This document shows, piece by piece, positions 1-64,000 of a stretch of DNA of 64,000 nucleotides. Numbering within the stretch: the first letter of the stretch is position 1; each line of letters opens with the position of its first letter. Under the pieces are notes generated by a model. It was not told where the DNA came from. It did no database searches and saw only the letters and a program-made list of their open reading frames with translations. A program made the position numbers and the translations under genes. Source of the DNA: an uncultured Alphaproteobacteria bacterium (lineage in GTDB: Bacteria; Pseudomonadota; Alphaproteobacteria; Rs-D84); contig CALXMQ010000005.1 in the NCBI GenBank assembly GCA_944389515.1, forward strand, positions 1-64,000, given 5' to 3'.

Positions 1-356
1 TCAGAATCATATAATAACTCGAACGGCAAACGCGCACTGTGATGATCCAAATCAGACACCATCACGGTTTTATTTTTTATCCCCACACCACACACACAAT
101 CATGTATTATATGGGCGATTCTGTTCATACCATCAGTTGTACCAGACGTAAAAACAATCTGGTCTGATGCTGCATTTATAAACCGCGCAACGCGCGCACG
201 CGCATTTGCAACCATATCGTCCACATTACTGGCCCGTACACAAATCCCCCGCCCTGCATTGGCATATGATTCGCGCAAAAAATCCATTTCAGCCCGTATC
301 ACAGATTCAGGCTTTAATGCACTGGCGGCGGCATCTAAGTATATGATATTATTCAT
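1..356 (-). CDS. SufS-like cysteine desulfurase, N-terminal part (cut by window edge)
   Basis: Class V aminotransferase-fold, PLP-dependent enzyme, most like SufS, which takes sulfur from cysteine for Fe-S cluster assembly. I translated it by hand from an ATG at 354-356. The first 118 residues show YLDAAASALKP near the N-terminus, then NAGRG, and a block FTSGTTDGMNRIA, all typical of the SufS/CsdA N-terminal half. It ends near VSDLDHHSARLP, where the family has its conserved His region. The PLP lysine and catalytic cysteine lie beyond position 1, so SufS, CsdA or a related class V enzyme cannot be separated. It is divergent from trxA across 73 bp. Confidence 0.8.
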   Translation of the reverse strand, partial: MNNIIYLDAAASALKPESVIRAEMDFLRESYANAGRGICVRASNVDDMVANARARVARFINAASDQIVFTSGTTDGMNRIAHIIHDCVCGVGIKNKTVMVSDLDHHSARLPFELLYDS

Positions 357-429
357 TTTATGATTTCTCTTGCATTTTGTGGGGATTATAATACACTCGT
401 GAAAAATATCAACAAGGAAGGAGCAAAAG

Positions 430-750
430 ATGGCTTTAGAACATGCAACTGACGAAACGATTGAATCATTGATGGGTTCTGGGATAACGCTGGTTGATTT
501 CTGGGCACCTTGGTGCGGTCCATGCCGTATGTTTGGGCCAATCTTTGAATCAACGTCTGACAAAATCCCGGATGTAAAATTTATAAAATTTGAAATAAAC
601 GAATCAAACCGACGCACACCGGCGAAATATGGCATACGCAGTATCCCCAGTGTTCTGGCATTTCGCAATGGCGAATTGATAGAAGCGCGCACCGGTCTGA
701 TGGACGAAGAAACATTGATGGATTGGATACGTGAACTAAAAGGATCCTAA
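430..750 (+). CDS. trxA: Thioredoxin
   Basis: A 106-residue thioredoxin, the cytoplasmic dithiol reductant recycled by thioredoxin reductase (trxB lies at 33.4-34.3 kb). The active site WCGPC is at residues 28-32 after DFWAP, and the cis-proline loop IRSIPS follows. The length is normal for a single-domain thioredoxin, and there is no signal peptide. An AAGGAAGGAG ribosome site precedes the ATG, and a TATAAT hexamer lies at 387-392 with no clear -35. The gene ends one base before the DksA-like gene, so the two are very likely co-transcribed. Confidence 0.95.
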   Translation: MALEHATDETIESLMGSGITLVDFWAPWCGPCRMFGPIFESTSDKIPDVKFIKFEINESNRRTPAKYGIRSIPSVLAFRNGELIEARTGLMDEETLMDWIRELKGS

Positions 751-751
751 T

Positions 752-1183
752 ATGGCAGTAAAACAAGATTATAAAAATATTGAATTACCACCGAAATATA
801 CACCGAAAAAATCGGAACCGTATATGTGTCCGGACCAGTTGGCATATTTTTATCAAATGCTGACTGCGCAAAAAAATGAATTACTGCACGATTCGGCAGA
901 AACATTAAATGCGGTACGCATGGCTGACCAAACCGATGCGGCCGGTGTTGGTGACGAATCAGACAACGCAACATTTGAACAAGAAATAACAATGAATCTG
1001 CGCATGTCTGAACGCGATAATAATTTGCTGAAAAAAATCAATGCCGCACTGGAACGCATTGAAAACGGCACATATGGATACAGTGTTGTATCTGGTGACG
1101 AAATCGGCCTGGCACGTATGATGGCACGTCCATTGGCAACAATGACTGTTGATGAACAAGAAGAATACGAAAAAAGAAAATAA
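752..1183 (+). CDS. dksA: DksA/TraR family RNA-polymerase-binding protein lacking zinc-finger cysteines
   Basis: DksA family protein (143 aa), which binds the RNA polymerase secondary channel and alters promoter-complex stability. The coiled-coil tip motif is intact as DESDNA at residues 68-73, with both acidic residues. The C-terminal globular part follows the family (GTYGY, GDEIGL, ARPLAT). All four zinc cysteines are replaced: Ser111, Ser114, Thr132 and Glu135 sit where C4-type members have Cys. The only cysteine is near residue 26. The fold is probably kept without zinc, as in some alphaproteobacterial relatives. It follows trxA directly and ends just before a terminator hairpin. Confidence 0.88.
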   Translation: MAVKQDYKNIELPPKYTPKKSEPYMCPDQLAYFYQMLTAQKNELLHDSAETLNAVRMADQTDAAGVGDESDNATFEQEITMNLRMSERDNNLLKKINAALERIENGTYGYSVVSGDEIGLARMMARPLATMTVDEQEEYEKRK

Positions 1184-1204
1184 TTTATATAAAAAATAAA
1201 ATTG

Positions 1205-1234
1205 GGTGCCTATAATTGGGCACCTTGTTTTTTA
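1205..1234. terminator. Bidirectional rho-independent terminator
   Basis: GGTGCC (1205-1210) pairs with GGCACC (1219-1224). On the plus strand a T-rich tail follows, which suits the end of trxA-dksA. On the minus strand a T-rich tract also follows, which suits the convergent secreted-protein gene whose stop codon lies inside the left arm. Confidence 0.8.
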
Positions 1235-1989
1235 TTGTTGTCGTTTTTATTCGTATCATCAAAAACATTATTTATTAAAATATTTCCCACAGTACCACCG
1301 ACAACACCAACACCGCCAACAATTCCACCAGTTGTTATCTTTCGATTCGTTTCTGATGCTTGGGTTATCATATCTTGACTATCTTTACCCTGTTCTTGGG
1401 TCAACGCACGATACACTGATGTATAACCACCATCTGTCTTGCCAACTGATGCATTATCATATAAACCACTGGCGGTTGCATCAGATATTATCGTTGCCTC
1501 TATCCCAGGTGACATTTCCAACATTTCTTTTCGGGATTTTATTTCAGACGCCAATGTTATATATTCATTGCGTATTACTGATATATCTATTATTGGTAAT
1601 GTTACATTGGTTTCACCACCAGTAATATTTCTGCCCATACCGTAATCGCATGTAAATGTAGATATATATGCCATCATATCACGCTGGGCATTTTCATCAG
1701 CACGTTGTTCTGCAATCCCAGATGCCAACATCATCCCCCCAATACCACCTGCACCGATTGCGGCCGCACCCAATATACGATTCGCCAACGATTGTTCACG
1801 CAACACAGCAGAACTATAACGTCTTGCCAAGTCAGATATTTTATCATATGCGTCAATTATCATCACAGAATCTGTTTTTTTATACACCGCCATATACGGA
1901 TTATCGCCTAAATCCAAATCATACAAACCTGCCGCAAATGCAGATTCTATAAAACATCCAACAAACAACAATGACATCAATTTTTTCAT
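1210..1989 (-). CDS. Secreted protein of unknown function with Gly/Ala-rich hydrophobic segments
   Basis: No family recognised. The 259-aa product starts with a signal peptide (MKKLMSLLFVGCFIESAFA, probable cleavage after AFA). Two Gly/Ala-rich hydrophobic stretches, around residues 70-90 and 220-240, could be membrane segments. Between them is a polar region with one cysteine, and the C-terminus is Asn/Lys-rich. The layout resembles the 331-aa protein encoded at 50958-51953, so they may be distant paralogues. It lies downstream of structured RNA A and a 19-codon ORF on the same strand, which suggests control by readthrough of the RNA A terminator. No good Shine-Dalgarno site precedes the ATG. 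Confidence 0.7.
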   Translation of the reverse strand: MKKLMSLLFVGCFIESAFAAGLYDLDLGDNPYMAVYKKTDSVMIIDAYDKISDLARRYSSAVLREQSLANRILGAAAIGAGGIGGMMLASGIAEQRADENAQRDMMAYISTFTCDYGMGRNITGGETNVTLPIIDISVIRNEYITLASEIKSRKEMLEMSPGIEATIISDATASGLYDNASVGKTDGGYTSVYRALTQEQGKDSQDMITQASETNRKITTGGIVGGVGVVGGTVGNILINNVFDDTNKNDNNKKQGAQL

Positions 1990-2010
1990 TTATTGAACCG
2001 CCCTGTTGTT

Positions 2011-2070
2011 TCAGTACCAATTCCCCATACACACCAATGCACACCCAAATATAACCAAAAAATATTTCAT
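2011..2070 (-). CDS. Possible 19-aa hydrophobic peptide behind structured RNA A
   Basis: Short ORF found by eye: ATG at 2068-2070, TGA at 2011-2013, peptide MKYFLVIFGCALVCMGNWY. A strong purine-rich ribosome site (GTGGGGGGATT) lies directly before the ATG, better than that of the larger gene downstream. It starts 25 nt after the RNA A terminator. The peptide is almost all hydrophobic with two cysteines and looks like a short lipoprotein signal or leader peptide. It may be translated to couple expression to the next gene. Without conservation data this stays tentative. Confidence 0.4.
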   Translation of the reverse strand: MKYFLVIFGCALVCMGNWY

Positions 2071-2094
2071 AATCCCCCCACACGCGAACACAAC

Positions 2095-2121
2095 AAAAAA
2101 CCACCGAAAAATTCAGGTGGT
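2095..2121 (-). terminator. Intrinsic terminator ending RNA A
   Basis: On the minus strand ACCACC and GGTGGT form a stem around a 10-nt loop, followed by six T. The 5' arm overlaps by three bases the CCTCCAACC segment needed for alternative stem P1, so terminator and P1 compete. Confidence 0.8.
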
Positions 2122-2264
2122 TGGAGGTTCGAAACTATAATCTGGTATAGTGGGTTTATTCTTGATATTCACCCCCTCCAACCCAATTTGGTTGGAGTGT
2201 TTTTATGTCACACAGACACCAGATTCAGGGGTTTCGAATCCCCAACATAGCAACCTGCCATATC
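2095..2264 (-). ncRNA. Structured RNA A: about 170-nt multi-hairpin RNA, candidate attenuator or riboswitch
   Basis: Independent transcript unit with a promoter at 2271-2299 and a terminator at 2095-2121. Helices in transcript order (plus-strand coordinates): H0 2245-2263; H1 GGGG/CCCC 2228-2243; H2 TGTC/GACA 2206-2218, then an A-rich linker; H3 CTCCAACC/GGTTGGAG 2176-2197; P2 GGGT/ACCC (2171-2174 with 2152-2155) closing a 15-nt loop GAATATCAAGAATAA; P3 ACTAT/ATAGT 2134-2151. The segment at 2175-2183 can instead pair over 9 bp with 2119-2127 (alternative stem P1), which invades the terminator stem. The same helices in the same order occur in RNA B at 46.2-46.4 kb. Structure assigned by hand. 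Confidence 0.75.
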
Positions 2265-2270
2265 ATGTAT

Positions 2271-2299
2271 ATTTTATCATAACCCATCACATCATGCAA
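2271..2299 (-). promoter_or_regulatory. Sigma70-like promoter of RNA A
   Basis: On the minus strand TTGCAT (2294-2299) and TAAAAT (2271-2276) are 17 bp apart. The predicted start, about 2264, falls exactly at the first helix of RNA A. Confidence 0.65.
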
Positions 2300-2315
2300 G
2301 AATGCGAATCGACAC

Positions 2316-2342
2316 AAAAAATGCGCGATATAAAATCGCGCA
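2316..2342 (-). terminator. Rho-independent terminator of tatA
   Basis: TGCGCGAT (2322-2329) pairs with ATCGCGCA (2335-2342). On the minus strand six T follow. It lies about 20 bp beyond the tatA stop codon and separates tatA from the RNA A promoter. Confidence 0.85.
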
Positions 2343-2363
2343 CCGCAATACATAAAAAACAGT

Positions 2364-2669
2364 TTATTTTTTCGGGCTTTTTTTACCAGCCACACGCCGC
2401 CCAGATTTTTTCTGTGACACGCCACCGGCCTTTACCGGCTTTTTTGCCACTTTTTGTGCCGATTTTACGGTCGAATCTGCACTTTTAACATTGTCGGCAT
2501 TTTCCGGCTTTTTCGCGTCTTTCTTAGAATTCACTTTCAATTCTTTTTTGAACGTATTTATACCATCCGCCAAATTTTTCATCATACCTGGAATTTTATT
2601 GTGTCCGAACAAAATCAAAACCAACACAACAATAACCAGTATTTCTGCCCAACCAAAACGTCCAAACAT
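2364..2669 (-). CDS. tatA: Sec-independent translocase protein TatA
   Basis: A 101-aa TatA/TatE-type subunit that forms the pore of the twin-arginine exporter in the inner membrane. The N-terminal FGRFGWAEILVIVVLVLILF is one membrane segment followed by the FG hinge (LFGHNKIP) and the amphipathic helix ADGINTFKKEL. The tail is Lys/Ser/Ala-rich and disordered. TatA is favoured over TatB by the short length and the FKKEL helix. No tatB or tatC lies next to it. It is 19 bp downstream of the SPOR gene and probably co-transcribed with it. Confidence 0.92.
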   Translation of the reverse strand: MFGRFGWAEILVIVVLVLILFGHNKIPGMMKNLADGINTFKKELKVNSKKDAKKPENADNVKSADSTVKSAQKVAKKPVKAGGVSQKKSGRRVAGKKSPKK

Positions 2670-2688
2670 TTTTATCCCCTGTTATATA

Positions 2689-3495
2689 TTATTTGGTAAC
2701 AAAGCATTCCAAACCATCTGCTTTGGCATTACGACAGAAATTATTCGCATCTGCCGCAGTATTAAAGCCAACACGCAATCTGTACATCGTATTGCCATTA
2801 TTCAACACTGCTGCCAAAATCACAAATTGATGTCCACTGAACAAATTCTGATGCGATGCACGCAACTGACGTTGCCCAGATTCTGCCAATGCACGCGTGC
2901 TGTATGAACCCAACTGGGCATACCATGCGAACGTTTTTGGTGCTGTTTGCGCACGTTGTGTCTGCTGGCTTGCACGACGCGCCGGTGCTGGCGCCGGTTG
3001 CGGCTTTGCGGCCGGTTTTGCCACAGGTGCTGGTGCCGCATCAGGCTTAAACGTAACTTCTTTTCTATCTTCGATAACCCGTACAGGAACACCCGGCGTT
3101 GTATTTTGCACTGCTGGTTGCGGCGCCGGTTGTGGTTTTGGTGCCGGTTTTGCCACAGGCGCTGGTGCCGCTGGCTGTGGTACAGGTTGCGGCGCTGGGG
3201 CAACATTTGCCGGTTGTGCCGGTGCACCACCAACAACCAATGTATCATTTGGAACTGCGCCATCCACTATGACAGCCGGCGCATCCAAATCCACTTCCAT
3301 CGTAGATGACGAATCGCCACCAACCATACGAATAATAACGTACGTTGCCAATATAATAATCAGCACCCCAACCGCCATCAACAACCATGGCTTTTTTGGG
3401 CGTGGTGCCGCCAATGGTGCAGCCTCAGGCAATGTATCTGCCGAATCAGCATCATCGTTCAAATCCAATAAATCTAAATTATCGTCATTATTCAT
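2689..3495 (-). CDS. SPOR-domain membrane protein, DedD/FtsN-like
   Basis: A 268-aa single-pass inner-membrane protein with an acidic cytoplasmic N-terminus, a membrane helix at about residues 36-60 (WLLMAVGVLIIILATYVII) and a long Pro/Ala/Lys-Pro periplasmic linker to about residue 185. The C-terminal SPOR domain is marked by WYAQLGSYSTRALAE and YRLRVGFNTAADANNFCRN. SPOR domains bind denuded septal peptidoglycan, so a cell-division or septal role is likely. The low-complexity linker and lack of other domains fit DedD or FtsN-like proteins; which one cannot be said. A promoter is visible directly upstream, and tatA follows. Confidence 0.85.
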   Translation of the reverse strand: MNNDDNLDLLDLNDDADSADTLPEAAPLAAPRPKKPWLLMAVGVLIIILATYVIIRMVGGDSSSTMEVDLDAPAVIVDGAVPNDTLVVGGAPAQPANVAPAPQPVPQPAAPAPVAKPAPKPQPAPQPAVQNTTPGVPVRVIEDRKEVTFKPDAAPAPVAKPAAKPQPAPAPARRASQQTQRAQTAPKTFAWYAQLGSYSTRALAESGQRQLRASHQNLFSGHQFVILAAVLNNGNTMYRLRVGFNTAADANNFCRNAKADGLECFVTK

Positions 3496-3524
3496 CAGGT
3501 TTCCCCCATCGTTCTTTGTGATAC

Positions 3525-3553
3525 ATTATATCATAAAAAACCGTACTTTCCAA
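3525..3553 (-). promoter_or_regulatory. Sigma70-like promoter of the SPOR gene
   Basis: On the minus strand TTGGAA (3548-3553) and TATAAT (3525-3530) are 17 bp apart. The start codon at 3495 gives a 5' leader of about 25 nt. Confidence 0.65.
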
Positions 3554-3570
3554 AGATTATGTAACGAAAA

Positions 3571-3714
3571 TTACTTTGGCATTTGGCCGAAATTCGGCGG
3601 CACAATCAGTTTATGATTTTCTTCGATAATTGGTTCTGATTCACAACGTGACATACATGCGGTCAACATCATGGGCATTGCACAAATTGCCAACAATAAA
3701 ATTGCTTTTTTCAT
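3571..3714 (-). CDS. Mini lipoprotein, BamF-like C-terminal motif
   Basis: Read by hand: ATG at 3712-3714, TAA at 3571-3573, 47 aa. The N-terminus is a lipoprotein signal ending in lipobox LTAC, so the mature protein starts at Cys20 and is only 28 residues. The end IVPPNFGQMP recalls the PP-x-F motif of BamF (DUF3035), a lipoprotein of the alphaproteobacterial outer-membrane assembly machine; family members are usually much longer. An AAGGAAGGATT ribosome site sits just before the ATG. The lipoprotein call is firm, the BamF link is inference. Confidence 0.65.
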   Translation of the reverse strand: MKKAILLLAICAMPMMLTACMSRCESEPIIEENHKLIVPPNFGQMPK

Positions 3715-3746
3715 ATAATCCTTCCTTTGGCTGTATATATATTATA

Positions 3747-3777
3747 ATGGCGCGGAATCACCGCGCCATATTTTTTT
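3747..3777 (+). terminator. Strong GC hairpin between thrS and the mini lipoprotein gene
   Basis: ATGGCGCGG (3747-3755) pairs perfectly with CCGCGCCAT (3761-3769). The T run (3771-3777) lies on the plus-strand side, though the only genes here are on the minus strand. It sits just after the thrS stop codon, so it may still end or stabilise that transcript. Confidence 0.6.
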
Positions 3778-3780
3778 GCT

Positions 3781-5514
3781 TTATGCCGGCATTTTAACCG
3801 CATCAACCATTTGTGCAACAAACTCATCAACAGACATGGTTTCTTGCTTTTCAACCCCCAAACGGCGCAAAGTCACAGATTTATTTTCCATTTCTTTTTC
3901 ACCGACAACCGCAATAATCGGAGTTTTTGCCAAAGACAATTCGCGGATTTTATAATTTACCTTTTCGTCACGCAAATCAGTACGCGCATATACACCCACA
4001 TCACGCAAACGATTTGCAATCTCGATGGCATATTCGCGGAATTTTTCAGAAATCGGTGTCACAACAACCGGTTCTGGCGATAACCATAACGGTAAATTTC
4101 CACCCGTAGATTCCAGCAATATTCCCATAAATCTTTCAATCGATCCCAACAGTGCACGATGCAACATTATCGGACGATGTTTTTCACCATCTTCGCCAAT
4201 ATATGACAAATCAAACCGTTCTGGCAAATTCATATCCAACTGAACCGTACCACATTGCCACGTACGCCCCAACGCATCTTTCAGATAGTTATCGATTTTT
4301 GGTCCATAAAACGCCGCATCACCCGGTGCAATTTCATATTCAATACCGTTTGCATCCAGCGCATGCTTTAACGCTCCTTCGGCCTTGTCCCAAATTTCAT
4401 CAGACCCGATACGGAATTCAGATTCCTTGCGCGTGGCCAATTTCATAGAAATATTAGTAAACCCGAATTTAGCATAAATATCTTTGATAAATTTCAAGAT
4501 TTTTACAACTTCGACTTCCAGTTGTTCTTCGGTACAGAAAATATGCGCATCATCTTGGGTAAATTCGCGCACACGCATCAACCCTGACAATCCACCAGCG
4601 GCTTCGTACCGATTTACCTTGCCAAATTCTGCCAAATACAACGGCAAATCTTTATATGATTTAATACCCTGGCCAAACACCAACATCCCACCCGGACAAG
4701 ACATTGGCTTTACACAAAACGTTTTGCCATCTTGTGTTTTCCCAGAATAATTATGTTCACCGTATTTTGCCCAATGCCCACTGCGTTCCCACAATGACCT
4801 GTCCATAACCGCTGGCGTAGAAATTTCTTGATACCCTGCCCGTTCTTGACGATGACGAATATATTCAATCAGTCTGCGATATATTTTATATCCCTTGTCA
4901 TGCCAAAACACCGCACCTGGCGCATAGTCTGGTTCAAAATGGAATAAATCCATTTCTTTACCTAATTTACGATTATCACGCGCTGCGGCCTCTTCCTGCA
5001 TTTTCAAGAACGCATCTAATTCATCTTTGGTTGCGAACGCATCAACATAAATACGCTGTAACATTTTATTTTTTGCATCGCCCTTCCAATACGCGCCAGC
5101 AACATTACGAATTTTGAACGCATCACGTGGCAAATCTTTGGAACTTTCGACGTGCGGCCCACGACATAAATCTATGAAATCACGAAAAGTGTATATTGAC
5201 AACGCTTCGCCTGCGGCATCATATTCGTTTAACCATTCCATCTTGTATGGTTGCGCTGCAAATATTTGTTTTGCTTCATCCAAAGACACATTACGCTGTT
5301 CAAACCGACCATTAGATTTTATTAAATCGCGCATTTCACGTTCGATTTTTTCAAAATCATCCTCAGAAAAACGGTGTTCTGTATCAAAATCATAATAAAA
5401 CCCATTTTCAATGGCCGGGCCCCCTGCGAATTTGACATCAGGATACAGTTTCTGCACCGCCGCCGCCATAACATGCGCCAAAGAGTGACGAATCGTTTCT
5501 ATTGGATATGACAT
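3781..5514 (-). CDS. thrS: Threonyl-tRNA synthetase lacking the N-terminal TGS domain
   Basis: Class II synthetase that charges tRNA-Thr. At 577 aa it is about 60 residues shorter than the usual form. The protein begins directly in the editing domain, with HxxxH at His10 and His14 and CRGPH further on, so the TGS domain is missing while the editing site stays. The catalytic core (MSCPGG, DDAHIFC, LHRALLGS) keeps the zinc ligands Cys-His-His, and the C-terminal anticodon-binding domain is complete. The start has an AAGGATTTTTA site and no in-frame upstream ATG was found. It has a strong promoter and a leader of about 145 nt with two hairpins. Confidence 0.95.
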   Translation of the reverse strand: MSYPIETIRHSLAHVMAAAVQKLYPDVKFAGGPAIENGFYYDFDTEHRFSEDDFEKIEREMRDLIKSNGRFEQRNVSLDEAKQIFAAQPYKMEWLNEYDAAGEALSIYTFRDFIDLCRGPHVESSKDLPRDAFKIRNVAGAYWKGDAKNKMLQRIYVDAFATKDELDAFLKMQEEAAARDNRKLGKEMDLFHFEPDYAPGAVFWHDKGYKIYRRLIEYIRHRQERAGYQEISTPAVMDRSLWERSGHWAKYGEHNYSGKTQDGKTFCVKPMSCPGGMLVFGQGIKSYKDLPLYLAEFGKVNRYEAAGGLSGLMRVREFTQDDAHIFCTEEQLEVEVVKILKFIKDIYAKFGFTNISMKLATRKESEFRIGSDEIWDKAEGALKHALDANGIEYEIAPGDAAFYGPKIDNYLKDALGRTWQCGTVQLDMNLPERFDLSYIGEDGEKHRPIMLHRALLGSIERFMGILLESTGGNLPLWLSPEPVVVTPISEKFREYAIEIANRLRDVGVYARTDLRDEKVNYKIRELSLAKTPIIAVVGEKEMENKSVTLRRLGVEKQETMSVDEFVAQMVDAVKMPA

Positions 5515-5559
5515 ATTAAAAATCCTTATCGTTATAAAAAAGTAATATTGAATTGTTTA

Positions 5560-5625
5560 TTGATTATTGCACTAGGCGGATAAAACCGCAAACAGAATCT
5601 TACACCCCCGTGGGGGTTGTAGTTG
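5560..5625 (-). promoter_or_regulatory. thrS leader hairpins
   Basis: The thrS 5' leader folds into an 8-bp hairpin with CCCC/GGGG core and CACG loop, then a GCGG/CCGC hairpin with a TTTTAT loop. Enterobacterial thrS is autoregulated through leader hairpins that mimic tRNA-Thr. I see no clear anticodon mimic, so a regulatory role is only a suggestion. Confidence 0.35.
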
Positions 5626-5665
5626 TTGTAACAAAGAAAACACAATATTTTTTCATAACAGATAA

Positions 5666-5694
5666 ATAATAGTACTAATAAACAGAAATGTCAA
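5666..5694 (-). promoter_or_regulatory. Sigma70-like promoter of thrS
   Basis: On the minus strand a perfect TTGACA (5689-5694) and TATTAT (5666-5671) are 17 bp apart. The predicted start near 5659 gives a leader of about 145 nt. Confidence 0.75.
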
Positions 5695-5698
5695 TAAA

Positions 5699-6436
5699 CT
5701 AAAAATCAATTATGCAACCGAACAAAACTGCGAAAAAGAAACATACGCTGCCCCCGATTACAAACAAATGCCAAATTGCGTGCGAATATTTCATGCGCCG
5801 CCACAGATAAAATATTACACCCAATGAATACGACAATCCACCTGCCAATATAAACCATAAACCACGTGACGGGATATTATGTAACATTGCCGGCAATATA
5901 AATAACAACGTCCACCCCATAACCAAATACAACAAAACAATCCACTTTGGTTGACTGCGCGGATTACGCATTTTCATAATTGCGCCAAAAATCACAATGG
6001 CCCATAAAATTCCGAATACAGTCCACCCCAATCCGCCACGCAAATTCACCAACAAAAACGGTGTATATGTCCCAGCAATCAATGCATATATGGCAACACT
6101 GTCCCATACTTCAAAAAAGCATTCGCCACGACGGCCGATTGTTGCATGACACATTGTTGACCCAAAATACAACATTATCATCGTCGCACCAAAAATCGCG
6201 CACGATACAACCGCCCATGCATCGCCCCACAACGCGGCAAATACCACCAACAATGTCAACGCGGCAATCGCCAGTCCAACGCCAATACCATGCGTTAAAA
6301 TATTCAAAACTTCTTCGGATTTTGTACTGGGGCGTTCCCAACGAAACAACCCCGTTGCATGCAAAAATCGCAACAACCGATTCGCACGTGAATCAGATTT
6401 AACCTGTTTTAATTGTGCGCGCTTTGTTTTTGTCAT
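5699..6436 (-). CDS. Hemolysin III family (YqfA-like) membrane protein
   Basis: A 245-aa multi-pass inner-membrane protein of the hemolysin III/PAQR-like family. It has about seven hydrophobic helices from residue 50 onward, the N-terminal block ILTHGIGVGLAIAAL with its conserved His, MCHATIGRRGE after the third helix, and SHAIWHLFVIGGS near the end, carrying the His residues of the family metal site. The cytoplasmic N-terminus is basic. Physiological function is not established. The start codon overlaps the gltX stop (ATGA), so it is translated from the gltX mRNA. Confidence 0.85.
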   Translation of the reverse strand: MTKTKRAQLKQVKSDSRANRLLRFLHATGLFRWERPSTKSEEVLNILTHGIGVGLAIAALTLLVVFAALWGDAWAVVSCAIFGATMIMLYFGSTMCHATIGRRGECFFEVWDSVAIYALIAGTYTPFLLVNLRGGLGWTVFGILWAIVIFGAIMKMRNPRSQPKWIVLLYLVMGWTLLFILPAMLHNIPSRGLWFILAGGLSYSLGVIFYLWRRMKYSHAIWHLFVIGGSVCFFFAVLFGCIIDF

Positions 6437-8010
6437 TTGATTATATCCCCTATTCGTGATGCAACCATATCAGCACCCATAACCTGCATAATTGAATACA
6501 AGTCTGGGGTATTTGTGCGCCCCGTCACCGCCACACGCAGATTCATGGCAACATCACCATTTTTAACACTTGCGGCAGACGCAATCGCAACGATTTTATT
6601 CCACCAAGTATCTTTGTCATCACAAATATCAAAACCATCCAAAAACGCGCGTAATAAATCATGATTAAATGCATATTCAGTATTCGGCGCGAATAAATCA
6701 TCCCAGAAATAAGACACTTCGTCCAAAGTCTGTTTCCATGTAATAAAATCTTTACGAATACGTTTTGGATTATCGCGTTCGATTGCCAAAATATTTTTCA
6801 GATATTCTGGATTGCTGCCAATTCTCGCCGCCCAAACCGGATCATATTCGTTTGCCCAGTCACGAACGCGCCGCACCAATTCATCAACTGGCAACGTCCC
6901 GATAAATTCACGCGCCCACCATTCCAACTTTTTCATATCAAACAACGCGCCAGACATCGGGATTTTCTTTGGCCGCAATGGATATTCCCAAATATTTTTA
7001 ACCTGACCTTTGTTCTTTGCTTCTTCATACCCAGACGCGGCAATATTGAATAAATATTCCAACACCGCATCGGTCGGCCAACCATCAGCCAAGAAAAACG
7101 CAACATTTGCCTCTGGGTCATGACGCTTGGACAATTTTCGCTGTTTTCCAGTATCCGCATCAATTTTATCAATGGTTGATGTATGAATATATAATGGCGG
7201 CACCCACCCCATCATACGAAATAATTGAATATGCAACGGGAACGACGGCAACCACTCTTCGCCACGAACAACATGTGTTGTACGCATAAAATGGTCATCG
7301 CACAGATGCGCGAAATGATACGTTGGCAAACCATCATTTGATTTAATTAAAACAATATCTTCGTTATTTTCCGGAAAACCGATTGAACCACGAACCGCAT
7401 CCTTGCAGAAAATACGTTGTTCGGGATTACCAGTTGAATATAAACGAATCGATGGCACTTCGCCTGCGTCCAGATGACGAATAACCTCTTCTTCTGTAAT
7501 ATCGCGGTCACGCGCAAATTCACCATAAATCCCGGTGGCAAATCCAGCAGCACGCTGATTTTCACGGATACGTTCCATTTCCGCCGCGGTCAAAAAGCAC
7601 GGATACGCCAATCCACGCGCCAATAAATCAGCCGCCACACTGTGATAAATATCGCGCCGCTGGGATTGATAATACGGGCCATATTCAGACACATCATTAT
7701 ATTTTAACCCAAACCGATGCATAGAATCCTGAATAATTTTCACAGCATCTGCAACCTCGCGCTTGGTATCTGTATCTTCGATACGCAGCATAAACACCCC
7801 ACCCGTATCATACGCCAATTTGCAATCAATCAACGCCTGGTACAGACCACCAATATGCATATACCCCGTGGGACTGGGCGCAAAACGCGTTACAAATGCA
7901 CCATCCGGCAAAGTACGTGGTGGAAATTTTTCTTCCAATTCCGCCAAAGTATATTTTGGCGCGCCGCCCAACACACGCGCAATTAAATCAGCCGATAAAC
8001 CTTTACGCAT
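6433..8010 (-). CDS. gltX: Glutamyl-tRNA synthetase
   Basis: Class I synthetase (525 aa) that attaches glutamate to tRNA-Glu, and in lineages with GatCAB also to tRNA-Gln. The HIGH-type signature is FAPSPTGYMHIGG around residues 43-55, and the KMSKS-type signature is RKLSKRHDP around residue 285. The C-terminal anticodon-binding region is present. About 40 residues precede the first signature, more than in many GltX proteins. It is the middle gene of a GNAT-gltX-hemolysin III run, overlapping the first by 8 bp and the last by 4 bp. Confidence 0.93.
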   Translation of the reverse strand: MRKGLSADLIARVLGGAPKYTLAELEEKFPPRTLPDGAFVTRFAPSPTGYMHIGGLYQALIDCKLAYDTGGVFMLRIEDTDTKREVADAVKIIQDSMHRFGLKYNDVSEYGPYYQSQRRDIYHSVAADLLARGLAYPCFLTAAEMERIRENQRAAGFATGIYGEFARDRDITEEEVIRHLDAGEVPSIRLYSTGNPEQRIFCKDAVRGSIGFPENNEDIVLIKSNDGLPTYHFAHLCDDHFMRTTHVVRGEEWLPSFPLHIQLFRMMGWVPPLYIHTSTIDKIDADTGKQRKLSKRHDPEANVAFFLADGWPTDAVLEYLFNIAASGYEEAKNKGQVKNIWEYPLRPKKIPMSGALFDMKKLEWWAREFIGTLPVDELVRRVRDWANEYDPVWAARIGSNPEYLKNILAIERDNPKRIRKDFITWKQTLDEVSYFWDDLFAPNTEYAFNHDLLRAFLDGFDICDDKDTWWNKIVAIASAASVKNGDVAMNLRVAVTGRTNTPDLYSIMQVMGADMVASRIGDIIK

Positions 8011-8563
8011 TTTTATTTTCCTTTTCCCATTCTGATTTTAATTTTGAACGCACAGCGATATCAGTCGACACGCCACGCAAAATATACGCACCGCGCAAAA
8101 CGCCTTCATACACGTATCCAGCACGTTCAGCCACCGCACATGATTTTTTATTACGCACATCTGCGCGAATTTCCACCCGGCGCATTTCCAACATATCAAA
8201 TGCTAATTTTTCCATTGCATGCACTGCACGCGTCATAATTCCGCGCCCATTATAATCGCGCGACAACCAATATCCAATTTCAACCGTTTTGTGGGTTTCG
8301 TCCACCCTGACCAAATCAACCGCCCCAACAATTTTTTTATCCATAATAATGTAATATCCAGGATGCGTTATCTTAGATGCACTCAACAAATGTGGATACA
8401 TATCTTCTGGGCAATTTGACTTATCAACCCACCCCAACCACTGGGACATATATTCACGTTGCGAATCCACCAATTCAAACAGATAGCGCGCCGTATCGAA
8501 CGTTGGCACAACTTTTTCCAGACAAAAATCGCCACAATCTATTGATTTTGGAAAATCGGTCAT
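8003..8563 (-). CDS. GNAT family N-acetyltransferase, RimJ/RimL-like
   Basis: A 186-aa acetyl-CoA-dependent N-acetyltransferase. The central beta strands include VGAVDLVRVDETHKTVEIGY, followed by the acetyl-CoA loop SRDYNGRGIMTRAV, typical of the RimJ/RimL branch that modifies protein N-termini or small amines. The later block VEIRADVRNKKSCAVAERAG is also diagnostic. An AAGGAT site precedes the ATG. It overlaps gltX by 8 bp, so the two are co-transcribed. The substrate cannot be told from sequence. Confidence 0.87.
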   Translation of the reverse strand: MTDFPKSIDCGDFCLEKVVPTFDTARYLFELVDSQREYMSQWLGWVDKSNCPEDMYPHLLSASKITHPGYYIIMDKKIVGAVDLVRVDETHKTVEIGYWLSRDYNGRGIMTRAVHAMEKLAFDMLEMRRVEIRADVRNKKSCAVAERAGYVYEGVLRGAYILRGVSTDIAVRSKLKSEWEKENKNA

Positions 8564-8574
8564 TTTATAAATCC

Positions 8575-8603
8575 TTGTATTATTGACTTTTGAATTTTAT
8601 ACT
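8575..8603 (+). promoter_or_regulatory. Promoter giving a leaderless trmB transcript
   Basis: TTGTAT (8575-8580) and TATACT (8598-8603) are 17 bp apart. The ATG at 8610 lies at the predicted transcription start, and there is no Shine-Dalgarno site. Confidence 0.55.
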
Positions 8604-8609
8604 AAATAT

Positions 8610-9242
8610 ATGGAAAAACAAGAAATAAGAACATTTGGTCGCCGTCATGGCAAAAAATTATCAGCCCGTCAAACAATGCTGATTGACACGATTTTACCAA
8701 CAATTTCACCAACAAATTTGCCGGCAAACGCCGGTAAAATACTGGAAATTGGATTTGGCGCAGGCGAACATTTGCGCGAAATCGCCCAACAAAACCCAGA
8801 TAAAATCATAATTGGCGCAGAACCATTTATGAACGGTGTGGCATCGTTACTGTCTGCAATTACAAACGAATCGAATACTGTTCGCGACGAATATAAAAAC
8901 ATCCGTATTTTCCCAGATGATGTACGCAATCTTCTGCGTAGCACAGATTATAAATTCAACCAAATTTGGATACTGCACCCCGACCCTTGGCCCAAGGCAC
9001 GACATGAAAAACGTCGCTTGCTGCATGCAGAATTTTTAACAATGTTGGCCACACACCTGGCGCATGACGGCGAAATTATTATCGGCACAGACCATTGGGA
9101 ATACTTTGATTGGATAAAAAACGAAGTTGCAAAAACCGCGCTGGATGCACGTACGCCTGACATCCAGACGATTCACACACGTTACCAGAAAAAAAATATG
9201 GCAGATACATCCGCACCAAAATATTTAATTTTAACTAATTAA
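8610..9242 (+). CDS. trmB: tRNA (guanine-N7-)-methyltransferase
   Basis: SAM-dependent enzyme that makes m7G46 in the tRNA variable loop. The N-terminus has RTFGRRHGKKLSARQ, then the SAM site LEIGFGAGEHLRE, and the family-specific block ILHPDPWPKARHEKRR with the catalytic-region DPWPK motif. GTDHWEYFDWI follows. The ATG at 8610 is preferred over a TTG at 8583 because the promoter -10 box lies between them. With that start the protein has 210 residues, normal for TrmB. It is divergent from the GNAT gene and converges with the next gene with 4 bp overlap. Confidence 0.92.
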   Translation: MEKQEIRTFGRRHGKKLSARQTMLIDTILPTISPTNLPANAGKILEIGFGAGEHLREIAQQNPDKIIIGAEPFMNGVASLLSAITNESNTVRDEYKNIRIFPDDVRNLLRSTDYKFNQIWILHPDPWPKARHEKRRLLHAEFLTMLATHLAHDGEIIIGTDHWEYFDWIKNEVAKTALDARTPDIQTIHTRYQKKNMADTSAPKYLILTN

Positions 9243-9904
9243 ATATTTACAAAAAATCTGACCCCTGGCATCAATTCTGGCCGAATCGATTTTATCAGAC
9301 GTGTTACCTGCTCTATACGCATGGGTGATGCACCTAAAATAAAATGCAAATCCAGATTTAATTCTGGCCGCCATGCATTTAACGCCGCATATATTCGACC
9401 AACAAAGTCAGAATCATCACCCGTATCACTTGTCAACGCCAACACAATTCCATTTGCACGCAATTTTTGTGCATTGGCATATACCCCCGACCAATCAAAG
9501 GGTCCAATATCACCAATATCCAATCCAATATACACAGATTTATTAAAAAACAAATCATCACGAATACAATAAATTTGCGAAATAAATTCAGACAAATTAT
9601 TTAATGATACGAATACCTGGGCACCATCTGCGCCACGCTTTAACGCAGAATTTATATTTGTTGTAATATTTGAAATATCATCTGCTGTAACATGCGTTAA
9701 ATAAAATCGTGACAATATTTTAATATTTTTATTTTCCAACCAAGGCCATAAAATCCCGACATCTGCCGGACTGGCAGATATAATCCCAACACCTTGTTCG
9801 ATGGCCACAGATGCAACACGTGCCAATTCTGTTGAATCTGTATCTGCCGCGCACCATAATGCCGGCGAAATTATATGTTCAAGAATATTATCTGTATACA
9901 TCAT
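9239..9904 (-). CDS. Hypothetical protein, possible TIM-barrel fold
   Basis: Not recognised. This 221-aa soluble protein has no signal peptide or membrane helix. Alternating short beta-like runs (GVGIISA, IKILSRFYL, GAQVFVSL, VYIGLDIGD, GIVLALTSD, DLHFILGAS) separated by helices suggest a beta/alpha barrel such as an aldolase- or ThiE-like fold, but no catalytic motif can be assigned. Its stop overlaps the trmB stop region by 4 bp from the opposite strand. A MMYTD start leaves two possible ATG codons. Confidence 0.6.
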   Translation of the reverse strand: MMYTDNILEHIISPALWCAADTDSTELARVASVAIEQGVGIISASPADVGILWPWLENKNIKILSRFYLTHVTADDISNITTNINSALKRGADGAQVFVSLNNLSEFISQIYCIRDDLFFNKSVYIGLDIGDIGPFDWSGVYANAQKLRANGIVLALTSDTGDDSDFVGRIYAALNAWRPELNLDLHFILGASPMRIEQVTRLIKSIRPELMPGVRFFVNI

Positions 9905-9932
9905 AACCCTTTTTACTTTATCACAAATATGA

Positions 9933-9938
9933 TATAAT
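9933..9938 (+). promoter_or_regulatory. -10 element close to a start codon (leaderless gene)
   Basis: TATAAT ends 10 bp before the ATG at 9948, so transcription would begin within a few bases of the start codon. The -35 region is T-rich but poor. No Shine-Dalgarno sequence is present. Confidence 0.5.
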
Positions 9939-9947
9939 CAAAGACAA

Positions 9948-10889
9948 ATGAGAATCCGTATTGATAATATATTATTGTGCATATTATGGCTGTTGGCGAT
10001 GACGCTGGGGGCATGCTTTTGGTTTAACACATTTTTTGGCTTTGATATTTTTTCTGCCACACATTGGGGATATCTATCATCGATGCAGGCCGCCCAAACA
10101 CCAATCAGGTCTGGTTTTTATGTATCAATCGCGATTGTAATTTTTATCACCATACTTGGATTATACATCATTATGCGCCCACGACGCAGGAAAATACGTA
10201 TGCCGATTGTTCATGTATCAAAAATCAATACAAATAATACCACATCAAATAACACACCGAACAAAACAACGACGCAAAATCCTGATGCATCCACACTGGA
10301 TATTATGCCGGCAGAAATTCAACCTGCACAAATACCAACCCACCCAACAACATCCAACGCACCATCAGCTGCGTCACGCCCACCACGATTGGTATTACCA
10401 ACACTAAATGGTAATTACATATCACAACCACGCACACCAACCTTGCACAGCACACAATCACAGCAACCAACAAACAATGATTTGCCTGAATTACGCAACA
10501 TATTTTCTGATGCTGGATATACAGTAAAACCATCACCACGCGTAAACGGAATCCAGATTGCATTATTGGCGATTGGCGCAAATGAAACAATGTGGATTGG
10601 ATGCGTCAACACAAAAACCACCGACATACGTGCAATTATTGAAAAATTTCAACAGGTATTTTCAGACACATTGGACGAAACAACAATCGCAATAAATGGA
10701 TTTGCGATAAACGCGCCAGATGCTGCCACATCTGAATTCCAAGACATATTGATGTTCGCAAACACAAATGAATTACGTGAATATATGCGCCAAAATCCAA
10801 ACCCACCGTTGGATTCAGATGACGACGGCATGTTTGATGCATATTCACAATATATTGACGCCGTAATAAATCACATAGGTAAATTTTGA
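9948..10889 (+). CDS. Membrane protein of unknown function
   Basis: A 313-aa protein with two membrane helices at about residues 8-30 and 60-80 and a short extracytoplasmic loop between them. A Thr/Asn/Pro-rich disordered linker follows to about residue 175. The C-terminal globular domain begins LPELRNIFSDAGY and contains IQIALLAIGANETMWIGCV, a layout faintly like nuclease-fold or NERD-type domains, but no active-site motif is evident. It heads a plus-strand cluster with the next three genes and overlaps the next one by 4 bp. It probably anchors a cytoplasmic domain to the membrane. Confidence 0.65.
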   Translation: MRIRIDNILLCILWLLAMTLGACFWFNTFFGFDIFSATHWGYLSSMQAAQTPIRSGFYVSIAIVIFITILGLYIIMRPRRRKIRMPIVHVSKINTNNTTSNNTPNKTTTQNPDASTLDIMPAEIQPAQIPTHPTTSNAPSAASRPPRLVLPTLNGNYISQPRTPTLHSTQSQQPTNNDLPELRNIFSDAGYTVKPSPRVNGIQIALLAIGANETMWIGCVNTKTTDIRAIIEKFQQVFSDTLDETTIAINGFAINAPDAATSEFQDILMFANTNELREYMRQNPNPPLDSDDDGMFDAYSQYIDAVINHIGKF

Positions 10890-11395
10890 TGTATTTAACC
10901 CAGGATGCTGCTGAAAAAAGATTGGCTGATTTGCATATGTCTGATATGCCGGTGATTGCAATACAACCAACCCCATGCCGCGTTGCCCCAGATTGGTTTA
11001 CACAATACAAAAAATTATGCCACAAATTCATGGAATCATTGACTGATTCCGTCGAAGAATTAGCATTTATGAACCTATCCCAAAATGAATTTATGGCACT
11101 AATTTCTGGTCGTGCAATGCCACAAAATACATCTATACGATTTCGTATTCCATTGATATGGGGCGGCAAACTGGAAATCGACAACATGTTTATGTGCCAA
11201 ACATTTCCACAATCACAACGTCTGGACGTTTTTATTGCCGAACAAAACGGATCAAACACAATATGGTTACCAAACCCAGCTAAAAAAGTCTATACCCCAC
11301 TGCACACGGCCGGTGGTGGCGATGGTGGTAACGCAACCGAAGACCGACTAAGCCAAATGGCCGCACAAATTGCATCATCACGTGGCATGGAATAA
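10886..11395 (+). CDS. Hypothetical protein in unknown-function cluster
   Basis: Not recognised. This 169-aa soluble protein has a helical N-terminal half and a beta-rich section (RFRIPLIWGGKLEID, LDVFIAEQNGSNTIWLP). A glycine-rich stretch GGGDGG comes before the C-terminal helix. The start overlaps the preceding membrane protein gene by 4 bp (ATGA), so the two products are likely made together and may act together. No membrane segment or signal peptide. Confidence 0.6.
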   Translation: MMYLTQDAAEKRLADLHMSDMPVIAIQPTPCRVAPDWFTQYKKLCHKFMESLTDSVEELAFMNLSQNEFMALISGRAMPQNTSIRFRIPLIWGGKLEIDNMFMCQTFPQSQRLDVFIAEQNGSNTIWLPNPAKKVYTPLHTAGGGDGGNATEDRLSQMAAQIASSRGME

Positions 11396-11404
11396 CAACG
11401 GATA

Positions 11405-11845
11405 TTGATTATGAATTGTAATGAATTTATATCCCAAATAAAATCCCACGGCGCCCAATTTGCGCCACCTGCAACGCCGCAACAAATTACATTGACCAAC
11501 AGTGCATTGCAACATATACGCGCCGCAATATTGCCAACATTTATAACAGAATTATACTTACAATGCGGCGCAATAAATCTAGGTACCGGATATATTTTTG
11601 GTCCATCAGAAATTGCACGCGGCACAAAATACCCGATACCAAACATATTACAAATAAATCAAGATTTAACCGCAATCACAAAATTACGTGGTAAAACAGT
11701 ATTTGGACGAAATGATTTATTTTGGTTTGCGTTTGATGCATTTGGCAAATGCTTTATGTTGGACAACATAACGTTAAATACATTACGTCAATACGACAAT
11801 CCGTATAATGCAATGATTGATTGCTTGATGGCAGGAAAAATATAA
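11405..11845 (+). CDS. SUKH/SMI1-KNR4-like protein
   Basis: A 146-aa protein that follows the SUKH (SMI1/KNR4) pattern: an N-terminal helix, LPTFITELYLQCGAINLG in the position of the conserved P..hh..Y...NG segment, then GYIFGPSEI, a middle helix and FAFDAFGKCFML like the family's YDFG-type strand. SUKH proteins are often immunity proteins against secreted toxins, but many bacterial members have other or unknown roles. No toxin gene is adjacent. It lies 9 bp after the preceding gene. The assignment is by pattern only. Confidence 0.5.
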   Translation: MIMNCNEFISQIKSHGAQFAPPATPQQITLTNSALQHIRAAILPTFITELYLQCGAINLGTGYIFGPSEIARGTKYPIPNILQINQDLTAITKLRGKTVFGRNDLFWFAFDAFGKCFMLDNITLNTLRQYDNPYNAMIDCLMAGKI

Positions 11846-11849
11846 AAAC

Positions 11850-12056
11850 ATGAAAAAATTATCAGTATCTTTATCAGGTCATCAAACCAGTATTTCACTG
11901 GAATCAGAATTCATTACAGAACTGCAAAAAATCGCGCAACATAATAAAAAATCTGTTGCATCAATTATTGAACATATTGATGATAACCGCGCGCCGGACA
12001 CAAATCTGTCATCTGCAATCAGGGTGTGGATATTAAAACAATACACCGACAAATAA
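11850..12056 (+). CDS. Ribbon-helix-helix domain protein
   Basis: A 68-aa protein of the alphaproteobacterial ribbon-helix-helix type. It has a short beta strand (LSGHQTSISLE), a first helix (FITELQKIAQHNKKS), a turn and second helix (VASIIEHID), and the typical end NLSSAIRVWILKQY. Such proteins are dimeric DNA binders, often repressors, and may regulate this cluster. It starts 5 bp after the SUKH-like gene with a weak ribosome site, so translational coupling is likely. Confidence 0.75.
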   Translation: MKKLSVSLSGHQTSISLESEFITELQKIAQHNKKSVASIIEHIDDNRAPDTNLSSAIRVWILKQYTDK

Positions 12057-12113
12057 CTTTATTCATGATTTATAATTAAAATCCACCAATCAGCATTTTT
12101 ATAATTTCTTGTA

Positions 12114-14120
12114 TCAATGCGCGGCATGCTTTTGCGCCGCATACAGCGAAATCGTGCATACAGACGCAAACAACAGTATAATTATCATCCATCCATCACG
12201 ACCAATTTTTCGATACGGTGTTATATGGGCACCATATAATACGCCATCCATATATCCTGCACGTGCCACAGGTATTTGTGACAATATCGAACCGTCTGAT
12301 AAAATAAATGCACTGATACCAGAATAATTTGCCCGTACAATCGGCAATCCAGATTCTATTGCATACCTGCGCACCATATCCAAATGCTGGTACGTGCCAG
12401 GCGTTGTCCCAAACCATGTATCGTTTGTAATATTTATAATTGCATCTGGCGCTGTGCCATACGGCACCAATGAATCAGAAAATATAATTTCATAACATAT
12501 TGCCGGTGCAAAATCAAAATCACCCACAGTTATAATTTCTGGGCCATTTCCTGGTGTCAACTGACCAGGTGTCGGAATAATATCTCCAAACGGGCGATAT
12601 TCACCAAACGGCACCAAGTGTGATTTACTGTATATTTTTTCTATATTTCCATCTGGTGCGGCAATCACCATTGAATTATATATTTTTCCATCTGAAAAAG
12701 AATTTGCCCCAATCACAACATTTTTATTTAACATTGCCGCAATCGGCATATCATCATTTTCAACAATGGTAAAAGGATACGACGTTTCCGGAAACACAAC
12801 AATATCAGGATTCCCCATTGCACGCGCCAAACCTGTCAACGTGCGCACATTTTCCGATGCATGTTGCAACGCTTCGGCACGTGAATGCGTCGCCTTTTGC
12901 GATGCACTGCGTGCCGGTTGCACAACACGTATAATCGGACTGATTGATTGTTGACGTCCCGCGTATTCAATATTTTTATAACCATACCCGATACCGATGC
13001 CCAACAATAAAACAAAAACAGCAAAAACAAACCAACACGCACGATTACGACGCGCCAAAATCAATTCAACCACCGATGCCACCAAACCAATTATTACAAA
13101 TGTCAAACCCAACGCCCCCCACAAAGACATCGAATTCGCAATCCATGAAAAAGGCATTGATATATTTGCAATCGGATTCCATGGGAAACCTGTCAACATC
13201 CATTCACGCAACCATAAAACCAACGTCCACATTGACGCAAACAAAAACGGTCTGCACGCCGGAAACGTGCATATACACGAAATTACAACAAATGGAATTG
13301 CAAAAATAATACCACCCAATAACCCAATACCAACCAATGCTGGGATTGTCCACACTGCAAATTCCGCCGCCAATTCGGGCACAACATAAATTGAATTAGT
13401 TACCCACCAAAACATAGATACTGCATATGCCGCACTGAACGGCAAAACACGTACCAAAGACTTCCATATACCATCATGTGTCCCAGAACGCACAATCAAC
13501 CAATACGCCATTGCAATCGCAACCAGTGTCGCCCACCACAAATGCACAGGTGCAAACCCCAACGACGCAACCACACCCAAGCCAGCCATTATTATATATT
13601 GCCACACACTGTTTGGACGAATTTTCATACGCCCAATCCATGAAAAAAATTTACCACCTGGACAACATTTCAAATCGCTGCATATGCATGAATCCGGCGC
13701 ATAGGGATTTTTTATGTTTAATTTTTTTAATATTTTTATCTCTAACTTTTCCATAATGATTGCATCACGTTCTTGGATATGGTCATATCCTTGTAAATGC
13801 AACATACCATGTACAACCATATGTGCAGTATGATTTTCAACCGATATATTTTCTGATACAGATTCACGTAAAACAGTATCCAGTGATATATAAATATCCC
13901 CCAACAAAATATCATCACCCAATTCAAAAGATAAAACATTTGTTGGTTTATCAATATGTCTATATTCACGATTTAATTTATGAATTTCTGCATCATTTGT
14001 CAGTATAATTGACACCTCTGCATCTGGGGCGCAGTGTATTGCAGCCATACCAGCAATTTTTTCAAAATCGATTTTATATTTACGCCAACGCGCGTCATTA
14101 TAATTTACATATACTTGCAT
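12114..14120 (-). CDS. Fused YbeY endoribonuclease - apolipoprotein N-acyltransferase (Lnt)
   Basis: One uninterrupted 668-aa reading frame joins two normally separate proteins. Residues 1-140 are YbeY, the metal-dependent RNase for 16S rRNA maturation, with the H-x3-H-x5-H signature at His104, His108 and His114. A Cys-containing linker follows (about 141-170). From about 171 comes Lnt, the inner-membrane enzyme that adds the third acyl chain to lipoproteins. It has several membrane helices and a nitrilase-like domain with Glu near 443 (FPETS), Lys near 497 (SKSHLVPFGEYRP) and Cys near 540 (AICYE). Both active sites look intact. The ybeY and lnt genes are near neighbours in many proteobacteria, with corC between them; no corC is seen here. 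Confidence 0.88.
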   Translation of the reverse strand: MQVYVNYNDARWRKYKIDFEKIAGMAAIHCAPDAEVSIILTNDAEIHKLNREYRHIDKPTNVLSFELGDDILLGDIYISLDTVLRESVSENISVENHTAHMVVHGMLHLQGYDHIQERDAIIMEKLEIKILKKLNIKNPYAPDSCICSDLKCCPGGKFFSWIGRMKIRPNSVWQYIIMAGLGVVASLGFAPVHLWWATLVAIAMAYWLIVRSGTHDGIWKSLVRVLPFSAAYAVSMFWWVTNSIYVVPELAAEFAVWTIPALVGIGLLGGIIFAIPFVVISCICTFPACRPFLFASMWTLVLWLREWMLTGFPWNPIANISMPFSWIANSMSLWGALGLTFVIIGLVASVVELILARRNRACWFVFAVFVLLLGIGIGYGYKNIEYAGRQQSISPIIRVVQPARSASQKATHSRAEALQHASENVRTLTGLARAMGNPDIVVFPETSYPFTIVENDDMPIAAMLNKNVVIGANSFSDGKIYNSMVIAAPDGNIEKIYSKSHLVPFGEYRPFGDIIPTPGQLTPGNGPEIITVGDFDFAPAICYEIIFSDSLVPYGTAPDAIINITNDTWFGTTPGTYQHLDMVRRYAIESGLPIVRANYSGISAFILSDGSILSQIPVARAGYMDGVLYGAHITPYRKIGRDGWMIIILLFASVCTISLYAAQKHAAH

Positions 14121-14130
14121 GTATAATCCA

Positions 14131-16065
14131 TTATGCTGTATGTTCTGAATTATTTATAATCGCATTTATATTATTACCAGAATCATCTGGTTGCAAAATT
14201 TTCATTGCATCATTAAACGCGATTGTTTTCCCAGATTTTATTTTTTGCTTTACCCGTTCAACATCACTGCGCACGCGCGCATTACCATTTATAACCGCCA
14301 GATTATAATTTTCCAACGCCCGTTCCAGATTCCCCATTTGTTCATATGCAAACCCAGCATTATATTGTGCCGCCGCATATTGACTTTTATCACAAATACG
14401 ATGCAAAATTTCACGTGCCTGGTCAATCGCATCTTGATACCGTTCCAAATGATTATACGTGGCCGCTAAATCATTATGCAATAACGCATTATTCGGATAT
14501 AAATCTATCATTTTTTCAAATTGCACTGCGGCATCTGCATAGTTCTGGGCACGATACGCCGCGATTGCATTATCATATTGCGCGTCATATCCCAATGTAT
14601 ATGTTTGCACTTCTACTGCTTCGCGTGATTTCAGTATTTTTTTGAATTCAGGATTGTTTAATTCGCAATTACCAGCCTGGCAAAACGCCAACACATCTTG
14701 CGGCAAGAAATCGCCAACTTTTTGCCAGTGCCCCAAATATTCACCTTTGGCATTCACCGGATGCGCCAACCATTGTCTGAATTCTTCGAACGTCTGCATA
14801 TTTACGCGTCTATTATCAATGTCACCAGTAAAAAAGGCGCTTTTTTTACCGTCCATAACCATAAAGAATTCATACATACCATTTACCGGACAATTCAATA
14901 ACATTTGTGGCGTAATTTCACCCGTCAACAGCCCTGCTTCCATCCAACGCCGCCAATATATTCCGCGCCCCCCGGCCAAGAATCCCCCTAATCTGTCCGC
15001 CATTTCAAATTTATCAGATTTATTCATCCACGCATTACCAAAACTGGTTGCATCACGCACCGGATATTTTGCAAAACAATTCCGAACCAAACTGTCTGGA
15101 ACGGCATAACCATATGTTTCATATAAATTGCGCAATTCTGCAAATCGTTCACGATGATTTCTGTCTGCTGGCTTTTCAATCAGTTTCGTATATGAATTAT
15201 AAATAATTGAACTTAGCCCCAATGCTTCGCTGGTTGTGGCAACATCAATATTTTCCTGGGCAACATCATAACAATATAATACAAAGTAAGTTTCACCATC
15301 TTCTAAATGCCAACGTGCTAATTCATACGCTTCGGCGGTTGTTATTGGTGGCGTATTCATTGTAACCTGGCTGCCATCTTTTAATACAGTTGACCCAAAA
15401 CCGATTGTTGGCACCCCACGCGAATCCAGATACGGCGTATGCAAACCAGTTTCTGTATCTACATGCACCCCTTCTTTGGCAATCAAATCCGCTATTAAAA
15501 AAGGTGTTATCGGCTGCATTTTATTCAAAAAAGCACGATACGTACCACGCGCCTGTTCTTCGGCCTGCTGTTCTGCCAATTTATCTGCGCGCCACTCTTT
15601 ATATTCACGTACTTTATCTGGCACAATTTCTGTTCCGACATACGTTCCACCTGCAACCAGTCCCAATCCCATCAACCACAATATATGCGCAGATAAATTA
15701 GGATATTTTTTTGCAAACTCAGATATTTTTTTCGGCCTGCCATGCTTATTTTTACCAACGTTCATTATGGCGAAATGATTTTCCATTTTTCGCAGGAATA
15801 CATTATCCATCGTCATCCAACGCGCCATTGTCAACAATAACTGCATCCCCCCAGCCGCCAACCAAGCCGACCATTTAGCAGCATTTAGTCCCAAAACAGC
15901 CGCCGCATCTGAAAATTCTGGGTGTTTTCCACTGGCACCTGTGGCATCTTTATTTGCACGTTGGGTTCGAACATATTCTGTTGGCTTTTTATTTGATATT
16001 ATTTTGCGTAACTTTGCCGCCGCCTGTTCAGGTGTCGCCACAATTTTTCTGAATTTTTCAGTCAT
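14131..16065 (-). CDS. Membrane-anchored GH24 lysozyme-TPR protein
   Basis: A 644-aa protein. Residues 1-125 form a cytoplasmic, basic N-terminal region with one hydrophobic segment at 60-80; a membrane helix lies at about 125-145. A T4-type lysozyme domain follows, with Glu198 in AKEG, DSRGVPTIGFGST at 214-226 and the helical GH24 body to about 450. Residues 500-620 contain tetratricopeptide repeats (ALLHNDLAATYNHLERYQDA, AGFAYEQMGNLERALENYN). GH24 enzymes cut peptidoglycan. A resident gene with a membrane anchor and TPR scaffold suggests cell-wall remodelling, not phage lysis. It lies 10 bp upstream of ybeY-lnt and just after mucR, likely in one operon. Confidence 0.8.
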   Translation of the reverse strand: MTEKFRKIVATPEQAAAKLRKIISNKKPTEYVRTQRANKDATGASGKHPEFSDAAAVLGLNAAKWSAWLAAGGMQLLLTMARWMTMDNVFLRKMENHFAIMNVGKNKHGRPKKISEFAKKYPNLSAHILWLMGLGLVAGGTYVGTEIVPDKVREYKEWRADKLAEQQAEEQARGTYRAFLNKMQPITPFLIADLIAKEGVHVDTETGLHTPYLDSRGVPTIGFGSTVLKDGSQVTMNTPPITTAEAYELARWHLEDGETYFVLYCYDVAQENIDVATTSEALGLSSIIYNSYTKLIEKPADRNHRERFAELRNLYETYGYAVPDSLVRNCFAKYPVRDATSFGNAWMNKSDKFEMADRLGGFLAGGRGIYWRRWMEAGLLTGEITPQMLLNCPVNGMYEFFMVMDGKKSAFFTGDIDNRRVNMQTFEEFRQWLAHPVNAKGEYLGHWQKVGDFLPQDVLAFCQAGNCELNNPEFKKILKSREAVEVQTYTLGYDAQYDNAIAAYRAQNYADAAVQFEKMIDLYPNNALLHNDLAATYNHLERYQDAIDQAREILHRICDKSQYAAAQYNAGFAYEQMGNLERALENYNLAVINGNARVRSDVERVKQKIKSGKTIAFNDAMKILQPDDSGNNINAIINNSEHTA

Positions 16066-16074
16066 ACGACACCC

Positions 16075-16440
16075 CTATTTTTTACCCAACCCAGATTTCT
16101 TGGCAATTTTTGATCGCCGCACAGAATAATTTGGTGCAACAAACGGATAATCATCTGGCAATCCCCACTTTGCCCGATATTGTGCTGGTGTCATATTAAA
16201 CTTACGCATTAAATACCGCCGCAACATAATATGCCATGTTCCATCTTCTAAACATTGAATTTTATCTGGCCGCACCGATGCCGCTATTTTTTGCGGACTG
16301 GCAATCATCCCAGTCAGACTTTCACGTGCACCACGTACAGCCTCAGCCATGGTCAATTTTGGGTTTGCAGCGATTGCCGCCGCGGCTAAATTTGCCACCG
16401 CCAAGGTAAAATCTGATGATTCTTTATTATTTACTGCCAA
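16075..16440 (-). CDS. MucR/Ros family transcriptional regulator without zinc ligands
   Basis: A 121-aa MucR-type regulator; the family acts in alphaproteobacteria as an H-NS-like protein that binds AT-rich DNA. The N-terminal half is the helical oligomerisation domain, and the C-terminal DNA-binding part ends in MTPAQYRAKWGLP, the hallmark of the family. The zinc finger is degenerate: Cys63 is kept, but Asp66, Tyr76 and Phe81 replace the second Cys and both His. Zinc-free members are known among rhizobial Ml proteins. The tail is rich in Lys/Arg. It is divergent from rarA and has its own extended -10 promoter. Confidence 0.88.
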   Translation of the reverse strand: MAVNNKESSDFTLAVANLAAAAIAANPKLTMAEAVRGARESLTGMIASPQKIAASVRPDKIQCLEDGTWHIMLRRYLMRKFNMTPAQYRAKWGLPDDYPFVAPNYSVRRSKIAKKSGLGKK

Positions 16441-16472
16441 CTTGAAAAACCTTTGTTTCTTTATTAAAATTT

Positions 16473-16481
16473 ATTATACCA
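16473..16481 (-). promoter_or_regulatory. Extended -10 promoter of mucR-type gene
   Basis: On the minus strand TGGTATAAT is an extended -10 element with a weak T-rich -35 region. It gives a leader of about 25 nt. Confidence 0.5.
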
Positions 16482-16515
16482 CAAATAAAGATTAAATAAA
16501 ATCAAAGTAAAATAT

Positions 16516-17802
16516 ATGACTAAAACAGAAAACAGACCACTTGCTGATTTAATGCGCCCATCAACGATTGATGAAATCGTGGGTCAACCACAATTACTGG
16601 GTGAAAATGGTCTGGTTCGCCGTATGGTTGATAACCATAAATTGTCCAATTTGATTTTATGGGGGCCACCGGGATGTGGCAAAACCACCATTGCACGCGC
16701 ATTGGCAAAATCAGTTGATATGGATTTTGTACCAATGTCTGCGGTATTTTCTGGTACTGCGGATATAAAAAAAGCGATGGAGGCTGCACGCATGAACCGC
16801 GAAATCGGTCGTGGTACATTACTGTTTATTGACGAAATCCACCGTTTTAATAAAACCCAGCAAGATACTTTATTACCATATCTCGAAGATGGCACTGTGG
16901 TATTCATGGGTGCAACAACTGAAAACCCCAGTTTTAATTTGAACAACGCATTGTTATCACGTTGTCATGTTGGTGTATTACAACCACTGTCGACCACAGA
17001 TTTAATGACATTGATGACACGCGCAGAAGATTTTTTGAACAAAAAATTACCATTGGATGATTCTGCCCGTATTCATTTGGCTCAAATGGCAGATGGCGAC
17101 GCGCGTTTTTTATTAAACACGATTGAATACCTGACCACGGCAAATTTCAAAAAGAAATTAAATCCAGACGCTTTGGATTCTGCAATTCAAAAACGTGCAC
17201 CATTATCAGACAAATCTGGTGACGAACATTACAATTTAATATCCGCGGTGCATAAATCATTACGCGCCAGTGATACAGACGCGGCATTATATTGGACTGC
17301 CCGTATGATGACATCTGGCCAAGATCCAATGTACCTGTTTCGTCGTCTGACCCGATTTGCAATGGAAGATATCGGCCTGGCCGACCCAAACGCAATGCAA
17401 ATTGCACTGGCTGCATGGCAAATATATGAACGCATGGGCAGTCCCGAAGGCGACCTGGCATTGACTGAACTGGTAATATATCTGGGCACTGCACCAAAAA
17501 GTACCGCCAATTATCGTGCCCAAACTGCGGCATATCACGCCGCCCACGAAACAGGCAGTTTAATGCCCCCAAAAAATATTTTGAACGCCCCAACACGTAT
17601 GATGCGCGATATGGGATATGGCGCTGGATACATATACGAACCGGATACCGCATCTGGTTTTTCCGGACAAAATTGTTTTCCAGAATCTATGTCACGCCAA
17701 AAATTCTATCATCCTATTGAACGCGGATTTGAACGTGAAATAAAAAAAAGATTAGATTATTGGGATAATCTGCGTGAAAAAATAAACGCGAAAAAGGTTT
17801 AA
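16516..17802 (+). CDS. rarA: Replication-associated recombination protein A (AAA+ ATPase)
   Basis: RarA/MgsA, the 428-aa clamp-loader-like ATPase acting at stalled forks. Walker A is GPPGCGKTT near residue 50, Walker B FIDEIHRFN near 103, sensor 1 GATTENPSF near 135. The C-terminal tetramerisation domain contains YLFRRLTRFAMEDIGLADP and the end block PTRMMRDMGYGAGYIYEPD, both diagnostic. Length is normal. It is divergent from mucR and converges on fabD with a 4-bp stop overlap. No Shine-Dalgarno site is visible before the ATG. Confidence 0.94.
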   Translation: MTKTENRPLADLMRPSTIDEIVGQPQLLGENGLVRRMVDNHKLSNLILWGPPGCGKTTIARALAKSVDMDFVPMSAVFSGTADIKKAMEAARMNREIGRGTLLFIDEIHRFNKTQQDTLLPYLEDGTVVFMGATTENPSFNLNNALLSRCHVGVLQPLSTTDLMTLMTRAEDFLNKKLPLDDSARIHLAQMADGDARFLLNTIEYLTTANFKKKLNPDALDSAIQKRAPLSDKSGDEHYNLISAVHKSLRASDTDAALYWTARMMTSGQDPMYLFRRLTRFAMEDIGLADPNAMQIALAAWQIYERMGSPEGDLALTELVIYLGTAPKSTANYRAQTAAYHAAHETGSLMPPKNILNAPTRMMRDMGYGAGYIYEPDTASGFSGQNCFPESMSRQKFYHPIERGFEREIKKRLDYWDNLREKINAKKV

Positions 17803-18764
17803 CGCAACAACGCATTTTCCAACTGACCCAACATGGCACGAACATTTTTCAAATTATCTGTCATGTATGCACGGCACCCAACATTTGCCCGATTTATCAG
17901 TCCTGTCAATGTGCGTCCTGGACCTAACTCATACGCAGATGTAATATTATATTCTGGAAATCTGTCCATTATATCAACCCAACGCACACCATGCGTCATC
18001 TGATCTGCCAACGCATCTTTAACATCTATTGGATTTGACATAACACGTGCACTTTGATTCGAAAACCAGTTTGTTTTTGGTGCTTGAACATCAATAGATT
18101 CTAATCTGCGCCGCAACAGAATTTGGGCATTTTCCATCAACGCACAATGCGCTGGAACTGCAACATTTAACCGTTTTGCCAAACGCGCCCCTTTGTCCCG
18201 TGCACGCGCAATAACCGCATCCAACGCGGCGTTTTGTCCACTGATAGTAAATTGGTCGTGCGCATTATGATTTGAAATTGCCACATATCCGTGCCCCGTG
18301 GCCGCCAACAAACAACGTTCTACGGTTTCTTTATCCAAACCAACGATACACGCCATGCCACCACCCATTTTGTCCGCCATCGACATATATGTTGAACGCG
18401 CAGACAATAATCGCGCCGCATCACCCAATGTTAAACTGCCTGCACAATGCAATGCAGAATATTGCCCCATTGAATGCCCAACGATTGCATATCCAATATT
18501 ATACAATTCTGTGGCAAAATGTTCTTCGACCACACGTGCCACAGATACAGAATGCGCAAACGTTCCCAAAGATGTCAATTCCGGTTTATTCAACGCATCT
18601 GCCGGCCCATTAAAACAAACATCTGCGATATCTTTATGTGAAATATCAGAAACCTGTTCAAATGTATGACGTACGGCCGCATATTCATTAAATAAATCAC
18701 GACCCATGCCAATATATTGAGAACCCTGACCCGGAAACACAAAAATAATTTTTTCACTTGCCAT
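17799..18764 (-). CDS. fabD: Malonyl-CoA:ACP transacylase
   Basis: FabD (321 aa) loads malonate onto acyl carrier protein for fatty-acid synthesis. The oxyanion-hole motif VFPGQGSQYIGMG is at the N-terminus, the nucleophile serine is in GHSMGQYSAL, and the catalytic histidine in AVPAHCALM. Length is close to the usual 310. It stands alone: no fabG, acpP or fabF is adjacent, unlike the common fab cluster. It sits after a strong terminator that isolates it from the upstream barrel gene. Confidence 0.94.
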   Translation of the reverse strand: MASEKIIFVFPGQGSQYIGMGRDLFNEYAAVRHTFEQVSDISHKDIADVCFNGPADALNKPELTSLGTFAHSVSVARVVEEHFATELYNIGYAIVGHSMGQYSALHCAGSLTLGDAARLLSARSTYMSMADKMGGGMACIVGLDKETVERCLLAATGHGYVAISNHNAHDQFTISGQNAALDAVIARARDKGARLAKRLNVAVPAHCALMENAQILLRRRLESIDVQAPKTNWFSNQSARVMSNPIDVKDALADQMTHGVRWVDIMDRFPEYNITSAYELGPGRTLTGLINRANVGCRAYMTDNLKNVRAMLGQLENALLR

Positions 18765-18810
18765 GTGTAATATTATCGCACCAAATTAAAAAATGTCAAC
18801 CAGACATCAT

Positions 18811-18840
18811 ATAAAAAATCCCGTATTCAAACGGGATTTT
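18811..18840 (-). terminator. Rho-independent terminator after outer-membrane barrel gene
   Basis: AAAATCCCGT (18815-18824) pairs perfectly with ACGGGATTTT (18831-18840), followed by a T-rich tract on the minus strand. It ends the barrel gene transcript before fabD. Confidence 0.85.
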
Positions 18841-18847
18841 ATTATAT

Positions 18848-19573
18848 TCAGAATAATATATTCACATTTACACCAACCTGCAAATCATCACTTTCGAATT
18901 CATAATCCAAATGTGCTGCATATTGGGTACGCCCATATTGACGTACAATTTTTCCACCCAACCACTCTTGGTTATAATGTGAATCTGTGGCCTTGCGTAA
19001 TGTGAATTGTGCCCCTAAACGCCAATCAGACGCGATACGAAAATATGCCTCTGGGGTTAAATCAATGTATGCCATGCCACGATTATCATCAAAAATCCAA
19101 CTAGATTTAATTGTTGCTGCCAACGTCATACCAGCCCACTGACGTCCAAACCGATATCCTGCATAATACGTAGAATCCGCATAATCAGGCGTACGCACAC
19201 GTGACGAACCACCAAATTTCAATCCGAACAAAACATCAGATATTATATGTGCACTGTTACTGGCCGCTGTTCCGACACGATACACACCGCCCAAATCCAC
19301 GGCACCAAAACCATCTTCGGGACCATTAAAATCTTGTTGAAAATTCGCATTGATTCCAATAGATAAACGGTCATTTATACCATACGAAATTGTTTCTTCT
19401 AAACGCAGAACATTATCCCAATACGTCAGTGCTGTTTCAGACAATACATTATTTGTACCCAACATATACAACGGGTCTGACGTATCAAAATCCAACCCAT
19501 TTGCAAATGCATGCCCCGACATTGACCCGACACAAACCAGCGCAACAAACAACCTTGCTAAAAATTTACGCAT
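18848..19573 (-). CDS. Outer-membrane beta-barrel protein
   Basis: A 241-aa protein with a signal peptide (cleavage after HAFA) followed by repeated amphipathic strands with aromatic ends, such as ISYGINDRLSIGINANF and MTLAATIKSSWIFDD, ending in a hydrophobic terminal strand LQVGVNVNILF as barrel proteins do. The start at MRKFLARLF is chosen because AGGGAGAGAG lies just before it; an earlier in-frame codon would add 11 polar residues. No porin family is recognised. Upstream on the same strand is a larger barrel protein, so the two may be co-expressed. Confidence 0.75.
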   Translation of the reverse strand: MRKFLARLFVALVCVGSMSGHAFANGLDFDTSDPLYMLGTNNVLSETALTYWDNVLRLEETISYGINDRLSIGINANFQQDFNGPEDGFGAVDLGGVYRVGTAASNSAHIISDVLFGLKFGGSSRVRTPDYADSTYYAGYRFGRQWAGMTLAATIKSSWIFDDNRGMAYIDLTPEAYFRIASDWRLGAQFTLRKATDSHYNQEWLGGKIVRQYGRTQYAAHLDYEFESDDLQVGVNVNILF

Positions 19574-19660
19574 CTCTCTCCCTTTCCCTTTGTATTTTTG
19601 CGACAAACAAATTCAGGTTCTGGTAACAAAACACAGAACCCGAATCAAACATACATCAGA

Positions 19661-20887
19661 CTAGAACATAAATATTGCCTGCAAACCAACGGATGCTTCG
19701 GAATAATTATCCAGGTTTGCCGTACCCATTCTAATCAACTGGTTATAATACGCACTTTCTGTGTTTGTATCTGTCTGCCAGAACGACAAATCTTTACCAT
19801 TTGCAGAATCCCATACCGCCATTTTACCGTACAGGTTTAATGCAAACCAATCATTTGGTTGCCACCCAATGGCAGCCTTCAAACTGGCCTGGTTATGCCA
19901 ATCGTAATTTCCCAATACAGCTTCTAAATTCAATGTCCAATCTTCGTCCAGCACACTGAACACGCCGACGCCACCTTCTACAAAGAACGTATTATCGGCA
20001 TCTGTATTATATGCCAAGAAAAATGTTGCATCGTCGCCTTCGGCTGTTTTACCAGTTACACCATTTCCATATGAATTGCCGTCAAAATTCAAATACCAAC
20101 CACGAACCAATCCATATATGGTCGAAGAACTGATTTTATACCCAGCCTTGACATCTAAGATAACATTATTAGAAATATCTTGCTGATATTGATAATACGC
20201 AGACGCTGTTGCAATCCATTTTGTCGTATCAACAAAACGCCATTGTAATCCCAACCCCAGCAAATTTAATCCGTTATCATCCATTGAATCATCTGGCGTC
20301 TGGGGCAAAGACCAATCAAATTCATAATTTGACATATCAAAACGCGCCATTGCCAAAACAGCCAATCTGTCAGTGATACCATAACTAAAATCTTCTTTGA
20401 TTGAAAACTGCCCCATATTCCATGTTGCATTTGGATCAGAAATAGTAACACCGGTTGCTGGACTCAATGACAAATCATACGAATTCATATTATAAGACAA
20501 ATCTGTCACCGAACCAAAGTTCCCCTTGATTGGTTGAAAGAACGGATGCGCCAAATAATATTTACGCTTTAATTCACTGCGATATGTTTCTGCACGTGTT
20601 GTGCGAACATTTGCACTGGATGTGCCACCACCATATTGTTTGTACAAATCACTGCGATTTGCCGGTTGTGTATAATAAATATTTTTTGCATCCGCCGAAT
20701 CATAGGTTTTTGTAGATGTGCGTGTTGTATATTTTTCATAATTTACCTGGGTGCGTTCACGTACCGCCGGCGCCCCCGTTAAATCCGCGCTGGACGCAGC
20801 CCGTGTCCCAGAATTAGTCGCAGCAACCGCCGGTACCGCCAACATAATCGCCGCCGCCAAACCAAACAAAGAAACATGCAATTTCAT
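19661..20887 (-). CDS. Outer-membrane beta-barrel protein, larger paralogue-like
   Basis: A 408-aa protein with a signal peptide (cleavage after AVAA), a Thr/Ser/Tyr-rich N-terminal region to about residue 130, then a beta-barrel with repeated alternating strands (FSYGITDRLAVLAMARF, WIATASAYYQYQQDI, WFALNLYGKMAVWDS) and a terminal strand ending in Phe (VGLQAIFMF). The segment FSYGITDRLAV resembles ISYGINDRLSI in the neighbour, so they may be paralogues. The ATG at 20887 has GGAG at the right distance. Substrate or pore function cannot be assigned. A promoter is visible upstream. Confidence 0.75.
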   Translation of the reverse strand: MKLHVSLFGLAAAIMLAVPAVAATNSGTRAASSADLTGAPAVRERTQVNYEKYTTRTSTKTYDSADAKNIYYTQPANRSDLYKQYGGGTSSANVRTTRAETYRSELKRKYYLAHPFFQPIKGNFGSVTDLSYNMNSYDLSLSPATGVTISDPNATWNMGQFSIKEDFSYGITDRLAVLAMARFDMSNYEFDWSLPQTPDDSMDDNGLNLLGLGLQWRFVDTTKWIATASAYYQYQQDISNNVILDVKAGYKISSSTIYGLVRGWYLNFDGNSYGNGVTGKTAEGDDATFFLAYNTDADNTFFVEGGVGVFSVLDEDWTLNLEAVLGNYDWHNQASLKAAIGWQPNDWFALNLYGKMAVWDSANGKDLSFWQTDTNTESAYYNQLIRMGTANLDNYSEASVGLQAIFMF

Positions 20888-20910
20888 TATCAAATCTCCT
20901 TTTGGTACAA

Positions 20911-20938
20911 ATTATATCATAAAATCAGTATATAACAA
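20911..20938 (-). promoter_or_regulatory. Sigma70-like promoter of the large barrel gene
   Basis: On the minus strand TTGTTA (20933-20938) and TATAAT (20911-20916) are 16 bp apart, about 24 bp before the start codon. Confidence 0.6.
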
Positions 20939-20950
20939 AGCCCTAAAAGC

Positions 20951-20973
20951 AAAAATCCGCCCATTGGCGGATT
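20951..20973 (-). terminator. Rho-independent terminator of ftsK
   Basis: AATCCGCC (20954-20961) pairs with GGCGGATT (20966-20973) around a 4-nt loop. On the minus strand T residues follow. It lies 10 bp after the ftsK stop. Confidence 0.85.
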
Positions 20974-20982
20974 GTTATTACA

Positions 20983-23232
20983 TTATAATATATGTCGTTT
21001 ATTATTGGCATCTGGTGGACTGACGATGCCTTCGGCCTCCATCCGTTCCATGAACCCAGCCGCCTTGTTATACCCAACCCCCAATCGACGTTGTATGTAT
21101 GATATCGTTGGTTTTTTATCACGTAATACATATTCTTTGGCCTGGGTGTACAGGTCTGCATCCTTGTCCGCCTTGGTTGGCGCCGCCCCCGGGATACCAG
21201 GAATAACACCAACACCGTCCCCGGTATCACCATCTGTTACCCCTTCGGCATATTCAGGCGTTCCTTGTTCACGCAAGAAATCGCCCACCCTGTTCATTTC
21301 ATCATCTGATATAAATGCCCCATGTATACGTACCGGCACACGGCCAGCTTCGCTGAACAACATATCACCACAAGACAACAACTGTTCAGCGCCTTTTTCG
21401 CCCAACGTTGTCAAAGAATCAATCGCACTGCGTGCCTGGAACGATACACGCGTTGGGAAATTCGCCTTGATAACGCCGGTAATCACCGTGGTATCTGGAC
21501 GCTGGGTTGCCATCACTAAATGTATTCCAGCGGCACGTGCCTTTTGCGCAATGCGTTGAACACATGCTTCAACTTCTTTACGAGCCAAACTCATCAAATC
21601 TGCAACTTCGTCGATAATAATTACAATATATGACATATCAGATAAATCAACTTCTTGGGTTTCAAATAACAATTCACCTGTTTCTTCATCTGTACCAACC
21701 GCCACCTGGCGCGTCAGTTTTTCACCACTTTCGCGCTTTTTTGTAACAATTTCGTTATAGCTTTCTATATTACGCGCATTGACCAACTGTAACTGCTTGT
21801 ACCTTTCTTCCATTTCACGCACAGCCCACTTTAACGCATTTACCGCCGCCGCCGCATCCAGTTTTACAATCGGTGTTATCAAATGTGGAATATCATCCCA
21901 GAAACCAAAATCAACCCCCTTTGGATCGATAATCATCAATTTACATTTATCAGGCGTAAAATGATACACAATCGACATTATAATTGATTGCACAAACACA
22001 GATTTCCCAGACCCCGTGCGCCCAGCAATCAACATATGCGGCATTTTGGCCAAATCAAAATACATTGGATTTCCACCAATATCAACACCCAACGCCAATG
22101 GTATTTTATATTTAGAATTTATAAATGTATCATTATCAACCAGTGATTGAAAACGCACCGTTTGTCGCGTTATATTTACCATTTCAACACCAATCAGTTG
22201 CGTATTTGGAATATGCGCAATACGAATATTTTCTGTTGCCATTGCGCGCGTCATATCAGTCACAGTCTTTTTAATATCCACCATACGCACGCCACTTTCC
22301 GGCATAAATTCGTACAACGTCACAATCGGTCCCGGTCGAATACCAACAACCTTGCCATGCACACCGTATTCTGCGAAATGCACCTCCATCGCTGCGGCAT
22401 TACGCTTTAATTCTGGGGTTACAACATTTTTACCAAAATTAGACCGTTCTAAAAATGCTGGATCTGGCAATTCATATTCATGATTATCACCCACCACCAC
22501 AGATTTAGCCACTGTTCGCCCTGTACGCCGACGTGCGCGACGCACTGGCCGGGATACAGGCTCTTCTTCTACCGCCTCTTCTTCTAATTCATCTTCATCA
22601 TCAGATTCAACTTCTTCATCTGAATATTGCGCCCCAGGCACCAAATGAAACACCGATAAAATCCACCGCACACCACGCCACATCATATGCGCGGCACTTT
22701 TTATATGTCCCCATTTAATATGCAATAACATTGCCGCAAAAATAAAGAACACACCCAAACACAGTGCCCCAACCAGCATACCCCACACACCAATCCATCC
22801 ACCCAAATCCGCAGCAGTAATATATCCGATTGCCCCACCAAATGTTTCAGACGGCATCAACAAACCAAAACCAGCCGCCCCAACACATACTGCGACAAAA
22901 CATTTTATAAAATTATATTCTGGTGACGCATTTTCATCCCAATTTGCCAACCATGCCAATCCCCATCGCGCAACACATAAAATCAAGAACAATGCCGGGA
23001 CAAATCCAACACCGTATCGAATAAAACCAACAACCTGCCCCATTATTGATTGCGCGCCAAACGTACTGGCCACTGCAAACCCATCTAAATACGGATTAAA
23101 AAATACCAATGCATACATTGCCCACAAGGCCAATGCCAACAACACCCCACCTGATATCCGCTTTACCAGGTTTTTCAATGCCACAGAAATACTATCCGGT
23201 AAAATTTTTGAATTCCTTGCCATGCCATGCAT
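20983..23232 (-). CDS. ftsK: DNA translocase FtsK
   Basis: FtsK/SpoIIIE family motor (749 aa) that pumps chromosome ends through the division septum and activates XerCD at dif. Four membrane helices occupy about residues 30-190, followed by an acidic linker rich in Glu/Asp (about 200-230). The motor has Walker A AGRTGSGKSV, Walker B VIIIDEVADLM and ATQRPDTTVITG. The C-terminal winged-helix gamma domain (PTISYIQRRLGVGYNKA) reads KOPS sites. The linker is short compared with E. coli. A xerD homologue lies at 31.9 kb. The start may be the second Met (MARNSK). Confidence 0.96.
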   Translation of the reverse strand: MHGMARNSKILPDSISVALKNLVKRISGGVLLALALWAMYALVFFNPYLDGFAVASTFGAQSIMGQVVGFIRYGVGFVPALFLILCVARWGLAWLANWDENASPEYNFIKCFVAVCVGAAGFGLLMPSETFGGAIGYITAADLGGWIGVWGMLVGALCLGVFFIFAAMLLHIKWGHIKSAAHMMWRGVRWILSVFHLVPGAQYSDEEVESDDEDELEEEAVEEEPVSRPVRRARRRTGRTVAKSVVVGDNHEYELPDPAFLERSNFGKNVVTPELKRNAAAMEVHFAEYGVHGKVVGIRPGPIVTLYEFMPESGVRMVDIKKTVTDMTRAMATENIRIAHIPNTQLIGVEMVNITRQTVRFQSLVDNDTFINSKYKIPLALGVDIGGNPMYFDLAKMPHMLIAGRTGSGKSVFVQSIIMSIVYHFTPDKCKLMIIDPKGVDFGFWDDIPHLITPIVKLDAAAAVNALKWAVREMEERYKQLQLVNARNIESYNEIVTKKRESGEKLTRQVAVGTDEETGELLFETQEVDLSDMSYIVIIIDEVADLMSLARKEVEACVQRIAQKARAAGIHLVMATQRPDTTVITGVIKANFPTRVSFQARSAIDSLTTLGEKGAEQLLSCGDMLFSEAGRVPVRIHGAFISDDEMNRVGDFLREQGTPEYAEGVTDGDTGDGVGVIPGIPGAAPTKADKDADLYTQAKEYVLRDKKPTISYIQRRLGVGYNKAAGFMERMEAEGIVSPPDANNKRHIL

Positions 23233-23284
23233 TTTATCACAAAAAAGACAAAAATGTTAGTGGCACGCAAAAATAAAATATTGA

Positions 23285-23983
23285 TTACTTTACCAAATCT
23301 GGCCCATAACGTTTTAACCCAGATTTGATTAAATCCGCAGATGCCATACCAATAAACGCCCCCAATATAACATCAGACGGCCAATGCGCCCCAAAACACA
23401 CACGTGACACACCAATAATAATTGCCAATGTCCACGTAAACCATTTAATTTTTGGTGCCAATAATCCCAGCATTACCAGTCCCGCAAACGACGCAAATGT
23501 ATGTCCAGACGGCATAGAATTAAACGCCCAATCTGTTGAAAATGGCACAAAGCCAGTTTTATCCAACGCTTCAAAGAATACCGGCCGCATACGTCCAATT
23601 ACTATTTTCAACAACTTACCTACAACACTGGCGGCAACCACAGAACACAAAACAAAGAACGCATAACTGTTACGTGTTTTATTTATAAAATCTTTGATAA
23701 AAACAACCAGACTAAATTTATTTTCACTGTTTTTGAATTGCGGCCGTGATTTTATAATCTTTTTAATATAAAACACCAACAACACGATTGCCGACACAAT
23801 TATCCACATTTTTGCATCAAACAATACATTAAACACACGCCACACGCCACAATCAAACTGACGCAAGAATAAATACAGTGGCTTATCAAACCATACAATC
23901 CCCATTAAAACAGCCAACACTGTGATGGCGGCACCCCATCCCATCCAATTCCACTTTATTTTATTATCATGTGTCAAAAACAT
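23285..23983 (-). CDS. PAP2-family membrane phosphatase
   Basis: A 232-aa PAP2 superfamily phosphatase with about six membrane helices. The three-part active site is present: K-x6-RP as KIVIGRMRP, PSGH as SMPSGHTFASF, and SR-x5-H-x3-D as SRVCFGAHWPSD. Such enzymes dephosphorylate lipid carriers or lipid A on the periplasmic side. It could be an undecaprenyl-pyrophosphate phosphatase (PgpB-like) or a lipid A phosphatase (LpxE-like); the sequence does not decide. It lies between ftsK and the S41-like gene on the same strand. Confidence 0.85.
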   Translation of the reverse strand: MFLTHDNKIKWNWMGWGAAITVLAVLMGIVWFDKPLYLFLRQFDCGVWRVFNVLFDAKMWIIVSAIVLLVFYIKKIIKSRPQFKNSENKFSLVVFIKDFINKTRNSYAFFVLCSVVAASVVGKLLKIVIGRMRPVFFEALDKTGFVPFSTDWAFNSMPSGHTFASFAGLVMLGLLAPKIKWFTWTLAIIIGVSRVCFGAHWPSDVILGAFIGMASADLIKSGLKRYGPDLVK

Positions 23984-24003
23984 ATTTTCCCCGTTTATAA
24001 ATA

Positions 24004-25509
24004 TTATTCTGTAATCAATTTATTATATACTTTGCTGTCAGTCAAAATTTTAACCGCCACCGCCGCAGAAATCGCATCTTCGTCTGCGCCACTGGTAATT
24101 ACCGGGCATCCACGCCGAATCGCATCTACATCTGCATCAGGGTCTTGGTTAAAATCTTTGGCATTAAAATTATTATTTATAACGTTCAAGAAAAATGCAT
24201 TTTGCTGATTTGACGACCGTATATTCGACAAACAAACAATCGGGAAAATTCCACGTCCATCAATGGTACGCCCTGTACCTGTTTTAACAGATTTATTCAA
24301 CAATTCTAATGCGCCACCATTTTCCAGATTTATCCGCGTAGCGATTCGTGCACTGCCTGCGGTTGGTGTTCCAACCAACACACCACGTCCATATTCATAA
24401 AAAGCCGCAACCACTGCTTCGGCAGTACCACGTGTCATATTTGACATCAACACAACAACAGGTGCATTTGTCACTGCATTTCCACCGGGTATAACTTCTA
24501 CTTCATCTTTGGCTGTTTCTACGATTCGCATAACAGGTTTTTGGCCAATAAATAAACCTGCAAATTTTGCCGCCGCACGTTCATCATCACCAGTTGCCGC
24601 CCGTAAATCCAAAATAATTCCAGAAACATCAGTATATTTTGCCAACGCTTCGTTTACAATCGCCGCGGCATTATCAGAAATTCTGTGCACAACTATTTCC
24701 AATATACCGCCAGTATCCGGGTCAGAACGATGCACAACATCCGCATCCGCCAAAATAATTGTTGCGCGCCGTAATACAACATCATGTTCCCCAGTTGGCG
24801 TCAATAACTTTATTTTTGATGTCCCAGAATTAAATCCAGACATAACCGCCGACAAATCATCATCTGATAAATTCGCAACATTTTCACCATTTACCGCAAC
24901 AATTAAATCACCTTCGCGTATCCCAGATATATCAGCCGGTGAATCTTTATACACACCATGAACACGCCAATTACCACGCGCATCACGTGCACCTTCTAAT
25001 CCAACACTGGTTAAAATTCGTCCATCTTCGGTAATTTCTGCCACGCGTGAATAAATATACCGTCCGTTTTCATCAATTCCACGCATCAACGCATCAACCA
25101 CCAACTGGTACATTTCGCTGGTTGTTGCATTATGCAATGCCGAATCATTTGCCCGTAACTTTAATACCAACGCGGTTGTAATTTCACCAAATCCGTTCCA
25201 ATCCCCCGGCTTTGGTCGTGGATAATTTGCAATAATAGAATCCCCCCACACCAAAACAACACGTTCATCAGTTGCAGCAATATGTGCATTTGAATTCAGT
25301 TTTTCTAAACTTTCAATCGCAACATTGATATTTTTACCAGCCCATTTAACATCATCTAATTTCTTGTATATATCTGCAAATGTTGCCGATACATCAAACA
25401 CATTTAACCCGTCTTGGATTGGTTCATCTTCAAAAAACAAACTGTCTGCATGGCACGGCATAACCCCCAGGGATAAAAACAGCAATAAAAATAATTTTGT
25501 TATTCTCAT
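24004..25509 (-). CDS. S41 (C-terminal processing) protease homologue with lost catalytic residues
   Basis: A 501-aa secreted protein with a signal peptide (cleavage after CHA). A PDZ domain covers about residues 170-260 (VYKDSPADISGIREGDLIVAVNG), and an S41-like domain follows. Aligned by eye to E. coli Tsp, the catalytic Ser430, Lys455 and Gln459 fall on Gly, Ser and Ala in NMTRGTAEAV and TPTAGSARIA; the NPGG-type motif is also altered (LRAATGDDE). The surrounding frame is kept (YGRGVLVGTPTAG, DGRGIFPIV). It is therefore probably inactive as a protease and may act as a scaffold or peptide binder. It is downstream of secF by 43 bp. Confidence 0.75.
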   Translation of the reverse strand: MRITKLFLLLFLSLGVMPCHADSLFFEDEPIQDGLNVFDVSATFADIYKKLDDVKWAGKNINVAIESLEKLNSNAHIAATDERVVLVWGDSIIANYPRPKPGDWNGFGEITTALVLKLRANDSALHNATTSEMYQLVVDALMRGIDENGRYIYSRVAEITEDGRILTSVGLEGARDARGNWRVHGVYKDSPADISGIREGDLIVAVNGENVANLSDDDLSAVMSGFNSGTSKIKLLTPTGEHDVVLRRATIILADADVVHRSDPDTGGILEIVVHRISDNAAAIVNEALAKYTDVSGIILDLRAATGDDERAAAKFAGLFIGQKPVMRIVETAKDEVEVIPGGNAVTNAPVVVLMSNMTRGTAEAVVAAFYEYGRGVLVGTPTAGSARIATRINLENGGALELLNKSVKTGTGRTIDGRGIFPIVCLSNIRSSNQQNAFFLNVINNNFNAKDFNQDPDADVDAIRRGCPVITSGADEDAISAAVAVKILTDSKVYNKLITE

Positions 25510-25552
25510 TTTACTATTCCCCCTCTCCCCCTAAGGTTTGCCAACACCAATC

Positions 25553-26419
25553 TTATTTTGTTTCATCACGCAAGTTAAAGTGATACAAAATAACGTTTGA
25601 AATATAAATACTGGTAAACGTTCCCATAACAACTGCGAACGTCATTGCGATTGAAAAATCACGCAACGCCGGTCCACCGAACAAGAACAACGCAACCATT
25701 GCCAATATCGTAGAAACCCCTGTCATAATGGTTCTGCGCATCATTTCATTTACGGACAAATCGATTAAATCGTCCATTGGCATTTTGTGATATTTTTTAA
25801 TATTTTCTTCGATTCGGTCATAATTTACCACTTTATCATTGATAGAATATCCAACCCCCATCAATATAACCGCAATCGCAGTTTGATTGAATTCCAAACC
25901 TGTAATAGAAAAGAATCCGAACATAATCACAAAATCCAAACACAGTGATATAAAAGACCCGATTGCATATCCACCACGATAACGTACCCAAACATATACA
26001 GACATCAATATAAATGAAAACAATATTGCTAAAATACCCCCACGTACCAATTCATCACCAATTTTTGGTCCAACGATTTGCACCTGGGAATATTCAACAT
26101 TATTACCTAATATATCTTTGATTTCTGTCACGCGTGCATTTTGTTCTGCATCTGTTGCCCCTTTGGGTAATCCAACACGCACCAAAATTGCGCCATTATC
26201 ACCCACAGATTGCAATTCCGGATTAAATTCTTCTAAATCTGCGCGCATTTTATCAATGGTATAATCTGCAACAACCGGGGTAACTTCCATAGAAATACCA
26301 CCAGCAAAATCAATACCATAATTTAATCCACGAAACACCAAGGACAACACCGACAGCAAAATAAACGCCCCAGCAATCCAATACGATAATTTGCGATATT
26401 TCATAAATCTCAGTTTCAT
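25553..26419 (-). CDS. secF: Protein translocase subunit SecF
   Basis: SecF (288 aa), the proton-driven partner of SecD that helps pull preproteins through SecYEG. It has six membrane helices, the N-terminal GIDFAGGI motif, a small periplasmic domain, and the conserved VILMGVGYSINDKVVNYDRIEEN segment. It follows secD by 11 bp in a yajC-secD-secF unit. Length and motifs are normal. Confidence 0.95.
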   Translation of the reverse strand: MKLRFMKYRKLSYWIAGAFILLSVLSLVFRGLNYGIDFAGGISMEVTPVVADYTIDKMRADLEEFNPELQSVGDNGAILVRVGLPKGATDAEQNARVTEIKDILGNNVEYSQVQIVGPKIGDELVRGGILAILFSFILMSVYVWVRYRGGYAIGSFISLCLDFVIMFGFFSITGLEFNQTAIAVILMGVGYSINDKVVNYDRIEENIKKYHKMPMDDLIDLSVNEMMRRTIMTGVSTILAMVALFLFGGPALRDFSIAMTFAVVMGTFTSIYISNVILYHFNLRDETK

Positions 26420-26430
26420 CTGAACGCCCC

Positions 26431-27990
26431 TTACTTAGACTTTACATAACCAATTTTTTTATTTTTGCCGTTCATGTACCAATCAATAATCACTTTGGAC
26501 AAAGACACACACGTAAACAGTGTTGTCAACACACCGACTGATAACGTAACTGCAAACCCACGAATCGGCCCGGCACCAAATTGGAATAAAACCAAAGAAC
26601 AAATCAAATTGGTTAAATTTCCATCCAAAACCGCCTTCATAGAACGATGAAATCCGGCCTCTACCGCGCGCAAAGACGTTGACCCAGCGCGAATTTCATC
26701 CCTTATTCGTTCAAATGGTAAAATATTCGCATCTACCGCCATACCCAATGTCAACACGATACCAGCAATCCCAGGCAATGTCAGCACACCCCCCAATACC
26801 GCTGTAATACCGATAATCATTGCCAAATTCACAATCAAAACCAAACTGGCAATAACACCGAATCCGCGATAACACACAATCATAAATATCATAATAAATA
26901 TAACACCAACCACAGATGCGATTTTACCCGCAGCGATTGTATCCGCCCCCAATCCGGCACCCACAGTGCGTTCTTCGATAACCTGTAACGGGGCCGGCAA
27001 CGCACCACTGCGTAACAACACGGCTAAATCTTTGGCACCTTGCAACGTAAATCCACCAGAAATTTGGCCACGCCCCCCAGGTATTGGTTCACGAATTGTT
27101 GGTGCAGACAACACCATATCATCCAACACGATTGCGAATCGTTCATTTACATGTTCTGTTGTCAATCTGGCAAATTTTCGTGCCCCTGCGGCATCAAACA
27201 CAGTCGTCACAACCGGCATGTTATTTTGGTCAAAATCAGCCTGAGAATCTTTTAATGATTCACCAGAAACTTCCACCCGGGTATACACAGGTATCTTTTG
27301 ATTTGGATCATCCATATACGGTAAAAATTCCGTTCCTTTTGGTGCACGACCAGACGCCAACTGTTCCGCAGTAAGATTTTCATTTACCAAATGGAACGTC
27401 ATTTTTGCGGTCTGTCCAATCAGTTCTTTGATACGTTCTGGATTATCAACACCAGGCAACTGAACCAATATATATTTTCCACCCTGACTTTGAATAGAAG
27501 GTTCCTTGGTTCCCAATGCATCAATACGCCGACGAACAATTTCGATACTGCGCGACAGCGCATCATTTACCATTTCATCTTTGGCATTTTGTGAATAAGA
27601 CAAAGATATCGTCCGTCCATCAGCAGTAATATCAACCGTGTCACCAAATTCACTGCGCAATCTGCCACGTGCCTTGGACACATCAGAATCTTCACGCACG
27701 ACAAAAGACACCACACCATCAACATTTCGCATCCCAGAAAATCGAATAACGCCACGATTGCGATCAATCAATGCACTGCGTGCATCTTCATACAACTGTT
27801 CTGCCTTGTCTTGGAACATTGTATTTGTATCAACTTCCAACAACAACTGGGCACCGCCCTTCAAATCCAACCCTAATGAAATCGGCTGAATCCACGATGG
27901 AAAATACGGCGACAAATTTGGGAACATTGTCGGCACCGCCATCAGAACACCAAACACTGCGACAAAAATTATTGCCAATTTTTTCAACAT
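26431..27990 (-). CDS. secD: Protein translocase subunit SecD
   Basis: SecD (519 aa), membrane component of the Sec accessory complex. It carries LGLDLKGGAQLLLEVD near residue 38, a large periplasmic P1 domain containing DALGTKEPSIQSQGGKYILVQLPG, and the C-terminal RND-type helices with LTLGMAVDANILPFERIRDE. It is shorter than the E. coli protein but typical for alphaproteobacteria. It starts 15 bp after yajC. Confidence 0.95.
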   Translation of the reverse strand: MLKKLAIIFVAVFGVLMAVPTMFPNLSPYFPSWIQPISLGLDLKGGAQLLLEVDTNTMFQDKAEQLYEDARSALIDRNRGVIRFSGMRNVDGVVSFVVREDSDVSKARGRLRSEFGDTVDITADGRTISLSYSQNAKDEMVNDALSRSIEIVRRRIDALGTKEPSIQSQGGKYILVQLPGVDNPERIKELIGQTAKMTFHLVNENLTAEQLASGRAPKGTEFLPYMDDPNQKIPVYTRVEVSGESLKDSQADFDQNNMPVVTTVFDAAGARKFARLTTEHVNERFAIVLDDMVLSAPTIREPIPGGRGQISGGFTLQGAKDLAVLLRSGALPAPLQVIEERTVGAGLGADTIAAGKIASVVGVIFIMIFMIVCYRGFGVIASLVLIVNLAMIIGITAVLGGVLTLPGIAGIVLTLGMAVDANILPFERIRDEIRAGSTSLRAVEAGFHRSMKAVLDGNLTNLICSLVLFQFGAGPIRGFAVTLSVGVLTTLFTCVSLSKVIIDWYMNGKNKKIGYVKSK

Positions 27991-28005
27991 ACCATTTACC
28001 CTTTC

Positions 28006-28323
28006 TTATTCAACATTGGCAATGGCGCCCTTTGCCACTTCGACAACAACGCCATCTGCAATTTCCATTTCTATTGTTTTGTCATTTATTTTTTTGATTG
28101 TTCCATAAATCCCAGCGGCCAAAACACGGTTACCAACCTGCATAGAATCCAGCATTTTTTGATATTCTGCCATGCGCTTTTTATTAGGCCGCACCATAAA
28201 GAAATAAATAATCGCAAAAATAATTACGCAATACAGCAATAATCCCCACCAATCTGTGGTTTGCGCCGCCCCTGTTGTGACAACATCTGCGGTGGTATCT
28301 GCGACTGTGGTTGCTTGTTCCAT
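28006..28323 (-). CDS. yajC: Sec translocon accessory subunit YajC
   Basis: YajC (105 aa), the small single-span component of the SecDF-YajC complex. The membrane helix LLYCVIIFAIIYFFMVRP is followed by the family motif RPNKKRMAEYQKML and the beta-rich C-terminus (VGNRVLAAGIYGTIKKIND). The start at 28323 is chosen because CAAGGAG lies 6 bp upstream; an earlier in-frame codon has no ribosome site. First gene of yajC-secD-secF. Confidence 0.92.
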   Translation of the reverse strand: MEQATTVADTTADVVTTGAAQTTDWWGLLLYCVIIFAIIYFFMVRPNKKRMAEYQKMLDSMQVGNRVLAAGIYGTIKKINDKTIEMEIADGVVVEVAKGAIANVE

Positions 28324-28402
28324 AAATTTCTCCTTGCTTATAATATACATTTTATGGGTTCAGAATAGTAAAAAAAGCCAGTTATGTAAAGGAAAATAGT
28401 TA

Positions 28403-30121
28403 TTATATACGTTCAAACCAACCATCAATTTCAGCCAACGGTATAAATTTATATACAGGCCGCCCATGATTGCATTCACCGCCCCTGGTTGTGTTTTCAA
28501 TATCACGCAATAACGCATCCATTTGCGCCATATCCAGTTTTTGTCCGGCACGAACACTGTGATGACACGCATAATTGGCCAATTTCAAATGCAATCGTTC
28601 CCCCAACTGTGACGAATGACCACGGTCACGCACTTCATCTGCAATGGCATGAAATAAATCAGTCCAATTCAAATCCCAATCTGCCGGCTTTTCAAAAATT
28701 GCGATTGCATTATCCCCGAACGCATCAATATGCAACCCAGATTGACGCATTTCATCAGCCACAGATAATACCGCCACAACATCTTCGTCACGCAAACTGA
28801 CCACAATCGGTGTCAACAAAGGTTGCGATTTTATTGCATGCCGACGTAATCGTTCATACGTTATACGTTCGTGTGCCGCATGTTGGTCAACAATAACCAG
28901 GTTTTCACCACTTTGCGCCAATATGTATTTATTAGCAATTTGTCCTATGACCCGTCCCAATGGTAATTCAGATTCTGGCGCCGCGACACATGCATCTTTT
29001 GACACCATTTCTTGCACATCAGATTTTACATCATCACTATCAACCCCACGGTGCGGTGCACATACACGAAATTGTGGCATATTAAAATTCAGTTCACGCG
29101 GAACAAATGTTGTCACCTGGGGCGGCGGCGTAACATGTAATTGATTTGTCAATGTCTTAGCCAACACATCACGCAAAGATTTAATAATAAATGCACGCAC
29201 ATGCGATGGTTCTAAAAAATGCACTTCGGTCTTAGCAGGCGATACATTTACATCAACACTGCGCGAATCCAATGTTAAATATAATACACACAATGGGAAT
29301 TCACGTGCATGCATAACATCCATATATGCAGCGCGCAATGCACCAACCAAAACCTTATCTTTGACGGGACGCCCATTTACGAATAAGAATTGATCCACAG
29401 ACGACGCACGTCGCAATGTTGGTTCTGATATAAATCCCCGTAATGATAATGACGAATTTGACAAAGACACAGAATCTATCGCCAACATACGTCCGCGCAC
29501 ATCATCCCCCATAACCGCCACGATACGTTCAGACAAATCCTGATTTTTTGGAAAACGCCATTTATTATTTAATGTAAAACCAACATCTGGGCGTGCCATT
29601 GCCAACCGTTTTACCACATCCAACACAGACATCATTTCCGCCCGGTCACCACGCAAAAACTTTAACCGCGCTGGCGTTTTTGCAAATAAATTTTTTGCAC
29701 GAATTCGCGTACCACCATCCCAATCAGACGGCCGAATTTCCCCAGTTGCACAATCCATTTGCCAACCATTTATATCACCTGCCCGATATGTATCAATCGT
29801 CATATCTGATACAGACGCAATCGACGGCAACGCTTCGCCACGAAAACCCATAAAATTTATATCTAATAAATCATCAGATGGCAATTTAGACGTTGCATGC
29901 CGCATTATGCAATGCGATAAATCTGTTCGCGTCATCCCACATCCATTATCAATCACAGAAATCATGGTACGCCCACCATCTGTGACATCAATAACGATTT
30001 GATCCGCCCCAGCATCCAGCGCATTTTCCACTAATTCTTTGACCACACTGGCAGGCCGTTCAACAACTTCGCCCGCAGCAATTTGATTTATCAAAAAATC
30101 AGGCAAAACACGAATTGACAT
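28403..30121 (-). CDS. mutL: DNA mismatch repair protein MutL
   Basis: MutL (572 aa), the ATP-dependent mediator between MutS and downstream repair. The N-terminal GHKL ATPase has NAIAAGEV-like INQIAAGEVVERP, ELVENALDAGA, DNGCGM and GFRGEALPSI. The C-terminal domain carries the complete endonuclease motif DQHAAHERITYE with ACHHS and CNHGRP, so this is the nicking type of MutL found where MutH is absent. The ATG lies 7 bp after the greA stop, so the two are co-transcribed. Confidence 0.95.
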   Translation of the reverse strand: MSIRVLPDFLINQIAAGEVVERPASVVKELVENALDAGADQIVIDVTDGGRTMISVIDNGCGMTRTDLSHCIMRHATSKLPSDDLLDINFMGFRGEALPSIASVSDMTIDTYRAGDINGWQMDCATGEIRPSDWDGGTRIRAKNLFAKTPARLKFLRGDRAEMMSVLDVVKRLAMARPDVGFTLNNKWRFPKNQDLSERIVAVMGDDVRGRMLAIDSVSLSNSSLSLRGFISEPTLRRASSVDQFLFVNGRPVKDKVLVGALRAAYMDVMHAREFPLCVLYLTLDSRSVDVNVSPAKTEVHFLEPSHVRAFIIKSLRDVLAKTLTNQLHVTPPPQVTTFVPRELNFNMPQFRVCAPHRGVDSDDVKSDVQEMVSKDACVAAPESELPLGRVIGQIANKYILAQSGENLVIVDQHAAHERITYERLRRHAIKSQPLLTPIVVSLRDEDVVAVLSVADEMRQSGLHIDAFGDNAIAIFEKPADWDLNWTDLFHAIADEVRDRGHSSQLGERLHLKLANYACHHSVRAGQKLDMAQMDALLRDIENTTRGGECNHGRPVYKFIPLAEIDGWFERI

Positions 30122-30128
30122 GAAATAA

Positions 30129-30599
30129 TTATTCCTTGAACTTTACTTCTAAAATTTCATATTCTTTTTCACCGTTTGGCAATTTTACAATACAAGTATC
30201 ACCAACACACCGTCCAATCATTGCGCGTCCCACTGGGGATGTACATGAAATAACCTGTTTTCCATCCGATTCGATATCAGATAAAATTCTGCATTGCATA
30301 CGATTACCGTCTTCATCTTCGGCAACGACACGCGCACCAAACACCACCCGATTACCAGTCAAACTGTCAACATCGATAACATCTGCATTATTTATAAAAT
30401 CTTCGATAAATTGAATACGTTTATCAATTTGGCGTTGTTTTTCTTTGGCCGCACTGTAATCAGCATTTTCAGATAAATCCCCCAAAGAACGCGCCCATTG
30501 AACTGTTTTTAATATTTCTGGCCGTTGTACTTCCTTTAAGTCTTTTAATTCTTTAATCAGGCTGTCAAACCCCGCCCGAGAAATCGGTTTCTTTTCCAT
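30129..30599 (-). CDS. greA: Transcription elongation factor GreA
   Basis: GreA (156 aa) rescues backtracked RNA polymerase by stimulating transcript cleavage. The N-terminal coiled coil carries SLGDLSENADYSAAKE with the acidic tip residues, and the C-terminal domain has SPVGRAMIGRCVGD and the final YEILEVKF. Length is standard. It heads a minus-strand run with mutL, and is divergent from lptG across 84-100 bp. Confidence 0.95.
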   Translation of the reverse strand: MEKKPISRAGFDSLIKELKDLKEVQRPEILKTVQWARSLGDLSENADYSAAKEKQRQIDKRIQFIEDFINNADVIDVDSLTGNRVVFGARVVAEDEDGNRMQCRILSDIESDGKQVISCTSPVGRAMIGRCVGDTCIVKLPNGEKEYEILEVKFKE

Positions 30600-30647
30600 T
30601 TTTCAATCCTGTGTTTTTTGTTGAAATTATAAGCCTTCATTTTAATT

Positions 30648-30676
30648 TTGCAATTATCATTTGAACACGGTATACT
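30648..30676 (+). promoter_or_regulatory. Sigma70-like promoter of lptG
   Basis: TTGCAA (30648-30653) and TATACT (30671-30676) are 17 bp apart. The predicted start near 30683 coincides with an in-frame TTG at 30684 and lies 16 nt before the ATG, so the mRNA has little or no leader. Confidence 0.55.
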
Positions 30677-30698
30677 TTTTTGATTGACGAATAATAAT

Positions 30699-31760
30699 AT
30701 GCGATTCAGACCACGTATTTTAACACGTTTCTTGATGCGCCGCTTTTTTTCAGGCGTCGGCCTGGTATTATTGGTTGTATGCGGCATTATAATGGCGGTC
30801 ACGTTCGTAGAACGTTTACCATCAAACCCAACGGCATGGGCGGCATTTATTGATGCATGGCGCAGATTGTTGGAATATGTCCCAATGTTTTTACCATTGG
30901 CTGTATTTATGGGAACATTACTGGCATCATATAACCTGACAAAATCCAGCGAAAGTATCATTGTGGCCAGTGCTGGGTTATCACCATATCAAATGGCACG
31001 ACCTTTTTTAGCAGGCGCCATACTGATTGGTGTTTTGGCAACAACAATTATAAATCCATATTCTGTGAACATGAATTCCCAGAATATAACCCCAGATCAT
31101 TTGGTTTTAATTGATGATGAAATATGGTTACGCGAATCGTCTGAAAATGGATATATCACCATGAACGCAAAAAACATGCATAAATCTGGTGACATATTAT
31201 TATTTGACGATGCAACTGTGTATGTCCAAGATACAAAATTCAAATTGACCCAACGGGTCCAGGCAAAAACCATGACACTGTCTGATGCTGGTTTGGCGGC
31301 CAGTGTTGCAACAACATGGGACGATTATGGTGTACCATCAACACATGATTGGAACATGAAAACATTATTGACCCCACAAACTGTCTTAGACAGATATTTG
31401 CAACCTGATCAAATATCATTTTGGAATTTACCAGAATTTATTCAAAAAATGCGCGCCGTTGGCGTCCCAGTGCGCGGTCATCTGGTTCAATTTTGGACAT
31501 TACTGTTTTTACCATTGACAATGATTGCAATGGCAACATTGGGGGTCGCGTTTTCCCAAACGCGCCAACGCCGTAATTACAGTTTTGGTGTAAAATTCGG
31601 ATTGGGTATTTTAACATGCTTTGCAGTTTATTTTCTGATAAATATGTTTAATGCACTGGGGGCAACTGGTGTATTGCCACCATTATTGGCGATTGTTGCA
31701 CCGCCATTGATAATTATTGCCGCAGCCGGAACATTTATTGCCAGCTTTGATACAATATAA
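30699..31760 (+). CDS. lptG: LPS export permease LptG/LptF family
   Basis: A 353-aa YjgP/YjgQ family permease, part of the LptB2FG ABC transporter that extracts lipopolysaccharide from the inner membrane. It has six membrane helices, two near the N-terminus and four flanking a periplasmic beta-jellyroll (about residues 130-255). Markers are SESIIVASAGLSPYQMARP and RQRRNYSFGVKFGLG. LptG is preferred over LptF by overall pattern but this is not certain. The ATG at 30699 is taken; a TTG at 30684 would add five residues. No second permease gene is adjacent. Confidence 0.85.
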   Translation: MRFRPRILTRFLMRRFFSGVGLVLLVVCGIIMAVTFVERLPSNPTAWAAFIDAWRRLLEYVPMFLPLAVFMGTLLASYNLTKSSESIIVASAGLSPYQMARPFLAGAILIGVLATTIINPYSVNMNSQNITPDHLVLIDDEIWLRESSENGYITMNAKNMHKSGDILLFDDATVYVQDTKFKLTQRVQAKTMTLSDAGLAASVATTWDDYGVPSTHDWNMKTLLTPQTVLDRYLQPDQISFWNLPEFIQKMRAVGVPVRGHLVQFWTLLFLPLTMIAMATLGVAFSQTRQRRNYSFGVKFGLGILTCFAVYFLINMFNALGATGVLPPLLAIVAPPLIIIAAAGTFIASFDTI

Positions 31761-31783
31761 ATACAACAATAATGGGGAAATCT

Positions 31784-31915
31784 ATGCCACTGCGTAAAAA
31801 GAATACTAAACGTAATAAAATAATAATATGGACACTGATTGCGGTATTAGTGATATTGATGATAATATCATTTCCTGCATCGCAAAATGTAACTGAAATT
31901 GTTTTATATCCATGA
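31784..31915 (+). CDS. Small single-span membrane protein (43 aa)
   Basis: Read by hand: ATG at 31784, TGA at 31913-31915. The peptide has a basic N-terminus (MPLRKKNTKRNK) and one hydrophobic helix (IIIWTLIAVLVILMIISF), then a short polar tail ending VLYP. A GGGGA ribosome site is 6 nt upstream. Its stop overlaps the xerD start as ATGA, which strongly suggests a real, translationally coupled gene. The positive-inside rule predicts a cytoplasmic N-terminus. Function unknown. Confidence 0.7.
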   Translation: MPLRKKNTKRNKIIIWTLIAVLVILMIISFPASQNVTEIVLYP

Positions 31916-32778
31916 ATTATATAGATGTGTTTTTAGAAGCACTGGCCGCAGAACGTGGCCGCAGTCAACGCACTTTGGCCAGTTATGCATGCGATTTACG
32001 CCATGCAGATGACAGTATTCCTGGTGGTTTGATGCACGCAACATCATCAGATGTCCAGAATTACTTATCGCATCTGGGCGAACGCGCATCATCTGTTGCC
32101 CGACACGCCAGTGCCCTGCGTGGATTTTATAAATTTTTAATGTTGGAAAAAATAATTTCTGAAAACCCAGCTGCGAATTTAGAATTACCGAAACGCACGC
32201 GCCCATTGCCTAAATTCTTATCTGTTGATGAAATTGAATTATTGATATCATCGGCTGGCGATACACGCAATTCAATACGACTGCGCGCGATGCTGGAATT
32301 GGTGTACGCATCTGGTCTGCGCGTATCAGAATTATGTGAATTGCCAATGACGGCAAACCTGGGGGATAAATTACTGATTCATGGCAAAGGTGCCAAAGAA
32401 AGAATCGTCCCCATGCACGCCCACGCCGTGGATGCATTAAATAAATGGTTGGCGGTACGTGGCAATGACAAATCAAAATACGTATTTCCTGGCAATGGCA
32501 AAAGTGGCCACATAACCCGTGACGGATTTTTCAAGATATTAAAAAAATGCGCTGTATTGTCCGGTATCGACCCCAATCGTGTCAGTCCGCACGTACTGCG
32601 CCACTCGTTTGCATCGCACTTGTTGGCTGGTGGTGCAAATTTACGTGCGATACAAACAATGTTGGGACACGAAGATATATCTACAACACAAATTTATACA
32701 CATGTTTTACCAGACAAACTGCGTGAAACAGTTGCCACACACCATCCGTTGGCGCATATGGGGGAAAATAACCAATGA
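31912..32778 (+). CDS. xerD: Tyrosine recombinase XerD/XerC
   Basis: A 288-aa site-specific recombinase that resolves chromosome dimers at dif with its partner and FtsK. The N-terminal SAM-like domain and the catalytic domain are complete: Arg in ASGLRVSEL, Lys in IHGKGAKERIVP, HxxR in SPHVLRHSFASHLL, His in LGHEDISTTQIY and the nucleophile Tyr in QIYTHV. XerD rather than XerC is tentative. Starts by ATGA overlap with the small membrane protein and overlaps the J-domain gene by 4 bp. Confidence 0.92.
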   Translation: MNYIDVFLEALAAERGRSQRTLASYACDLRHADDSIPGGLMHATSSDVQNYLSHLGERASSVARHASALRGFYKFLMLEKIISENPAANLELPKRTRPLPKFLSVDEIELLISSAGDTRNSIRLRAMLELVYASGLRVSELCELPMTANLGDKLLIHGKGAKERIVPMHAHAVDALNKWLAVRGNDKSKYVFPGNGKSGHITRDGFFKILKKCAVLSGIDPNRVSPHVLRHSFASHLLAGGANLRAIQTMLGHEDISTTQIYTHVLPDKLRETVATHHPLAHMGENNQ

Positions 32779-33287
32779 TAAAAAAATGCGATCATCCGGG
32801 ATGCACCAAAGCCGGCACATGTCGCGCGCCCAAAACACGCGATTTGCGTGAATATTGGTGGTTTTGTCGTGAACACGCAGCAGAATATAATAAAAATTGG
32901 AACTATTACGCCGGTATGACACCCGATGAAATAGAAGAAGATTGGGAACGTCAAACATTTGGCGCCCCATTAAAAGATAAAAAGCAAGCCGACCAAGATA
33001 ATGCAGATTATATAAAATTCTTGAACGATTTTATCACCGGACGCGCAACATTTGATAAAGTCCCACCACGCACGTCAAAAACAATTCCTGGGCGCGTTAC
33101 ATCTGCATTGGCTGTTCTAAATTTACCAATAACCGCAACATGGCGTGAAATATCTGCACGATACCGCGCATTGGCAAAGCGTCACCATCCCGACACTGCC
33201 ACTGGTGATAAAGATGCGGCCGCAAAACAATTTACCAAAATCACAGATGCATATAATGTATTAAAAACGCATTTTGGAAAAAAATAA
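32775..33287 (+). CDS. J-domain protein of alphaproteobacterial type
   Basis: A 170-aa co-chaperone-like protein. The N-terminus carries a Cys/His cluster (CDHPGCTKAGTC) and the block REYWWFCREHAAEYNKNWNYYAG typical of short alphaproteobacterial J proteins. The C-terminal J domain (about residues 110-168) contains the essential HPD in KRHHPDT, so it can stimulate a DnaK ATPase. It has no Gly/Phe or substrate-binding domain of classic DnaJ. It overlaps xerD by 4 bp and is followed by the 106-nt hairpin. Confidence 0.85.
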   Translation: MIKKCDHPGCTKAGTCRAPKTRDLREYWWFCREHAAEYNKNWNYYAGMTPDEIEEDWERQTFGAPLKDKKQADQDNADYIKFLNDFITGRATFDKVPPRTSKTIPGRVTSALAVLNLPITATWREISARYRALAKRHHPDTATGDKDAAAKQFTKITDAYNVLKTHFGKK

Positions 33288-33294
33288 AATCAAA

Positions 33295-33400
33295 AAATCA
33301 ATTATAACCGCGCAGATGCAAAGCGGTTGACGACGGGAACGTACAAAACGTTACGAGAGCATTAGTCAACCGCCAGCAGATGCGTGATTATAATTGATTT
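33295..33400. ncRNA. 106-nt imperfect hairpin between J-domain gene and trxB
   Basis: Two arms pair almost along their whole length: AAATCAATTATAA (33295-33307) with TTATAATTGATTT (33388-33400); C-G, G-U and C-G; GCAGATGC (33312-33319) with GCAGATGC (33376-33383), giving 3 bp, a tandem G-A/A-G mismatch and 3 bp; an AAA/CA internal loop; GCGGTTGAC (33323-33331) with GTCAACCGC (33365-33373). The 33-nt apical region holds a further AACGT/ACGTT stem. The right arm includes the last codons of trxB. It may be a shared 3' structure for the two convergent mRNAs or a processed RNA. No T tract is present. Confidence 0.55.
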
Positions 33401-34293
33401 AGGTACGCAATGGCGTCCATGGCGGCACTGCACCCTGTCCCCACAGCCGTTGCAATCTGCATTTTTAATTCAGATTGAACATCGCCTGCGACAAACATAC
33501 CTGTGGGTAATTCTGACGGAATTAAACGCCCCATATTATCACGCGGAATATCTTCGGTTAAATAATCGGTGTTGGCTTCGTGTCCAATGGCAACAAACAA
33601 ACCATCACAAATAATTTCTTGGTCATCGGTTGTGGTCAGAACCAAACGTTCGTCATCACGTTTGGCAACTTTTTTCAAATCTGTATTGAACAGACATTCT
33701 ATATTTTCGCGTTCTGACACACGGTTGCGCAAAACATCTTCGGCACGTGTAAATGCAGATTTGCGGTATACAATTTTTACATTTTTTGCCACATCTGCTA
33801 AATACAGCGCATCATTTAATGCAGAATTTCCGCCCCCCATTACAACAACATCTTTGCCATAATAGAAAAATCCATCACATGTCGCGCAATAAGATACGCC
33901 TTTGCCGAACAATTCGCGCGCACCTTCGATTTCCAGTTTACGTGGCGATGCCCCTGTTGCAATTATAACTGTTTTAGCAACATACCTGTTACCGTCATCA
34001 CACAAAATATTAAATCCAGTTTCGGCATCACCTGCGATATTTTTTGCAGAAATAAATTTAATTTCCGCCCCAAATGTTTCAGCCTGTTTTTTCATAAATT
34101 CAGATAATTCTAAACCACTGCCGGCCCAACCAGGATAATTTTCCAAAACCGCAATCCCAGCAGTCTGGCCCCCCAGTGTTTCGCCGCCTAAAACCAATGT
34201 TTTTTTACCTGCACGTCCGCAATACAATGCCGCGGTCAACCCTGCTGGCCCGGATCCCAAAATAATTACGTCATGCATAACAATTTCGTTCAT
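33388..34293 (-). CDS. trxB: Thioredoxin reductase
   Basis: TrxB (301 aa), the NADPH-dependent flavoenzyme that reduces thioredoxin (trxA at 430). The FAD-binding GSGPAGLTAALYCGRAG is at the N-terminus, the redox CxxC is CATC in SYCATCDGFFY, the NADPH site is VVMGGGNSALNDALYL, and the second FAD motif GMFVAGDV is near the end. Length is normal. A GGAG site precedes the ATG. The 3' end forms one arm of a long hairpin. Confidence 0.95.
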   Translation of the reverse strand: MNEIVMHDVIILGSGPAGLTAALYCGRAGKKTLVLGGETLGGQTAGIAVLENYPGWAGSGLELSEFMKKQAETFGAEIKFISAKNIAGDAETGFNILCDDGNRYVAKTVIIATGASPRKLEIEGARELFGKGVSYCATCDGFFYYGKDVVVMGGGNSALNDALYLADVAKNVKIVYRKSAFTRAEDVLRNRVSERENIECLFNTDLKKVAKRDDERLVLTTTDDQEIICDGLFVAIGHEANTDYLTEDIPRDNMGRLIPSELPTGMFVAGDVQSELKMQIATAVGTGCSAAMDAIAYLNQL

Positions 34294-34307
34294 AATAAAA
34301 ACTCCAT

Positions 34308-34421
34308 CTATCTGTATATGGCACCCAGATTATCATATTCATCGTAACTGCGCAAATAAATTAAAACACGCATAAAATCAGTTGATTTTTTTACATCTGC
34401 GCAATAATATTTATATATCAT
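34308..34421 (-). CDS. Possible 37-aa ORF upstream of trxB
   Basis: Read by hand: ATG at 34419-34421, TAG at 34308-34310. The peptide is polar with Tyr/Asp/Arg (MIYKYYCADVKKS at its start), not hydrophobic. There is no good ribosome site. It ends 15 bp before trxB on the same strand, in the otherwise empty trxB-serS interval. It could be a small protein or a chance ORF. Confidence 0.3.
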   Translation of the reverse strand: MIYKYYCADVKKSTDFMRVLIYLRSYDEYDNLGAIYR

Positions 34422-34542
34422 GAAATTTATATTTTTATCTTTTTACAATGTTTCATCCCCGTTTGGGGTGCGGATTTAATTATACATATATATTATAAAC
34501 AATTTTATATAAACATCTAAAATATTGACCAAGGATAAAATT

Positions 34543-35823
34543 ATGCTAGATATCAGATTTATTCGTGAAAACCCAGACATTGTAAAAAACGCATGTCGTG
34601 TCAAAGGCTTTGACGACCATGTTGATGAAATATTGACACTGGACGCACGTGTACGTGAATTAAAAACCGTTACCCAAAACATGACGGCTGAAAAAAACAA
34701 AATCACACGTGAAATCCCCACCGCCACAGATAAAGCACCATTGATTGCAAAATCAAAACAAATTGGTGCAGAAATTGCGGCAGATTTGGCCGAATTGGCC
34801 GACAAAGAATCAATATTAAATGATTTGATGCATCGCGTACCACAAATTCCAGACGCATCTGCACCAATCGGACCAGATGATTCGTATAATACCGAAGTTC
34901 GCCGCCACGGCACCCCACGTGAATTTGACTTTACACCACGTGCACAATGGGATTTACTGGATTTGAACGGATGGTGGGCGCCTGAAAAGATAGCACAAAT
35001 ATGCGGCACACGTACATATTGTTTAATTGGCGAAGCGGCTGAATTGCAACTGGCGATTGAAACATATGTTATTCAAAAATTGATATCCAAAGGATTCACA
35101 TTTATTGAATGCCCATCTATTACAAAGCCACAAACAATATTTGACGCCGGACATTTTATGGGTGCTGATTTATCTGTTATGAATAACGACGTGTTTATGT
35201 TGACTGGCACAGACAGATGTCTGGCCGGTACGGCGGAAATTGTTTTGAATTCATTACACAGTGGCGAAATATTATCTGAAAACGAATTGCCAATCAAATA
35301 CGCTGGTTTTTCACCATGTTTCCGCAAAGAAGCCGGTGCCGCCGGTCGTGATACACGTGGATTGGCACGTTTTCATCAATTTAACAAGGTTGAACAATAT
35401 ATATTCTGTACCCCGGAACAAAGTGACGAAATGCACGAACTGTTATTAAATAACCTGTGCGAAGTTATGGAAGATTTTGAATTACCGTATCGGGTAATTG
35501 CAAATTCAACCGGCGATATGGGATTTAATAAAGTAAAAATGAACGATGTCGAAGCATGGGTGCCATCAGAAAATGCATACAAAGAAGTTGGCAGTTGTTC
35601 GTCCATCGGCACTTTCCAGGCACGCCGCACAAACACACGTTATCGTGAAAACGGTACAAACGATGTTAAATTCTGTGCAACATTAAATAACACTGGCATT
35701 GCGGTTCCGCGTGCATTGGTACCATTTTTAGAAAATAACCAAAACGCCGACGGCAGTGTAAATATCCCAACAAAATTGCAACCACTGATGGGTGGGCGCA
35801 CAAAAATTGGTGGCAAACATTAA
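34543..35823 (+). CDS. serS: Seryl-tRNA synthetase
   Basis: SerRS (426 aa) charges tRNA-Ser and tRNA-Sec. The N-terminal coiled coil that grips the long variable arm spans about residues 25-105. Class II motif 2 is FRKEAGAAGRDTRGLARFHQF and motif 3 is IAVPRALVPFLENNQ. The start at 34543 has an AAGGA site and matches the family start MLDIRFIRENPD; the in-frame TTG upstream adds six unlikely residues. It is followed by a strong terminator. Confidence 0.95.
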   Translation: MLDIRFIRENPDIVKNACRVKGFDDHVDEILTLDARVRELKTVTQNMTAEKNKITREIPTATDKAPLIAKSKQIGAEIAADLAELADKESILNDLMHRVPQIPDASAPIGPDDSYNTEVRRHGTPREFDFTPRAQWDLLDLNGWWAPEKIAQICGTRTYCLIGEAAELQLAIETYVIQKLISKGFTFIECPSITKPQTIFDAGHFMGADLSVMNNDVFMLTGTDRCLAGTAEIVLNSLHSGEILSENELPIKYAGFSPCFRKEAGAAGRDTRGLARFHQFNKVEQYIFCTPEQSDEMHELLLNNLCEVMEDFELPYRVIANSTGDMGFNKVKMNDVEAWVPSENAYKEVGSCSSIGTFQARRTNTRYRENGTNDVKFCATLNNTGIAVPRALVPFLENNQNADGSVNIPTKLQPLMGGRTKIGGKH

Positions 35824-35826
35824 AAG

Positions 35827-35850
35827 AACCGGCAAATTGCCGGTTTTTTA
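35827..35850 (+). terminator. Rho-independent terminator of serS
   Basis: AACCGGCAA pairs with TTGCCGGTT (35827-35845), followed by six T, starting 3 bp after the serS stop codon. Confidence 0.9.
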
Positions 35851-35870
35851 TTATTTTTGATTTAATATAT

Positions 35871-36479
35871 TTAACGTCTATGTGACGATTTGCTGTGAAT
35901 CAATTCAGCCAATTTGTTTTTTGCCCCAATCACAGGACGCACAATCGGCGCGGCACAATTCATTTCCGCCCGTTTTACCAAACGGGCCGATTTTTCAATA
36001 ATCATATCTTGGTATTTTTCAATCATCAAACCATATGTCATCGGATATTTATAAAAAGATGGATTGGTGCGATTGTATTCCCATTGCTGTACAGAATCAC
36101 AAAAATCATAAAAATCTTGTTCTAAATTTGGGTTTCCTGCAAATGCATCTTTGGCCTTGGCACATACGATGCCCTTGGGATCTGATACAATATAAAATGC
36201 ATCAGCCTTGTGCAACAATCCTTTGGATTGGGCATATTCTGCGGCACGTGCATGCCACGCATTTTCTGTTTCAGCACGCGCAAAATACATCGCAGGCGTT
36301 TTAGCAATATTTTTTATATACGCAATGGCAAATACGGCGTTCAGACGTTCATCACCTGTTATTTTATTTTGTTTTGACAAACGTTTCATATTCGCATGCG
36401 CCAAATTACTAAACGCATTAAACCCAGCGCGAATCGCATCATATACAACATTGGACATAACAATATTTGCTGTTTGCAT
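35871..36479 (-). CDS. Hypothetical protein with strong own promoter
   Basis: Not recognised. This 202-aa soluble protein is mostly helical, Ala/Lys/Asn-rich, with no signal peptide or membrane helix. Local blocks include YIKNIAKTPAMYFARAETENAWHARAAEYAQ and DFYDFCDSVQQWEYNR. It is monocistronic: a terminator precedes its promoter, and its promoter has perfect consensus hexamers. That isolation and promoter strength suggest a regulated or highly expressed accessory protein. Confidence 0.6.
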   Translation of the reverse strand: MQTANIVMSNVVYDAIRAGFNAFSNLAHANMKRLSKQNKITGDERLNAVFAIAYIKNIAKTPAMYFARAETENAWHARAAEYAQSKGLLHKADAFYIVSDPKGIVCAKAKDAFAGNPNLEQDFYDFCDSVQQWEYNRTNPSFYKYPMTYGLMIEKYQDMIIEKSARLVKRAEMNCAAPIVRPVIGAKNKLAELIHSKSSHRR

Positions 36480-36510
36480 TTTATCCCTCTGTATTTTTCT
36501 TCACACACAT

Positions 36511-36538
36511 ATTATAGACAAACTATAAAAATTGTCAA
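36511..36538 (-). promoter_or_regulatory. Consensus promoter with overlapping inverted repeat
   Basis: On the minus strand TTGACA (36533-36538) and TATAAT (36511-36516) are both perfect and 16 bp apart. An inverted repeat TATAG-N5-CTATA overlaps the -10 box and spacer and could be an operator. Confidence 0.7.
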
Positions 36539-36548
36539 CTAGTTACAT

Positions 36549-36580
36549 AAAAAATATTCCCACATAACTTTGTGGGAATA
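36549..36580 (-). terminator. Rho-independent terminator of the 137-aa orphan gene
   Basis: TATTCCCACA (36555-36564) pairs with TGTGGGAATA (36571-36580), and a T-rich tract follows on the minus strand. Confidence 0.85.
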
Positions 36581-36605
36581 TCTAAAATACATAATCACGC
36601 TAAAA

Positions 36606-37019
36606 TTATCTGGTACGAACAAATAACATACGTGGATTTTTCAATATTGTGGCAAATTTGCTGACTTTATTACCAGATACCACCGTATTCCAGCGCACTA
36701 ATTTTTTATTTAATATTTCATTTTTATTTGGCAAATCAGAATTATAAAACATATGTACCGCATTTAATACTTCTATAAATTCAGGATACACATCTGTTTT
36801 ACCATGCATAAAGCCAGTTTTTGTCGGATTCAAATTTAACCGCCAGCGTGTTTGAAAATTTGTCATTAAATGTGGCACTTTGGCAATTTTGCGTACACGT
36901 TCAATATTGCCATTGATTTCCGCAGATTGTTTTTCATCGTTGCCAGATTTGGCATTATTATTCAGTATTGCAATCACAGAATCAAAAAATTCTGATATTT
37001 TTTGCTCATAATCAATCAT
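36606..37019 (-). CDS. Hypothetical orphan protein
   Basis: Not recognised. With the start at 37019 the product is 137 aa, preceded by GAAGGAGTTATATATT, a good ribosome site; an earlier in-frame codon would add a Phe-rich stretch with no ribosome site. The N-terminal third is an acidic helix (KISEFFDSVIAIL), and the C-terminal two thirds is basic with many Asn/Lys/Arg (WNTVVSGNKVSKF, NPRMLFVRTR). It has its own promoter and terminator, like the neighbouring 202-aa orphan. Confidence 0.55.
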   Translation of the reverse strand: MIDYEQKISEFFDSVIAILNNNAKSGNDEKQSAEINGNIERVRKIAKVPHLMTNFQTRWRLNLNPTKTGFMHGKTDVYPEFIEVLNAVHMFYNSDLPNKNEILNKKLVRWNTVVSGNKVSKFATILKNPRMLFVRTR

Positions 37020-37057
37020 AATATATAACTCCTTCAATTTTTTGTGTGCAACATAAA

Positions 37058-37085
37058 AAAATAACACAAAAAGACAAAACGTCAA
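37058..37085 (-). promoter_or_regulatory. Promoter of the 137-aa orphan gene
   Basis: On the minus strand TTGACG (37080-37085) and TATTTT (37058-37063) are 16 bp apart. It stands back to back with the typA promoter. Confidence 0.5.
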
Positions 37086-37102
37086 TATTTTTTAACATAT
37101 AT

Positions 37103-37131
37103 TTGTTGAAAATGGCAAATTATAGTATAAT
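37103..37131 (+). promoter_or_regulatory. Sigma70-like promoter of typA
   Basis: TTGTTG (37103-37108) and TATAAT (37126-37131) are 17 bp apart. The leader to the start codon is about 37 nt. Confidence 0.65.
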
Positions 37132-37174
37132 CTATTGGTTACGAAAAATTTAAGCACTGCTAAGGCATACAATT

Positions 37175-39013
37175 ATGGTTATGAAAATAAGAAACATTGC
37201 AATTATCGCACACGTCGACCACGGAAAAACAACATTGGTTGACAACATGTTAAAACAATCTGGTACTTTTCGTGCAAATGAAAAGGTTGCCGAACGCGTC
37301 ATGGACAGTGGCGATATAGAACGCGAACGTGGCATTACAATTTCTGCCAAACCAACATCTATTCAATGGAACGATTACAAGATAAATATCGTAGACACCC
37401 CAGGTCACGCAGATTTTGGTGGCGAAGTAGAACGTATTTTATCCATGGTTGATGGTGTTGTTTTGTTGGTTGACGCCGCCGAAGGTCCACTGCCCCAAAC
37501 AAAATTTGTGTTATCCAAGGCATTAAAACTGGGGCTGCGCCCGATTGTTTGCATAAACAAGGTTGATCGTGCTGATGCGCGCCCAGACGAAGTATTGACC
37601 GAAACATTTGATTTATTTGATAAATTGGGGGCGACCGATTCGCAACTGGATTTCCCATACCTGTATGCATGCGGTCGTGATGGATGGGCCGTGCGTGATT
37701 TGAACGATGCACACCAAGATTTAACCCCACTGTTTCAACTGATTATTGACCATGTACCGGCACCTGATTGTAATGGCACCCGTTGCCAGATTGATGCGCC
37801 ATTTTCTATGTTGGCCACAACATTAGAAGCGGACCCATACGTTGGTCGAATACTGACGGGCAAAATCGAATCGGGCACCGTACGTGTTGGCCAAACTGTC
37901 AAGGCGATAAACATGAACGGTGAATTGGTTGAAAATGCAAAAATTACAAAAATTATCGAACATCGCGGCATTGAAAAAGTATCTTTGGAATCTGCATCGG
38001 CCGGCGATATTGTTGTTGTTGCTGGTTTTTCACGTGCAACTGTTGCTGATACATTATGCGCCCCCGAAGTAACAGAACCAATTCCTGCGATGCCGATTGA
38101 CCCACCGACATTGACCATGACATTTTTTGTGAACACGTCGCCATTGGCTGGGAAATCTGGTAAAAAATTGACATCGCGTATGATTGGCGAACGACTGTTC
38201 AAAGAAGCAGAAACAAACATTGCCCTGCGCGTCACGCAAAGTGCGAACAAAGAATCATTTGAAGTATCTGGTCGCGGTGAATTGCAACTGGGGATTTTGA
38301 TTGAAACAATGCGCCGCGAAGGCTTTGAACTTAGTGTATCGCGCCCACGCGTTGTAATGCAAGATGGCGAAAACGGTGAAAAACTGGAACCAATCGAAGA
38401 AGTTGTTATCGATGTTGATGATGAATTTTCTGGCGTTGTTATCGAAAAAATGACAAAACGCAAGGCAACAATCACAGAAATGAAATCATCTGGCAATGGT
38501 AAAACACGCATTGTGTTTTCTGCACCATCACGCGGACTGATTGGATATTTATCAGAATTTCGCACTGACACGCGCGGCACCGGTGTAATGAATCGTGTAT
38601 TTTCTGGATATGAACCATATCGTGGCCCTATTTCACAATATCGCCCAGGTGTTTTGGTATCAATGGAAAACGGAATTACAACGACATATGCCCTGCATAA
38701 TTTAGAACCACGCGGCGTATTATTTGTTGGTCCCCAGACCGAGGTTTATTCTGGTATGATTATCGGTGAACACAGCAAAGAAAATGATTTAGAGGTAAAT
38801 CCAGTACGTGGCAAAGAACTGACCAATGTGCGTTCTGTCACTGCGGACGAAAAATTATTCTTGGCGCCGCCACGTAAAATATCATTAGAAGAAGCACTGT
38901 CATACATCCAAGATGACGAGTTGGTCGAAGTAACCCCTGCAACAATTCGTCTGCGCAAAAAAGAATTGGACAGTAACATCAGAAAGAAAACACGTAAAAA
39001 CGTTGAAGCATAA
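37175..39013 (+). CDS. typA: Ribosome-associated GTPase TypA/BipA
   Basis: TypA/BipA (612 aa), an EF-G-like GTPase that binds ribosomes under stress and helps 50S assembly at low temperature. G1 is AHVDHGKTTL, G2 ERERGITI, G3 DTPGHADFGG, G4 NKVDRADARP. The EF-G-like domains and the specific C-terminal domain (TRGTGVMNRVFSGYEPYRG, YALHNLEPRGVLFVGP) are complete. Translation may start two codons later (MKIRNIA). The 3' end overlaps the RgpF-like gene by 11 bp. Confidence 0.96.
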   Translation: MVMKIRNIAIIAHVDHGKTTLVDNMLKQSGTFRANEKVAERVMDSGDIERERGITISAKPTSIQWNDYKINIVDTPGHADFGGEVERILSMVDGVVLLVDAAEGPLPQTKFVLSKALKLGLRPIVCINKVDRADARPDEVLTETFDLFDKLGATDSQLDFPYLYACGRDGWAVRDLNDAHQDLTPLFQLIIDHVPAPDCNGTRCQIDAPFSMLATTLEADPYVGRILTGKIESGTVRVGQTVKAINMNGELVENAKITKIIEHRGIEKVSLESASAGDIVVVAGFSRATVADTLCAPEVTEPIPAMPIDPPTLTMTFFVNTSPLAGKSGKKLTSRMIGERLFKEAETNIALRVTQSANKESFEVSGRGELQLGILIETMRREGFELSVSRPRVVMQDGENGEKLEPIEEVVIDVDDEFSGVVIEKMTKRKATITEMKSSGNGKTRIVFSAPSRGLIGYLSEFRTDTRGTGVMNRVFSGYEPYRGPISQYRPGVLVSMENGITTTYALHNLEPRGVLFVGPQTEVYSGMIIGEHSKENDLEVNPVRGKELTNVRSVTADEKLFLAPPRKISLEEALSYIQDDELVEVTPATIRLRKKELDSNIRKKTRKNVEA

Positions 39014-39851
39014 ACGTCTGTTTTTAATCGCCGGATATAATTCGCATAACAAAATTGATGCGGCTTTGGTTTTCATGCTGCAACAATTATCTGAATCCGG
39101 CGATATTATTTTTGTTATGGATAATGATACAGATAAAACAGAACTAGAAAAAATTTCACCGTATGTTTTATATGCTGATGCGCATCGTCATAACGAATAT
39201 GATTTTGGTTCATATAAACGTGCATACATGTATGCACGCAACGCGTGCATGTTGGAACATTATGAATTTGTGTATTTAATAAATGATTCTGTATATGGGC
39301 CATTGTATCCGATTGAAAAATATTTTGAACAAATGGAATCGTTTAATACACCTGCATTTGGATTGGTAAAAAATCCGCATAATTCACATCCGCATATTCA
39401 ATCATGGTTTATTGGCATGCGCCCATCTGTATTTTTATCTGATTGGTTTAATGAATTTATAACATCAATAAAACACCAACCAGACAAAGGCGCCATCACA
39501 TATATGTATGAACAAGGATTTACACGTCTACTAAACCGCCAACATATAAATTGGCAATGCATGTTTTCTGCATCTGGGCGCAGTATTTATAACAATGTAA
39601 AAAAATTATATAAATCTGGATTACCATTTTTGAAAAAGGTGGCCTTTACCCGACACAATGGTCGATTGGGGCGACAAATATTATATATACTAAATCATAT
39701 CAATGCTGACGCACGTAATTCTATTCTGGCGTCCGCATCTGATTTATATGGCGACCAATATATCAACTGGCTTTTAACAAAAAATCCAGTTAAAATAATA
39801 TTCAGAAATATAAAATATTTTCTTCAAAAAATATGCAAGCAAAAACAATGA
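39003..39851 (+). CDS. Rhamnan synthesis F (RgpF)-like protein
   Basis: A 282-aa protein matching the RgpF pattern: LFLIAGYNSHNKID at the start, the block NEYDFGSYKRAYMYARNA, then LINDSVYGPLYPIE, where the NDS.YGP motif is characteristic. RgpF-type proteins take part in rhamnose-containing or other surface polysaccharide synthesis. There are no membrane segments, and the C-terminus is basic. It overlaps typA by 11 bp and the next glycosyltransferase by 19 bp, so expression depends on typA transcription. Confidence 0.8.
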   Translation: MKHKRLFLIAGYNSHNKIDAALVFMLQQLSESGDIIFVMDNDTDKTELEKISPYVLYADAHRHNEYDFGSYKRAYMYARNACMLEHYEFVYLINDSVYGPLYPIEKYFEQMESFNTPAFGLVKNPHNSHPHIQSWFIGMRPSVFLSDWFNEFITSIKHQPDKGAITYMYEQGFTRLLNRQHINWQCMFSASGRSIYNNVKKLYKSGLPFLKKVAFTRHNGRLGRQILYILNHINADARNSILASASDLYGDQYINWLLTKNPVKIIFRNIKYFLQKICKQKQ

Positions 39852-40687
39852 AACCAAAATTGAAAAAAATTGCTGCCATTACAATGGCACGAAATGATGA
39901 ATTTTTCTTGCGCCGTTGGATAAAATATTACGGTGACGAAATTGGTTCAGAAAATCTGTACATATACCTGGATGGCACAGACCAAGTTATCCCAAAAAAC
40001 GCAGGTGCCGCAAACATAAAAAAATTACATCATCGCGATATGCCACGCGCAGTGGGCGACAAATACAGAATCGGATTGATGAACGATTTGGCACGCGAAT
40101 TACTGAAAACATATGACATTGTGATTGGTTGTGACTGTGATGAATTTTTAATTGTTGACCCAAAAACAAATAAATCATTGGCTGAATATTTATCTGAAAT
40201 CAAGATAAAAAATACAGTATCTGGCTTGGGGCTGGATGTCGGACAAAATATGAAAACCGAATCAGTCTTAGACATGCGGGCACCAATTTTATCACAACGC
40301 CAATATGCATTACTGTCCACCCGTTATACAAAACCAGTTGTAAAAAACACCCCCCTGGATTGGGGCAGCGGATTCCACAGCATATCCGGTCACAATTTTC
40401 ATATTGATAAAAATTTATACCTGTTGCATTTTGGCGCAGTTGACATGCAAATGCTGGAACACAAGGCTGCATCACGTGGCGCCGATTGGTTGGCACACCT
40501 GCGCAGACGTGGCAACGGCACGATTGATGCGGTAACAAAACATCGCGCACATGGGGAACGATGGATGAAATACGCCCGTATCATGCAAACATTTGCACGC
40601 CCAATATACGCATTGGATAAACCTGGGATGTTTGGATTAAAACGTGTTGTAAAAATTCCCACACGTTTCAAAAAATCAAACGTGTGA
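39833..40687 (+). CDS. Glycosyltransferase family 2/92-like
   Basis: A 284-aa cytoplasmic glycosyltransferase of the Glyco_tranf_2_4 (DUF23-like) type. It starts with IAAITMARNDEFFLRRWIKYY, the family opening, and has a DCDEFL motif in VIGCDCDEFLIVD as the metal/nucleotide-sugar site. GFHSISGHNF and LLHFGAVDMQMLEHK follow. It probably decorates a surface glycan. It overlaps the RgpF-like gene by 19 bp and converges with the GT4 gene with a 12-bp overlap. The start may be the second Met. Confidence 0.78.
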   Translation: MQAKTMKPKLKKIAAITMARNDEFFLRRWIKYYGDEIGSENLYIYLDGTDQVIPKNAGAANIKKLHHRDMPRAVGDKYRIGLMNDLARELLKTYDIVIGCDCDEFLIVDPKTNKSLAEYLSEIKIKNTVSGLGLDVGQNMKTESVLDMRAPILSQRQYALLSTRYTKPVVKNTPLDWGSGFHSISGHNFHIDKNLYLLHFGAVDMQMLEHKAASRGADWLAHLRRRGNGTIDAVTKHRAHGERWMKYARIMQTFARPIYALDKPGMFGLKRVVKIPTRFKKSNV

Positions 40688-41818
40688 TTTTAACAATTCA
40701 ACAATTTGTTCAGAAATTAAATCCGCATCAAAACGATGTAATCCATTACGCGCAATTTTTTTCATCTTTTTTATATCGATATTGCCATTAAACACATCAG
40801 ACATACATTTGGCCAATTCATCAATATCCCCAGGCTTGAATAACAATCCACCTGCCCCATCATACAAAATTTCACGTGGCCCGTTTTTACAATCCGAAGA
40901 AATATTCAACGTTCCCACCGCCGCAGATTCTGTCAAAACGATTGCAAAACCTTCGCTGTAACTGGATAAAATATTTGCCATTGCGCCACGCATATATCCA
41001 AAAGGATTTGATAACGCGCCAGTAAACACAATATTTTTTGCGGCACTCAACGAATTTGCTAAATCTTCATACCGATTACGGAAACTGCCATCACCAACAA
41101 TAAACAATCGTACATCTGGTCTGTTGTTTTTATTCCAAAACACATCAAACGCACGCAGCAGCGTTGAAATATCTTTATCTGCATACAATCGTGACACACA
41201 TACAAAATATTTTCCACGCGGCCGCACCGCCACCGCGGATTGCGCAGTCACACGTTTCAAATCAATCGGATTATATACCCGAATAATTTTATCAGCATAT
41301 TTTGGATACAACCGCTTAAATTCATCAACGAATCCGTCCGTCAATGCAACCAACGTATTATAATCATCCATATACCGGATATAATTCCCAGATATAAAAC
41401 TGTTGATAGAAGAATGCCACCAAACAATTTTTGGCTGTGATATTTTTTTGAATTCTGAATGAAATTCAAAATTATAATAATCTACGAAAATATCTATATC
41501 ACCGGCACCACGCACCCGATTACATTTACGCAGCCACCACCGATATACGTCGCGACACGCATGCTGAATTATACGCAACAAAAAGAAATGCGACAAATCA
41601 GTTCCCAACCACCGCGATGGATATAATGCGAATACTTTTACCGCCGGATGTTCATCAAACCACTTTTTATATAACGGTTCTTTGATAACAGCATACGTTA
41701 TAACAAATATTTCAAATAAATTTGTTTTTAACAACGCATCCATTGTGCGAATCATCACAGATTCCACACCACCGATTCGCATATCACGAACACAAAATGC
41801 AATTTTAATTTTTTTCAT
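40676..41818 (-). CDS. Glycosyltransferase family 4
   Basis: A 380-aa GT-B fold glycosyltransferase. The N-terminus has IAFCVRDMRIGGVESVMIRT, the usual GGVE opening. The C-terminal domain has YFVCVSRLYADKDISTLLRAF and the donor-binding segment SSYSEGFAIVLTESAAVGT with the E-x7-E pattern. It retains a nucleotide-sugar, transferring it to a lipid-linked or LPS core acceptor; which sugar is unknown. It is the last gene of a three-gene minus-strand set, overlapping the GT2 gene by 14 bp. Confidence 0.88.
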   Translation of the reverse strand: MKKIKIAFCVRDMRIGGVESVMIRTMDALLKTNLFEIFVITYAVIKEPLYKKWFDEHPAVKVFALYPSRWLGTDLSHFFLLRIIQHACRDVYRWWLRKCNRVRGAGDIDIFVDYYNFEFHSEFKKISQPKIVWWHSSINSFISGNYIRYMDDYNTLVALTDGFVDEFKRLYPKYADKIIRVYNPIDLKRVTAQSAVAVRPRGKYFVCVSRLYADKDISTLLRAFDVFWNKNNRPDVRLFIVGDGSFRNRYEDLANSLSAAKNIVFTGALSNPFGYMRGAMANILSSYSEGFAIVLTESAAVGTLNISSDCKNGPREILYDGAGGLLFKPGDIDELAKCMSDVFNGNIDIKKMKKIARNGLHRFDADLISEQIVELLKSHV

Positions 41819-42839
41819 TTTTGCATGTTTTTATAAACTGACAGATTTTGCAACGCAACCGCCGCGCCCAACGTGTTGGCGGTGTATCCAGCGCACCAAT
41901 TTTTTCTAAATCAATAAATCGTGCACGTGCCGCATCCATATCCGCCCGATTATCCATATATTTTATTTTACGGAAAGCCCACTTGATAAAATACCACTTA
42001 AAGTTTCGTTCCCACATACGCATTTGATAATCATTTGCATCTTTTTTATATCGATTATACGCATCTGTTATTCCGTCACACAAACTGTGCAATATGCGCA
42101 ACTGCTTTGCCGACAACACAATTCCACCAAAATTCGGTATATAGAAATACAACGGCAACGGTGCAATCGTCACCCGTGGATTTTTCAGCATTATTGCCGA
42201 CCACCATGGAAAATCTTCAAATAAAATCCCCTTGATAAAAGGCGTATCCGCAATCAGTTCACGCCGATACAGATTTTTCCAGACCTGGCAATGTTTAATC
42301 AACCATTTACGTTTTGGGTTAAATGCATTATGTGCCCGTTCTGTTGCATATGCATAAACATCATCTGTCACCAATGTTTTTATTGCCGCTGGTTGATAAC
42401 GCTTGTGCAATCGCCCAGGTATAACATTATCAGTATCCATCCCCAATTTATATCGCACCATCAGTTGCGGTCTGTAAATTCTGTCATAAGTAAAAGATAC
42501 AATATCAGACCCATCGCGCATTGCCAAAAAATGTGTAATTTCCATTGTTTGCGGATGAATAAAATCATCACTGTCCAAGAACAAAATAAAATCGCCGCAT
42601 GCGACCTGCATACCGGCGTTACGTGCATCAGACAATCCGCCATTTTTTTTGGTAACAATTTTGAATCGCGAATCACGCGCCGCATATTCTTCTAAAATTG
42701 CGGCCGAATTATCAGGACTGCCATCATTTACACATATTGCTTCCCAATCAGTAAAAGTTTGATTCAACACACTGTCCAAACAGCGCCGCAAATATTTTTC
42801 AACATTGTATATTGGAATAATAACAGAAATTGCCGGCAT
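41805..42839 (-). CDS. Glycosyltransferase family 2
   Basis: A 344-aa GT-A fold enzyme: ISVIIPIYNVEKYLRRCLDSVLNQTF at the start is the family hallmark, followed by CVNDGSPDNS, KKNGGLSDARNAGM and the DxD site FLDSDDF. The C-terminal part is helical and basic. The start MPAIS at 42839 has GGAGGTGTGT directly upstream; an ATG four codons earlier lacks one. It lies 17 bp after the Caps_synth-type gene. Confidence 0.9.
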   Translation of the reverse strand: MPAISVIIPIYNVEKYLRRCLDSVLNQTFTDWEAICVNDGSPDNSAAILEEYAARDSRFKIVTKKNGGLSDARNAGMQVACGDFILFLDSDDFIHPQTMEITHFLAMRDGSDIVSFTYDRIYRPQLMVRYKLGMDTDNVIPGRLHKRYQPAAIKTLVTDDVYAYATERAHNAFNPKRKWLIKHCQVWKNLYRRELIADTPFIKGILFEDFPWWSAIMLKNPRVTIAPLPLYFYIPNFGGIVLSAKQLRILHSLCDGITDAYNRYKKDANDYQMRMWERNFKWYFIKWAFRKIKYMDNRADMDAARARFIDLEKIGALDTPPTRWARRLRCKICQFIKTCKNEKN

Positions 42840-42855
42840 ACACACCTCCATATAC

Positions 42856-43764
42856 TTACTTTTTATACATTTTATTTATCATAACATCTGCAAAACTGCC
42901 TGGGATTGGATTTTTTGCATGGGCATATGTTGTCTTTTGGAAAAAAGCGCCCGATGTTACAGCATCAAAAGTTTTCTGGTCAAATGGTTTATTTGCATAA
43001 TTCCACCATAACGCATGCGTCGGATCTTGATCAATATGCGGCATTTCTGCAAAATATTTTTTAGCACGCGCATCGTTCAAAACCAAAGTCTTGAATAATA
43101 ATTGATGCATAAAGTAATCAAAGCTGTGGTTTTCATGAATCCAGTAATCCAAAATCATTGCACGCCATGCATCTAATAAATACGCGCCGCGCCGCGCCCG
43201 GATAAAGCAATTTTGCATAAAACTGTATGGACTGCCTACTTTTTGTCCGGCCATATAAACAAAGAAATCTTGTTCAATAATCCAATCTGGGATTGGTGCT
43301 GTGGCAAATCCGGTTGAATCCAACCAAATTCCACCATGTTCATATAATAATTCCACCCGACAAATATCTGCAAAATGTGCATTTTTTATTTTTCCTGCTG
43401 CACGCTTTTTCCAAATAATATCAGGCAAAGTTATGTATTCACGCAAAGAATTTTCGTCCAATACAACTAATTCTTGTTTACAGTTCTTTCGCACACTGCG
43501 AAAACATGCCTGAACCAGCGGCGGCGCGTTATCTTCGCCTTGCAACCAAATTGTCCAGATTTTTTCATGCTTGTCATCACGCACCACCGGGCGTTCCACC
43601 ACCGCCGCTGCGGCCGGCAAATACCGTTGAAAATACCATGGAATTGCATCCGACAACACGTCACTGCGTACTGCACGCCGTGTTTCCCTGTCACGCCAAA
43701 ACCAGTTCAGTATATGCCCACGAATTATTATATCTGATAAAGCACAAAATCTGGCCAATCCCAT
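42856..43764 (-). CDS. Capsular polysaccharide synthesis-type glycosyltransferase (GT32-like)
   Basis: A 302-aa protein of the capsular polysaccharide synthesis / GT32-like group. The key region is KNAHFADICRVELLYEHGGIWLDSTGF, where the Y.HGG.W.D pattern forms the nucleotide-sugar and metal site; IWTIWLQGEDNAPPLVQACFRS is the N-terminal signature. The start at 43764 has GGGGGATAAAT before it; an upstream in-frame ATG lies inside recA. First gene of the minus-strand glycan set, 10 bp after recA. Confidence 0.85.
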   Translation of the reverse strand: MGLARFCALSDIIIRGHILNWFWRDRETRRAVRSDVLSDAIPWYFQRYLPAAAAVVERPVVRDDKHEKIWTIWLQGEDNAPPLVQACFRSVRKNCKQELVVLDENSLREYITLPDIIWKKRAAGKIKNAHFADICRVELLYEHGGIWLDSTGFATAPIPDWIIEQDFFVYMAGQKVGSPYSFMQNCFIRARRGAYLLDAWRAMILDYWIHENHSFDYFMHQLLFKTLVLNDARAKKYFAEMPHIDQDPTHALWWNYANKPFDQKTFDAVTSGAFFQKTTYAHAKNPIPGSFADVMINKMYKK

Positions 43765-43774
43765 ATTTATCCCC

Positions 43775-44869
43775 CTATTCCATATCAACTGGCGCCGCAT
43801 CTGGGATACCAACATCATCGTCATCAGACGGCCCAGTCGTCATTTCTTCGGCAATACCATTTGCACGCGCCATAATTTTATCTTGCAATTCTTGTTGAAC
43901 ATCTGGATGTTCACGCAACCATTGACGTGCGTTGTTTTCACCCTGGCCCATACGTTCATTATTATAAGAATAGAAACTGCCAGCTTTTTCAATCAAATCG
44001 TATTTTACCCCCATATCCAAAATTTCACTGATACGGGAAATACCTTCGCCATACATAATTTTGAAATCAACAGTGCGGAACGGTGGTGCCACCTTGTTTT
44101 TTACAACTTTGACCCTGGTTTCGTTTCCAATAATATTTTCTTTGTCTTTGATTTGCCCAGTCCGACGAATATCCAACCGCACAGACGCATAGAATTTCAA
44201 CGCGTTTCCACCAGATGTAGTTTCCGGATTTCCAAACATCACGCCAATTTTCATACGAATTTGATTGATAAATATCAACAACGTATTACTGCGTGATACA
44301 GACCCAGCCAACTTTTTCAAACTTTGTGACATCAAACGCGCTGTTGTTCCAACAAAAGAATCACCAATATTTCCTTCTAATTCAGCCTTGGGTACCAATG
44401 CCGCGACAGAATCGATAACAACAACATCAACCGCCCCAGATTTAATCAGCGTATCTGCAATTTCCAACGCTTGTTCCCCAGAATCAGGCTGCGATATAAT
44501 AAGATTTGCAACATCAACCCCTAACTTTTTTGCATAACTGGGATCCAATGCATTTTCTGCATCAATATACGCACACGTGCCACCTTTTTTTTGTGCTTCG
44601 GCCACCGCATGTAACGCCAATGTGGTTTTACCACTGCTTTCTGGGCCATAAATTTCAACGATACGCCCACGCGGATATCCACCAATCCCCAGCGCAATAT
44701 CCAACCCCAATGATCCAGACGAAATCGCTTCTATATTTTGTTGCGACCCATCACCCATTTTCATAATTGCTTCTTTGCCGAATTGCTTTTGAATTTGTGC
44801 CAACGCAGATTCCAACGCCGGATTTTTTGCCGGTGCTGATACTTCTTTTGCTACTTCTTTTTTTGCCAT
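43775..44869 (-). CDS. recA: Recombinase RecA
   Basis: RecA (364 aa), the strand-exchange protein and SOS co-protease. Walker A is [12 protein letters not shown], Walker [16 protein letters not shown], loop L1/L2 regions are intact ([37 protein letters not shown]) and the acidic C-terminal tail is present. The start at 44869 (MAKKEV) has AGGGGAAG upstream; an earlier ATG would add 24 unusual residues. I see no alphaproteobacterial LexA box (GTTC-N7-GTTC or GAAC-N7-GAAC) in the 87 bp before it. Confidence 0.97.
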
Positions 44870-44956
44870 AAAACTTCCCCTTTTCTTATCAGGCAAATGA
44901 TACAAATTATTTATGCCATACGCAATGAAAATAAGCCCCATCTGCGCACGACAAAA

Positions 44957-46150
44957 TTACTTTTTGGCAACCACCAACATTGCCGAAATTGCACCGATTA
45001 CCGCCGTAACAACCCATACCGCAGACGTACCACCAAACATGGTAATACACGCCGCCCCTAAAATAGGTGCAATAACATTTGGTAAATTTACACTGGTACG
45101 AAACACACCATAAAATTTAGTTTGCTCTGTCCGCGTTGCACGGTCAAAAAACATTAAATCATGCACAGATTCCATCAACGCCCCAGACACTTGCCATGCA
45201 ACAAATATCGCCAACAACGGAAAACCTGTTACAAACGTCGCCAGCCCAGACAATATTGCAAACGAAGAAAAACCAATCAGCAACCATTTCTCTTTGCCGT
45301 ATTTACGTACTAACTTTGCCATCATATCAGACAATATTAAATAAGGCACAATACCCAACGTCAAAACCCATCCTAACGCATCTTTGGAAAAACCATTTTC
45401 AATAACAACAATCGGTACATATAAATATCGCATCGCACGCAACGAATAATATCCAAAATTCACTGCATACGCACGTGGCATACCCGGCCGCCGGAAAAAA
45501 GCAACTGCATTTTTGAACAATGCCCGAAACGTTTTACGTGGGTTCACAGGTTTTATTTTTTTATCTTCTTGAACAATACGGAAAAACTTGAACGCCATCC
45601 AACCTGCAAAATATATCAATGCAGACGCAAAGAACGCCGCCCTGTTATTAAATTGATTGGCGATTGCAACCGCAATCGTTGGTGCAAACAACGCCCCCAC
45701 GTTCATCCACAAATGATATCGCGAATTTAATTTCGCCATACCAATTTTGCCAGAAAAATCAGACATAAATAATGGTATCAACACCCCAACCAATGTAATC
45801 GCAATACCAGTGGTATAATCCAAAATAACAAACGTACTGGGGCGTATAGAAAAACTCATCATCGCATAACACGCCGCCAACATCAGCATTGCGAAATAAA
45901 ACACGCGCACTTTGGAAAACCGGCGAAATATTTCATTTGCAAATAATCCAACAACCATACAGAACGCGGCATAAATCGCGACATAAATACCAACCACTGC
46001 GGAATTTGCAAAAATTTCCATTAAAACCAGTGAATAAACCGCATTATAAATACCGTCTGCAAACCCAGTAAATAATCCCAGATTTGCAAACGAAAAACCA
46101 CTGACCCCACTTTTAACAGAAATATATTTATCCTGCGCCATATCGACCAT
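44957..46150 (-). CDS. MFS transporter
   Basis: A 397-aa major facilitator superfamily membrane protein with twelve predicted helices. A basic cytoplasmic loop between helices 6 and 7 (KFFRIVQEDKKIKPVNPRKTFRALFKN) splits the two halves. No substrate-specific motif is recognised; the first-loop motif is weak (NEIFRRFSKVR). MVD or the second Met may be the start. It is separate from recA by 87 bp and has no visible terminator of its own. Confidence 0.82.
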   Translation of the reverse strand: MVDMAQDKYISVKSGVSGFSFANLGLFTGFADGIYNAVYSLVLMEIFANSAVVGIYVAIYAAFCMVVGLFANEIFRRFSKVRVFYFAMLMLAACYAMMSFSIRPSTFVILDYTTGIAITLVGVLIPLFMSDFSGKIGMAKLNSRYHLWMNVGALFAPTIAVAIANQFNNRAAFFASALIYFAGWMAFKFFRIVQEDKKIKPVNPRKTFRALFKNAVAFFRRPGMPRAYAVNFGYYSLRAMRYLYVPIVVIENGFSKDALGWVLTLGIVPYLILSDMMAKLVRKYGKEKWLLIGFSSFAILSGLATFVTGFPLLAIFVAWQVSGALMESVHDLMFFDRATRTEQTKFYGVFRTSVNLPNVIAPILGAACITMFGGTSAVWVVTAVIGAISAMLVVAKK

Positions 46151-46202
46151 ATTATATCATAAAAAATTTCCCACTGCCAGTTACCAGCGAACACATTTGC
46201 TG

Positions 46203-46230
46203 TTGATTTAATTGTCACCTGTGATAATAT
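46203..46230 (+). promoter_or_regulatory. Sigma70-like promoter of RNA B
   Basis: TTGATT (46203-46208) and TAATAT (46225-46230) are 16 bp apart. The predicted start near 46237 is at the foot of the first helix of RNA B. Confidence 0.6.
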
Positions 46231-46236
46231 AAAAAA

Positions 46237-46406
46237 CGTTGATGGGCGTTCCATCAATGGGGTGTAGTAACCTCTCGTGATTGTCAGCGATGACACAAAA
46301 TATCGCCTCCACTTTCGGGTTGGAGGGTTGTGAATATATTGAATCAACAACACTATTATCACGATAGTTACTAACCTCCAACCACCTATATTTTCGGTGG
46401 TTTTTT
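46237..46406 (+). ncRNA. Structured RNA B: about 170-nt homologue of RNA A
   Basis: Same architecture as RNA A with different sequence in most helices. H0 TTGATGG/CCATCAA 46239-46257; H1 GGGG/CCTC 46259-46274; H2 TGTC/GACA 46282-46295, then ACAAAA; H3 CCTCCA/TGGAGG 46306-46326; P2 GTTGT (46327-46331) with ACAAC (46347-46351) closing loop GAATATATTGAATCA; P3 ACTAT/ATAGT 46352-46368; terminator 46381-46406. GGTTGGAGG (46318-46326) can instead pair with CCTCCAACC (46375-46383) as alternative stem P1. P2, H0 and H1 differ from RNA A by compensatory changes, while the P2 loop and P1 strands are conserved. Confidence 0.75.
46381..46406 (+). terminator. Intrinsic terminator ending RNA B
   Basis: ACCACC (46381-46386) pairs with GGTGGT (46396-46401), followed by a T run. 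The T run itself can pair with AATGAAAAAA downstream (TTTTTTCATT-CGC-AATGAAAAAA), which leaves the GGAGG ribosome site just outside that hairpin. Confidence 0.8.
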
Positions 46407-46434
46407 CATTCGCAATGAAAAAAGGAGGTTTAGA

Positions 46435-46872
46435 ATGAAAAAACATTTATTATTTGTCGGCATAATGTGCGCTGTGACCATCACACCGGCCATGGCCGTT
46501 ACAAAATGCGTCAATCTATCTTCTACTTCAACCACTTGTGCGGGGAATTTGTCATCATCCACAGGTGCAGATTGGTCGGCAACATGTACCACTAATGGTC
46601 AAAGTGTCGATATCAAAGGCGTCGCCGCATGCACTGCGGCAACCACTGGCCGCCCACCCGTAACAGGGACAGCAAAAACGACACTCAGTGCTAACTTGGC
46701 ATCCGGAACTGTTGATTGCTATTGCAAAATGGTCAGTCCTGCCGTATCCAGATGGATTTTTGCTATTCGTCAAGAAAATTGTGGCAGCACCTGTGCAAAA
46801 ATGTGTGCAAATGTATTGAGTTATTCTGACCGGGCAATGGCAAAAACAATGTTCAGCAGCCTTAGTGATTAA
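46435..46872 (+). CDS. Secreted cysteine-rich protein downstream of RNA B
   Basis: No known family. The 145-aa product has a signal peptide (cleavage after AMA near residue 20) and a mature domain with nine cysteines, in spaced pairs such as DCYCKM and CGSTCAKMCAN, which suggests a disulfide-bonded extracytoplasmic protein. The middle is rich in Ser/Thr. GGAGG lies 7 nt before the ATG. The gene starts 28 nt after the RNA B terminator, so readthrough would control it. The next gene encodes another small secreted Cys-containing protein. Confidence 0.7.
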   Translation: MKKHLLFVGIMCAVTITPAMAVTKCVNLSSTSTTCAGNLSSSTGADWSATCTTNGQSVDIKGVAACTAATTGRPPVTGTAKTTLSANLASGTVDCYCKMVSPAVSRWIFAIRQENCGSTCAKMCANVLSYSDRAMAKTMFSSLSD

Positions 46873-46892
46873 ATAATATAAAAGGATAACCA

Positions 46893-47180
46893 ATGTCGAA
46901 ATTTCATTTTTTTATAATCAGTTGTTTATGCATAATATCAACACCTGGTATGGCGATTACACCGTCCACATCGTGCCCATCGGGTTATGTCACAGTAACA
47001 GAAGAATATTTAGATATAGCCAGCAATTTCTGTACATCTGGATATACATCCGCCGGTACAGCAACCAGTTGCCTGGAATCATCACCAACTGGTTCATGTA
47101 TTATGTATGCGCCGGCCGGCGTCAGTTACACAGATTCATCCGGCACATATGAATTTGAACAGGCATGTCCATTGGAATAA
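46893..47180 (+). CDS. Small secreted cysteine-containing protein
   Basis: A 95-aa product with a signal peptide (cleavage after GMA) and a mature part with five cysteines and much Ser/Thr/Gly/Tyr (SCPSGYVTVTEEYLD, NFCTSGYTSAGTATSC). It has the CPSGY pattern common in small adhesive or EGF-like surface proteins, but no family is assigned. AAAGGATAACC precedes the ATG, 20 bp after the previous gene, so the two form one unit under RNA B. Confidence 0.65.
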   Translation: MSKFHFFIISCLCIISTPGMAITPSTSCPSGYVTVTEEYLDIASNFCTSGYTSAGTATSCLESSPTGSCIMYAPAGVSYTDSSGTYEFEQACPLE

Positions 47181-47270
47181 ACATCTGTTATTGTGACCTT
47201 TCATCCATTGGCACAAATACCGCATATGCGCGTGGACAATATTTGCAATTTGCAACTTTGCCTTTGCACT
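47181..47270. other. Short intergenic stretch with no feature
   Basis: About 90 bp between the small secreted protein gene and the secB terminator. I see no ORF, promoter or repeat worth naming. Confidence 0.4.
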
Positions 47271-47296
47271 AAAAAACGGGGCAAATGCCCCGTTTT
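47271..47296 (-). terminator. Rho-independent terminator of secB
   Basis: AAAACGGGGC (47273-47282) pairs perfectly with GCCCCGTTTT (47287-47296), with T residues following on the minus strand. It can also stop plus-strand transcripts. Confidence 0.88.
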
Positions 47297-47302
47297 GAAA
47301 TA

Positions 47303-47758
47303 CTATTTATTATTTGCCGGTGCGGCGGCCTGTGATTGCTTTTTTTTATCTTCATACAATTTTTCAAAATCAACAGGCTGCATAACAAATGCTGGGAACC
47401 CAGATTCTGCCGTCATACGTGTAATCAGCGCACGAACAGATGGGAACAACAATGTCGGCACTTCAATCAGCAACGCACGTCTTTTTGCTTCTTCATCTTT
47501 TTCTTCTTCCATTTGAACCAGCCCAGAATACGTTGATTCAATCAAGAATATAGATTTTTCATCTTTTTCCAATTTTGAATGTACCTTTACAATCAAATCA
47601 ACCATGAACAAATTGTTTTCTGCGCCCTTGATTTGAATATCAATATTTATTTCCAATTTTGCCTGGCCATTATCCTGCTTAAAGAACAATTCTGGCACAT
47701 TTGGGCTTTCAAAAGAAAAGTCTTTCAAGAATTGGGTAATAATGTTAAATTTTGCCAT
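47303..47758 (-). CDS. secB: Protein-export chaperone SecB
   Basis: SecB (151 aa), the tetrameric chaperone that keeps preproteins unfolded and hands them to SecA. The core is recognisable: FLKDFSFESPNVPELFF, KLEINIDIQIKG, then SGLVQMEEEKDEE and the block IEVPTLLFPSVRALITRMTAESGFPAFVMQPVDFEKLY, the most diagnostic part. AGGAG lies 11 nt before the ATG. It is divergent from mltA, matching the secB-mltA proximity usual in alphaproteobacteria. Confidence 0.95.
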   Translation of the reverse strand: MAKFNIITQFLKDFSFESPNVPELFFKQDNGQAKLEINIDIQIKGAENNLFMVDLIVKVHSKLEKDEKSIFLIESTYSGLVQMEEEKDEEAKRRALLIEVPTLLFPSVRALITRMTAESGFPAFVMQPVDFEKLYEDKKKQSQAAAPANNK

Positions 47759-47841
47759 TGCGTTTACTCCTTTTTTTACGCATCATTTTATGGTAATATA
47801 ACATTATATATGATGATTTACAAGTGGGGGGACTAAGAAAA

Positions 47842-48942
47842 ATGGCAGATTTGTTAAAACGGATTATATTCCGTGCATTTGCATTGGTGTTATGTACAGT
47901 ATCTTTGACATCATGCGACCTGTCTACCCCAACCCACCATGGCGACAATTCTGTAATACCATCTAATTTACGGCGCGTTTCATACGATGCGTTACCCGGA
48001 TGGCGCAACGACGATGTGCGATATGCATTACAGGCATTTCGTAATTCATGCCGGGCAAAAATTCAATATACTGGGCGCGTAATCCCAGATCGCGCATTAT
48101 TCGAAGAAAAATGCCGTATGTTACCATCTGCATCGGCCGACGTTGCAACAATTCGCGCATGGTTTGAATCAAACTTTCAACCGTACCAGGTTGTTGACAA
48201 TTCTGGCAATACACGTGGACTGTATACCGGATATTATTCACCAATAATTCCTGGATGTCGCACCCGTACGGCGCAATGCAACGAACCATTGATGGCGGTT
48301 CCGACCGACGGCCGTAATTACAAAGGTGTTCCCAAAAAACAAATTGTCGAACAGCAAATCGGCCGTCCACTGTATTGGGCAAATATTGTTGATGTACAAA
48401 ATATTCAAATCCAAGGCAGTGGTATGTTACAACTGGACGACGGCACAATGGTCAAATTAAACTTTGCCGCGGTAAATGATATGCCGTTCAAATCGATTGG
48501 CGAACAACTGCGCGCACGTGGAATCCGCCCACCAAATGGATATTCTGCGGATGCGGTTTGGCAATATTTGAAACAAAACCCGTCATTGGCACGCGAAGTC
48601 ATATATAATAATCCACGATATGTATATTTCTATGAATCTGTCCCCCCAGATGTAATTGGCAAACTGGGTACACCATTATCCAAAATACGTTCAATCGCCA
48701 TGGACGACGATATTTACACATTGGGATTACCTGTATACATTGACACAAACCTGTCTGACGGCCGCCGGTTCAGTCGCCTGATGATTGCCCAAGATACTGG
48801 CAGTGCAATACGCGGTTGGATTCGTGCAGATATCTTTTTCGGCAAAGGTGACGAAGCATATCAATTCGCCCACGGCCAACATGCCCAGGGTCAAATGTTT
48901 ATTCTGATGCCCAAAGAATACAGTTATGTCAAACCAGAATAA
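47842..48942 (+). CDS. mltA: Membrane-bound lytic murein transglycosylase A
   Basis: MltA (366 aa), an outer-membrane lipoprotein that cuts peptidoglycan to 1,6-anhydro products. The signal ends in lipobox LTSC. The family markers are GLYTGYYSPIIPG, IQIQGSGMLQLDDG, YVYFYE and the C-terminal 3D motif region IAQDTGSAIRGWIRADIFFGKG with its catalytic Asp. The ATG at 47842 is preferred over an upstream GTG because GGGGGGACT sits at the right spacing. It overlaps dciA by 17 bp. Confidence 0.93.
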   Translation: MADLLKRIIFRAFALVLCTVSLTSCDLSTPTHHGDNSVIPSNLRRVSYDALPGWRNDDVRYALQAFRNSCRAKIQYTGRVIPDRALFEEKCRMLPSASADVATIRAWFESNFQPYQVVDNSGNTRGLYTGYYSPIIPGCRTRTAQCNEPLMAVPTDGRNYKGVPKKQIVEQQIGRPLYWANIVDVQNIQIQGSGMLQLDDGTMVKLNFAAVNDMPFKSIGEQLRARGIRPPNGYSADAVWQYLKQNPSLAREVIYNNPRYVYFYESVPPDVIGKLGTPLSKIRSIAMDDDIYTLGLPVYIDTNLSDGRRFSRLMIAQDTGSAIRGWIRADIFFGKGDEAYQFAHGQHAQGQMFILMPKEYSYVKPE

Positions 48943-49255
48943 TAAATTTCTTAAACGCACCGCACGCCCCAGCACGATTGCCAGTGCAATGGGCGAATTG
49001 ATGCAAATATTTGGTGTACGTGCATCTGATTCTGATTTGATACAACGTTGGGATAAAATTATGGGTCCAGAAATCGCCAACATTGCCAAATTGGCGGCAA
49101 TAAAAAAAATGCGTGATGGCCGATTTAATATAACACTGCGCCCCACAAATCCGGCATTTACATTACAACTGTCATACATGACGGACGAAATCACAAAAAA
49201 AATCAACAAATACTTTGGTCGTGATGCCGTCGCCAAAATCAGTTTCCGGAAATAG
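48926..49255 (+). CDS. DUF721 / DciA-like protein
   Basis: A 109-aa DUF721 protein. DciA members load or recruit the replicative helicase DnaB in bacteria without DnaC, a role probably shared here but not proven for all members. The usual features are visible: an N-terminal basic region, IFGVRASDSDLIQRWDKIMGPEIANIAKL matching the W..I.G..IA pattern, and LRPTNPAFTLQLSYMTDEITKKINKYFG. It overlaps the mltA end by 17 bp, indicating coupling. C-terminal extension is absent. Confidence 0.85.
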   Translation: MSNQNNKFLKRTARPSTIASAMGELMQIFGVRASDSDLIQRWDKIMGPEIANIAKLAAIKKMRDGRFNITLRPTNPAFTLQLSYMTDEITKKINKYFGRDAVAKISFRK

Positions 49256-49264
49256 TTATCACAA

Positions 49265-49292
49265 TAAAAAATATCCGCGCATAACGCACGGA
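49265..49292 (-). terminator. Terminator between dciA and the two-helix protein gene
   Basis: TCCGCGCA and TGCGTGCGGA-type arms at 49274-49292 form an 8-bp hairpin with two wobble pairs, then T residues follow on the minus strand. It suits the end of the minus-strand gene. Confidence 0.6.
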
Positions 49293-49318
49293 CATAAAAT
49301 ATCAAGTAATAAAAAGAA

Positions 49319-49597
49319 TTATCTTACCATTTTTCTTTCCCACCAAACTGCAATCGCAGGAACCAAGAATAACACCACGCCGGCCAGTCCCCATACCGCC
49401 AACGTACCAATCGCATAAACATAAAACATTGGCGCAGAAACCCCAGTCACCAACACCCCCAGATAAATGAACGCCGGGATAAACGTCATCAGCCATATAA
49501 ACAAAACCAACAAAGTATTCACCACAAACGCGCGAAACCAAACCCGTTGTTTTGACAATAATTGCGCATCACGCATTTCAATAAATTCCTTTTTCAT
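49319..49597 (-). CDS. Small two-helix membrane protein
   Basis: A 92-aa protein with a charged N-terminus (MKKEFIEMRDAQ), two hydrophobic helices at about residues 24-50 and 55-85, and a short basic end (WWERKMVR). No family is recognised. AAAAGGATAG lies before the ATG. It lies 48 bp after ruvC on the same strand. Confidence 0.65.
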   Translation of the reverse strand: MKKEFIEMRDAQLLSKQRVWFRAFVVNTLLVLFIWLMTFIPAFIYLGVLVTGVSAPMFYVYAIGTLAVWGLAGVVLFLVPAIAVWWERKMVR

Positions 49598-49645
49598 AAT
49601 CTATCCTTTTGGCTGTGACATAATTATACCAAAAATTGCGAAAAA

Positions 49646-50122
49646 TTAAAACTTGAATCTGCTCATATTCGCGTGGGTCAACGCGATTGCAATCGCATCA
49701 CTTTCATCTGGCGTCTTGGGATTTGCCGCCGGCATCAACATACGCACCATTTTATAAATTTGCTCTTTGCCGGCATGCCCTGCTGATGTCAAAGCCTTTT
49801 TAATTTTATTTGGTTCATATTCAAAAATCGGTATATCACGACCAGCCACCGCCACAATCGCCGCAGCACGCGCATGTCCCAAAATCAGTGTCGTTTTTGG
49901 ATTTTGATTTACAAATGTAATTTCAATACTACATACATCTGGTGAAAATTGTTCACACAAATCATCCACCCCACGAAAAATAGTTGCCAATCGTGCTGGC
50001 ATTGCCAATGTCGTTTTAGGCAAAATAACCCCACTGGCAACATAATGATACGCCGGCCCATTGACATCAATAATGGCCCACCCAGTATGCAATAATCCCG
50101 GATCAATTCCCAAAATCCGCAT
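49646..50122 (-). CDS. ruvC: Holliday junction resolvase RuvC
   Basis: RuvC (158 aa) cuts four-way junctions left by recombination. The acidic site residues are visible: Asp7 in LGIDPGLLHTGW, Glu in CSIEITFVNQNPKTT and two Asp in DESDAIAIALTH. The junction-binding segment AAAIVAVAGRDIPIFEYEP is normal. The partner ruvA is 2.7 kb away in the opposite orientation and no ruvB is in the window. It follows a secreted unknown gene by 17 bp. Confidence 0.94.
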   Translation of the reverse strand: MRILGIDPGLLHTGWAIIDVNGPAYHYVASGVILPKTTLAMPARLATIFRGVDDLCEQFSPDVCSIEITFVNQNPKTTLILGHARAAAIVAVAGRDIPIFEYEPNKIKKALTSAGHAGKEQIYKMVRMLMPAANPKTPDESDAIAIALTHANMSRFKF

Positions 50123-50139
50123 TTTATACCTTTACTATG

Positions 50140-50961
50140 TTATTTACGTTTCAATCGTAATTCATACAGTCCATCGCCTATTACATAATATTGCCAATTA
50201 CTGTTATTACACATAAAATCCAAATCGCGCTGCAAATATGTGGTGTTTGGCAACAAATCACAATTCAATGTTGGCGTTGGCACACAGCTAAATTCCGCAG
50301 TCCCGTTTGCACAATACCTGTCTACTACATACATTTGAATATAGTGAAACATTTGCGTCCTTGCATAAGGAATATCCATCCCAGTAAATTGAACAGTAAT
50401 ATTATAAATATCATCTGGGTTGCCGTTCATATTGGCATCAATGCGTCTTGACCGGTCATCAGATTCTGCTGATGTTTGTCGGTTATCCGCCGTCTTGGTC
50501 AATAATTGACCTTGCTGCATATTCGCGGCATCAAAAAAAGTATCAAAAACAAAATCAGAACTTACTTGTGCGACGGAATCTGGATTATTTTTTAACATTT
50601 CACGCAATACCGGACACGAAACATCCGCATCAACCTTGGTTATCACATCTGGAATATTACCAACCGACACATTTTCAAAAATATACTTGGCTATACCAAA
50701 CAACTGTGGCATAGACATACGAAATCCGTTTTTTTCTTCGTCATAAAAATCATAGTACAAATAATCCAAATATCTCAGATAATACATAAAACATAACAAA
50801 GCATTTTCATCAGACGAAAACAATTCAGTATTTGCAAAATTATCATAACTTAAAACTATTGGTGTATCTAATATAAAATCAATTTTATCATCGGCGCATA
50901 CCGTAATCGTGGGCACAACAAACAGAAAAAACGCCAAAGACATTATAAATAATTTTCTCAT
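50140..50961 (-). CDS. Secreted protein of unknown function
   Basis: No family recognised. The 273-aa product has a signal peptide (cleavage after VCA), then a Tyr/Asp/Phe-rich region (YYLRYLDYLYYDFYDEEKNGF) and a C-terminal part with four or five cysteines (YCANGTAEFSCVPTPTLNC). The start at 50961 is taken because GAGGAT lies upstream; its ATG overlaps the previous gene's stop (ATGA). It is probably co-expressed with the upstream secreted protein, and could be periplasmic or surface located. Confidence 0.6.
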   Translation of the reverse strand: MRKLFIMSLAFFLFVVPTITVCADDKIDFILDTPIVLSYDNFANTELFSSDENALLCFMYYLRYLDYLYYDFYDEEKNGFRMSMPQLFGIAKYIFENVSVGNIPDVITKVDADVSCPVLREMLKNNPDSVAQVSSDFVFDTFFDAANMQQGQLLTKTADNRQTSAESDDRSRRIDANMNGNPDDIYNITVQFTGMDIPYARTQMFHYIQMYVVDRYCANGTAEFSCVPTPTLNCDLLPNTTYLQRDLDFMCNNSNWQYYVIGDGLYELRLKRK

Positions 50962-51953
50962 TTTAACGCATCCTCGCACTGGTCTGCCACTTGCACCAAA
51001 TCTTTAACCGCATTTATCTGGGTCGCATTAAATATAGTTGCCGTCAACGATGCCGCTGTTGTCGCACCACTTAAAACATTAGATGCAGTATTCAGATTTT
51101 TTTCGCGCGACGCATCCCCACTGCGTGTTTTATTTGAATTTGCAACCCCAGATGTAATTGTCCCAACCAATCCGGTTGCGGCACCAATTCCACTGGAAAT
51201 TGTTGCCCCCTTGGCGCGAGTGTCCACAACCGATAAATCCACTGTTTTATACCCACCACACGCGGCGATAATTTTATCCGCCAATGCAACATCATCGTCC
51301 GTGGCAGTGCCAGCCACATGCGCATGCATCTTGGCATTTTCCAACGCACGCACGGCATCAACACAATCGGCAATCATTTCAGCCAGCCCACCCTGGGTAC
51401 GATTCTTACCAGCGATTACCGCACCTGCAATATTTGAAACAGTACCAGTCGCCAATAATCCCGTACGCACATTACCCAAAGTTTTTGATTGCTGGGTTTT
51501 CTGATTCAACTCTTCTTGTTTAGCGGCAATTTCAGATTTCCCCCCACCACCAACCGCAACCATCACAGGTTCCGAACTTGAAATCATATCCATCAACGTA
51601 TCTTTATCTATGCCCGTTAAATCAATTTTTGGATTATCCGATGTATCAGTTGGCTGGTTCATAAATCTTTCCAACCACTTCTCTATTTCTTCCGCCTGGG
51701 CATCAACATTTGATTTTACGATACCCACAACTGTTGCACCACCACTGGCCAACGTTCCAACCCCGGTCACAGCAGTGTTTATCCCAGCCATACGTTTTAA
51801 TTCAACCATTTGATTCGACAGACCATCACACGCGGCACGTACATTTTGAATTGACACATCCAGCGCAGAAATATCCGCGGCATTTGCGCCACCACACGCA
51901 ACCATCCCCACAATCAAACCAACAAAAACAGATTTCAATTTTTCCCTATGCAT
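50958..51953 (-). CDS. Secreted protein with Gly/Ala-rich hydrophobic repeats
   Basis: Unknown. With the start at 51953 the 331-aa product has a signal peptide (cleavage after GANA) followed by coiled-coil-like sections (SNQMVELKRMAG, AAKQEELNQKTQQSKTL) alternating with Gly/Ala-rich hydrophobic stretches (VRTGLLATGTVSNIAGAVIAG, ISSGIGAATGLVGTITSGVA). The pattern resembles the 259-aa protein at 1210-1989. An ORF running further upstream would extend into yebC and is unlikely. It overlaps the next gene by 4 bp. Confidence 0.6.
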   Translation of the reverse strand: MHREKLKSVFVGLIVGMVACGGANAADISALDVSIQNVRAACDGLSNQMVELKRMAGINTAVTGVGTLASGGATVVGIVKSNVDAQAEEIEKWLERFMNQPTDTSDNPKIDLTGIDKDTLMDMISSSEPVMVAVGGGGKSEIAAKQEELNQKTQQSKTLGNVRTGLLATGTVSNIAGAVIAGKNRTQGGLAEMIADCVDAVRALENAKMHAHVAGTATDDDVALADKIIAACGGYKTVDLSVVDTRAKGATISSGIGAATGLVGTITSGVANSNKTRSGDASREKNLNTASNVLSGATTAASLTATIFNATQINAVKDLVQVADQCEDALK

Positions 51954-51983
51954 ACTTGAACAAATTGTATCATAAACAACAGC

Positions 51984-52022
51984 ATAAAAAAATAAAAAAT
52001 ACCGTGGGTAAAACACCCACGG
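51984..52022 (-). terminator. Rho-independent terminator of yebC
   Basis: CCGTGGGT (52002-52009) pairs with ACCCACGG (52015-52022), and T-rich sequence follows on the minus strand. It lies 26 bp after the yebC stop and just upstream of the secreted-protein operon. Confidence 0.85.
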
Positions 52023-52047
52023 ACATAATATACACATACTTTCTGAC

Positions 52048-52764
52048 TTACGCTGCGGCGGTAAAGACCTTTTGCACATCATCATTATCGTCCAACGCAT
52101 CAACTAACTTTTCCAATTTTGCATATGCCTCATCATCTAAATCCATCGGCATATTTGGAATCCAAGTCAATTCGGCTTTTTCTGGTTCGCCTAATTTATC
52201 AGCCAATGCCTTTTGCACAGTAATAAAGTCATCTGGCTTGGTTGTAATAATAAAACCTTCTTCGTCAGATTCTAAATTATCTGCATTTGCATCCATAATG
52301 ATTTCCATCATTTCATCTTCACTTTTGCCGATTGATGCCGGATAGAAAATTTGCCCAGCACGCGTGAACATGAAAACAACACTACCTTCTTCACCCATAT
52401 TTCCGCCGTTTTTAGCAAAAATATTACGAATTTCCGGCACCGTACGACGTGGGTTATCTGTCAACGCTTCGACAATCACTGGGACTGCACCCGGGCCATA
52501 TCCTTCGTACCGCACGGCAACATAGTTTTCTGTATTTGCACCAGACGCTTTATCAATCGCGCGTTTAATATTATCGTTCGGCATAGAATTTTTACGTGCG
52601 TTCAAAATTGCCAAACGCAAACGCGGATTATTATCTGGGTTTTTATCGCCCAATTTTGCCGCCATTGTTATTTCTCGCGCCAATTTAGTAAACAAACCAC
52701 TGCGCGCTGCATCAACCGCACCTTTTTTGTGCTGAATATTGTGCCATTTGCTGTGTCCACTCAT
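52048..52764 (-). CDS. yebC: YebC/PmpR family protein
   Basis: A 238-aa YebC family protein. Members were described as transcriptional regulators and more recently linked to translation of difficult peptide motifs. The N-terminus is the strict family signature MSGHSKWHNIQHKKGAVDAARS, and the body has YEGYGPGAVPVIVEALTDN, RTVPEIRNIFAKNGG and GSVVFMF. Length is normal. It is divergent from ruvA, a common yebC-ruv neighbourhood. Confidence 0.93.
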   Translation of the reverse strand: MSGHSKWHNIQHKKGAVDAARSGLFTKLAREITMAAKLGDKNPDNNPRLRLAILNARKNSMPNDNIKRAIDKASGANTENYVAVRYEGYGPGAVPVIVEALTDNPRRTVPEIRNIFAKNGGNMGEEGSVVFMFTRAGQIFYPASIGKSEDEMMEIIMDANADNLESDEEGFIITTKPDDFITVQKALADKLGEPEKAELTWIPNMPMDLDDEAYAKLEKLVDALDDNDDVQKVFTAAA

Positions 52765-52816
52765 AATTTGACCTTTTATATATATTGAATTAAAATTACT
52801 GGCAAAAGGATACCAA

Positions 52817-53395
52817 ATGATTGGAAAATTGCAAGGAATTGTTGATTATACTGGTGATGGATTTATTATATTGATGACACACGATGTTGGATACAAAGTC
52901 TTTACCCCAGAATACCTGACCCCGAAATCAACTGTTTCTTTATGGATTGAAACTGTTGTCCGCGAAGATTCAATTCGCCTGTTTGGTTTTTCAACCTTGG
53001 CCGCACAAAATTTATTCAATCAACTGACCGCGGTTTCTGGGGTTGGACCAAAATTAGCAATGGCAATTATGGGCGCAATTAAAACAGATACTTTATTATC
53101 CGCAATCGCCACGGGGGACGCAAAAACAATTACATCCGCACCTGGGGTTGGTAAAAAAGTGGCTGAAAAAATCATCGTTGAATTAAAGACACGCATCGGC
53201 GGTACATCTTTAAATCTGGGCGATACAACTGGCACATCTGGTGCATTACCCGATTTATTGGCCGCATTGGAATCTTTGGGATACAGACGTTTAGATATTG
53301 TTGATATGGCACAAAAATTGGTTGCCGCCAACCCAGATGCCGACGTATCAAAACTGGTGCCAATGGCATTAAAACAAATCAGTGGGAATAAATAA
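52817..53395 (+). CDS. ruvA: Holliday junction branch-migration protein RuvA
   Basis: RuvA (192 aa) binds four-way junctions and loads RuvB. The OB-fold domain I begins MIGKLQGIVDYTGDGF, domain II has two helix-hairpin-helix motifs (LTAVSGVGPKLAMAI, SAPGVGKKVAEKIIVEL), and domain III is the RuvB-binding C-terminus (ALESLGYRRLDI). AAAAGGATACC precedes the ATG. Instead of ruvB, mnmE follows after 2 bp. Confidence 0.94.
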   Translation: MIGKLQGIVDYTGDGFIILMTHDVGYKVFTPEYLTPKSTVSLWIETVVREDSIRLFGFSTLAAQNLFNQLTAVSGVGPKLAMAIMGAIKTDTLLSAIATGDAKTITSAPGVGKKVAEKIIVELKTRIGGTSLNLGDTTGTSGALPDLLAALESLGYRRLDIVDMAQKLVAANPDADVSKLVPMALKQISGNK

Positions 53396-53397
53396 AT

Positions 53398-54711
53398 ATG
53401 AACAATAACGATACTATTTTTGCCCTGTCGTCGGGACATGGAAAATCCGGTGTGGCGGTCATACGTGTATCGGGCGACGATTTATATAATTTATTTTTGC
53501 AAATAACAAATCGCAAATCTGCGGATACGCGCCATGCATATTTTGCAAACTTTCGCGATACATCTGGTGATTTAATTGACCAAGTTATCGCGGTATATTT
53601 TGCGGCGCCCCACTCTTTTACTGGCACAGACATCATTGAAATTTATTCCCACGGCGCACCGGCTGTGGTGAATAAGATATTTGAATATTTTCGTGATATG
53701 GGCGGCCGCATGGCCACACCTGGCGAATTTTCACGTCGCGCATTTTATAATAACAAAATGGATTTAACAGATGTTGACGGACTGGCGGCACTGTTAGACG
53801 CACAAACCGATGCCCAAAGAAAATCAGCACTGGCATCCATGTTGGGCGGCGACAGTGAAATATATAACGCGTGGCGCCATCAAATGATTGAAATTTCCGC
53901 GTATGCCGCGGCCATCTTGGATTATGCAGACGATGAATTACCCACAAACATCGGTGATACCATCCGCAAAAAAACAAAAAAATTATACGATGAAATCAGC
54001 ACCGCTATTTCGCATCATGCAGCGGTTCGCGCCATCCGCAGCGGTTTTAACATCGCACTGGTTGGACGTACAAATGTTGGTAAATCATCATTGTTTAACG
54101 CAATTTTGGGTGCCAATCGCGCAATCGTATCAGATATACCTGGGACAACACGTGACGTCGTATCTGCCACCCTGGATATTGGTGGATACATGGTAAATTT
54201 ATCAGATACGGCCGGAATTCGCCGTGCCACAGACACAATCGAAAAAATTGGAATTGCGCGTACAAAATCAGAAATTGAAAACGCCGATATAATTATCAAT
54301 GTACAAAGCGCTAAGAACAAAATCCAAATTCCATCACACGCCGCACCCAATACTATTTATGTTATAAATAAATCTGACGCTGCCCACACCACCCCAAACA
54401 TACGCGGCATAATATATACATCTGCTAAAACAGGCACTGGGATAAAAAAACTGATTACCGCAATAAATAAAAAAATATCAGCCATCGCAAACACCGCAGA
54501 ATCCAGTGTCGCGGTCAACGCACGCACACGCGGATTATTATCAGATGCCGCCACAGAATTAAACAGCGCACTGAATGCCCCTGTTGAAAATTATGATATA
54601 TTCGCAGAACACACACGTCGTGCCGCAGACGCGATTGGCAAAATATTGGGCACAATTACCGCCAACGATGTACTGGACGCTACGTTTTCACAATTATGTT
54701 TAGGCAAATAA
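53398..54711 (+). CDS. mnmE: tRNA modification GTPase MnmE
   Basis: MnmE/TrmE (437 aa), which with MnmG modifies the wobble uridine of several tRNAs. The N-terminal folate-binding domain has IFALSSGHGKSGVAVIRVSG and FTGTDIIEIYSHG; the G domain has GRTNVGKSSLFN, SDIPGTTRDV and DTAGIR; the C-terminus ends in the catalytic CLGK (family CxGK). It starts 2 bp after ruvA, so they share an mRNA. Confidence 0.95.
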   Translation: MNNNDTIFALSSGHGKSGVAVIRVSGDDLYNLFLQITNRKSADTRHAYFANFRDTSGDLIDQVIAVYFAAPHSFTGTDIIEIYSHGAPAVVNKIFEYFRDMGGRMATPGEFSRRAFYNNKMDLTDVDGLAALLDAQTDAQRKSALASMLGGDSEIYNAWRHQMIEISAYAAAILDYADDELPTNIGDTIRKKTKKLYDEISTAISHHAAVRAIRSGFNIALVGRTNVGKSSLFNAILGANRAIVSDIPGTTRDVVSATLDIGGYMVNLSDTAGIRRATDTIEKIGIARTKSEIENADIIINVQSAKNKIQIPSHAAPNTIYVINKSDAAHTTPNIRGIIYTSAKTGTGIKKLITAINKKISAIANTAESSVAVNARTRGLLSDAATELNSALNAPVENYDIFAEHTRRAADAIGKILGTITANDVLDATFSQLCLGK

Positions 54712-54790
54712 AATAACGATTTGAATTTAGACAAATTTTTACAAAGTTACAAAAATACTTTAACTTTATATTATGACTATGAACAGCATA

Positions 54791-54822
54791 TAAAAACAAT
54801 ACCGACAGACATCATCTGTCGG
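54791..54822 (-). terminator. Terminator of the acyl-CoA synthetase gene
   Basis: CCGACAGA (54802-54809) pairs with TCTGTCGG (54815-54822), and a T-rich tract follows on the minus strand. Confidence 0.78.
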
Positions 54823-54850
54823 CATTATATCAGGTAAAAAACACCAAATC

Positions 54851-56431
54851 TTATTCTTTACGAATTGGATATTTACCCTCTATCAAATTTTGACGTACAA
54901 CGTGATGTTTAACCTTTTGCGTACTGGTCACAGGCAAATCATCTGTCGTCATTGCAAAGTGCGTCACCCATTTATACGACGCAACTTTTTTATTCGCCTG
55001 GGCAATGGCCGCAGACAATTTTTCCAACGTCATATCTGGTTCTACACTGAACACACCATACGTCACAGTTTTACCTTTGACCTTGTGTTCAAACACAGCA
55101 ACATTTTTAACCCCCGGGATTTCGATAAACATGCCTTCCAATTCATCTGGATACACATTTTTACCAGAATCCAAAACAATGACCTGCTTTTTACGACCTG
55201 CAAAATGCAATTCACCATTTTTATCCATGGTTACCATATCACCGGTATTAAAGAATCCACGATCATCAAACACTTCGGCATTGACCCCAGGATTATTCAT
55301 ATATCCACCAAACACCTGGTGACCGCGTACCCACAAAACCCCAACGCCATCTTCGTTTTTATCACGAATTTCGCATTCGTTGTTTGTGGTTGGCCCACCA
55401 AAGGCAAACGGCAAACGTTTTTTAGTTGGCTTTGAAATACAAATAGGCCCAACTGTTTCAGTCAAACCGTATCCCTGAATAAACGTCAATCCCAAACGTT
55501 CATAAAACGTTTCAACCTCTGGCTTGGTTGCGGCACCACCGGCAATCAGCAACTTTGCACGACCACCGAACACCGCCAACACAGGTTCTTGAACCTTTTT
55601 AACCAATTTACCCAGGCCGATTTTTTGCAATGTTTTGCCATATTTCAACACAAACGATACCAACCACCATTTATGTTGCGCCTTGATATTTTCAATGATG
55701 CGATTACGCAAAACTTCCCATAAACGCGGCACAGCCGGAATTACATGCGGACGATATTCTTTGAAATCCGCCATAATTTCTTTTGGATTGATGCTGGGTT
55801 GCAACAACATACCGGCGCCATAATGCAACGTTGCCAATATTTCCACCGCAAACCCAAAGATATGATACATGGGTAAAAATCCATACAACACGAACCCAGG
55901 ACTTATCCATTTATGCATATCTTCCAATGAATTAGAACATTCAACCAAATTAAAGTGCGTCAATGGAACAACCTTTGGCGTACCCGTTGACCCAGATGTA
56001 AACGATAACGTTGCCACATCTGTTGATTCCAATGCCACAGGTTTCAAACGCGCATCAATTTTTTCATCTTTCTTGGTAATATCATAAAATTCAAATTTTT
56101 TGGTTTTAAAGAAAAATGACGGTTCTGCACATACAAATTTGCATCCTGCGATTTGGGTCATATTATCATATTCGAACGGCGTCAAATTTGTATCTAATAA
56201 CAATACAGTTCCACCCAAATACCAAACCGCAAACAATGTGATTGGGAATTCAGGAATATTGTGTGCCAAGATACCAACGACATCGCCCTGCTTTACGCCT
56301 GCTGCATGCAGTGACGTTGCGCGCGCCCGAACCAAATCTATAAATTCTGAAAACGTAACTTTTTCGCGTACCAGAAACAAGTTGTCTGGCCATTTGGCAG
56401 TTGTACGTTCCAGTAACTGATACATATTCAT
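54851..56431 (-). CDS. Acyl-CoA synthetase (AMP-forming), FadD-like
   Basis: A 526-aa ANL-superfamily ligase that activates a carboxylic acid via an acyl-adenylate, probably long-chain fatty acid to CoA or ACP. The P-loop is LSFTSGSTGTPKVVPLTH, the A5-type motif is QGYGLTETVGP, then FNTGDMVTMDKNGELHF and the C-terminal domain with AGRKKQVIVLDSGKNVYP. The catalytic Lys region is VTSTQKVKHHVV. It could also be an acyl-ACP synthetase feeding lipid synthesis. It stands alone, divergent from xth across about 70 bp. Confidence 0.87.
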   Translation of the reverse strand: MNMYQLLERTTAKWPDNLFLVREKVTFSEFIDLVRARATSLHAAGVKQGDVVGILAHNIPEFPITLFAVWYLGGTVLLLDTNLTPFEYDNMTQIAGCKFVCAEPSFFFKTKKFEFYDITKKDEKIDARLKPVALESTDVATLSFTSGSTGTPKVVPLTHFNLVECSNSLEDMHKWISPGFVLYGFLPMYHIFGFAVEILATLHYGAGMLLQPSINPKEIMADFKEYRPHVIPAVPRLWEVLRNRIIENIKAQHKWWLVSFVLKYGKTLQKIGLGKLVKKVQEPVLAVFGGRAKLLIAGGAATKPEVETFYERLGLTFIQGYGLTETVGPICISKPTKKRLPFAFGGPTTNNECEIRDKNEDGVGVLWVRGHQVFGGYMNNPGVNAEVFDDRGFFNTGDMVTMDKNGELHFAGRKKQVIVLDSGKNVYPDELEGMFIEIPGVKNVAVFEHKVKGKTVTYGVFSVEPDMTLEKLSAAIAQANKKVASYKWVTHFAMTTDDLPVTSTQKVKHHVVRQNLIEGKYPIRKE

Positions 56432-56500
56432 AATAAAAATTCCTTGTTGTTTTTATATTGGACAAACACTATTATATCCACCAAGGAAAAGATTGCAATT

Positions 56501-57271
56501 ATGAAAATACTGACATTAAATATCAATTCTATACGTGCCCACGCAGAAAGTTTTATTGATATTCTGCGTAATGGTGAATATGACGTCATTTTGGTCCAAG
56601 AATTAAAGGTTGATAACGCCAACTTTCCACATAACCTGTTTGATGATTTTGGTTATAATATCAAGGTTTTTGGCCAAAAATCATGGAACGGCGTCGCCGT
56701 ATTTTCCAAATATTCTATCGAAGACGTCACATGCGGCATGCCAAATTTCCCAGATATAAACGCACGATTTATCGAATGTGTTATTGACGGACATATACGT
56801 ATAATAAACGTATATATGCCAAACGGTGACACCATTGATTCACCTAAATTTCCATATAAACTGGACTGGATGCGCGCATTTACAAACTATATTGCCCAAT
56901 ACGCCAATTCCCCAGAACAGGTTATTATCGGTGGCGATTTCAATGTTGCATTGACAGATGCGGATGTATGGAAACCTGCAAATTACGTTGGTATTGCGAT
57001 TGCGGCACCGGCGGCACGCGAAATTATGCAAACATGGTTAAATAACGGTTGGTATGATGTATGGCGCACAATGCACCCAGACGATATCGGATACACATGG
57101 TATGGATATCGTGGGCGCGATACGGTCGGAAATAAACAAGGTCTGCGCCTGGATTATTTCTTGGCAAATGCGTCTGCAATGAAACAAATAAAAAACTGTG
57201 AAATTGATATGAATCCACGTTTGGCGGATAAACCCACTGACCATTGCGGATTGATGTTAAAAATGGGCTAA
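56501..57271 (+). CDS. xthA: Exodeoxyribonuclease III
   Basis: ExoIII/AP endonuclease (256 aa) acting in base-excision repair. It has LTLNINSIRAH at the start, the metal ligand Glu in VILVQELKVDN, NVYMPNG, GGDFNVALTDADVW, RLDYFLANAS and the terminal DHCGLML with the catalytic Asp-His. ATG at 56501 has AAGGAAAAGA upstream; an earlier in-frame codon would start inside the divergent gene's leader. It converges with addB with a 4-bp overlap. Confidence 0.94.
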   Translation: MKILTLNINSIRAHAESFIDILRNGEYDVILVQELKVDNANFPHNLFDDFGYNIKVFGQKSWNGVAVFSKYSIEDVTCGMPNFPDINARFIECVIDGHIRIINVYMPNGDTIDSPKFPYKLDWMRAFTNYIAQYANSPEQVIIGGDFNVALTDADVWKPANYVGIAIAAPAAREIMQTWLNNGWYDVWRTMHPDDIGYTWYGYRGRDTVGNKQGLRLDYFLANASAMKQIKNCEIDMNPRLADKPTDHCGLMLKMG

Positions 57272-59775
57272 TCATTTACACGCGCAAAATCATCATACGC
57301 TTGGTATTTGGCATCGCCTGTTTGACGATATTCATATGGTGCACGACCAACTAAAAACACATCTATCATTTGCTTTGCCTTGGCAACCGCTGCATCCATC
57401 ATTTTTTGCGTATCGTCTGGTTCATACGTAATAATACGTACATCACGATTTTTCAGTTGTAAAAATTTCATCACAGGTGTTTGTGATTTCACCGTCGTAC
57501 GCAATGGAAATCCCCCAGATTGTAACATATACGCTTCTAATGGCAACTGGGGCATATTACCGTCTGCCAGTTGTTTTTTTGATGGCGCCGCACCTGTTTT
57601 GATATCCAATACCCCACCATCCCAAACGCGATCTGCACGTGCACGTATCGTATGCCCATCAACCGACATTTTACCGCCAATTTCTGGCACAGATTCCACC
57701 AATTCAGTCATCAGATTTGAAATAACCGGCGCAATTTCTAAAAAACGCCGATGCCAAAAGTGAAACAATACACTGTCCGCACCCAATTTTTCCAGCGCAC
57801 GCGCATCCATTTGTCGCACTAAATTATCTGGATTAAAATCGCGTGACACTTCTATCACCTGATGTACCAGATTGCCAAAATCGCGTGCATCTGGTGCCAT
57901 CCAATAATCATTTAATACACGCAACCGCAACATATGCCGCACATAGAACGCATACGGATTATGTATCAAATATTCCAAATCAGTTACATAAATATCACCC
58001 CAGTCATCTGTAACAACCGGCGGCGAATAATCTAATACCCGGCTTGGGACAACATCACGCCCACGCACCACCGCCAAAATATCATCAGCAGCCTTGGCAT
58101 CATATTGACCGCCACGTACCGCCACACGTGATAAAAAGCGTGATTGCGTTGTCTGAACACCCCCGGCATTTCCACTGCGTATCCAATAAACATCACCCCC
58201 ACATGACAAATTCATAAAATCCAATGCTTGTAAAGATACTTTTCTGTCTGGTGACGGTAACCCGATTTTTTCCGCCACCGCACGTGGCAACCACGAATTT
58301 TCATATCCACGTGCCGGGAACATACCATCATTTAATCCGGTCAGAATCACAACATCTGCCGTCTGCATACGTGATTCTATGGTTCCCAATACAACAACAT
58401 CTGCATCATCAGACATTTGACTGCGCACTTGAACACCACCAATTACATCTGATAAAAACGCACGTGCATCAGATAAGTTCAGCTGTATATGCATAAAATC
58501 CAGGCAATTTGACAATTCATCTATGGCGCGCCACACAGATATCGATGCCGCATCATCTACATTAAAAGACGGCGCAAAATTAAATTCACAATCGTCAACA
58601 ATGCGAACCAATGTGCCAATTAAATTATACCCAGAATCCGCATATATTCGATTAAATACAGACGCATCACCACGTTCAATCCAATCATCAAATAAATTTA
58701 ATATTGCGCGCCCAACCGCCGTCATCGTACCTGGTATACCACCAGAAAAATCCGCATTTATATTACGCCGCGCTAATTCAGACGCAATACGCTGATTTCC
58801 GGCGGCATCTGGCGTTATAACCAAAACGCTTTTATGCGCATCCACTGCACGCCCAGCAATTTCCGCAACAACCGCGGCTTCTTCGCTTTCACGTGCACAC
58901 TCAATCAAATGACAATGTTGTACATCTGCGCCATTATCTGGTCGCGCTGGATTATTACCAAACGCATGATTAAAAAAACACATCGCCGACGTTCCAACAT
59001 CAATCGGCACTAATTCAGATACCTCCACCCCAATCCGCGATAAAAATTTATATTCAGAATTATACGGATTTGTATTTAATTCAAAATCAGACGCATCGCC
59101 AGATATATGCCCTGATAATATAATACGTCCATGTGGCAACGCCGCAACCGCCGCCATTAAATCCGCCGTTGCTGGCACACTGGCGGTTGATCCACACACA
59201 ACAACCAACTTGTACTTATCCAATACTTTTATCCATGCACGAATATCAGAATTGCGCGCCTGGGTCTGTGTTGGACTCGAATCTGCGATTTCTGATTCAA
59301 CACGGGATAATATGTTTAACAATTCTGCCTTGCGTTGAAAGTGGGTGGCATATTTATCATCAACTAAATCCATCCAGTTTATTTTTGTGGCATCAATTCC
59401 TTCGTTTTCCAGATAATCTTGCATACGCAACAAATCATGCGCCACCGGCAACGCAGTTGCAATATTACCAATACATGCATCTGCCGCCAATAATTTTGCC
59501 ATTGCAACCAATCGCATTGTATTTGATATTGCATCCAATGATTCATCTTCTGCATCTTCATCTGCAGCTTCACCCAATGCGACCAATCGTGGCAAAATTA
59601 TACTATGCCCTGCACAATGCACCAAGTAACGTTCCACACTGCGCACAGCACGCCGACTGGGTAAAAAAATCAACATATCTGATAAATCTACCCCAGACGC
59701 GTTTAATACACACCCCAACGCATCCAACATGCGCCCAGGATTTGTCGCATAAAAAATATTTTTATTTGATGCCAA
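57268..59775 (-). CDS. addB: Double-strand break repair protein AddB
   Basis: AddB (835 aa), the subunit that with AddA processes DNA ends for RecA-dependent repair. The N-terminal half is the inactive helicase-like fold (LIFLPSRRAVRSVERYL, IVVFVCG-type strands, VAEIAGRAVDAHKSVLVITPD), the middle has TADVVILTGLNDGMFPARG, and the C-terminal PD-(D/E)xK nuclease carries GGVLDIKTGAAPSKKQL and QLPLEAYML. It is a diverged but full-length member. Usually addA is adjacent; here engB comes before it and no addA is in the window. Confidence 0.88.
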   Translation of the reverse strand: MASNKNIFYATNPGRMLDALGCVLNASGVDLSDMLIFLPSRRAVRSVERYLVHCAGHSIILPRLVALGEAADEDAEDESLDAISNTMRLVAMAKLLAADACIGNIATALPVAHDLLRMQDYLENEGIDATKINWMDLVDDKYATHFQRKAELLNILSRVESEIADSSPTQTQARNSDIRAWIKVLDKYKLVVVCGSTASVPATADLMAAVAALPHGRIILSGHISGDASDFELNTNPYNSEYKFLSRIGVEVSELVPIDVGTSAMCFFNHAFGNNPARPDNGADVQHCHLIECARESEEAAVVAEIAGRAVDAHKSVLVITPDAAGNQRIASELARRNINADFSGGIPGTMTAVGRAILNLFDDWIERGDASVFNRIYADSGYNLIGTLVRIVDDCEFNFAPSFNVDDAASISVWRAIDELSNCLDFMHIQLNLSDARAFLSDVIGGVQVRSQMSDDADVVVLGTIESRMQTADVVILTGLNDGMFPARGYENSWLPRAVAEKIGLPSPDRKVSLQALDFMNLSCGGDVYWIRSGNAGGVQTTQSRFLSRVAVRGGQYDAKAADDILAVVRGRDVVPSRVLDYSPPVVTDDWGDIYVTDLEYLIHNPYAFYVRHMLRLRVLNDYWMAPDARDFGNLVHQVIEVSRDFNPDNLVRQMDARALEKLGADSVLFHFWHRRFLEIAPVISNLMTELVESVPEIGGKMSVDGHTIRARADRVWDGGVLDIKTGAAPSKKQLADGNMPQLPLEAYMLQSGGFPLRTTVKSQTPVMKFLQLKNRDVRIITYEPDDTQKMMDAAVAKAKQMIDVFLVGRAPYEYRQTGDAKYQAYDDFARVND

Positions 59776-60319
59776 TTATTGCCCTTATCGGTTCAATCCC
59801 AGTCTTTTTTTCAGCCGACGTTTCCAATATTTCCGTTATCATTGCCGGATGATTTTCATGATTGATTTCCACCTGGTTATGTTCACGTATCCGTTTGTCT
59901 TTTTTAGTATACACAACCTGGTACGATATTCCGTGCGCATCACAAAAATCCATTAAATCCAAATCTGCATCACGTGGCCCAATTCGTGAATCAACCAGTA
60001 AAAACAATCGTCGCATCTGTCGCCGATTTAACAAATATTCTTCTAATCTATTCAGCCACCGCATTGCATCCGCCCGTGACACACGCGCATACCCATATCC
60101 AGGCAAATCTGCAATCATTATTCGGTCGTCAACATTGAACAAATTCAATGTCTGGGTACGCCCAGGCGTATTTGATGTACGTGCCACATTTTGCCCAACA
60201 ACCGCATTTATCAATGATGATTTACCAACATTACTGCGCCCAACAAAAGCATATTCTGGGAATACAGTATTTGGCAACCCAGACACCGTATCAAACGCAC
60301 CAACAAATTTAATCATCAT
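59762..60319 (-). CDS. engB: Ribosome biogenesis GTPase EngB/YsxC
   Basis: EngB (185 aa), an essential small GTPase for 50S assembly. It has VGRSNVGKSSLINAV (G1), the switch TPGRTQTLNLF (G2), ADLPGYGYAR (G3) and TKKDKR (G4). Length is typical. Its end overlaps addB by 14 bp and its start overlaps rsmI by 11 bp, so rsmI-engB-addB form a tight unit. Confidence 0.94.
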   Translation of the reverse strand: MMIKFVGAFDTVSGLPNTVFPEYAFVGRSNVGKSSLINAVVGQNVARTSNTPGRTQTLNLFNVDDRIMIADLPGYGYARVSRADAMRWLNRLEEYLLNRRQMRRLFLLVDSRIGPRDADLDLMDFCDAHGISYQVVYTKKDKRIREHNQVEINHENHPAMITEILETSAEKKTGIEPIRAIIGIK

Positions 60320-61109
60320 TGCCCCCTTTGCCCAGCATACGGCGATACGCTTCTTTCTTAGAAATCCCCGTACGACGTGCTAAATCTGCCGCAGCCCCTT
60401 TGGTTGATGTGGCCGATATATCATTTACAATTTCTGTAATTTCTGCATCTGACATTTTATGTTCTGGGGCTGGTGCAATTACGATTACAATTTCACCACG
60501 TGGTGGTTCTATGTGCATCAAATCCGCCGGAAATCCGATAATAGCCTGTTCATGAATTTTAGTAATTTCGCGTACAATCGCGATTTGGCGTTCTGGCATA
60601 ACACGCGCCAATGCCGCAACAGTATCCATTATACGATTTGGACTTTCATAATAAATAATTGTATGCCGAATTTTATTATCATCACGCAATTTCTTTTCAT
60701 CAAAAAAACCACAGAACGTAAATCTATCCGTTGGGAATCCAGACAACACCAACCCAGAAATTGCCGCCACCGGCCCCGGCACAACGTACACAGGAATATT
60801 CGCCGCACGCGCCGCACGCACCAATCTGAACCCTGGGTCACTGATACCCGGCATCCCTGCATCAGACACAGCCGCAACCGACATCCCTGATTGCAATTTT
60901 TCAATCAATTCTGGTACAACATCGCGTTCATTATGTTCATGACACGACACCCGTGGTGTTTTTATATCAAAATGCGTGGCCAATTTTGAAAATACCCGTG
61001 TATCTTCGGCGGCAATTAAATCAACGTTTCGCAAAACATCAACCGCCCGTGGCGACATATCAGATAAATTTCCAATCGGTGTTCCAACAATATAAAGCCC
61101 AGATTGCAT
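60309..61109 (-). CDS. rsmI: 16S rRNA 2'-O-methyltransferase RsmI
   Basis: RsmI (266 aa) makes Cm1402 in 16S rRNA. It shows LYIVGTPIGNLSDMSPRAV, LIAAEDTRVFSKLATHF, VSDAGMPGISDPGFRLV and VPGPVAAISGLVLSG, the tetrapyrrole-methylase-type SAM fold. The start at 61109 has AAGGATTTG upstream; earlier codons add a poor N-terminus. It is divergent from the LpoA-like lipoprotein, the same pair as the E. coli lpoA-rsmI locus. Confidence 0.95.
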   Translation of the reverse strand: MQSGLYIVGTPIGNLSDMSPRAVDVLRNVDLIAAEDTRVFSKLATHFDIKTPRVSCHEHNERDVVPELIEKLQSGMSVAAVSDAGMPGISDPGFRLVRAARAANIPVYVVPGPVAAISGLVLSGFPTDRFTFCGFFDEKKLRDDNKIRHTIIYYESPNRIMDTVAALARVMPERQIAIVREITKIHEQAIIGFPADLMHIEPPRGEIVIVIAPAPEHKMSDAEITEIVNDISATSTKGAAADLARRTGISKKEAYRRMLGKGGNDD

Positions 61110-61163
61110 TACAAATCCTTTTATAGTAGAATAATACAAAAATAAACGGACATTTCAATGCAT

Positions 61164-62783
61164 ATGAATAAAACAAACAGAATTTTTGATATTTTGGCTA
61201 TACTAACCATTGCTGGATGCGCAGAAACCACCCAAACCACAGATTGGTACAGTGAATATGGAACACTGGAAACCGGCACACCTGTGGTTATGCAATATGT
61301 TTCCCCGGATTTACAGCCCGGAACCCCATCTGACAATTTGCTGGGCGCACCGGTACACCGCATGGCGGTAATGTTACCATTGACTGGTGATGCGGCATTA
61401 TCTGGTCGTGCAATTCGCACATCTATCGAAGCGGCCGTTTTACAATCTGCCCCCCAGAATTTGTCTGTTGCGTTTTATGATACAGCAGAAAATTTAACTG
61501 CAACAATCACAGATGTTTTATCCACAGAACCATCTGTAATTGTCGGGCCATTATTTGCAGACGATGCCCGTGCATTACGCAATGCAAAATCGCCAGATAT
61601 ACCAGTACTGTCATTTACATCTGACGCCACCGCATTGGGCGACGGTGTTATGACAATGGCATTGATGCCCACCAACAGTACCGAAGCAATCGTCCAAGAA
61701 ATGTATTCTGATGGAATCCAAGGATTTATTATCGTGGCCCCAGATACACAGTCAGGAAAATTGATGGCTGGCACTGCAACAACTGCGGCCGACATGTATA
61801 ATATTCCTGTTACTGGCGTATTTTATTATACAGAAAACAATACAGAATCTATCAAAAACACGGCACGCGACGCATCAATGAACGCGGCACGCAGTGCTGC
61901 CAACACACGCGCCCGTGAAATTTTATCCGATATATTGACCACAGAACGTTTAACAGCGATTGAAAAATCATCGCTGACCATACAACTGGAACGCATGTCA
62001 AAACGTGATACCTTAGGGAAATTACCATATAACGCCGTTCTGTTTTTAGGTAACGGTAACGACACCGAAAGCATGGCATCATTTTTACGTTACTATGGCG
62101 TTGCCGCATCAGACGCCCGGTTTTATGGTACCGCATTATGGGACGGATCTGATATAGTAAACGATATAACAATGATTGGTGCAAAATATGCAACATTACC
62201 AGATATGGCACCATCTTTTGTAAATTTATACGAACGTATATCTGGTACATCGCCAAACCGTTTAACCGGATTCGGATATGATGCCGCCAACATGGCAATG
62301 GGCATGATATATTCAACAAAATCAAACGCTGCATATTTATTAGACCCCAGTGGATACGCCGGTGTATCTGGACTGTATCGTTTGGAACCCACGGGCGAAA
62401 ATGAACGTGCATTACAAATTGTTCAACTGACAGGTGACGGAACAACAAAAATTGTACGCAATGCGGCGCAAAATTTCTTGACCCCAATATATAACTTGGA
62501 ACAAAACAAAATAAGACCTGCTGACGCAATGGATTTAGAAACCCCAGGCGTCAATCCAGATGATTATATAAATATCCCCACGCGTCTGCGTGAAAAATAT
62601 GAATCAGAAACATACGGCACGCATATAACCACGCAACCAGTAATCCCCCCCCATGATGTTGAAACAATTACTATTTTACCCGAAGATGACCGTGATGTTG
62701 TAATAACATCGCCTGATTTTCAACCTGTAAACCTGGAATCAATCAACCGCACATATATTGACAGCGTGGAAATAGAGGAATAA
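61164..62783 (+). CDS. LpoA/YraM-like lipoprotein (penicillin-binding protein activator-like)
   Basis: A 539-aa lipoprotein with a short signal and lipobox IAGC near residue 20. The body is a periplasmic-binding-protein-like fold (MAVMLPLTGDAALSGRAIRTS, VIVGPLFADDARALRNA, FIIVAPDTQSGKL, LTGFGYDAANMAMGM), as in the C-terminal domain of LpoA, which activates PBP1A. The TPR domain of E. coli LpoA is absent. The place next to rsmI supports the call. The C-terminal 70 residues are Pro/Thr-rich and low in homology. It is followed by a TrmH-type gene after 2 bp. Confidence 0.8.
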   Translation: MNKTNRIFDILAILTIAGCAETTQTTDWYSEYGTLETGTPVVMQYVSPDLQPGTPSDNLLGAPVHRMAVMLPLTGDAALSGRAIRTSIEAAVLQSAPQNLSVAFYDTAENLTATITDVLSTEPSVIVGPLFADDARALRNAKSPDIPVLSFTSDATALGDGVMTMALMPTNSTEAIVQEMYSDGIQGFIIVAPDTQSGKLMAGTATTAADMYNIPVTGVFYYTENNTESIKNTARDASMNAARSAANTRAREILSDILTTERLTAIEKSSLTIQLERMSKRDTLGKLPYNAVLFLGNGNDTESMASFLRYYGVAASDARFYGTALWDGSDIVNDITMIGAKYATLPDMAPSFVNLYERISGTSPNRLTGFGYDAANMAMGMIYSTKSNAAYLLDPSGYAGVSGLYRLEPTGENERALQIVQLTGDGTTKIVRNAAQNFLTPIYNLEQNKIRPADAMDLETPGVNPDDYINIPTRLREKYESETYGTHITTQPVIPPHDVETITILPEDDRDVVITSPDFQPVNLESINRTYIDSVEIEE

Positions 62784-62785
62784 AA

Positions 62786-63400
62786 ATGTCCGCATCCGAC
62801 CCAACCAGAACATCTTTGCGCCGCAAGGCTGACCATGCAAAAACCGGCCGATGCAAAAATTTGATTGTGGTATTGGAATCACCACGCAATTTGGAAAACA
62901 TCGGTACTGTAATTCGCAATGTGAACGCATTGGGTGCTGAAAAATTATACATTGTTGACCGTTTTGACGTATTACCAATCGATTGGTCCACCATGCGTAA
63001 TAAAAAGAAATTATTGGATATTTCTGCATCGGCCGTAAAATGGACATTTGTAAAGAAATTCAAAACAACCGATGAATGTATGAACCATCTGGAAAAAAAT
63101 GGTTTTACATCCATCGTTACATCGCCACATATACGTGGCAAAACAAATGTTTTATTACAAGACGGCGATTTTACCCAGGGAAAGCTGGCCGTATGGTTTG
63201 GAAACGAGGCTTGCGGTATCAGCGATTTGGCCATATCACGCAGTGCAGCATGCGTACAAATAGAAATGTACGGAATCATAGAAAGCCTGAATTTGGCCAC
63301 ATCAACTGGTATTGTATTATACGAAATAACAAAACAACGCCGCCAATATCAAAAAACACATAAATATGCGCGCAGAAAAAATCCACCTATTGCTGGATAA
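62786..63400 (+). CDS. TrmH/SpoU-family RNA methyltransferase
   Basis: A 204-aa SPOUT-fold 2'-O-methyltransferase. The family motifs are VVLESPRNLENIGTVIRNVN (motif 1), LAVWFGNEACGIS (motif 2) and QIEMYGIIESLNLATSTGIVLYE (motif 3), forming the trefoil SAM knot. The target may be a tRNA or rRNA; TrmH (Gm18) is plausible but unproven. It begins 2 bp after the lipoprotein gene and is likely co-transcribed. Confidence 0.88.
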   Translation: MSASDPTRTSLRRKADHAKTGRCKNLIVVLESPRNLENIGTVIRNVNALGAEKLYIVDRFDVLPIDWSTMRNKKKLLDISASAVKWTFVKKFKTTDECMNHLEKNGFTSIVTSPHIRGKTNVLLQDGDFTQGKLAVWFGNEACGISDLAISRSAACVQIEMYGIIESLNLATSTGIVLYEITKQRRQYQKTHKYARRKNPPIAG

Positions 63401-63403
63401 AAA

Positions 63404-63937
63404 CTAATACGCCTGTGTTCGTACAGTCCACCCCACACATGCAGTTGGCCAATTAGTCATTTTCCGCAAAGATTGTAATCTGTTTTTTACTAGCACCATC
63501 ATAAAATCATCAACCCGATTTTCTGGTATTGAATTGATTACCCCGATTGTTTGTTTTCCTAAATATCCCGTCACAGGCAACATTTCCCCAAAAACTTCAT
63601 TTAATGTTTGTTGCAGGGTCTTTGTGGAAATCACAGGCCCACTCATCACACCCATATCAAAGACAGCATTTCTGATTCTGTCATTATTTATTTTTCCGAT
63701 ATTGGTATTATCCCAATATTGATTTTTATATATTTCTTTGACCTGTGACGCCGTTAAATCCCTGACATCTGATGGAAAATGTTTTGTTGGATTATTGCGT
63801 AAATATTTTTCCAGCGTACTTTGTTTTATACCCATATTTGTTGGCTCGTCATCAACCTGATCTTTACCATTGGTATACCCACCTTCGACCCTGACTAATT
63901 TATCATAAGCCATATTAAATTTTTCATCCGTTTCCAT
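63404..63937 (-). CDS. GH108 muramidase / endolysin-like protein
   Basis: A 177-aa protein matching the GH108 group: an N-terminal VEGGYTNGKDQVDDEPTNMG with the catalytic Glu in EGGY, then LTASQVKEIYKNQYWDN, AVFDMGVMSGPV and a C-terminal peptidoglycan-binding-like half (LGKQTIGVINS). Such proteins are common as phage endolysins and as domesticated chromosomal enzymes. There is no signal peptide or holin gene. A GGGGGATTTA site precedes the ATG. Convergent with the TrmH gene, 3 bp apart. Confidence 0.8.
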   Translation of the reverse strand: METDEKFNMAYDKLVRVEGGYTNGKDQVDDEPTNMGIKQSTLEKYLRNNPTKHFPSDVRDLTASQVKEIYKNQYWDNTNIGKINNDRIRNAVFDMGVMSGPVISTKTLQQTLNEVFGEMLPVTGYLGKQTIGVINSIPENRVDDFMMVLVKNRLQSLRKMTNWPTACVGWTVRTQAY

Positions 63938-63977
63938 TAAATCCCCCTAAATATATAAATCCCCATACGGGGCAATA

Positions 63978-64000
63978 AAAAAAGACGGTATTTCACCGTC
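63978..64000 (-). terminator. Terminator at the right window edge
   Basis: GACGGT (63984-63989) pairs with ACCGTC (63995-64000), followed by seven T on the minus strand. It probably ends a minus-strand gene lying beyond the window; the arms may extend past 64000. Confidence 0.6.

Follow-up and report, generated by a model that had tools for sequence, protein, structure and literature searches.

An apparently undescribed family of RNA leaders in Rs-D84 bacteria with C4-type layout and a probable role in transcription attenuation

The analysed window, a stretch of 64,000 nucleotides from an uncultured alphaproteobacterium, contains two related structured RNAs, copy A (2263–2095, minus strand) and copy B (46238–46406, plus strand), and the 0.95-Mb genome has at least 20 such copies in all. 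TatA/B/E-like and SPOR-domain genes (2364–2669 and 2689–3495, minus strand) lie directly upstream of copy A, and a 19-residue reading frame (MKYFLVIFGCALVCMGNWY) with a GGGGGG ribosome-binding site is found between copy A and the nearest long reading frame downstream. The parts of both copies and the genes behind them are as follows.

2271–2299, minus: copy A promoter, −35 box TTGCAT (2299–2294), 17-nt spacer, −10 box TAAAAT (2276–2271), recognized by sequence and by the usual distance to H0
2245–2263, minus: copy A hairpin H0 (ATATGGCA/TGCTATGT), located where Rfam c4-a1b1 has its first hairpin
2226–2243, minus: copy A hairpin P0 (GGGG..CCCC), as the a1 hairpin of phage P1, with site a1 TCGAAAC (2237–2231) in its loop
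2219–2225, minus: copy A site b1 AATCTGG, the 5′ strand of helix P1b, placed by P1b covariation
2206–2218, minus: copy A hairpin H2 (TGTC/GACA), followed by an A-rich linker (2205–2198), both from the sequence
2190–2197, minus: copy A 5′ strand of P2 (P2-5′), CTCCAACC
2175–2183, minus: copy A switch strand GGTTGGAGG, with P2-5′ or 2127–2119 (AT helix) as partners
2152–2174, minus: copy A hairpin H3, conserved loop GAATATCAAGAATAA, a loop motif shared with sRNA-Xcc1
2134–2151, minus: copy A hairpin P4 (ACTAT/ATAGT), placed by P4 co-change, antisense loop b′ CCAGATT (2145–2139)
2129–2135, minus: copy A antisense segment a′ GTTTCGA, partner of a1 (helix P1), placed by covariation
2119–2127, minus: copy A 3′ strand of AT, CCTCCAACC, identical with the pre-terminator strand, placed by AT covariation
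2095–2122, minus: copy A intrinsic terminator, AACCACC..GGTGG plus TTTTTT, from the sequence, its AACC shared with the AT 3′ strand
2111–2183, minus: copy A match to sRNA-Xcc1 (RF02221), model positions 1–87 of 87, 38.3 bits, gathering threshold 53
1210–1989, minus: nearest long reading frame behind copy A, 259 residues, signal-peptide-like start
46238–46258, plus: copy B hairpin H0
46259–46275, plus: copy B hairpin P0, a1 TAGTAAC (46265–46271)
46276–46281, plus: copy B b1 CGTGAT
46282–46295, plus: copy B hairpin H2 (TGTC/GACA)
46307–46313, plus: copy B P2-5′ strand, imperfect, CTCCACT
46318–46326, plus: copy B switch strand GGTTGGAGG, the AT 5′ strand
46327–46351, plus: copy B hairpin H3, loop GAATATATTGAATCA
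46352–46368, plus: copy B hairpin P4, b′ ATCACG (46358–46363)
46367–46373, plus: copy B a′ GTTACTA
46375–46383, plus: copy B AT 3′ strand CCTCCAACC
46380–46406, plus: copy B intrinsic terminator
46435–46872, plus: exported Cys-rich protein of 145 residues (‘AVTKCV’ family), presumably under the control of copy B, ribosome-binding site AAGGAGG (46422–46428)

Folding of both regions is far better than that of shuffled sequences (z −4.9 for copy A and −5.0 for copy B, with 0 of 200 shuffles equally good), and the two copies can be aligned pairwise over their whole length with the same parts in the same order. The structured RNA and its recurrence 44 kb away, both claimed in a preliminary description of copy A, are thereby confirmed, as are a promoter of its own (TTGCAT-17-TAAAAT in copy A, with the −10 box close to H0 in most copies) and a terminator of its own, which is present in both copies. 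The six hairpins drawn there reflected a real structured RNA but missed two conserved, partly exclusive sets of helices, and the 15-nt loop ascribed to P2 is the H3 loop of the present anatomy. No Rfam family matched either region at its curated or gathering threshold, in keeping with the earlier view that the RNA is no tRNA, tmRNA, 6S, SRP or known riboswitch, and a search of the window for tRNA and tmRNA found none. Identity with a known Rfam family was consequently discarded, and a significant match speaking against the proposal is absent.

A short H3-loop pattern retrieved three more copies from the genome (947 kb, 14 contigs), and two further ones were found via the gene behind these three. 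A covariance model (R1) built from five copies, A and B included, scores its training sequences copy A (2093–2263, minus) with 121.8 bits and copy B (46238–46408, plus) with 103.5 bits, and detects 20 copies in the same genome at E ≤ 2.1e-6; 15 of these were not used for training, two being near-identical to a training sequence. Such a search had been suggested in the preliminary description, and it uncovered further copies not only throughout this genome but throughout its family and order, the model matching 93 of the 95 family genomes and 132 of the 142 genomes sampled from the order Rs-D84, many of which carry at least 21 or at least 32 copies. Among 289 genomes drawn from the rest of the class only 12 gave matches, all of 1.2–2.2 Mb. 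Record names from a pattern scan of public genomes pointed to Candidatus Enterousia and its relatives, which came from ruminants, poultry, horses and sources of termite type. According to PMC12306168, the host group belongs to the order Rs-D84, whose members are gut symbionts or parasites with reduced genomes that have not been cultured. One record named Candidatus Omnitrophota (L106) contains the short pattern and gives no covariance-model match, which may reflect chance or a mis-binned contig.

In 5′ to 3′ direction, the family is composed of a sigma-70 promoter, H0, P0 with a1 in its loop, b1, the optional H2, the A-rich linker and P2-5′, followed by the switch strand GGUUGGAGG, H3 (loop consensus GAAUAU..GAAUAA), P4 with b′ in its loop, a′, the strand CCUCCAACC, the terminator and a U-tract. 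The terminator stem reuses the AACC of CCUCCAACC and thus overlaps the closing stem of the core. H2 is missing from the copies preceding XRE-type genes, and one of these (L023, G000:C1:131163–131308) has lost the 5′ strands of P1 and P1b while retaining a GGG..CCC hairpin and the core. The −10 box ends 5–7 nt before H0 in most copies and lies within 16 nt of it in 123 of 146, compared with 29% in shuffles. A start codon with ribosome-binding site follows 116 of 147 distinct copies at a median of 25 nt past the match end, which contradicts the initial picture of a simple stand-alone 170-mer. Behind the other 31, no start codon is clearly recognizable nearby, and some of these may be independent RNAs or decayed copies.

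The claim that helices are preserved by changes on both sides was upheld with five copies, in which 39 two-sided changed cells were counted compared with 12.3 in shuffles and 2–5 in slid controls, and became stronger with about 145 copies, homologues and compensatory changes being abundant. In our own counts on covariance-model alignments of these copies, which treat related copies as separate and so overstate the number of independent events, P1 (a1:a′) is paired in 95–100% per position and P1b (b1:b′) in 85–96% (up to 145 copies), with AU, UA, GC and CG all common and at most 51–63% pairing in shuffled columns. P4 changes from CUAU/AUAG to CAAU/AUUG, a UA-to-AU exchange at one pair that is paired in 97.8% of copies versus no more than 75.4% after shuffling. 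The nine positions of AT (GGUUGGAGG with CCUCCAACC) are each paired in 94–99% of 142 copies, P2-5′ being often imperfect. A further helix of the first model, P1a (GGGG with CCUC of the pre-terminator strand), is doubtful; copies with a variant P0 arm keep the P0 hairpin instead.

The strands of AT moreover vary in concert. Compensated variants pair CCUCCUGACC with GGUCAGGAGG, CCUCCUGCC with GGCAGGAGG, ACUCCAACC with GGUUGGAGU and UCUCCAACC with GGUUGGAGA, and in more distant copies an entirely different strand has taken its place (ACUUCCCGAC/GUCGGGAAGU, CUUCCUGCC/GGCAGGAAG and CCUCUCGCC/GGCGAGAGG), with P2-5′ co-changed in most; these distinct types are independent replacements or near to that. 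P2-5′, switch and pre-terminator strands change together in class-2 copies (CUCCUGA/GGUCAGGAGG/CCUCCUGACC) and in distant copies (UUCCCGAC/GUCGGGAAGU/ACUUCCCGAC and CCUCUCGC/GGCGAGAGG/CCUCUCGCC). Because the switch strand keeps both partners through these replacements, they provide direct evidence for two alternative pairings.

The 147 distinct copies precede a signal-peptide-like protein in 59 cases, as assigned by a crude hydrophobicity rule rather than by SignalP, another protein in 57 and no clear reading frame in 31. The 57 other proteins are mostly small HTH/XRE proteins, and Pfam HTH_31 was detected in 26 of 95 downstream proteins. The exported ‘AVTKCV’ family has 15 matches in the genome (46435–46872 and 14 more; L238–L252), and the seven best full-length ones all follow an RNA copy. 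These paralogues are exported and Cys-rich, share an invariant SPAVS and have no Pfam match. One ‘AVTKCV’ gene with an internal TGA (G000:C3:7967–8392) stands behind a truncated RNA (C3:8429–8513), a pair that reads as a case of joint decay (L034/L244). At five scattered places (G000:C1:131163, C2:31420, C2:67180, C6:15106 and C12:15672; L016–L019, L023), the RNA forms a module with an 83-residue XRE gene (95–100% identical between modules), the a/b stems being wholly different between several. These near-identical genes, together with the occurrence of sRNA-Xcc1 in integron cassettes (PMC12444791), might suggest an element, mobile or simply repeated, that folds through its inverted repeats at the DNA level, for instance like attC. 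Against this stand the promoter at fixed distance, the U-tract terminator, the start codon behind and the orientation-specific strand switching, so that we consider such an element highly improbable. As to attC of integrons in particular, the boxes RYYYAAC/GTTRRRY are not found, P1 reading TNRNAAC/GTTNYNA.

The terminator and a mutually exclusive antiterminator are thus both conserved, as in an attenuator, between a promoter (123/146) and a start codon (116/147). We therefore regard the RNA as probably a cis-acting leader that decides between termination and read-through and that derives from a phage antisense RNA of the C4 type. RNA synthesis would begin at H0 and first expose a1 in the P0 loop and b1, after which the Y-shaped C4/sRNA-Xcc1-like core is made, whose a′ and b′ are complementary to them. 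In the presumed off state, a1 and b1 are paired in cis with a′ and b′ of their own transcript, which blocks the closing stem AT (GGUUGGAGG/CCUCCAACC); GGUUGGAGG would then be held by P2-5′, leaving the pre-terminator strand free for the terminator, the predicted default. If a1 and b1 are kept from pairing, the core could close, AT would occupy four bases that the terminator stem needs, and transcription would continue into the gene of the exported or HTH protein. Candidates for occupying a1/b1 or favouring AT are a processed core of the same locus acting in trans, a protein or a ligand. Comparison of the copies establishes, at the level of sequence, the helices and the competition among three strands, as well as promoter, terminator, the genes behind and the private a/b codes; that the two folds serve as off and on is what we infer from them.

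Energy modelling is compatible with termination by default. With nearest-neighbour energies, which ignore pseudoknots and co-transcriptional kinetics and under which a possible coexistence of P4 with P1b as a loop interaction is not represented, the fold with a1:a′, b1:b′ and terminator is favoured in 93–94 of 103 copies by a mean of 8 kcal/mol, and the terminator is the modelled default with a probability of 0.94. When a1 and b1 are forbidden to pair, the average modelled probability that AT forms before the terminator is synthesized rises from 0.04 to 0.52; in copy A, AT is not reached even then (0.01). The isolated cores of copies A and B fold as Y-shaped junctions (z −3.8 and −4.0). A default-termination attenuator is hence the most economical reading, well supported by the comparative data. 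The distant copy L235 (815–1023) is in line with this reading. It has no U-tract, and its pre-terminator strand AACCTCC finds a complement in the ribosome-binding site GAGGAGGTT, possibly constituting a translational version with a different output on the same strand. Class-2 copies (CCUCCUG) carry CAGGAG in 6 of 8 cases versus 6 of 103 (p 1e-5), most of them being paralogues in one genome, which is suggestive only of ribosome-binding-site sequestration as a second layer.

The H3 loop, the A-rich linker and the junction bases are conserved while the stems vary. This pattern, and the many copies per genome before functionally related genes, would also be expected of a riboswitch-like or protein-sensing leader, in which the H3 loop (GAAUAU..GAAUAA) and the junction would be recognized by one shared ligand or RNA-binding protein, such that 20–30 leaders per genome would answer one signal. 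The same loop motif, however, occurs in sRNA-Xcc1, described as an sRNA, and private a/b codes would be superfluous for a shared ligand; we consider this reading rather unlikely. The riboswitch families of Rfam gave no match. The codes are private indeed: 15 of 16 copies of the genome pair with themselves, and only 2 of 240 cross-pairings pass the same test. This is what avoidance of cross-talk would produce, and a role in trans of the released core is therefore conceivable; core and leader together could act in this way by analogy with C4. Tandem RNA copies with the same or nearly the same a/b code occur in L126, L115, L077 and L055, where the core of the first could act on the second.

One relative in Rfam is sRNA-Xcc1, a mapped RNA of 88 nt (PMC2996969). 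The 3′ half of copy A matches its full model with 38.3 bits (E 2.4e-5, threshold 53), the aligned portion being exactly AT-H3-P4-linker-AT, and in the genome the same model finds one XRE copy and the diverged copy L190 (best 38.2 bits), which R1 missed, yet which has every part of the layout. Both RNAs share the nine-pair AT stem, which closes the C4/sRNA-Xcc1-like core, the H3 motif AAUA..GAAUAA, P4, the six-base linker, the RCC end and the consensus fold, although the copies of this genome remain below the gathering threshold of 53. The notion of a new, unrelated family is therefore retained as regards Rfam matches at threshold and weakened by this sub-threshold match and by the layout of phage P1 c4-a1b1/C4. 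In 28 sRNA-Xcc1 loci of other Pseudomonadota, a′/b′ form on average 8.4/6.6 pairs with their own upstream region compared with 5.0/4.9 after swapping, and 5.9/6.5 with their own downstream region compared with 4.4/4.5 (permutation p = 0.0002 for all tests). Genes behind sRNA-Xcc1 loci (L195–L224) include antirepressors with Bro-N, KilA-N, P22_AR_N and Rha as well as SymE. Hence, sRNA-Xcc1 looks like a C4-type antisense RNA whose a1/b1 sites precede it and whose a2/b2 sites lie at the start codon that follows. RF02221 belongs to no Rfam clan, and in the accessible literature a single paper naming both sRNA-Xcc1 and C4 was found, which gives them as separate annotations.

C4 is an antisense RNA used by phage P1 for immunity. 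In the phage P1 record, a1 and b1 are annotated upstream of c4 and a2 and b2 behind it, and its sequence displays a hairpin, the a1 hairpin, b1 and a core in which b′ (CACTAAC) occupies a loop and a′ (TGTCA) the linker. The Enterousia RNA has the same Y-shaped core, with closing stem, two hairpins, b′ in the second loop and a′ in the linker, and a1/b1 upstream of it (own match 7.10/7.26 versus 5.24/4.69 swapped). The RNA might accordingly be a C4-type antisense RNA that RNase P cuts at the GG of the AT stem, its core of about 75 nt acting in trans on mRNAs or on a1/b1 of other transcripts from its own locus. Core fold, placement of a′/b′ and the 3′ RCC end (CCRC..; 131 of 148 copies) resemble the RNase P-processed C4 (PMC5320573), the sequences offering both the GG start and the RCC end; sRNA-Xcc1 is a discrete mapped RNA (PMC2996969), and tandem copies have common codes. 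The RCC end is, however, needed for the terminator too, and a2/b2, which the same kind of test detects strongly in sRNA-Xcc1 loci, were not detectable within about 110 nt downstream of the Enterousia copies (own 6.37 and 5.93, equal to 6.15 and 5.80 swapped). We thus consider this alternative possible, if less probable than the attenuator. The Rfam C4 model gave no match in the genome at E ≤ 10, and no antirepressor domain was present among the Pfam matches of the 95 downstream proteins. A BLAST search of a phage collection for the origin of the copies returned nothing useful; three viral contigs contain a copy, and since a host-type exported protein follows it in the two examined, L192 and L194 (the same gene), there is no clear phage intermediate. 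A weak R1 match in phage P1 (L191:3840–3953, minus strand; 19.8 bits, E 0.0015), located in an annotated RNA antisense to kilA, is probably due to chance.

What emerges is apparently a large and seemingly undescribed family of RNA switches, a regulon of predicted leaders with up to at least 32 members per 1-Mb genome before exported and XRE genes, in an order for which we found no regulatory mechanism described. More speculatively, and in our view improbably, the switches might form a genome-wide self-insulated regulon in which the released core acts in trans on a1/b1 of the next transcript from its own locus; if so, every exported-protein gene would possess an on/off memory that is heritable and specific to its locus, a principle of regulation without earlier description for cellular genes. 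The comparison would also tie together RNAs that are filed apart, as sRNA-Xcc1, which has been discussed in connection with virulence, has the sequence behaviour of a C4-type RNA, and it would offer sRNA-Xcc1 a concrete target, the phage antirepressor genes, via a1/b1 and a2/b2. The many private codes constitute a predicted natural set of orthogonal RNA switches.

Among known systems, C4 (RF01695) and c4-a1b1 (RF03163) share with the Enterousia RNA the order of parts, the RCC end and the specificity residing in short a/b segments. The latter differs by another loop motif in H3, by the lack of a terminator between b1 and core, its terminator overlapping the core stem and a P2-5′ strand being added, and by its position before exported and XRE genes instead of an antirepressor. 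sRNA-Xcc1 loci also have a1/b1 upstream but, in contrast to the Enterousia copies, a2/b2 downstream. Many C4-type copies per bacterial genome are likewise known from the Group 1 C4-like sRNAs of Acinetobacter baumannii; these are reported to be processed sRNAs, and the accessible part of their description (PMC5320573) mentions no attenuator in which the terminator overlaps and a competing strand lies upstream. With trp attenuators and transcriptional riboswitches, finally, the Enterousia leaders have in common that antiterminator and terminator strands which exclude each other precede a start codon. They differ in having no evident leader peptide or known aptamer and in that an antisense RNA and its target site supply the strands that switch.
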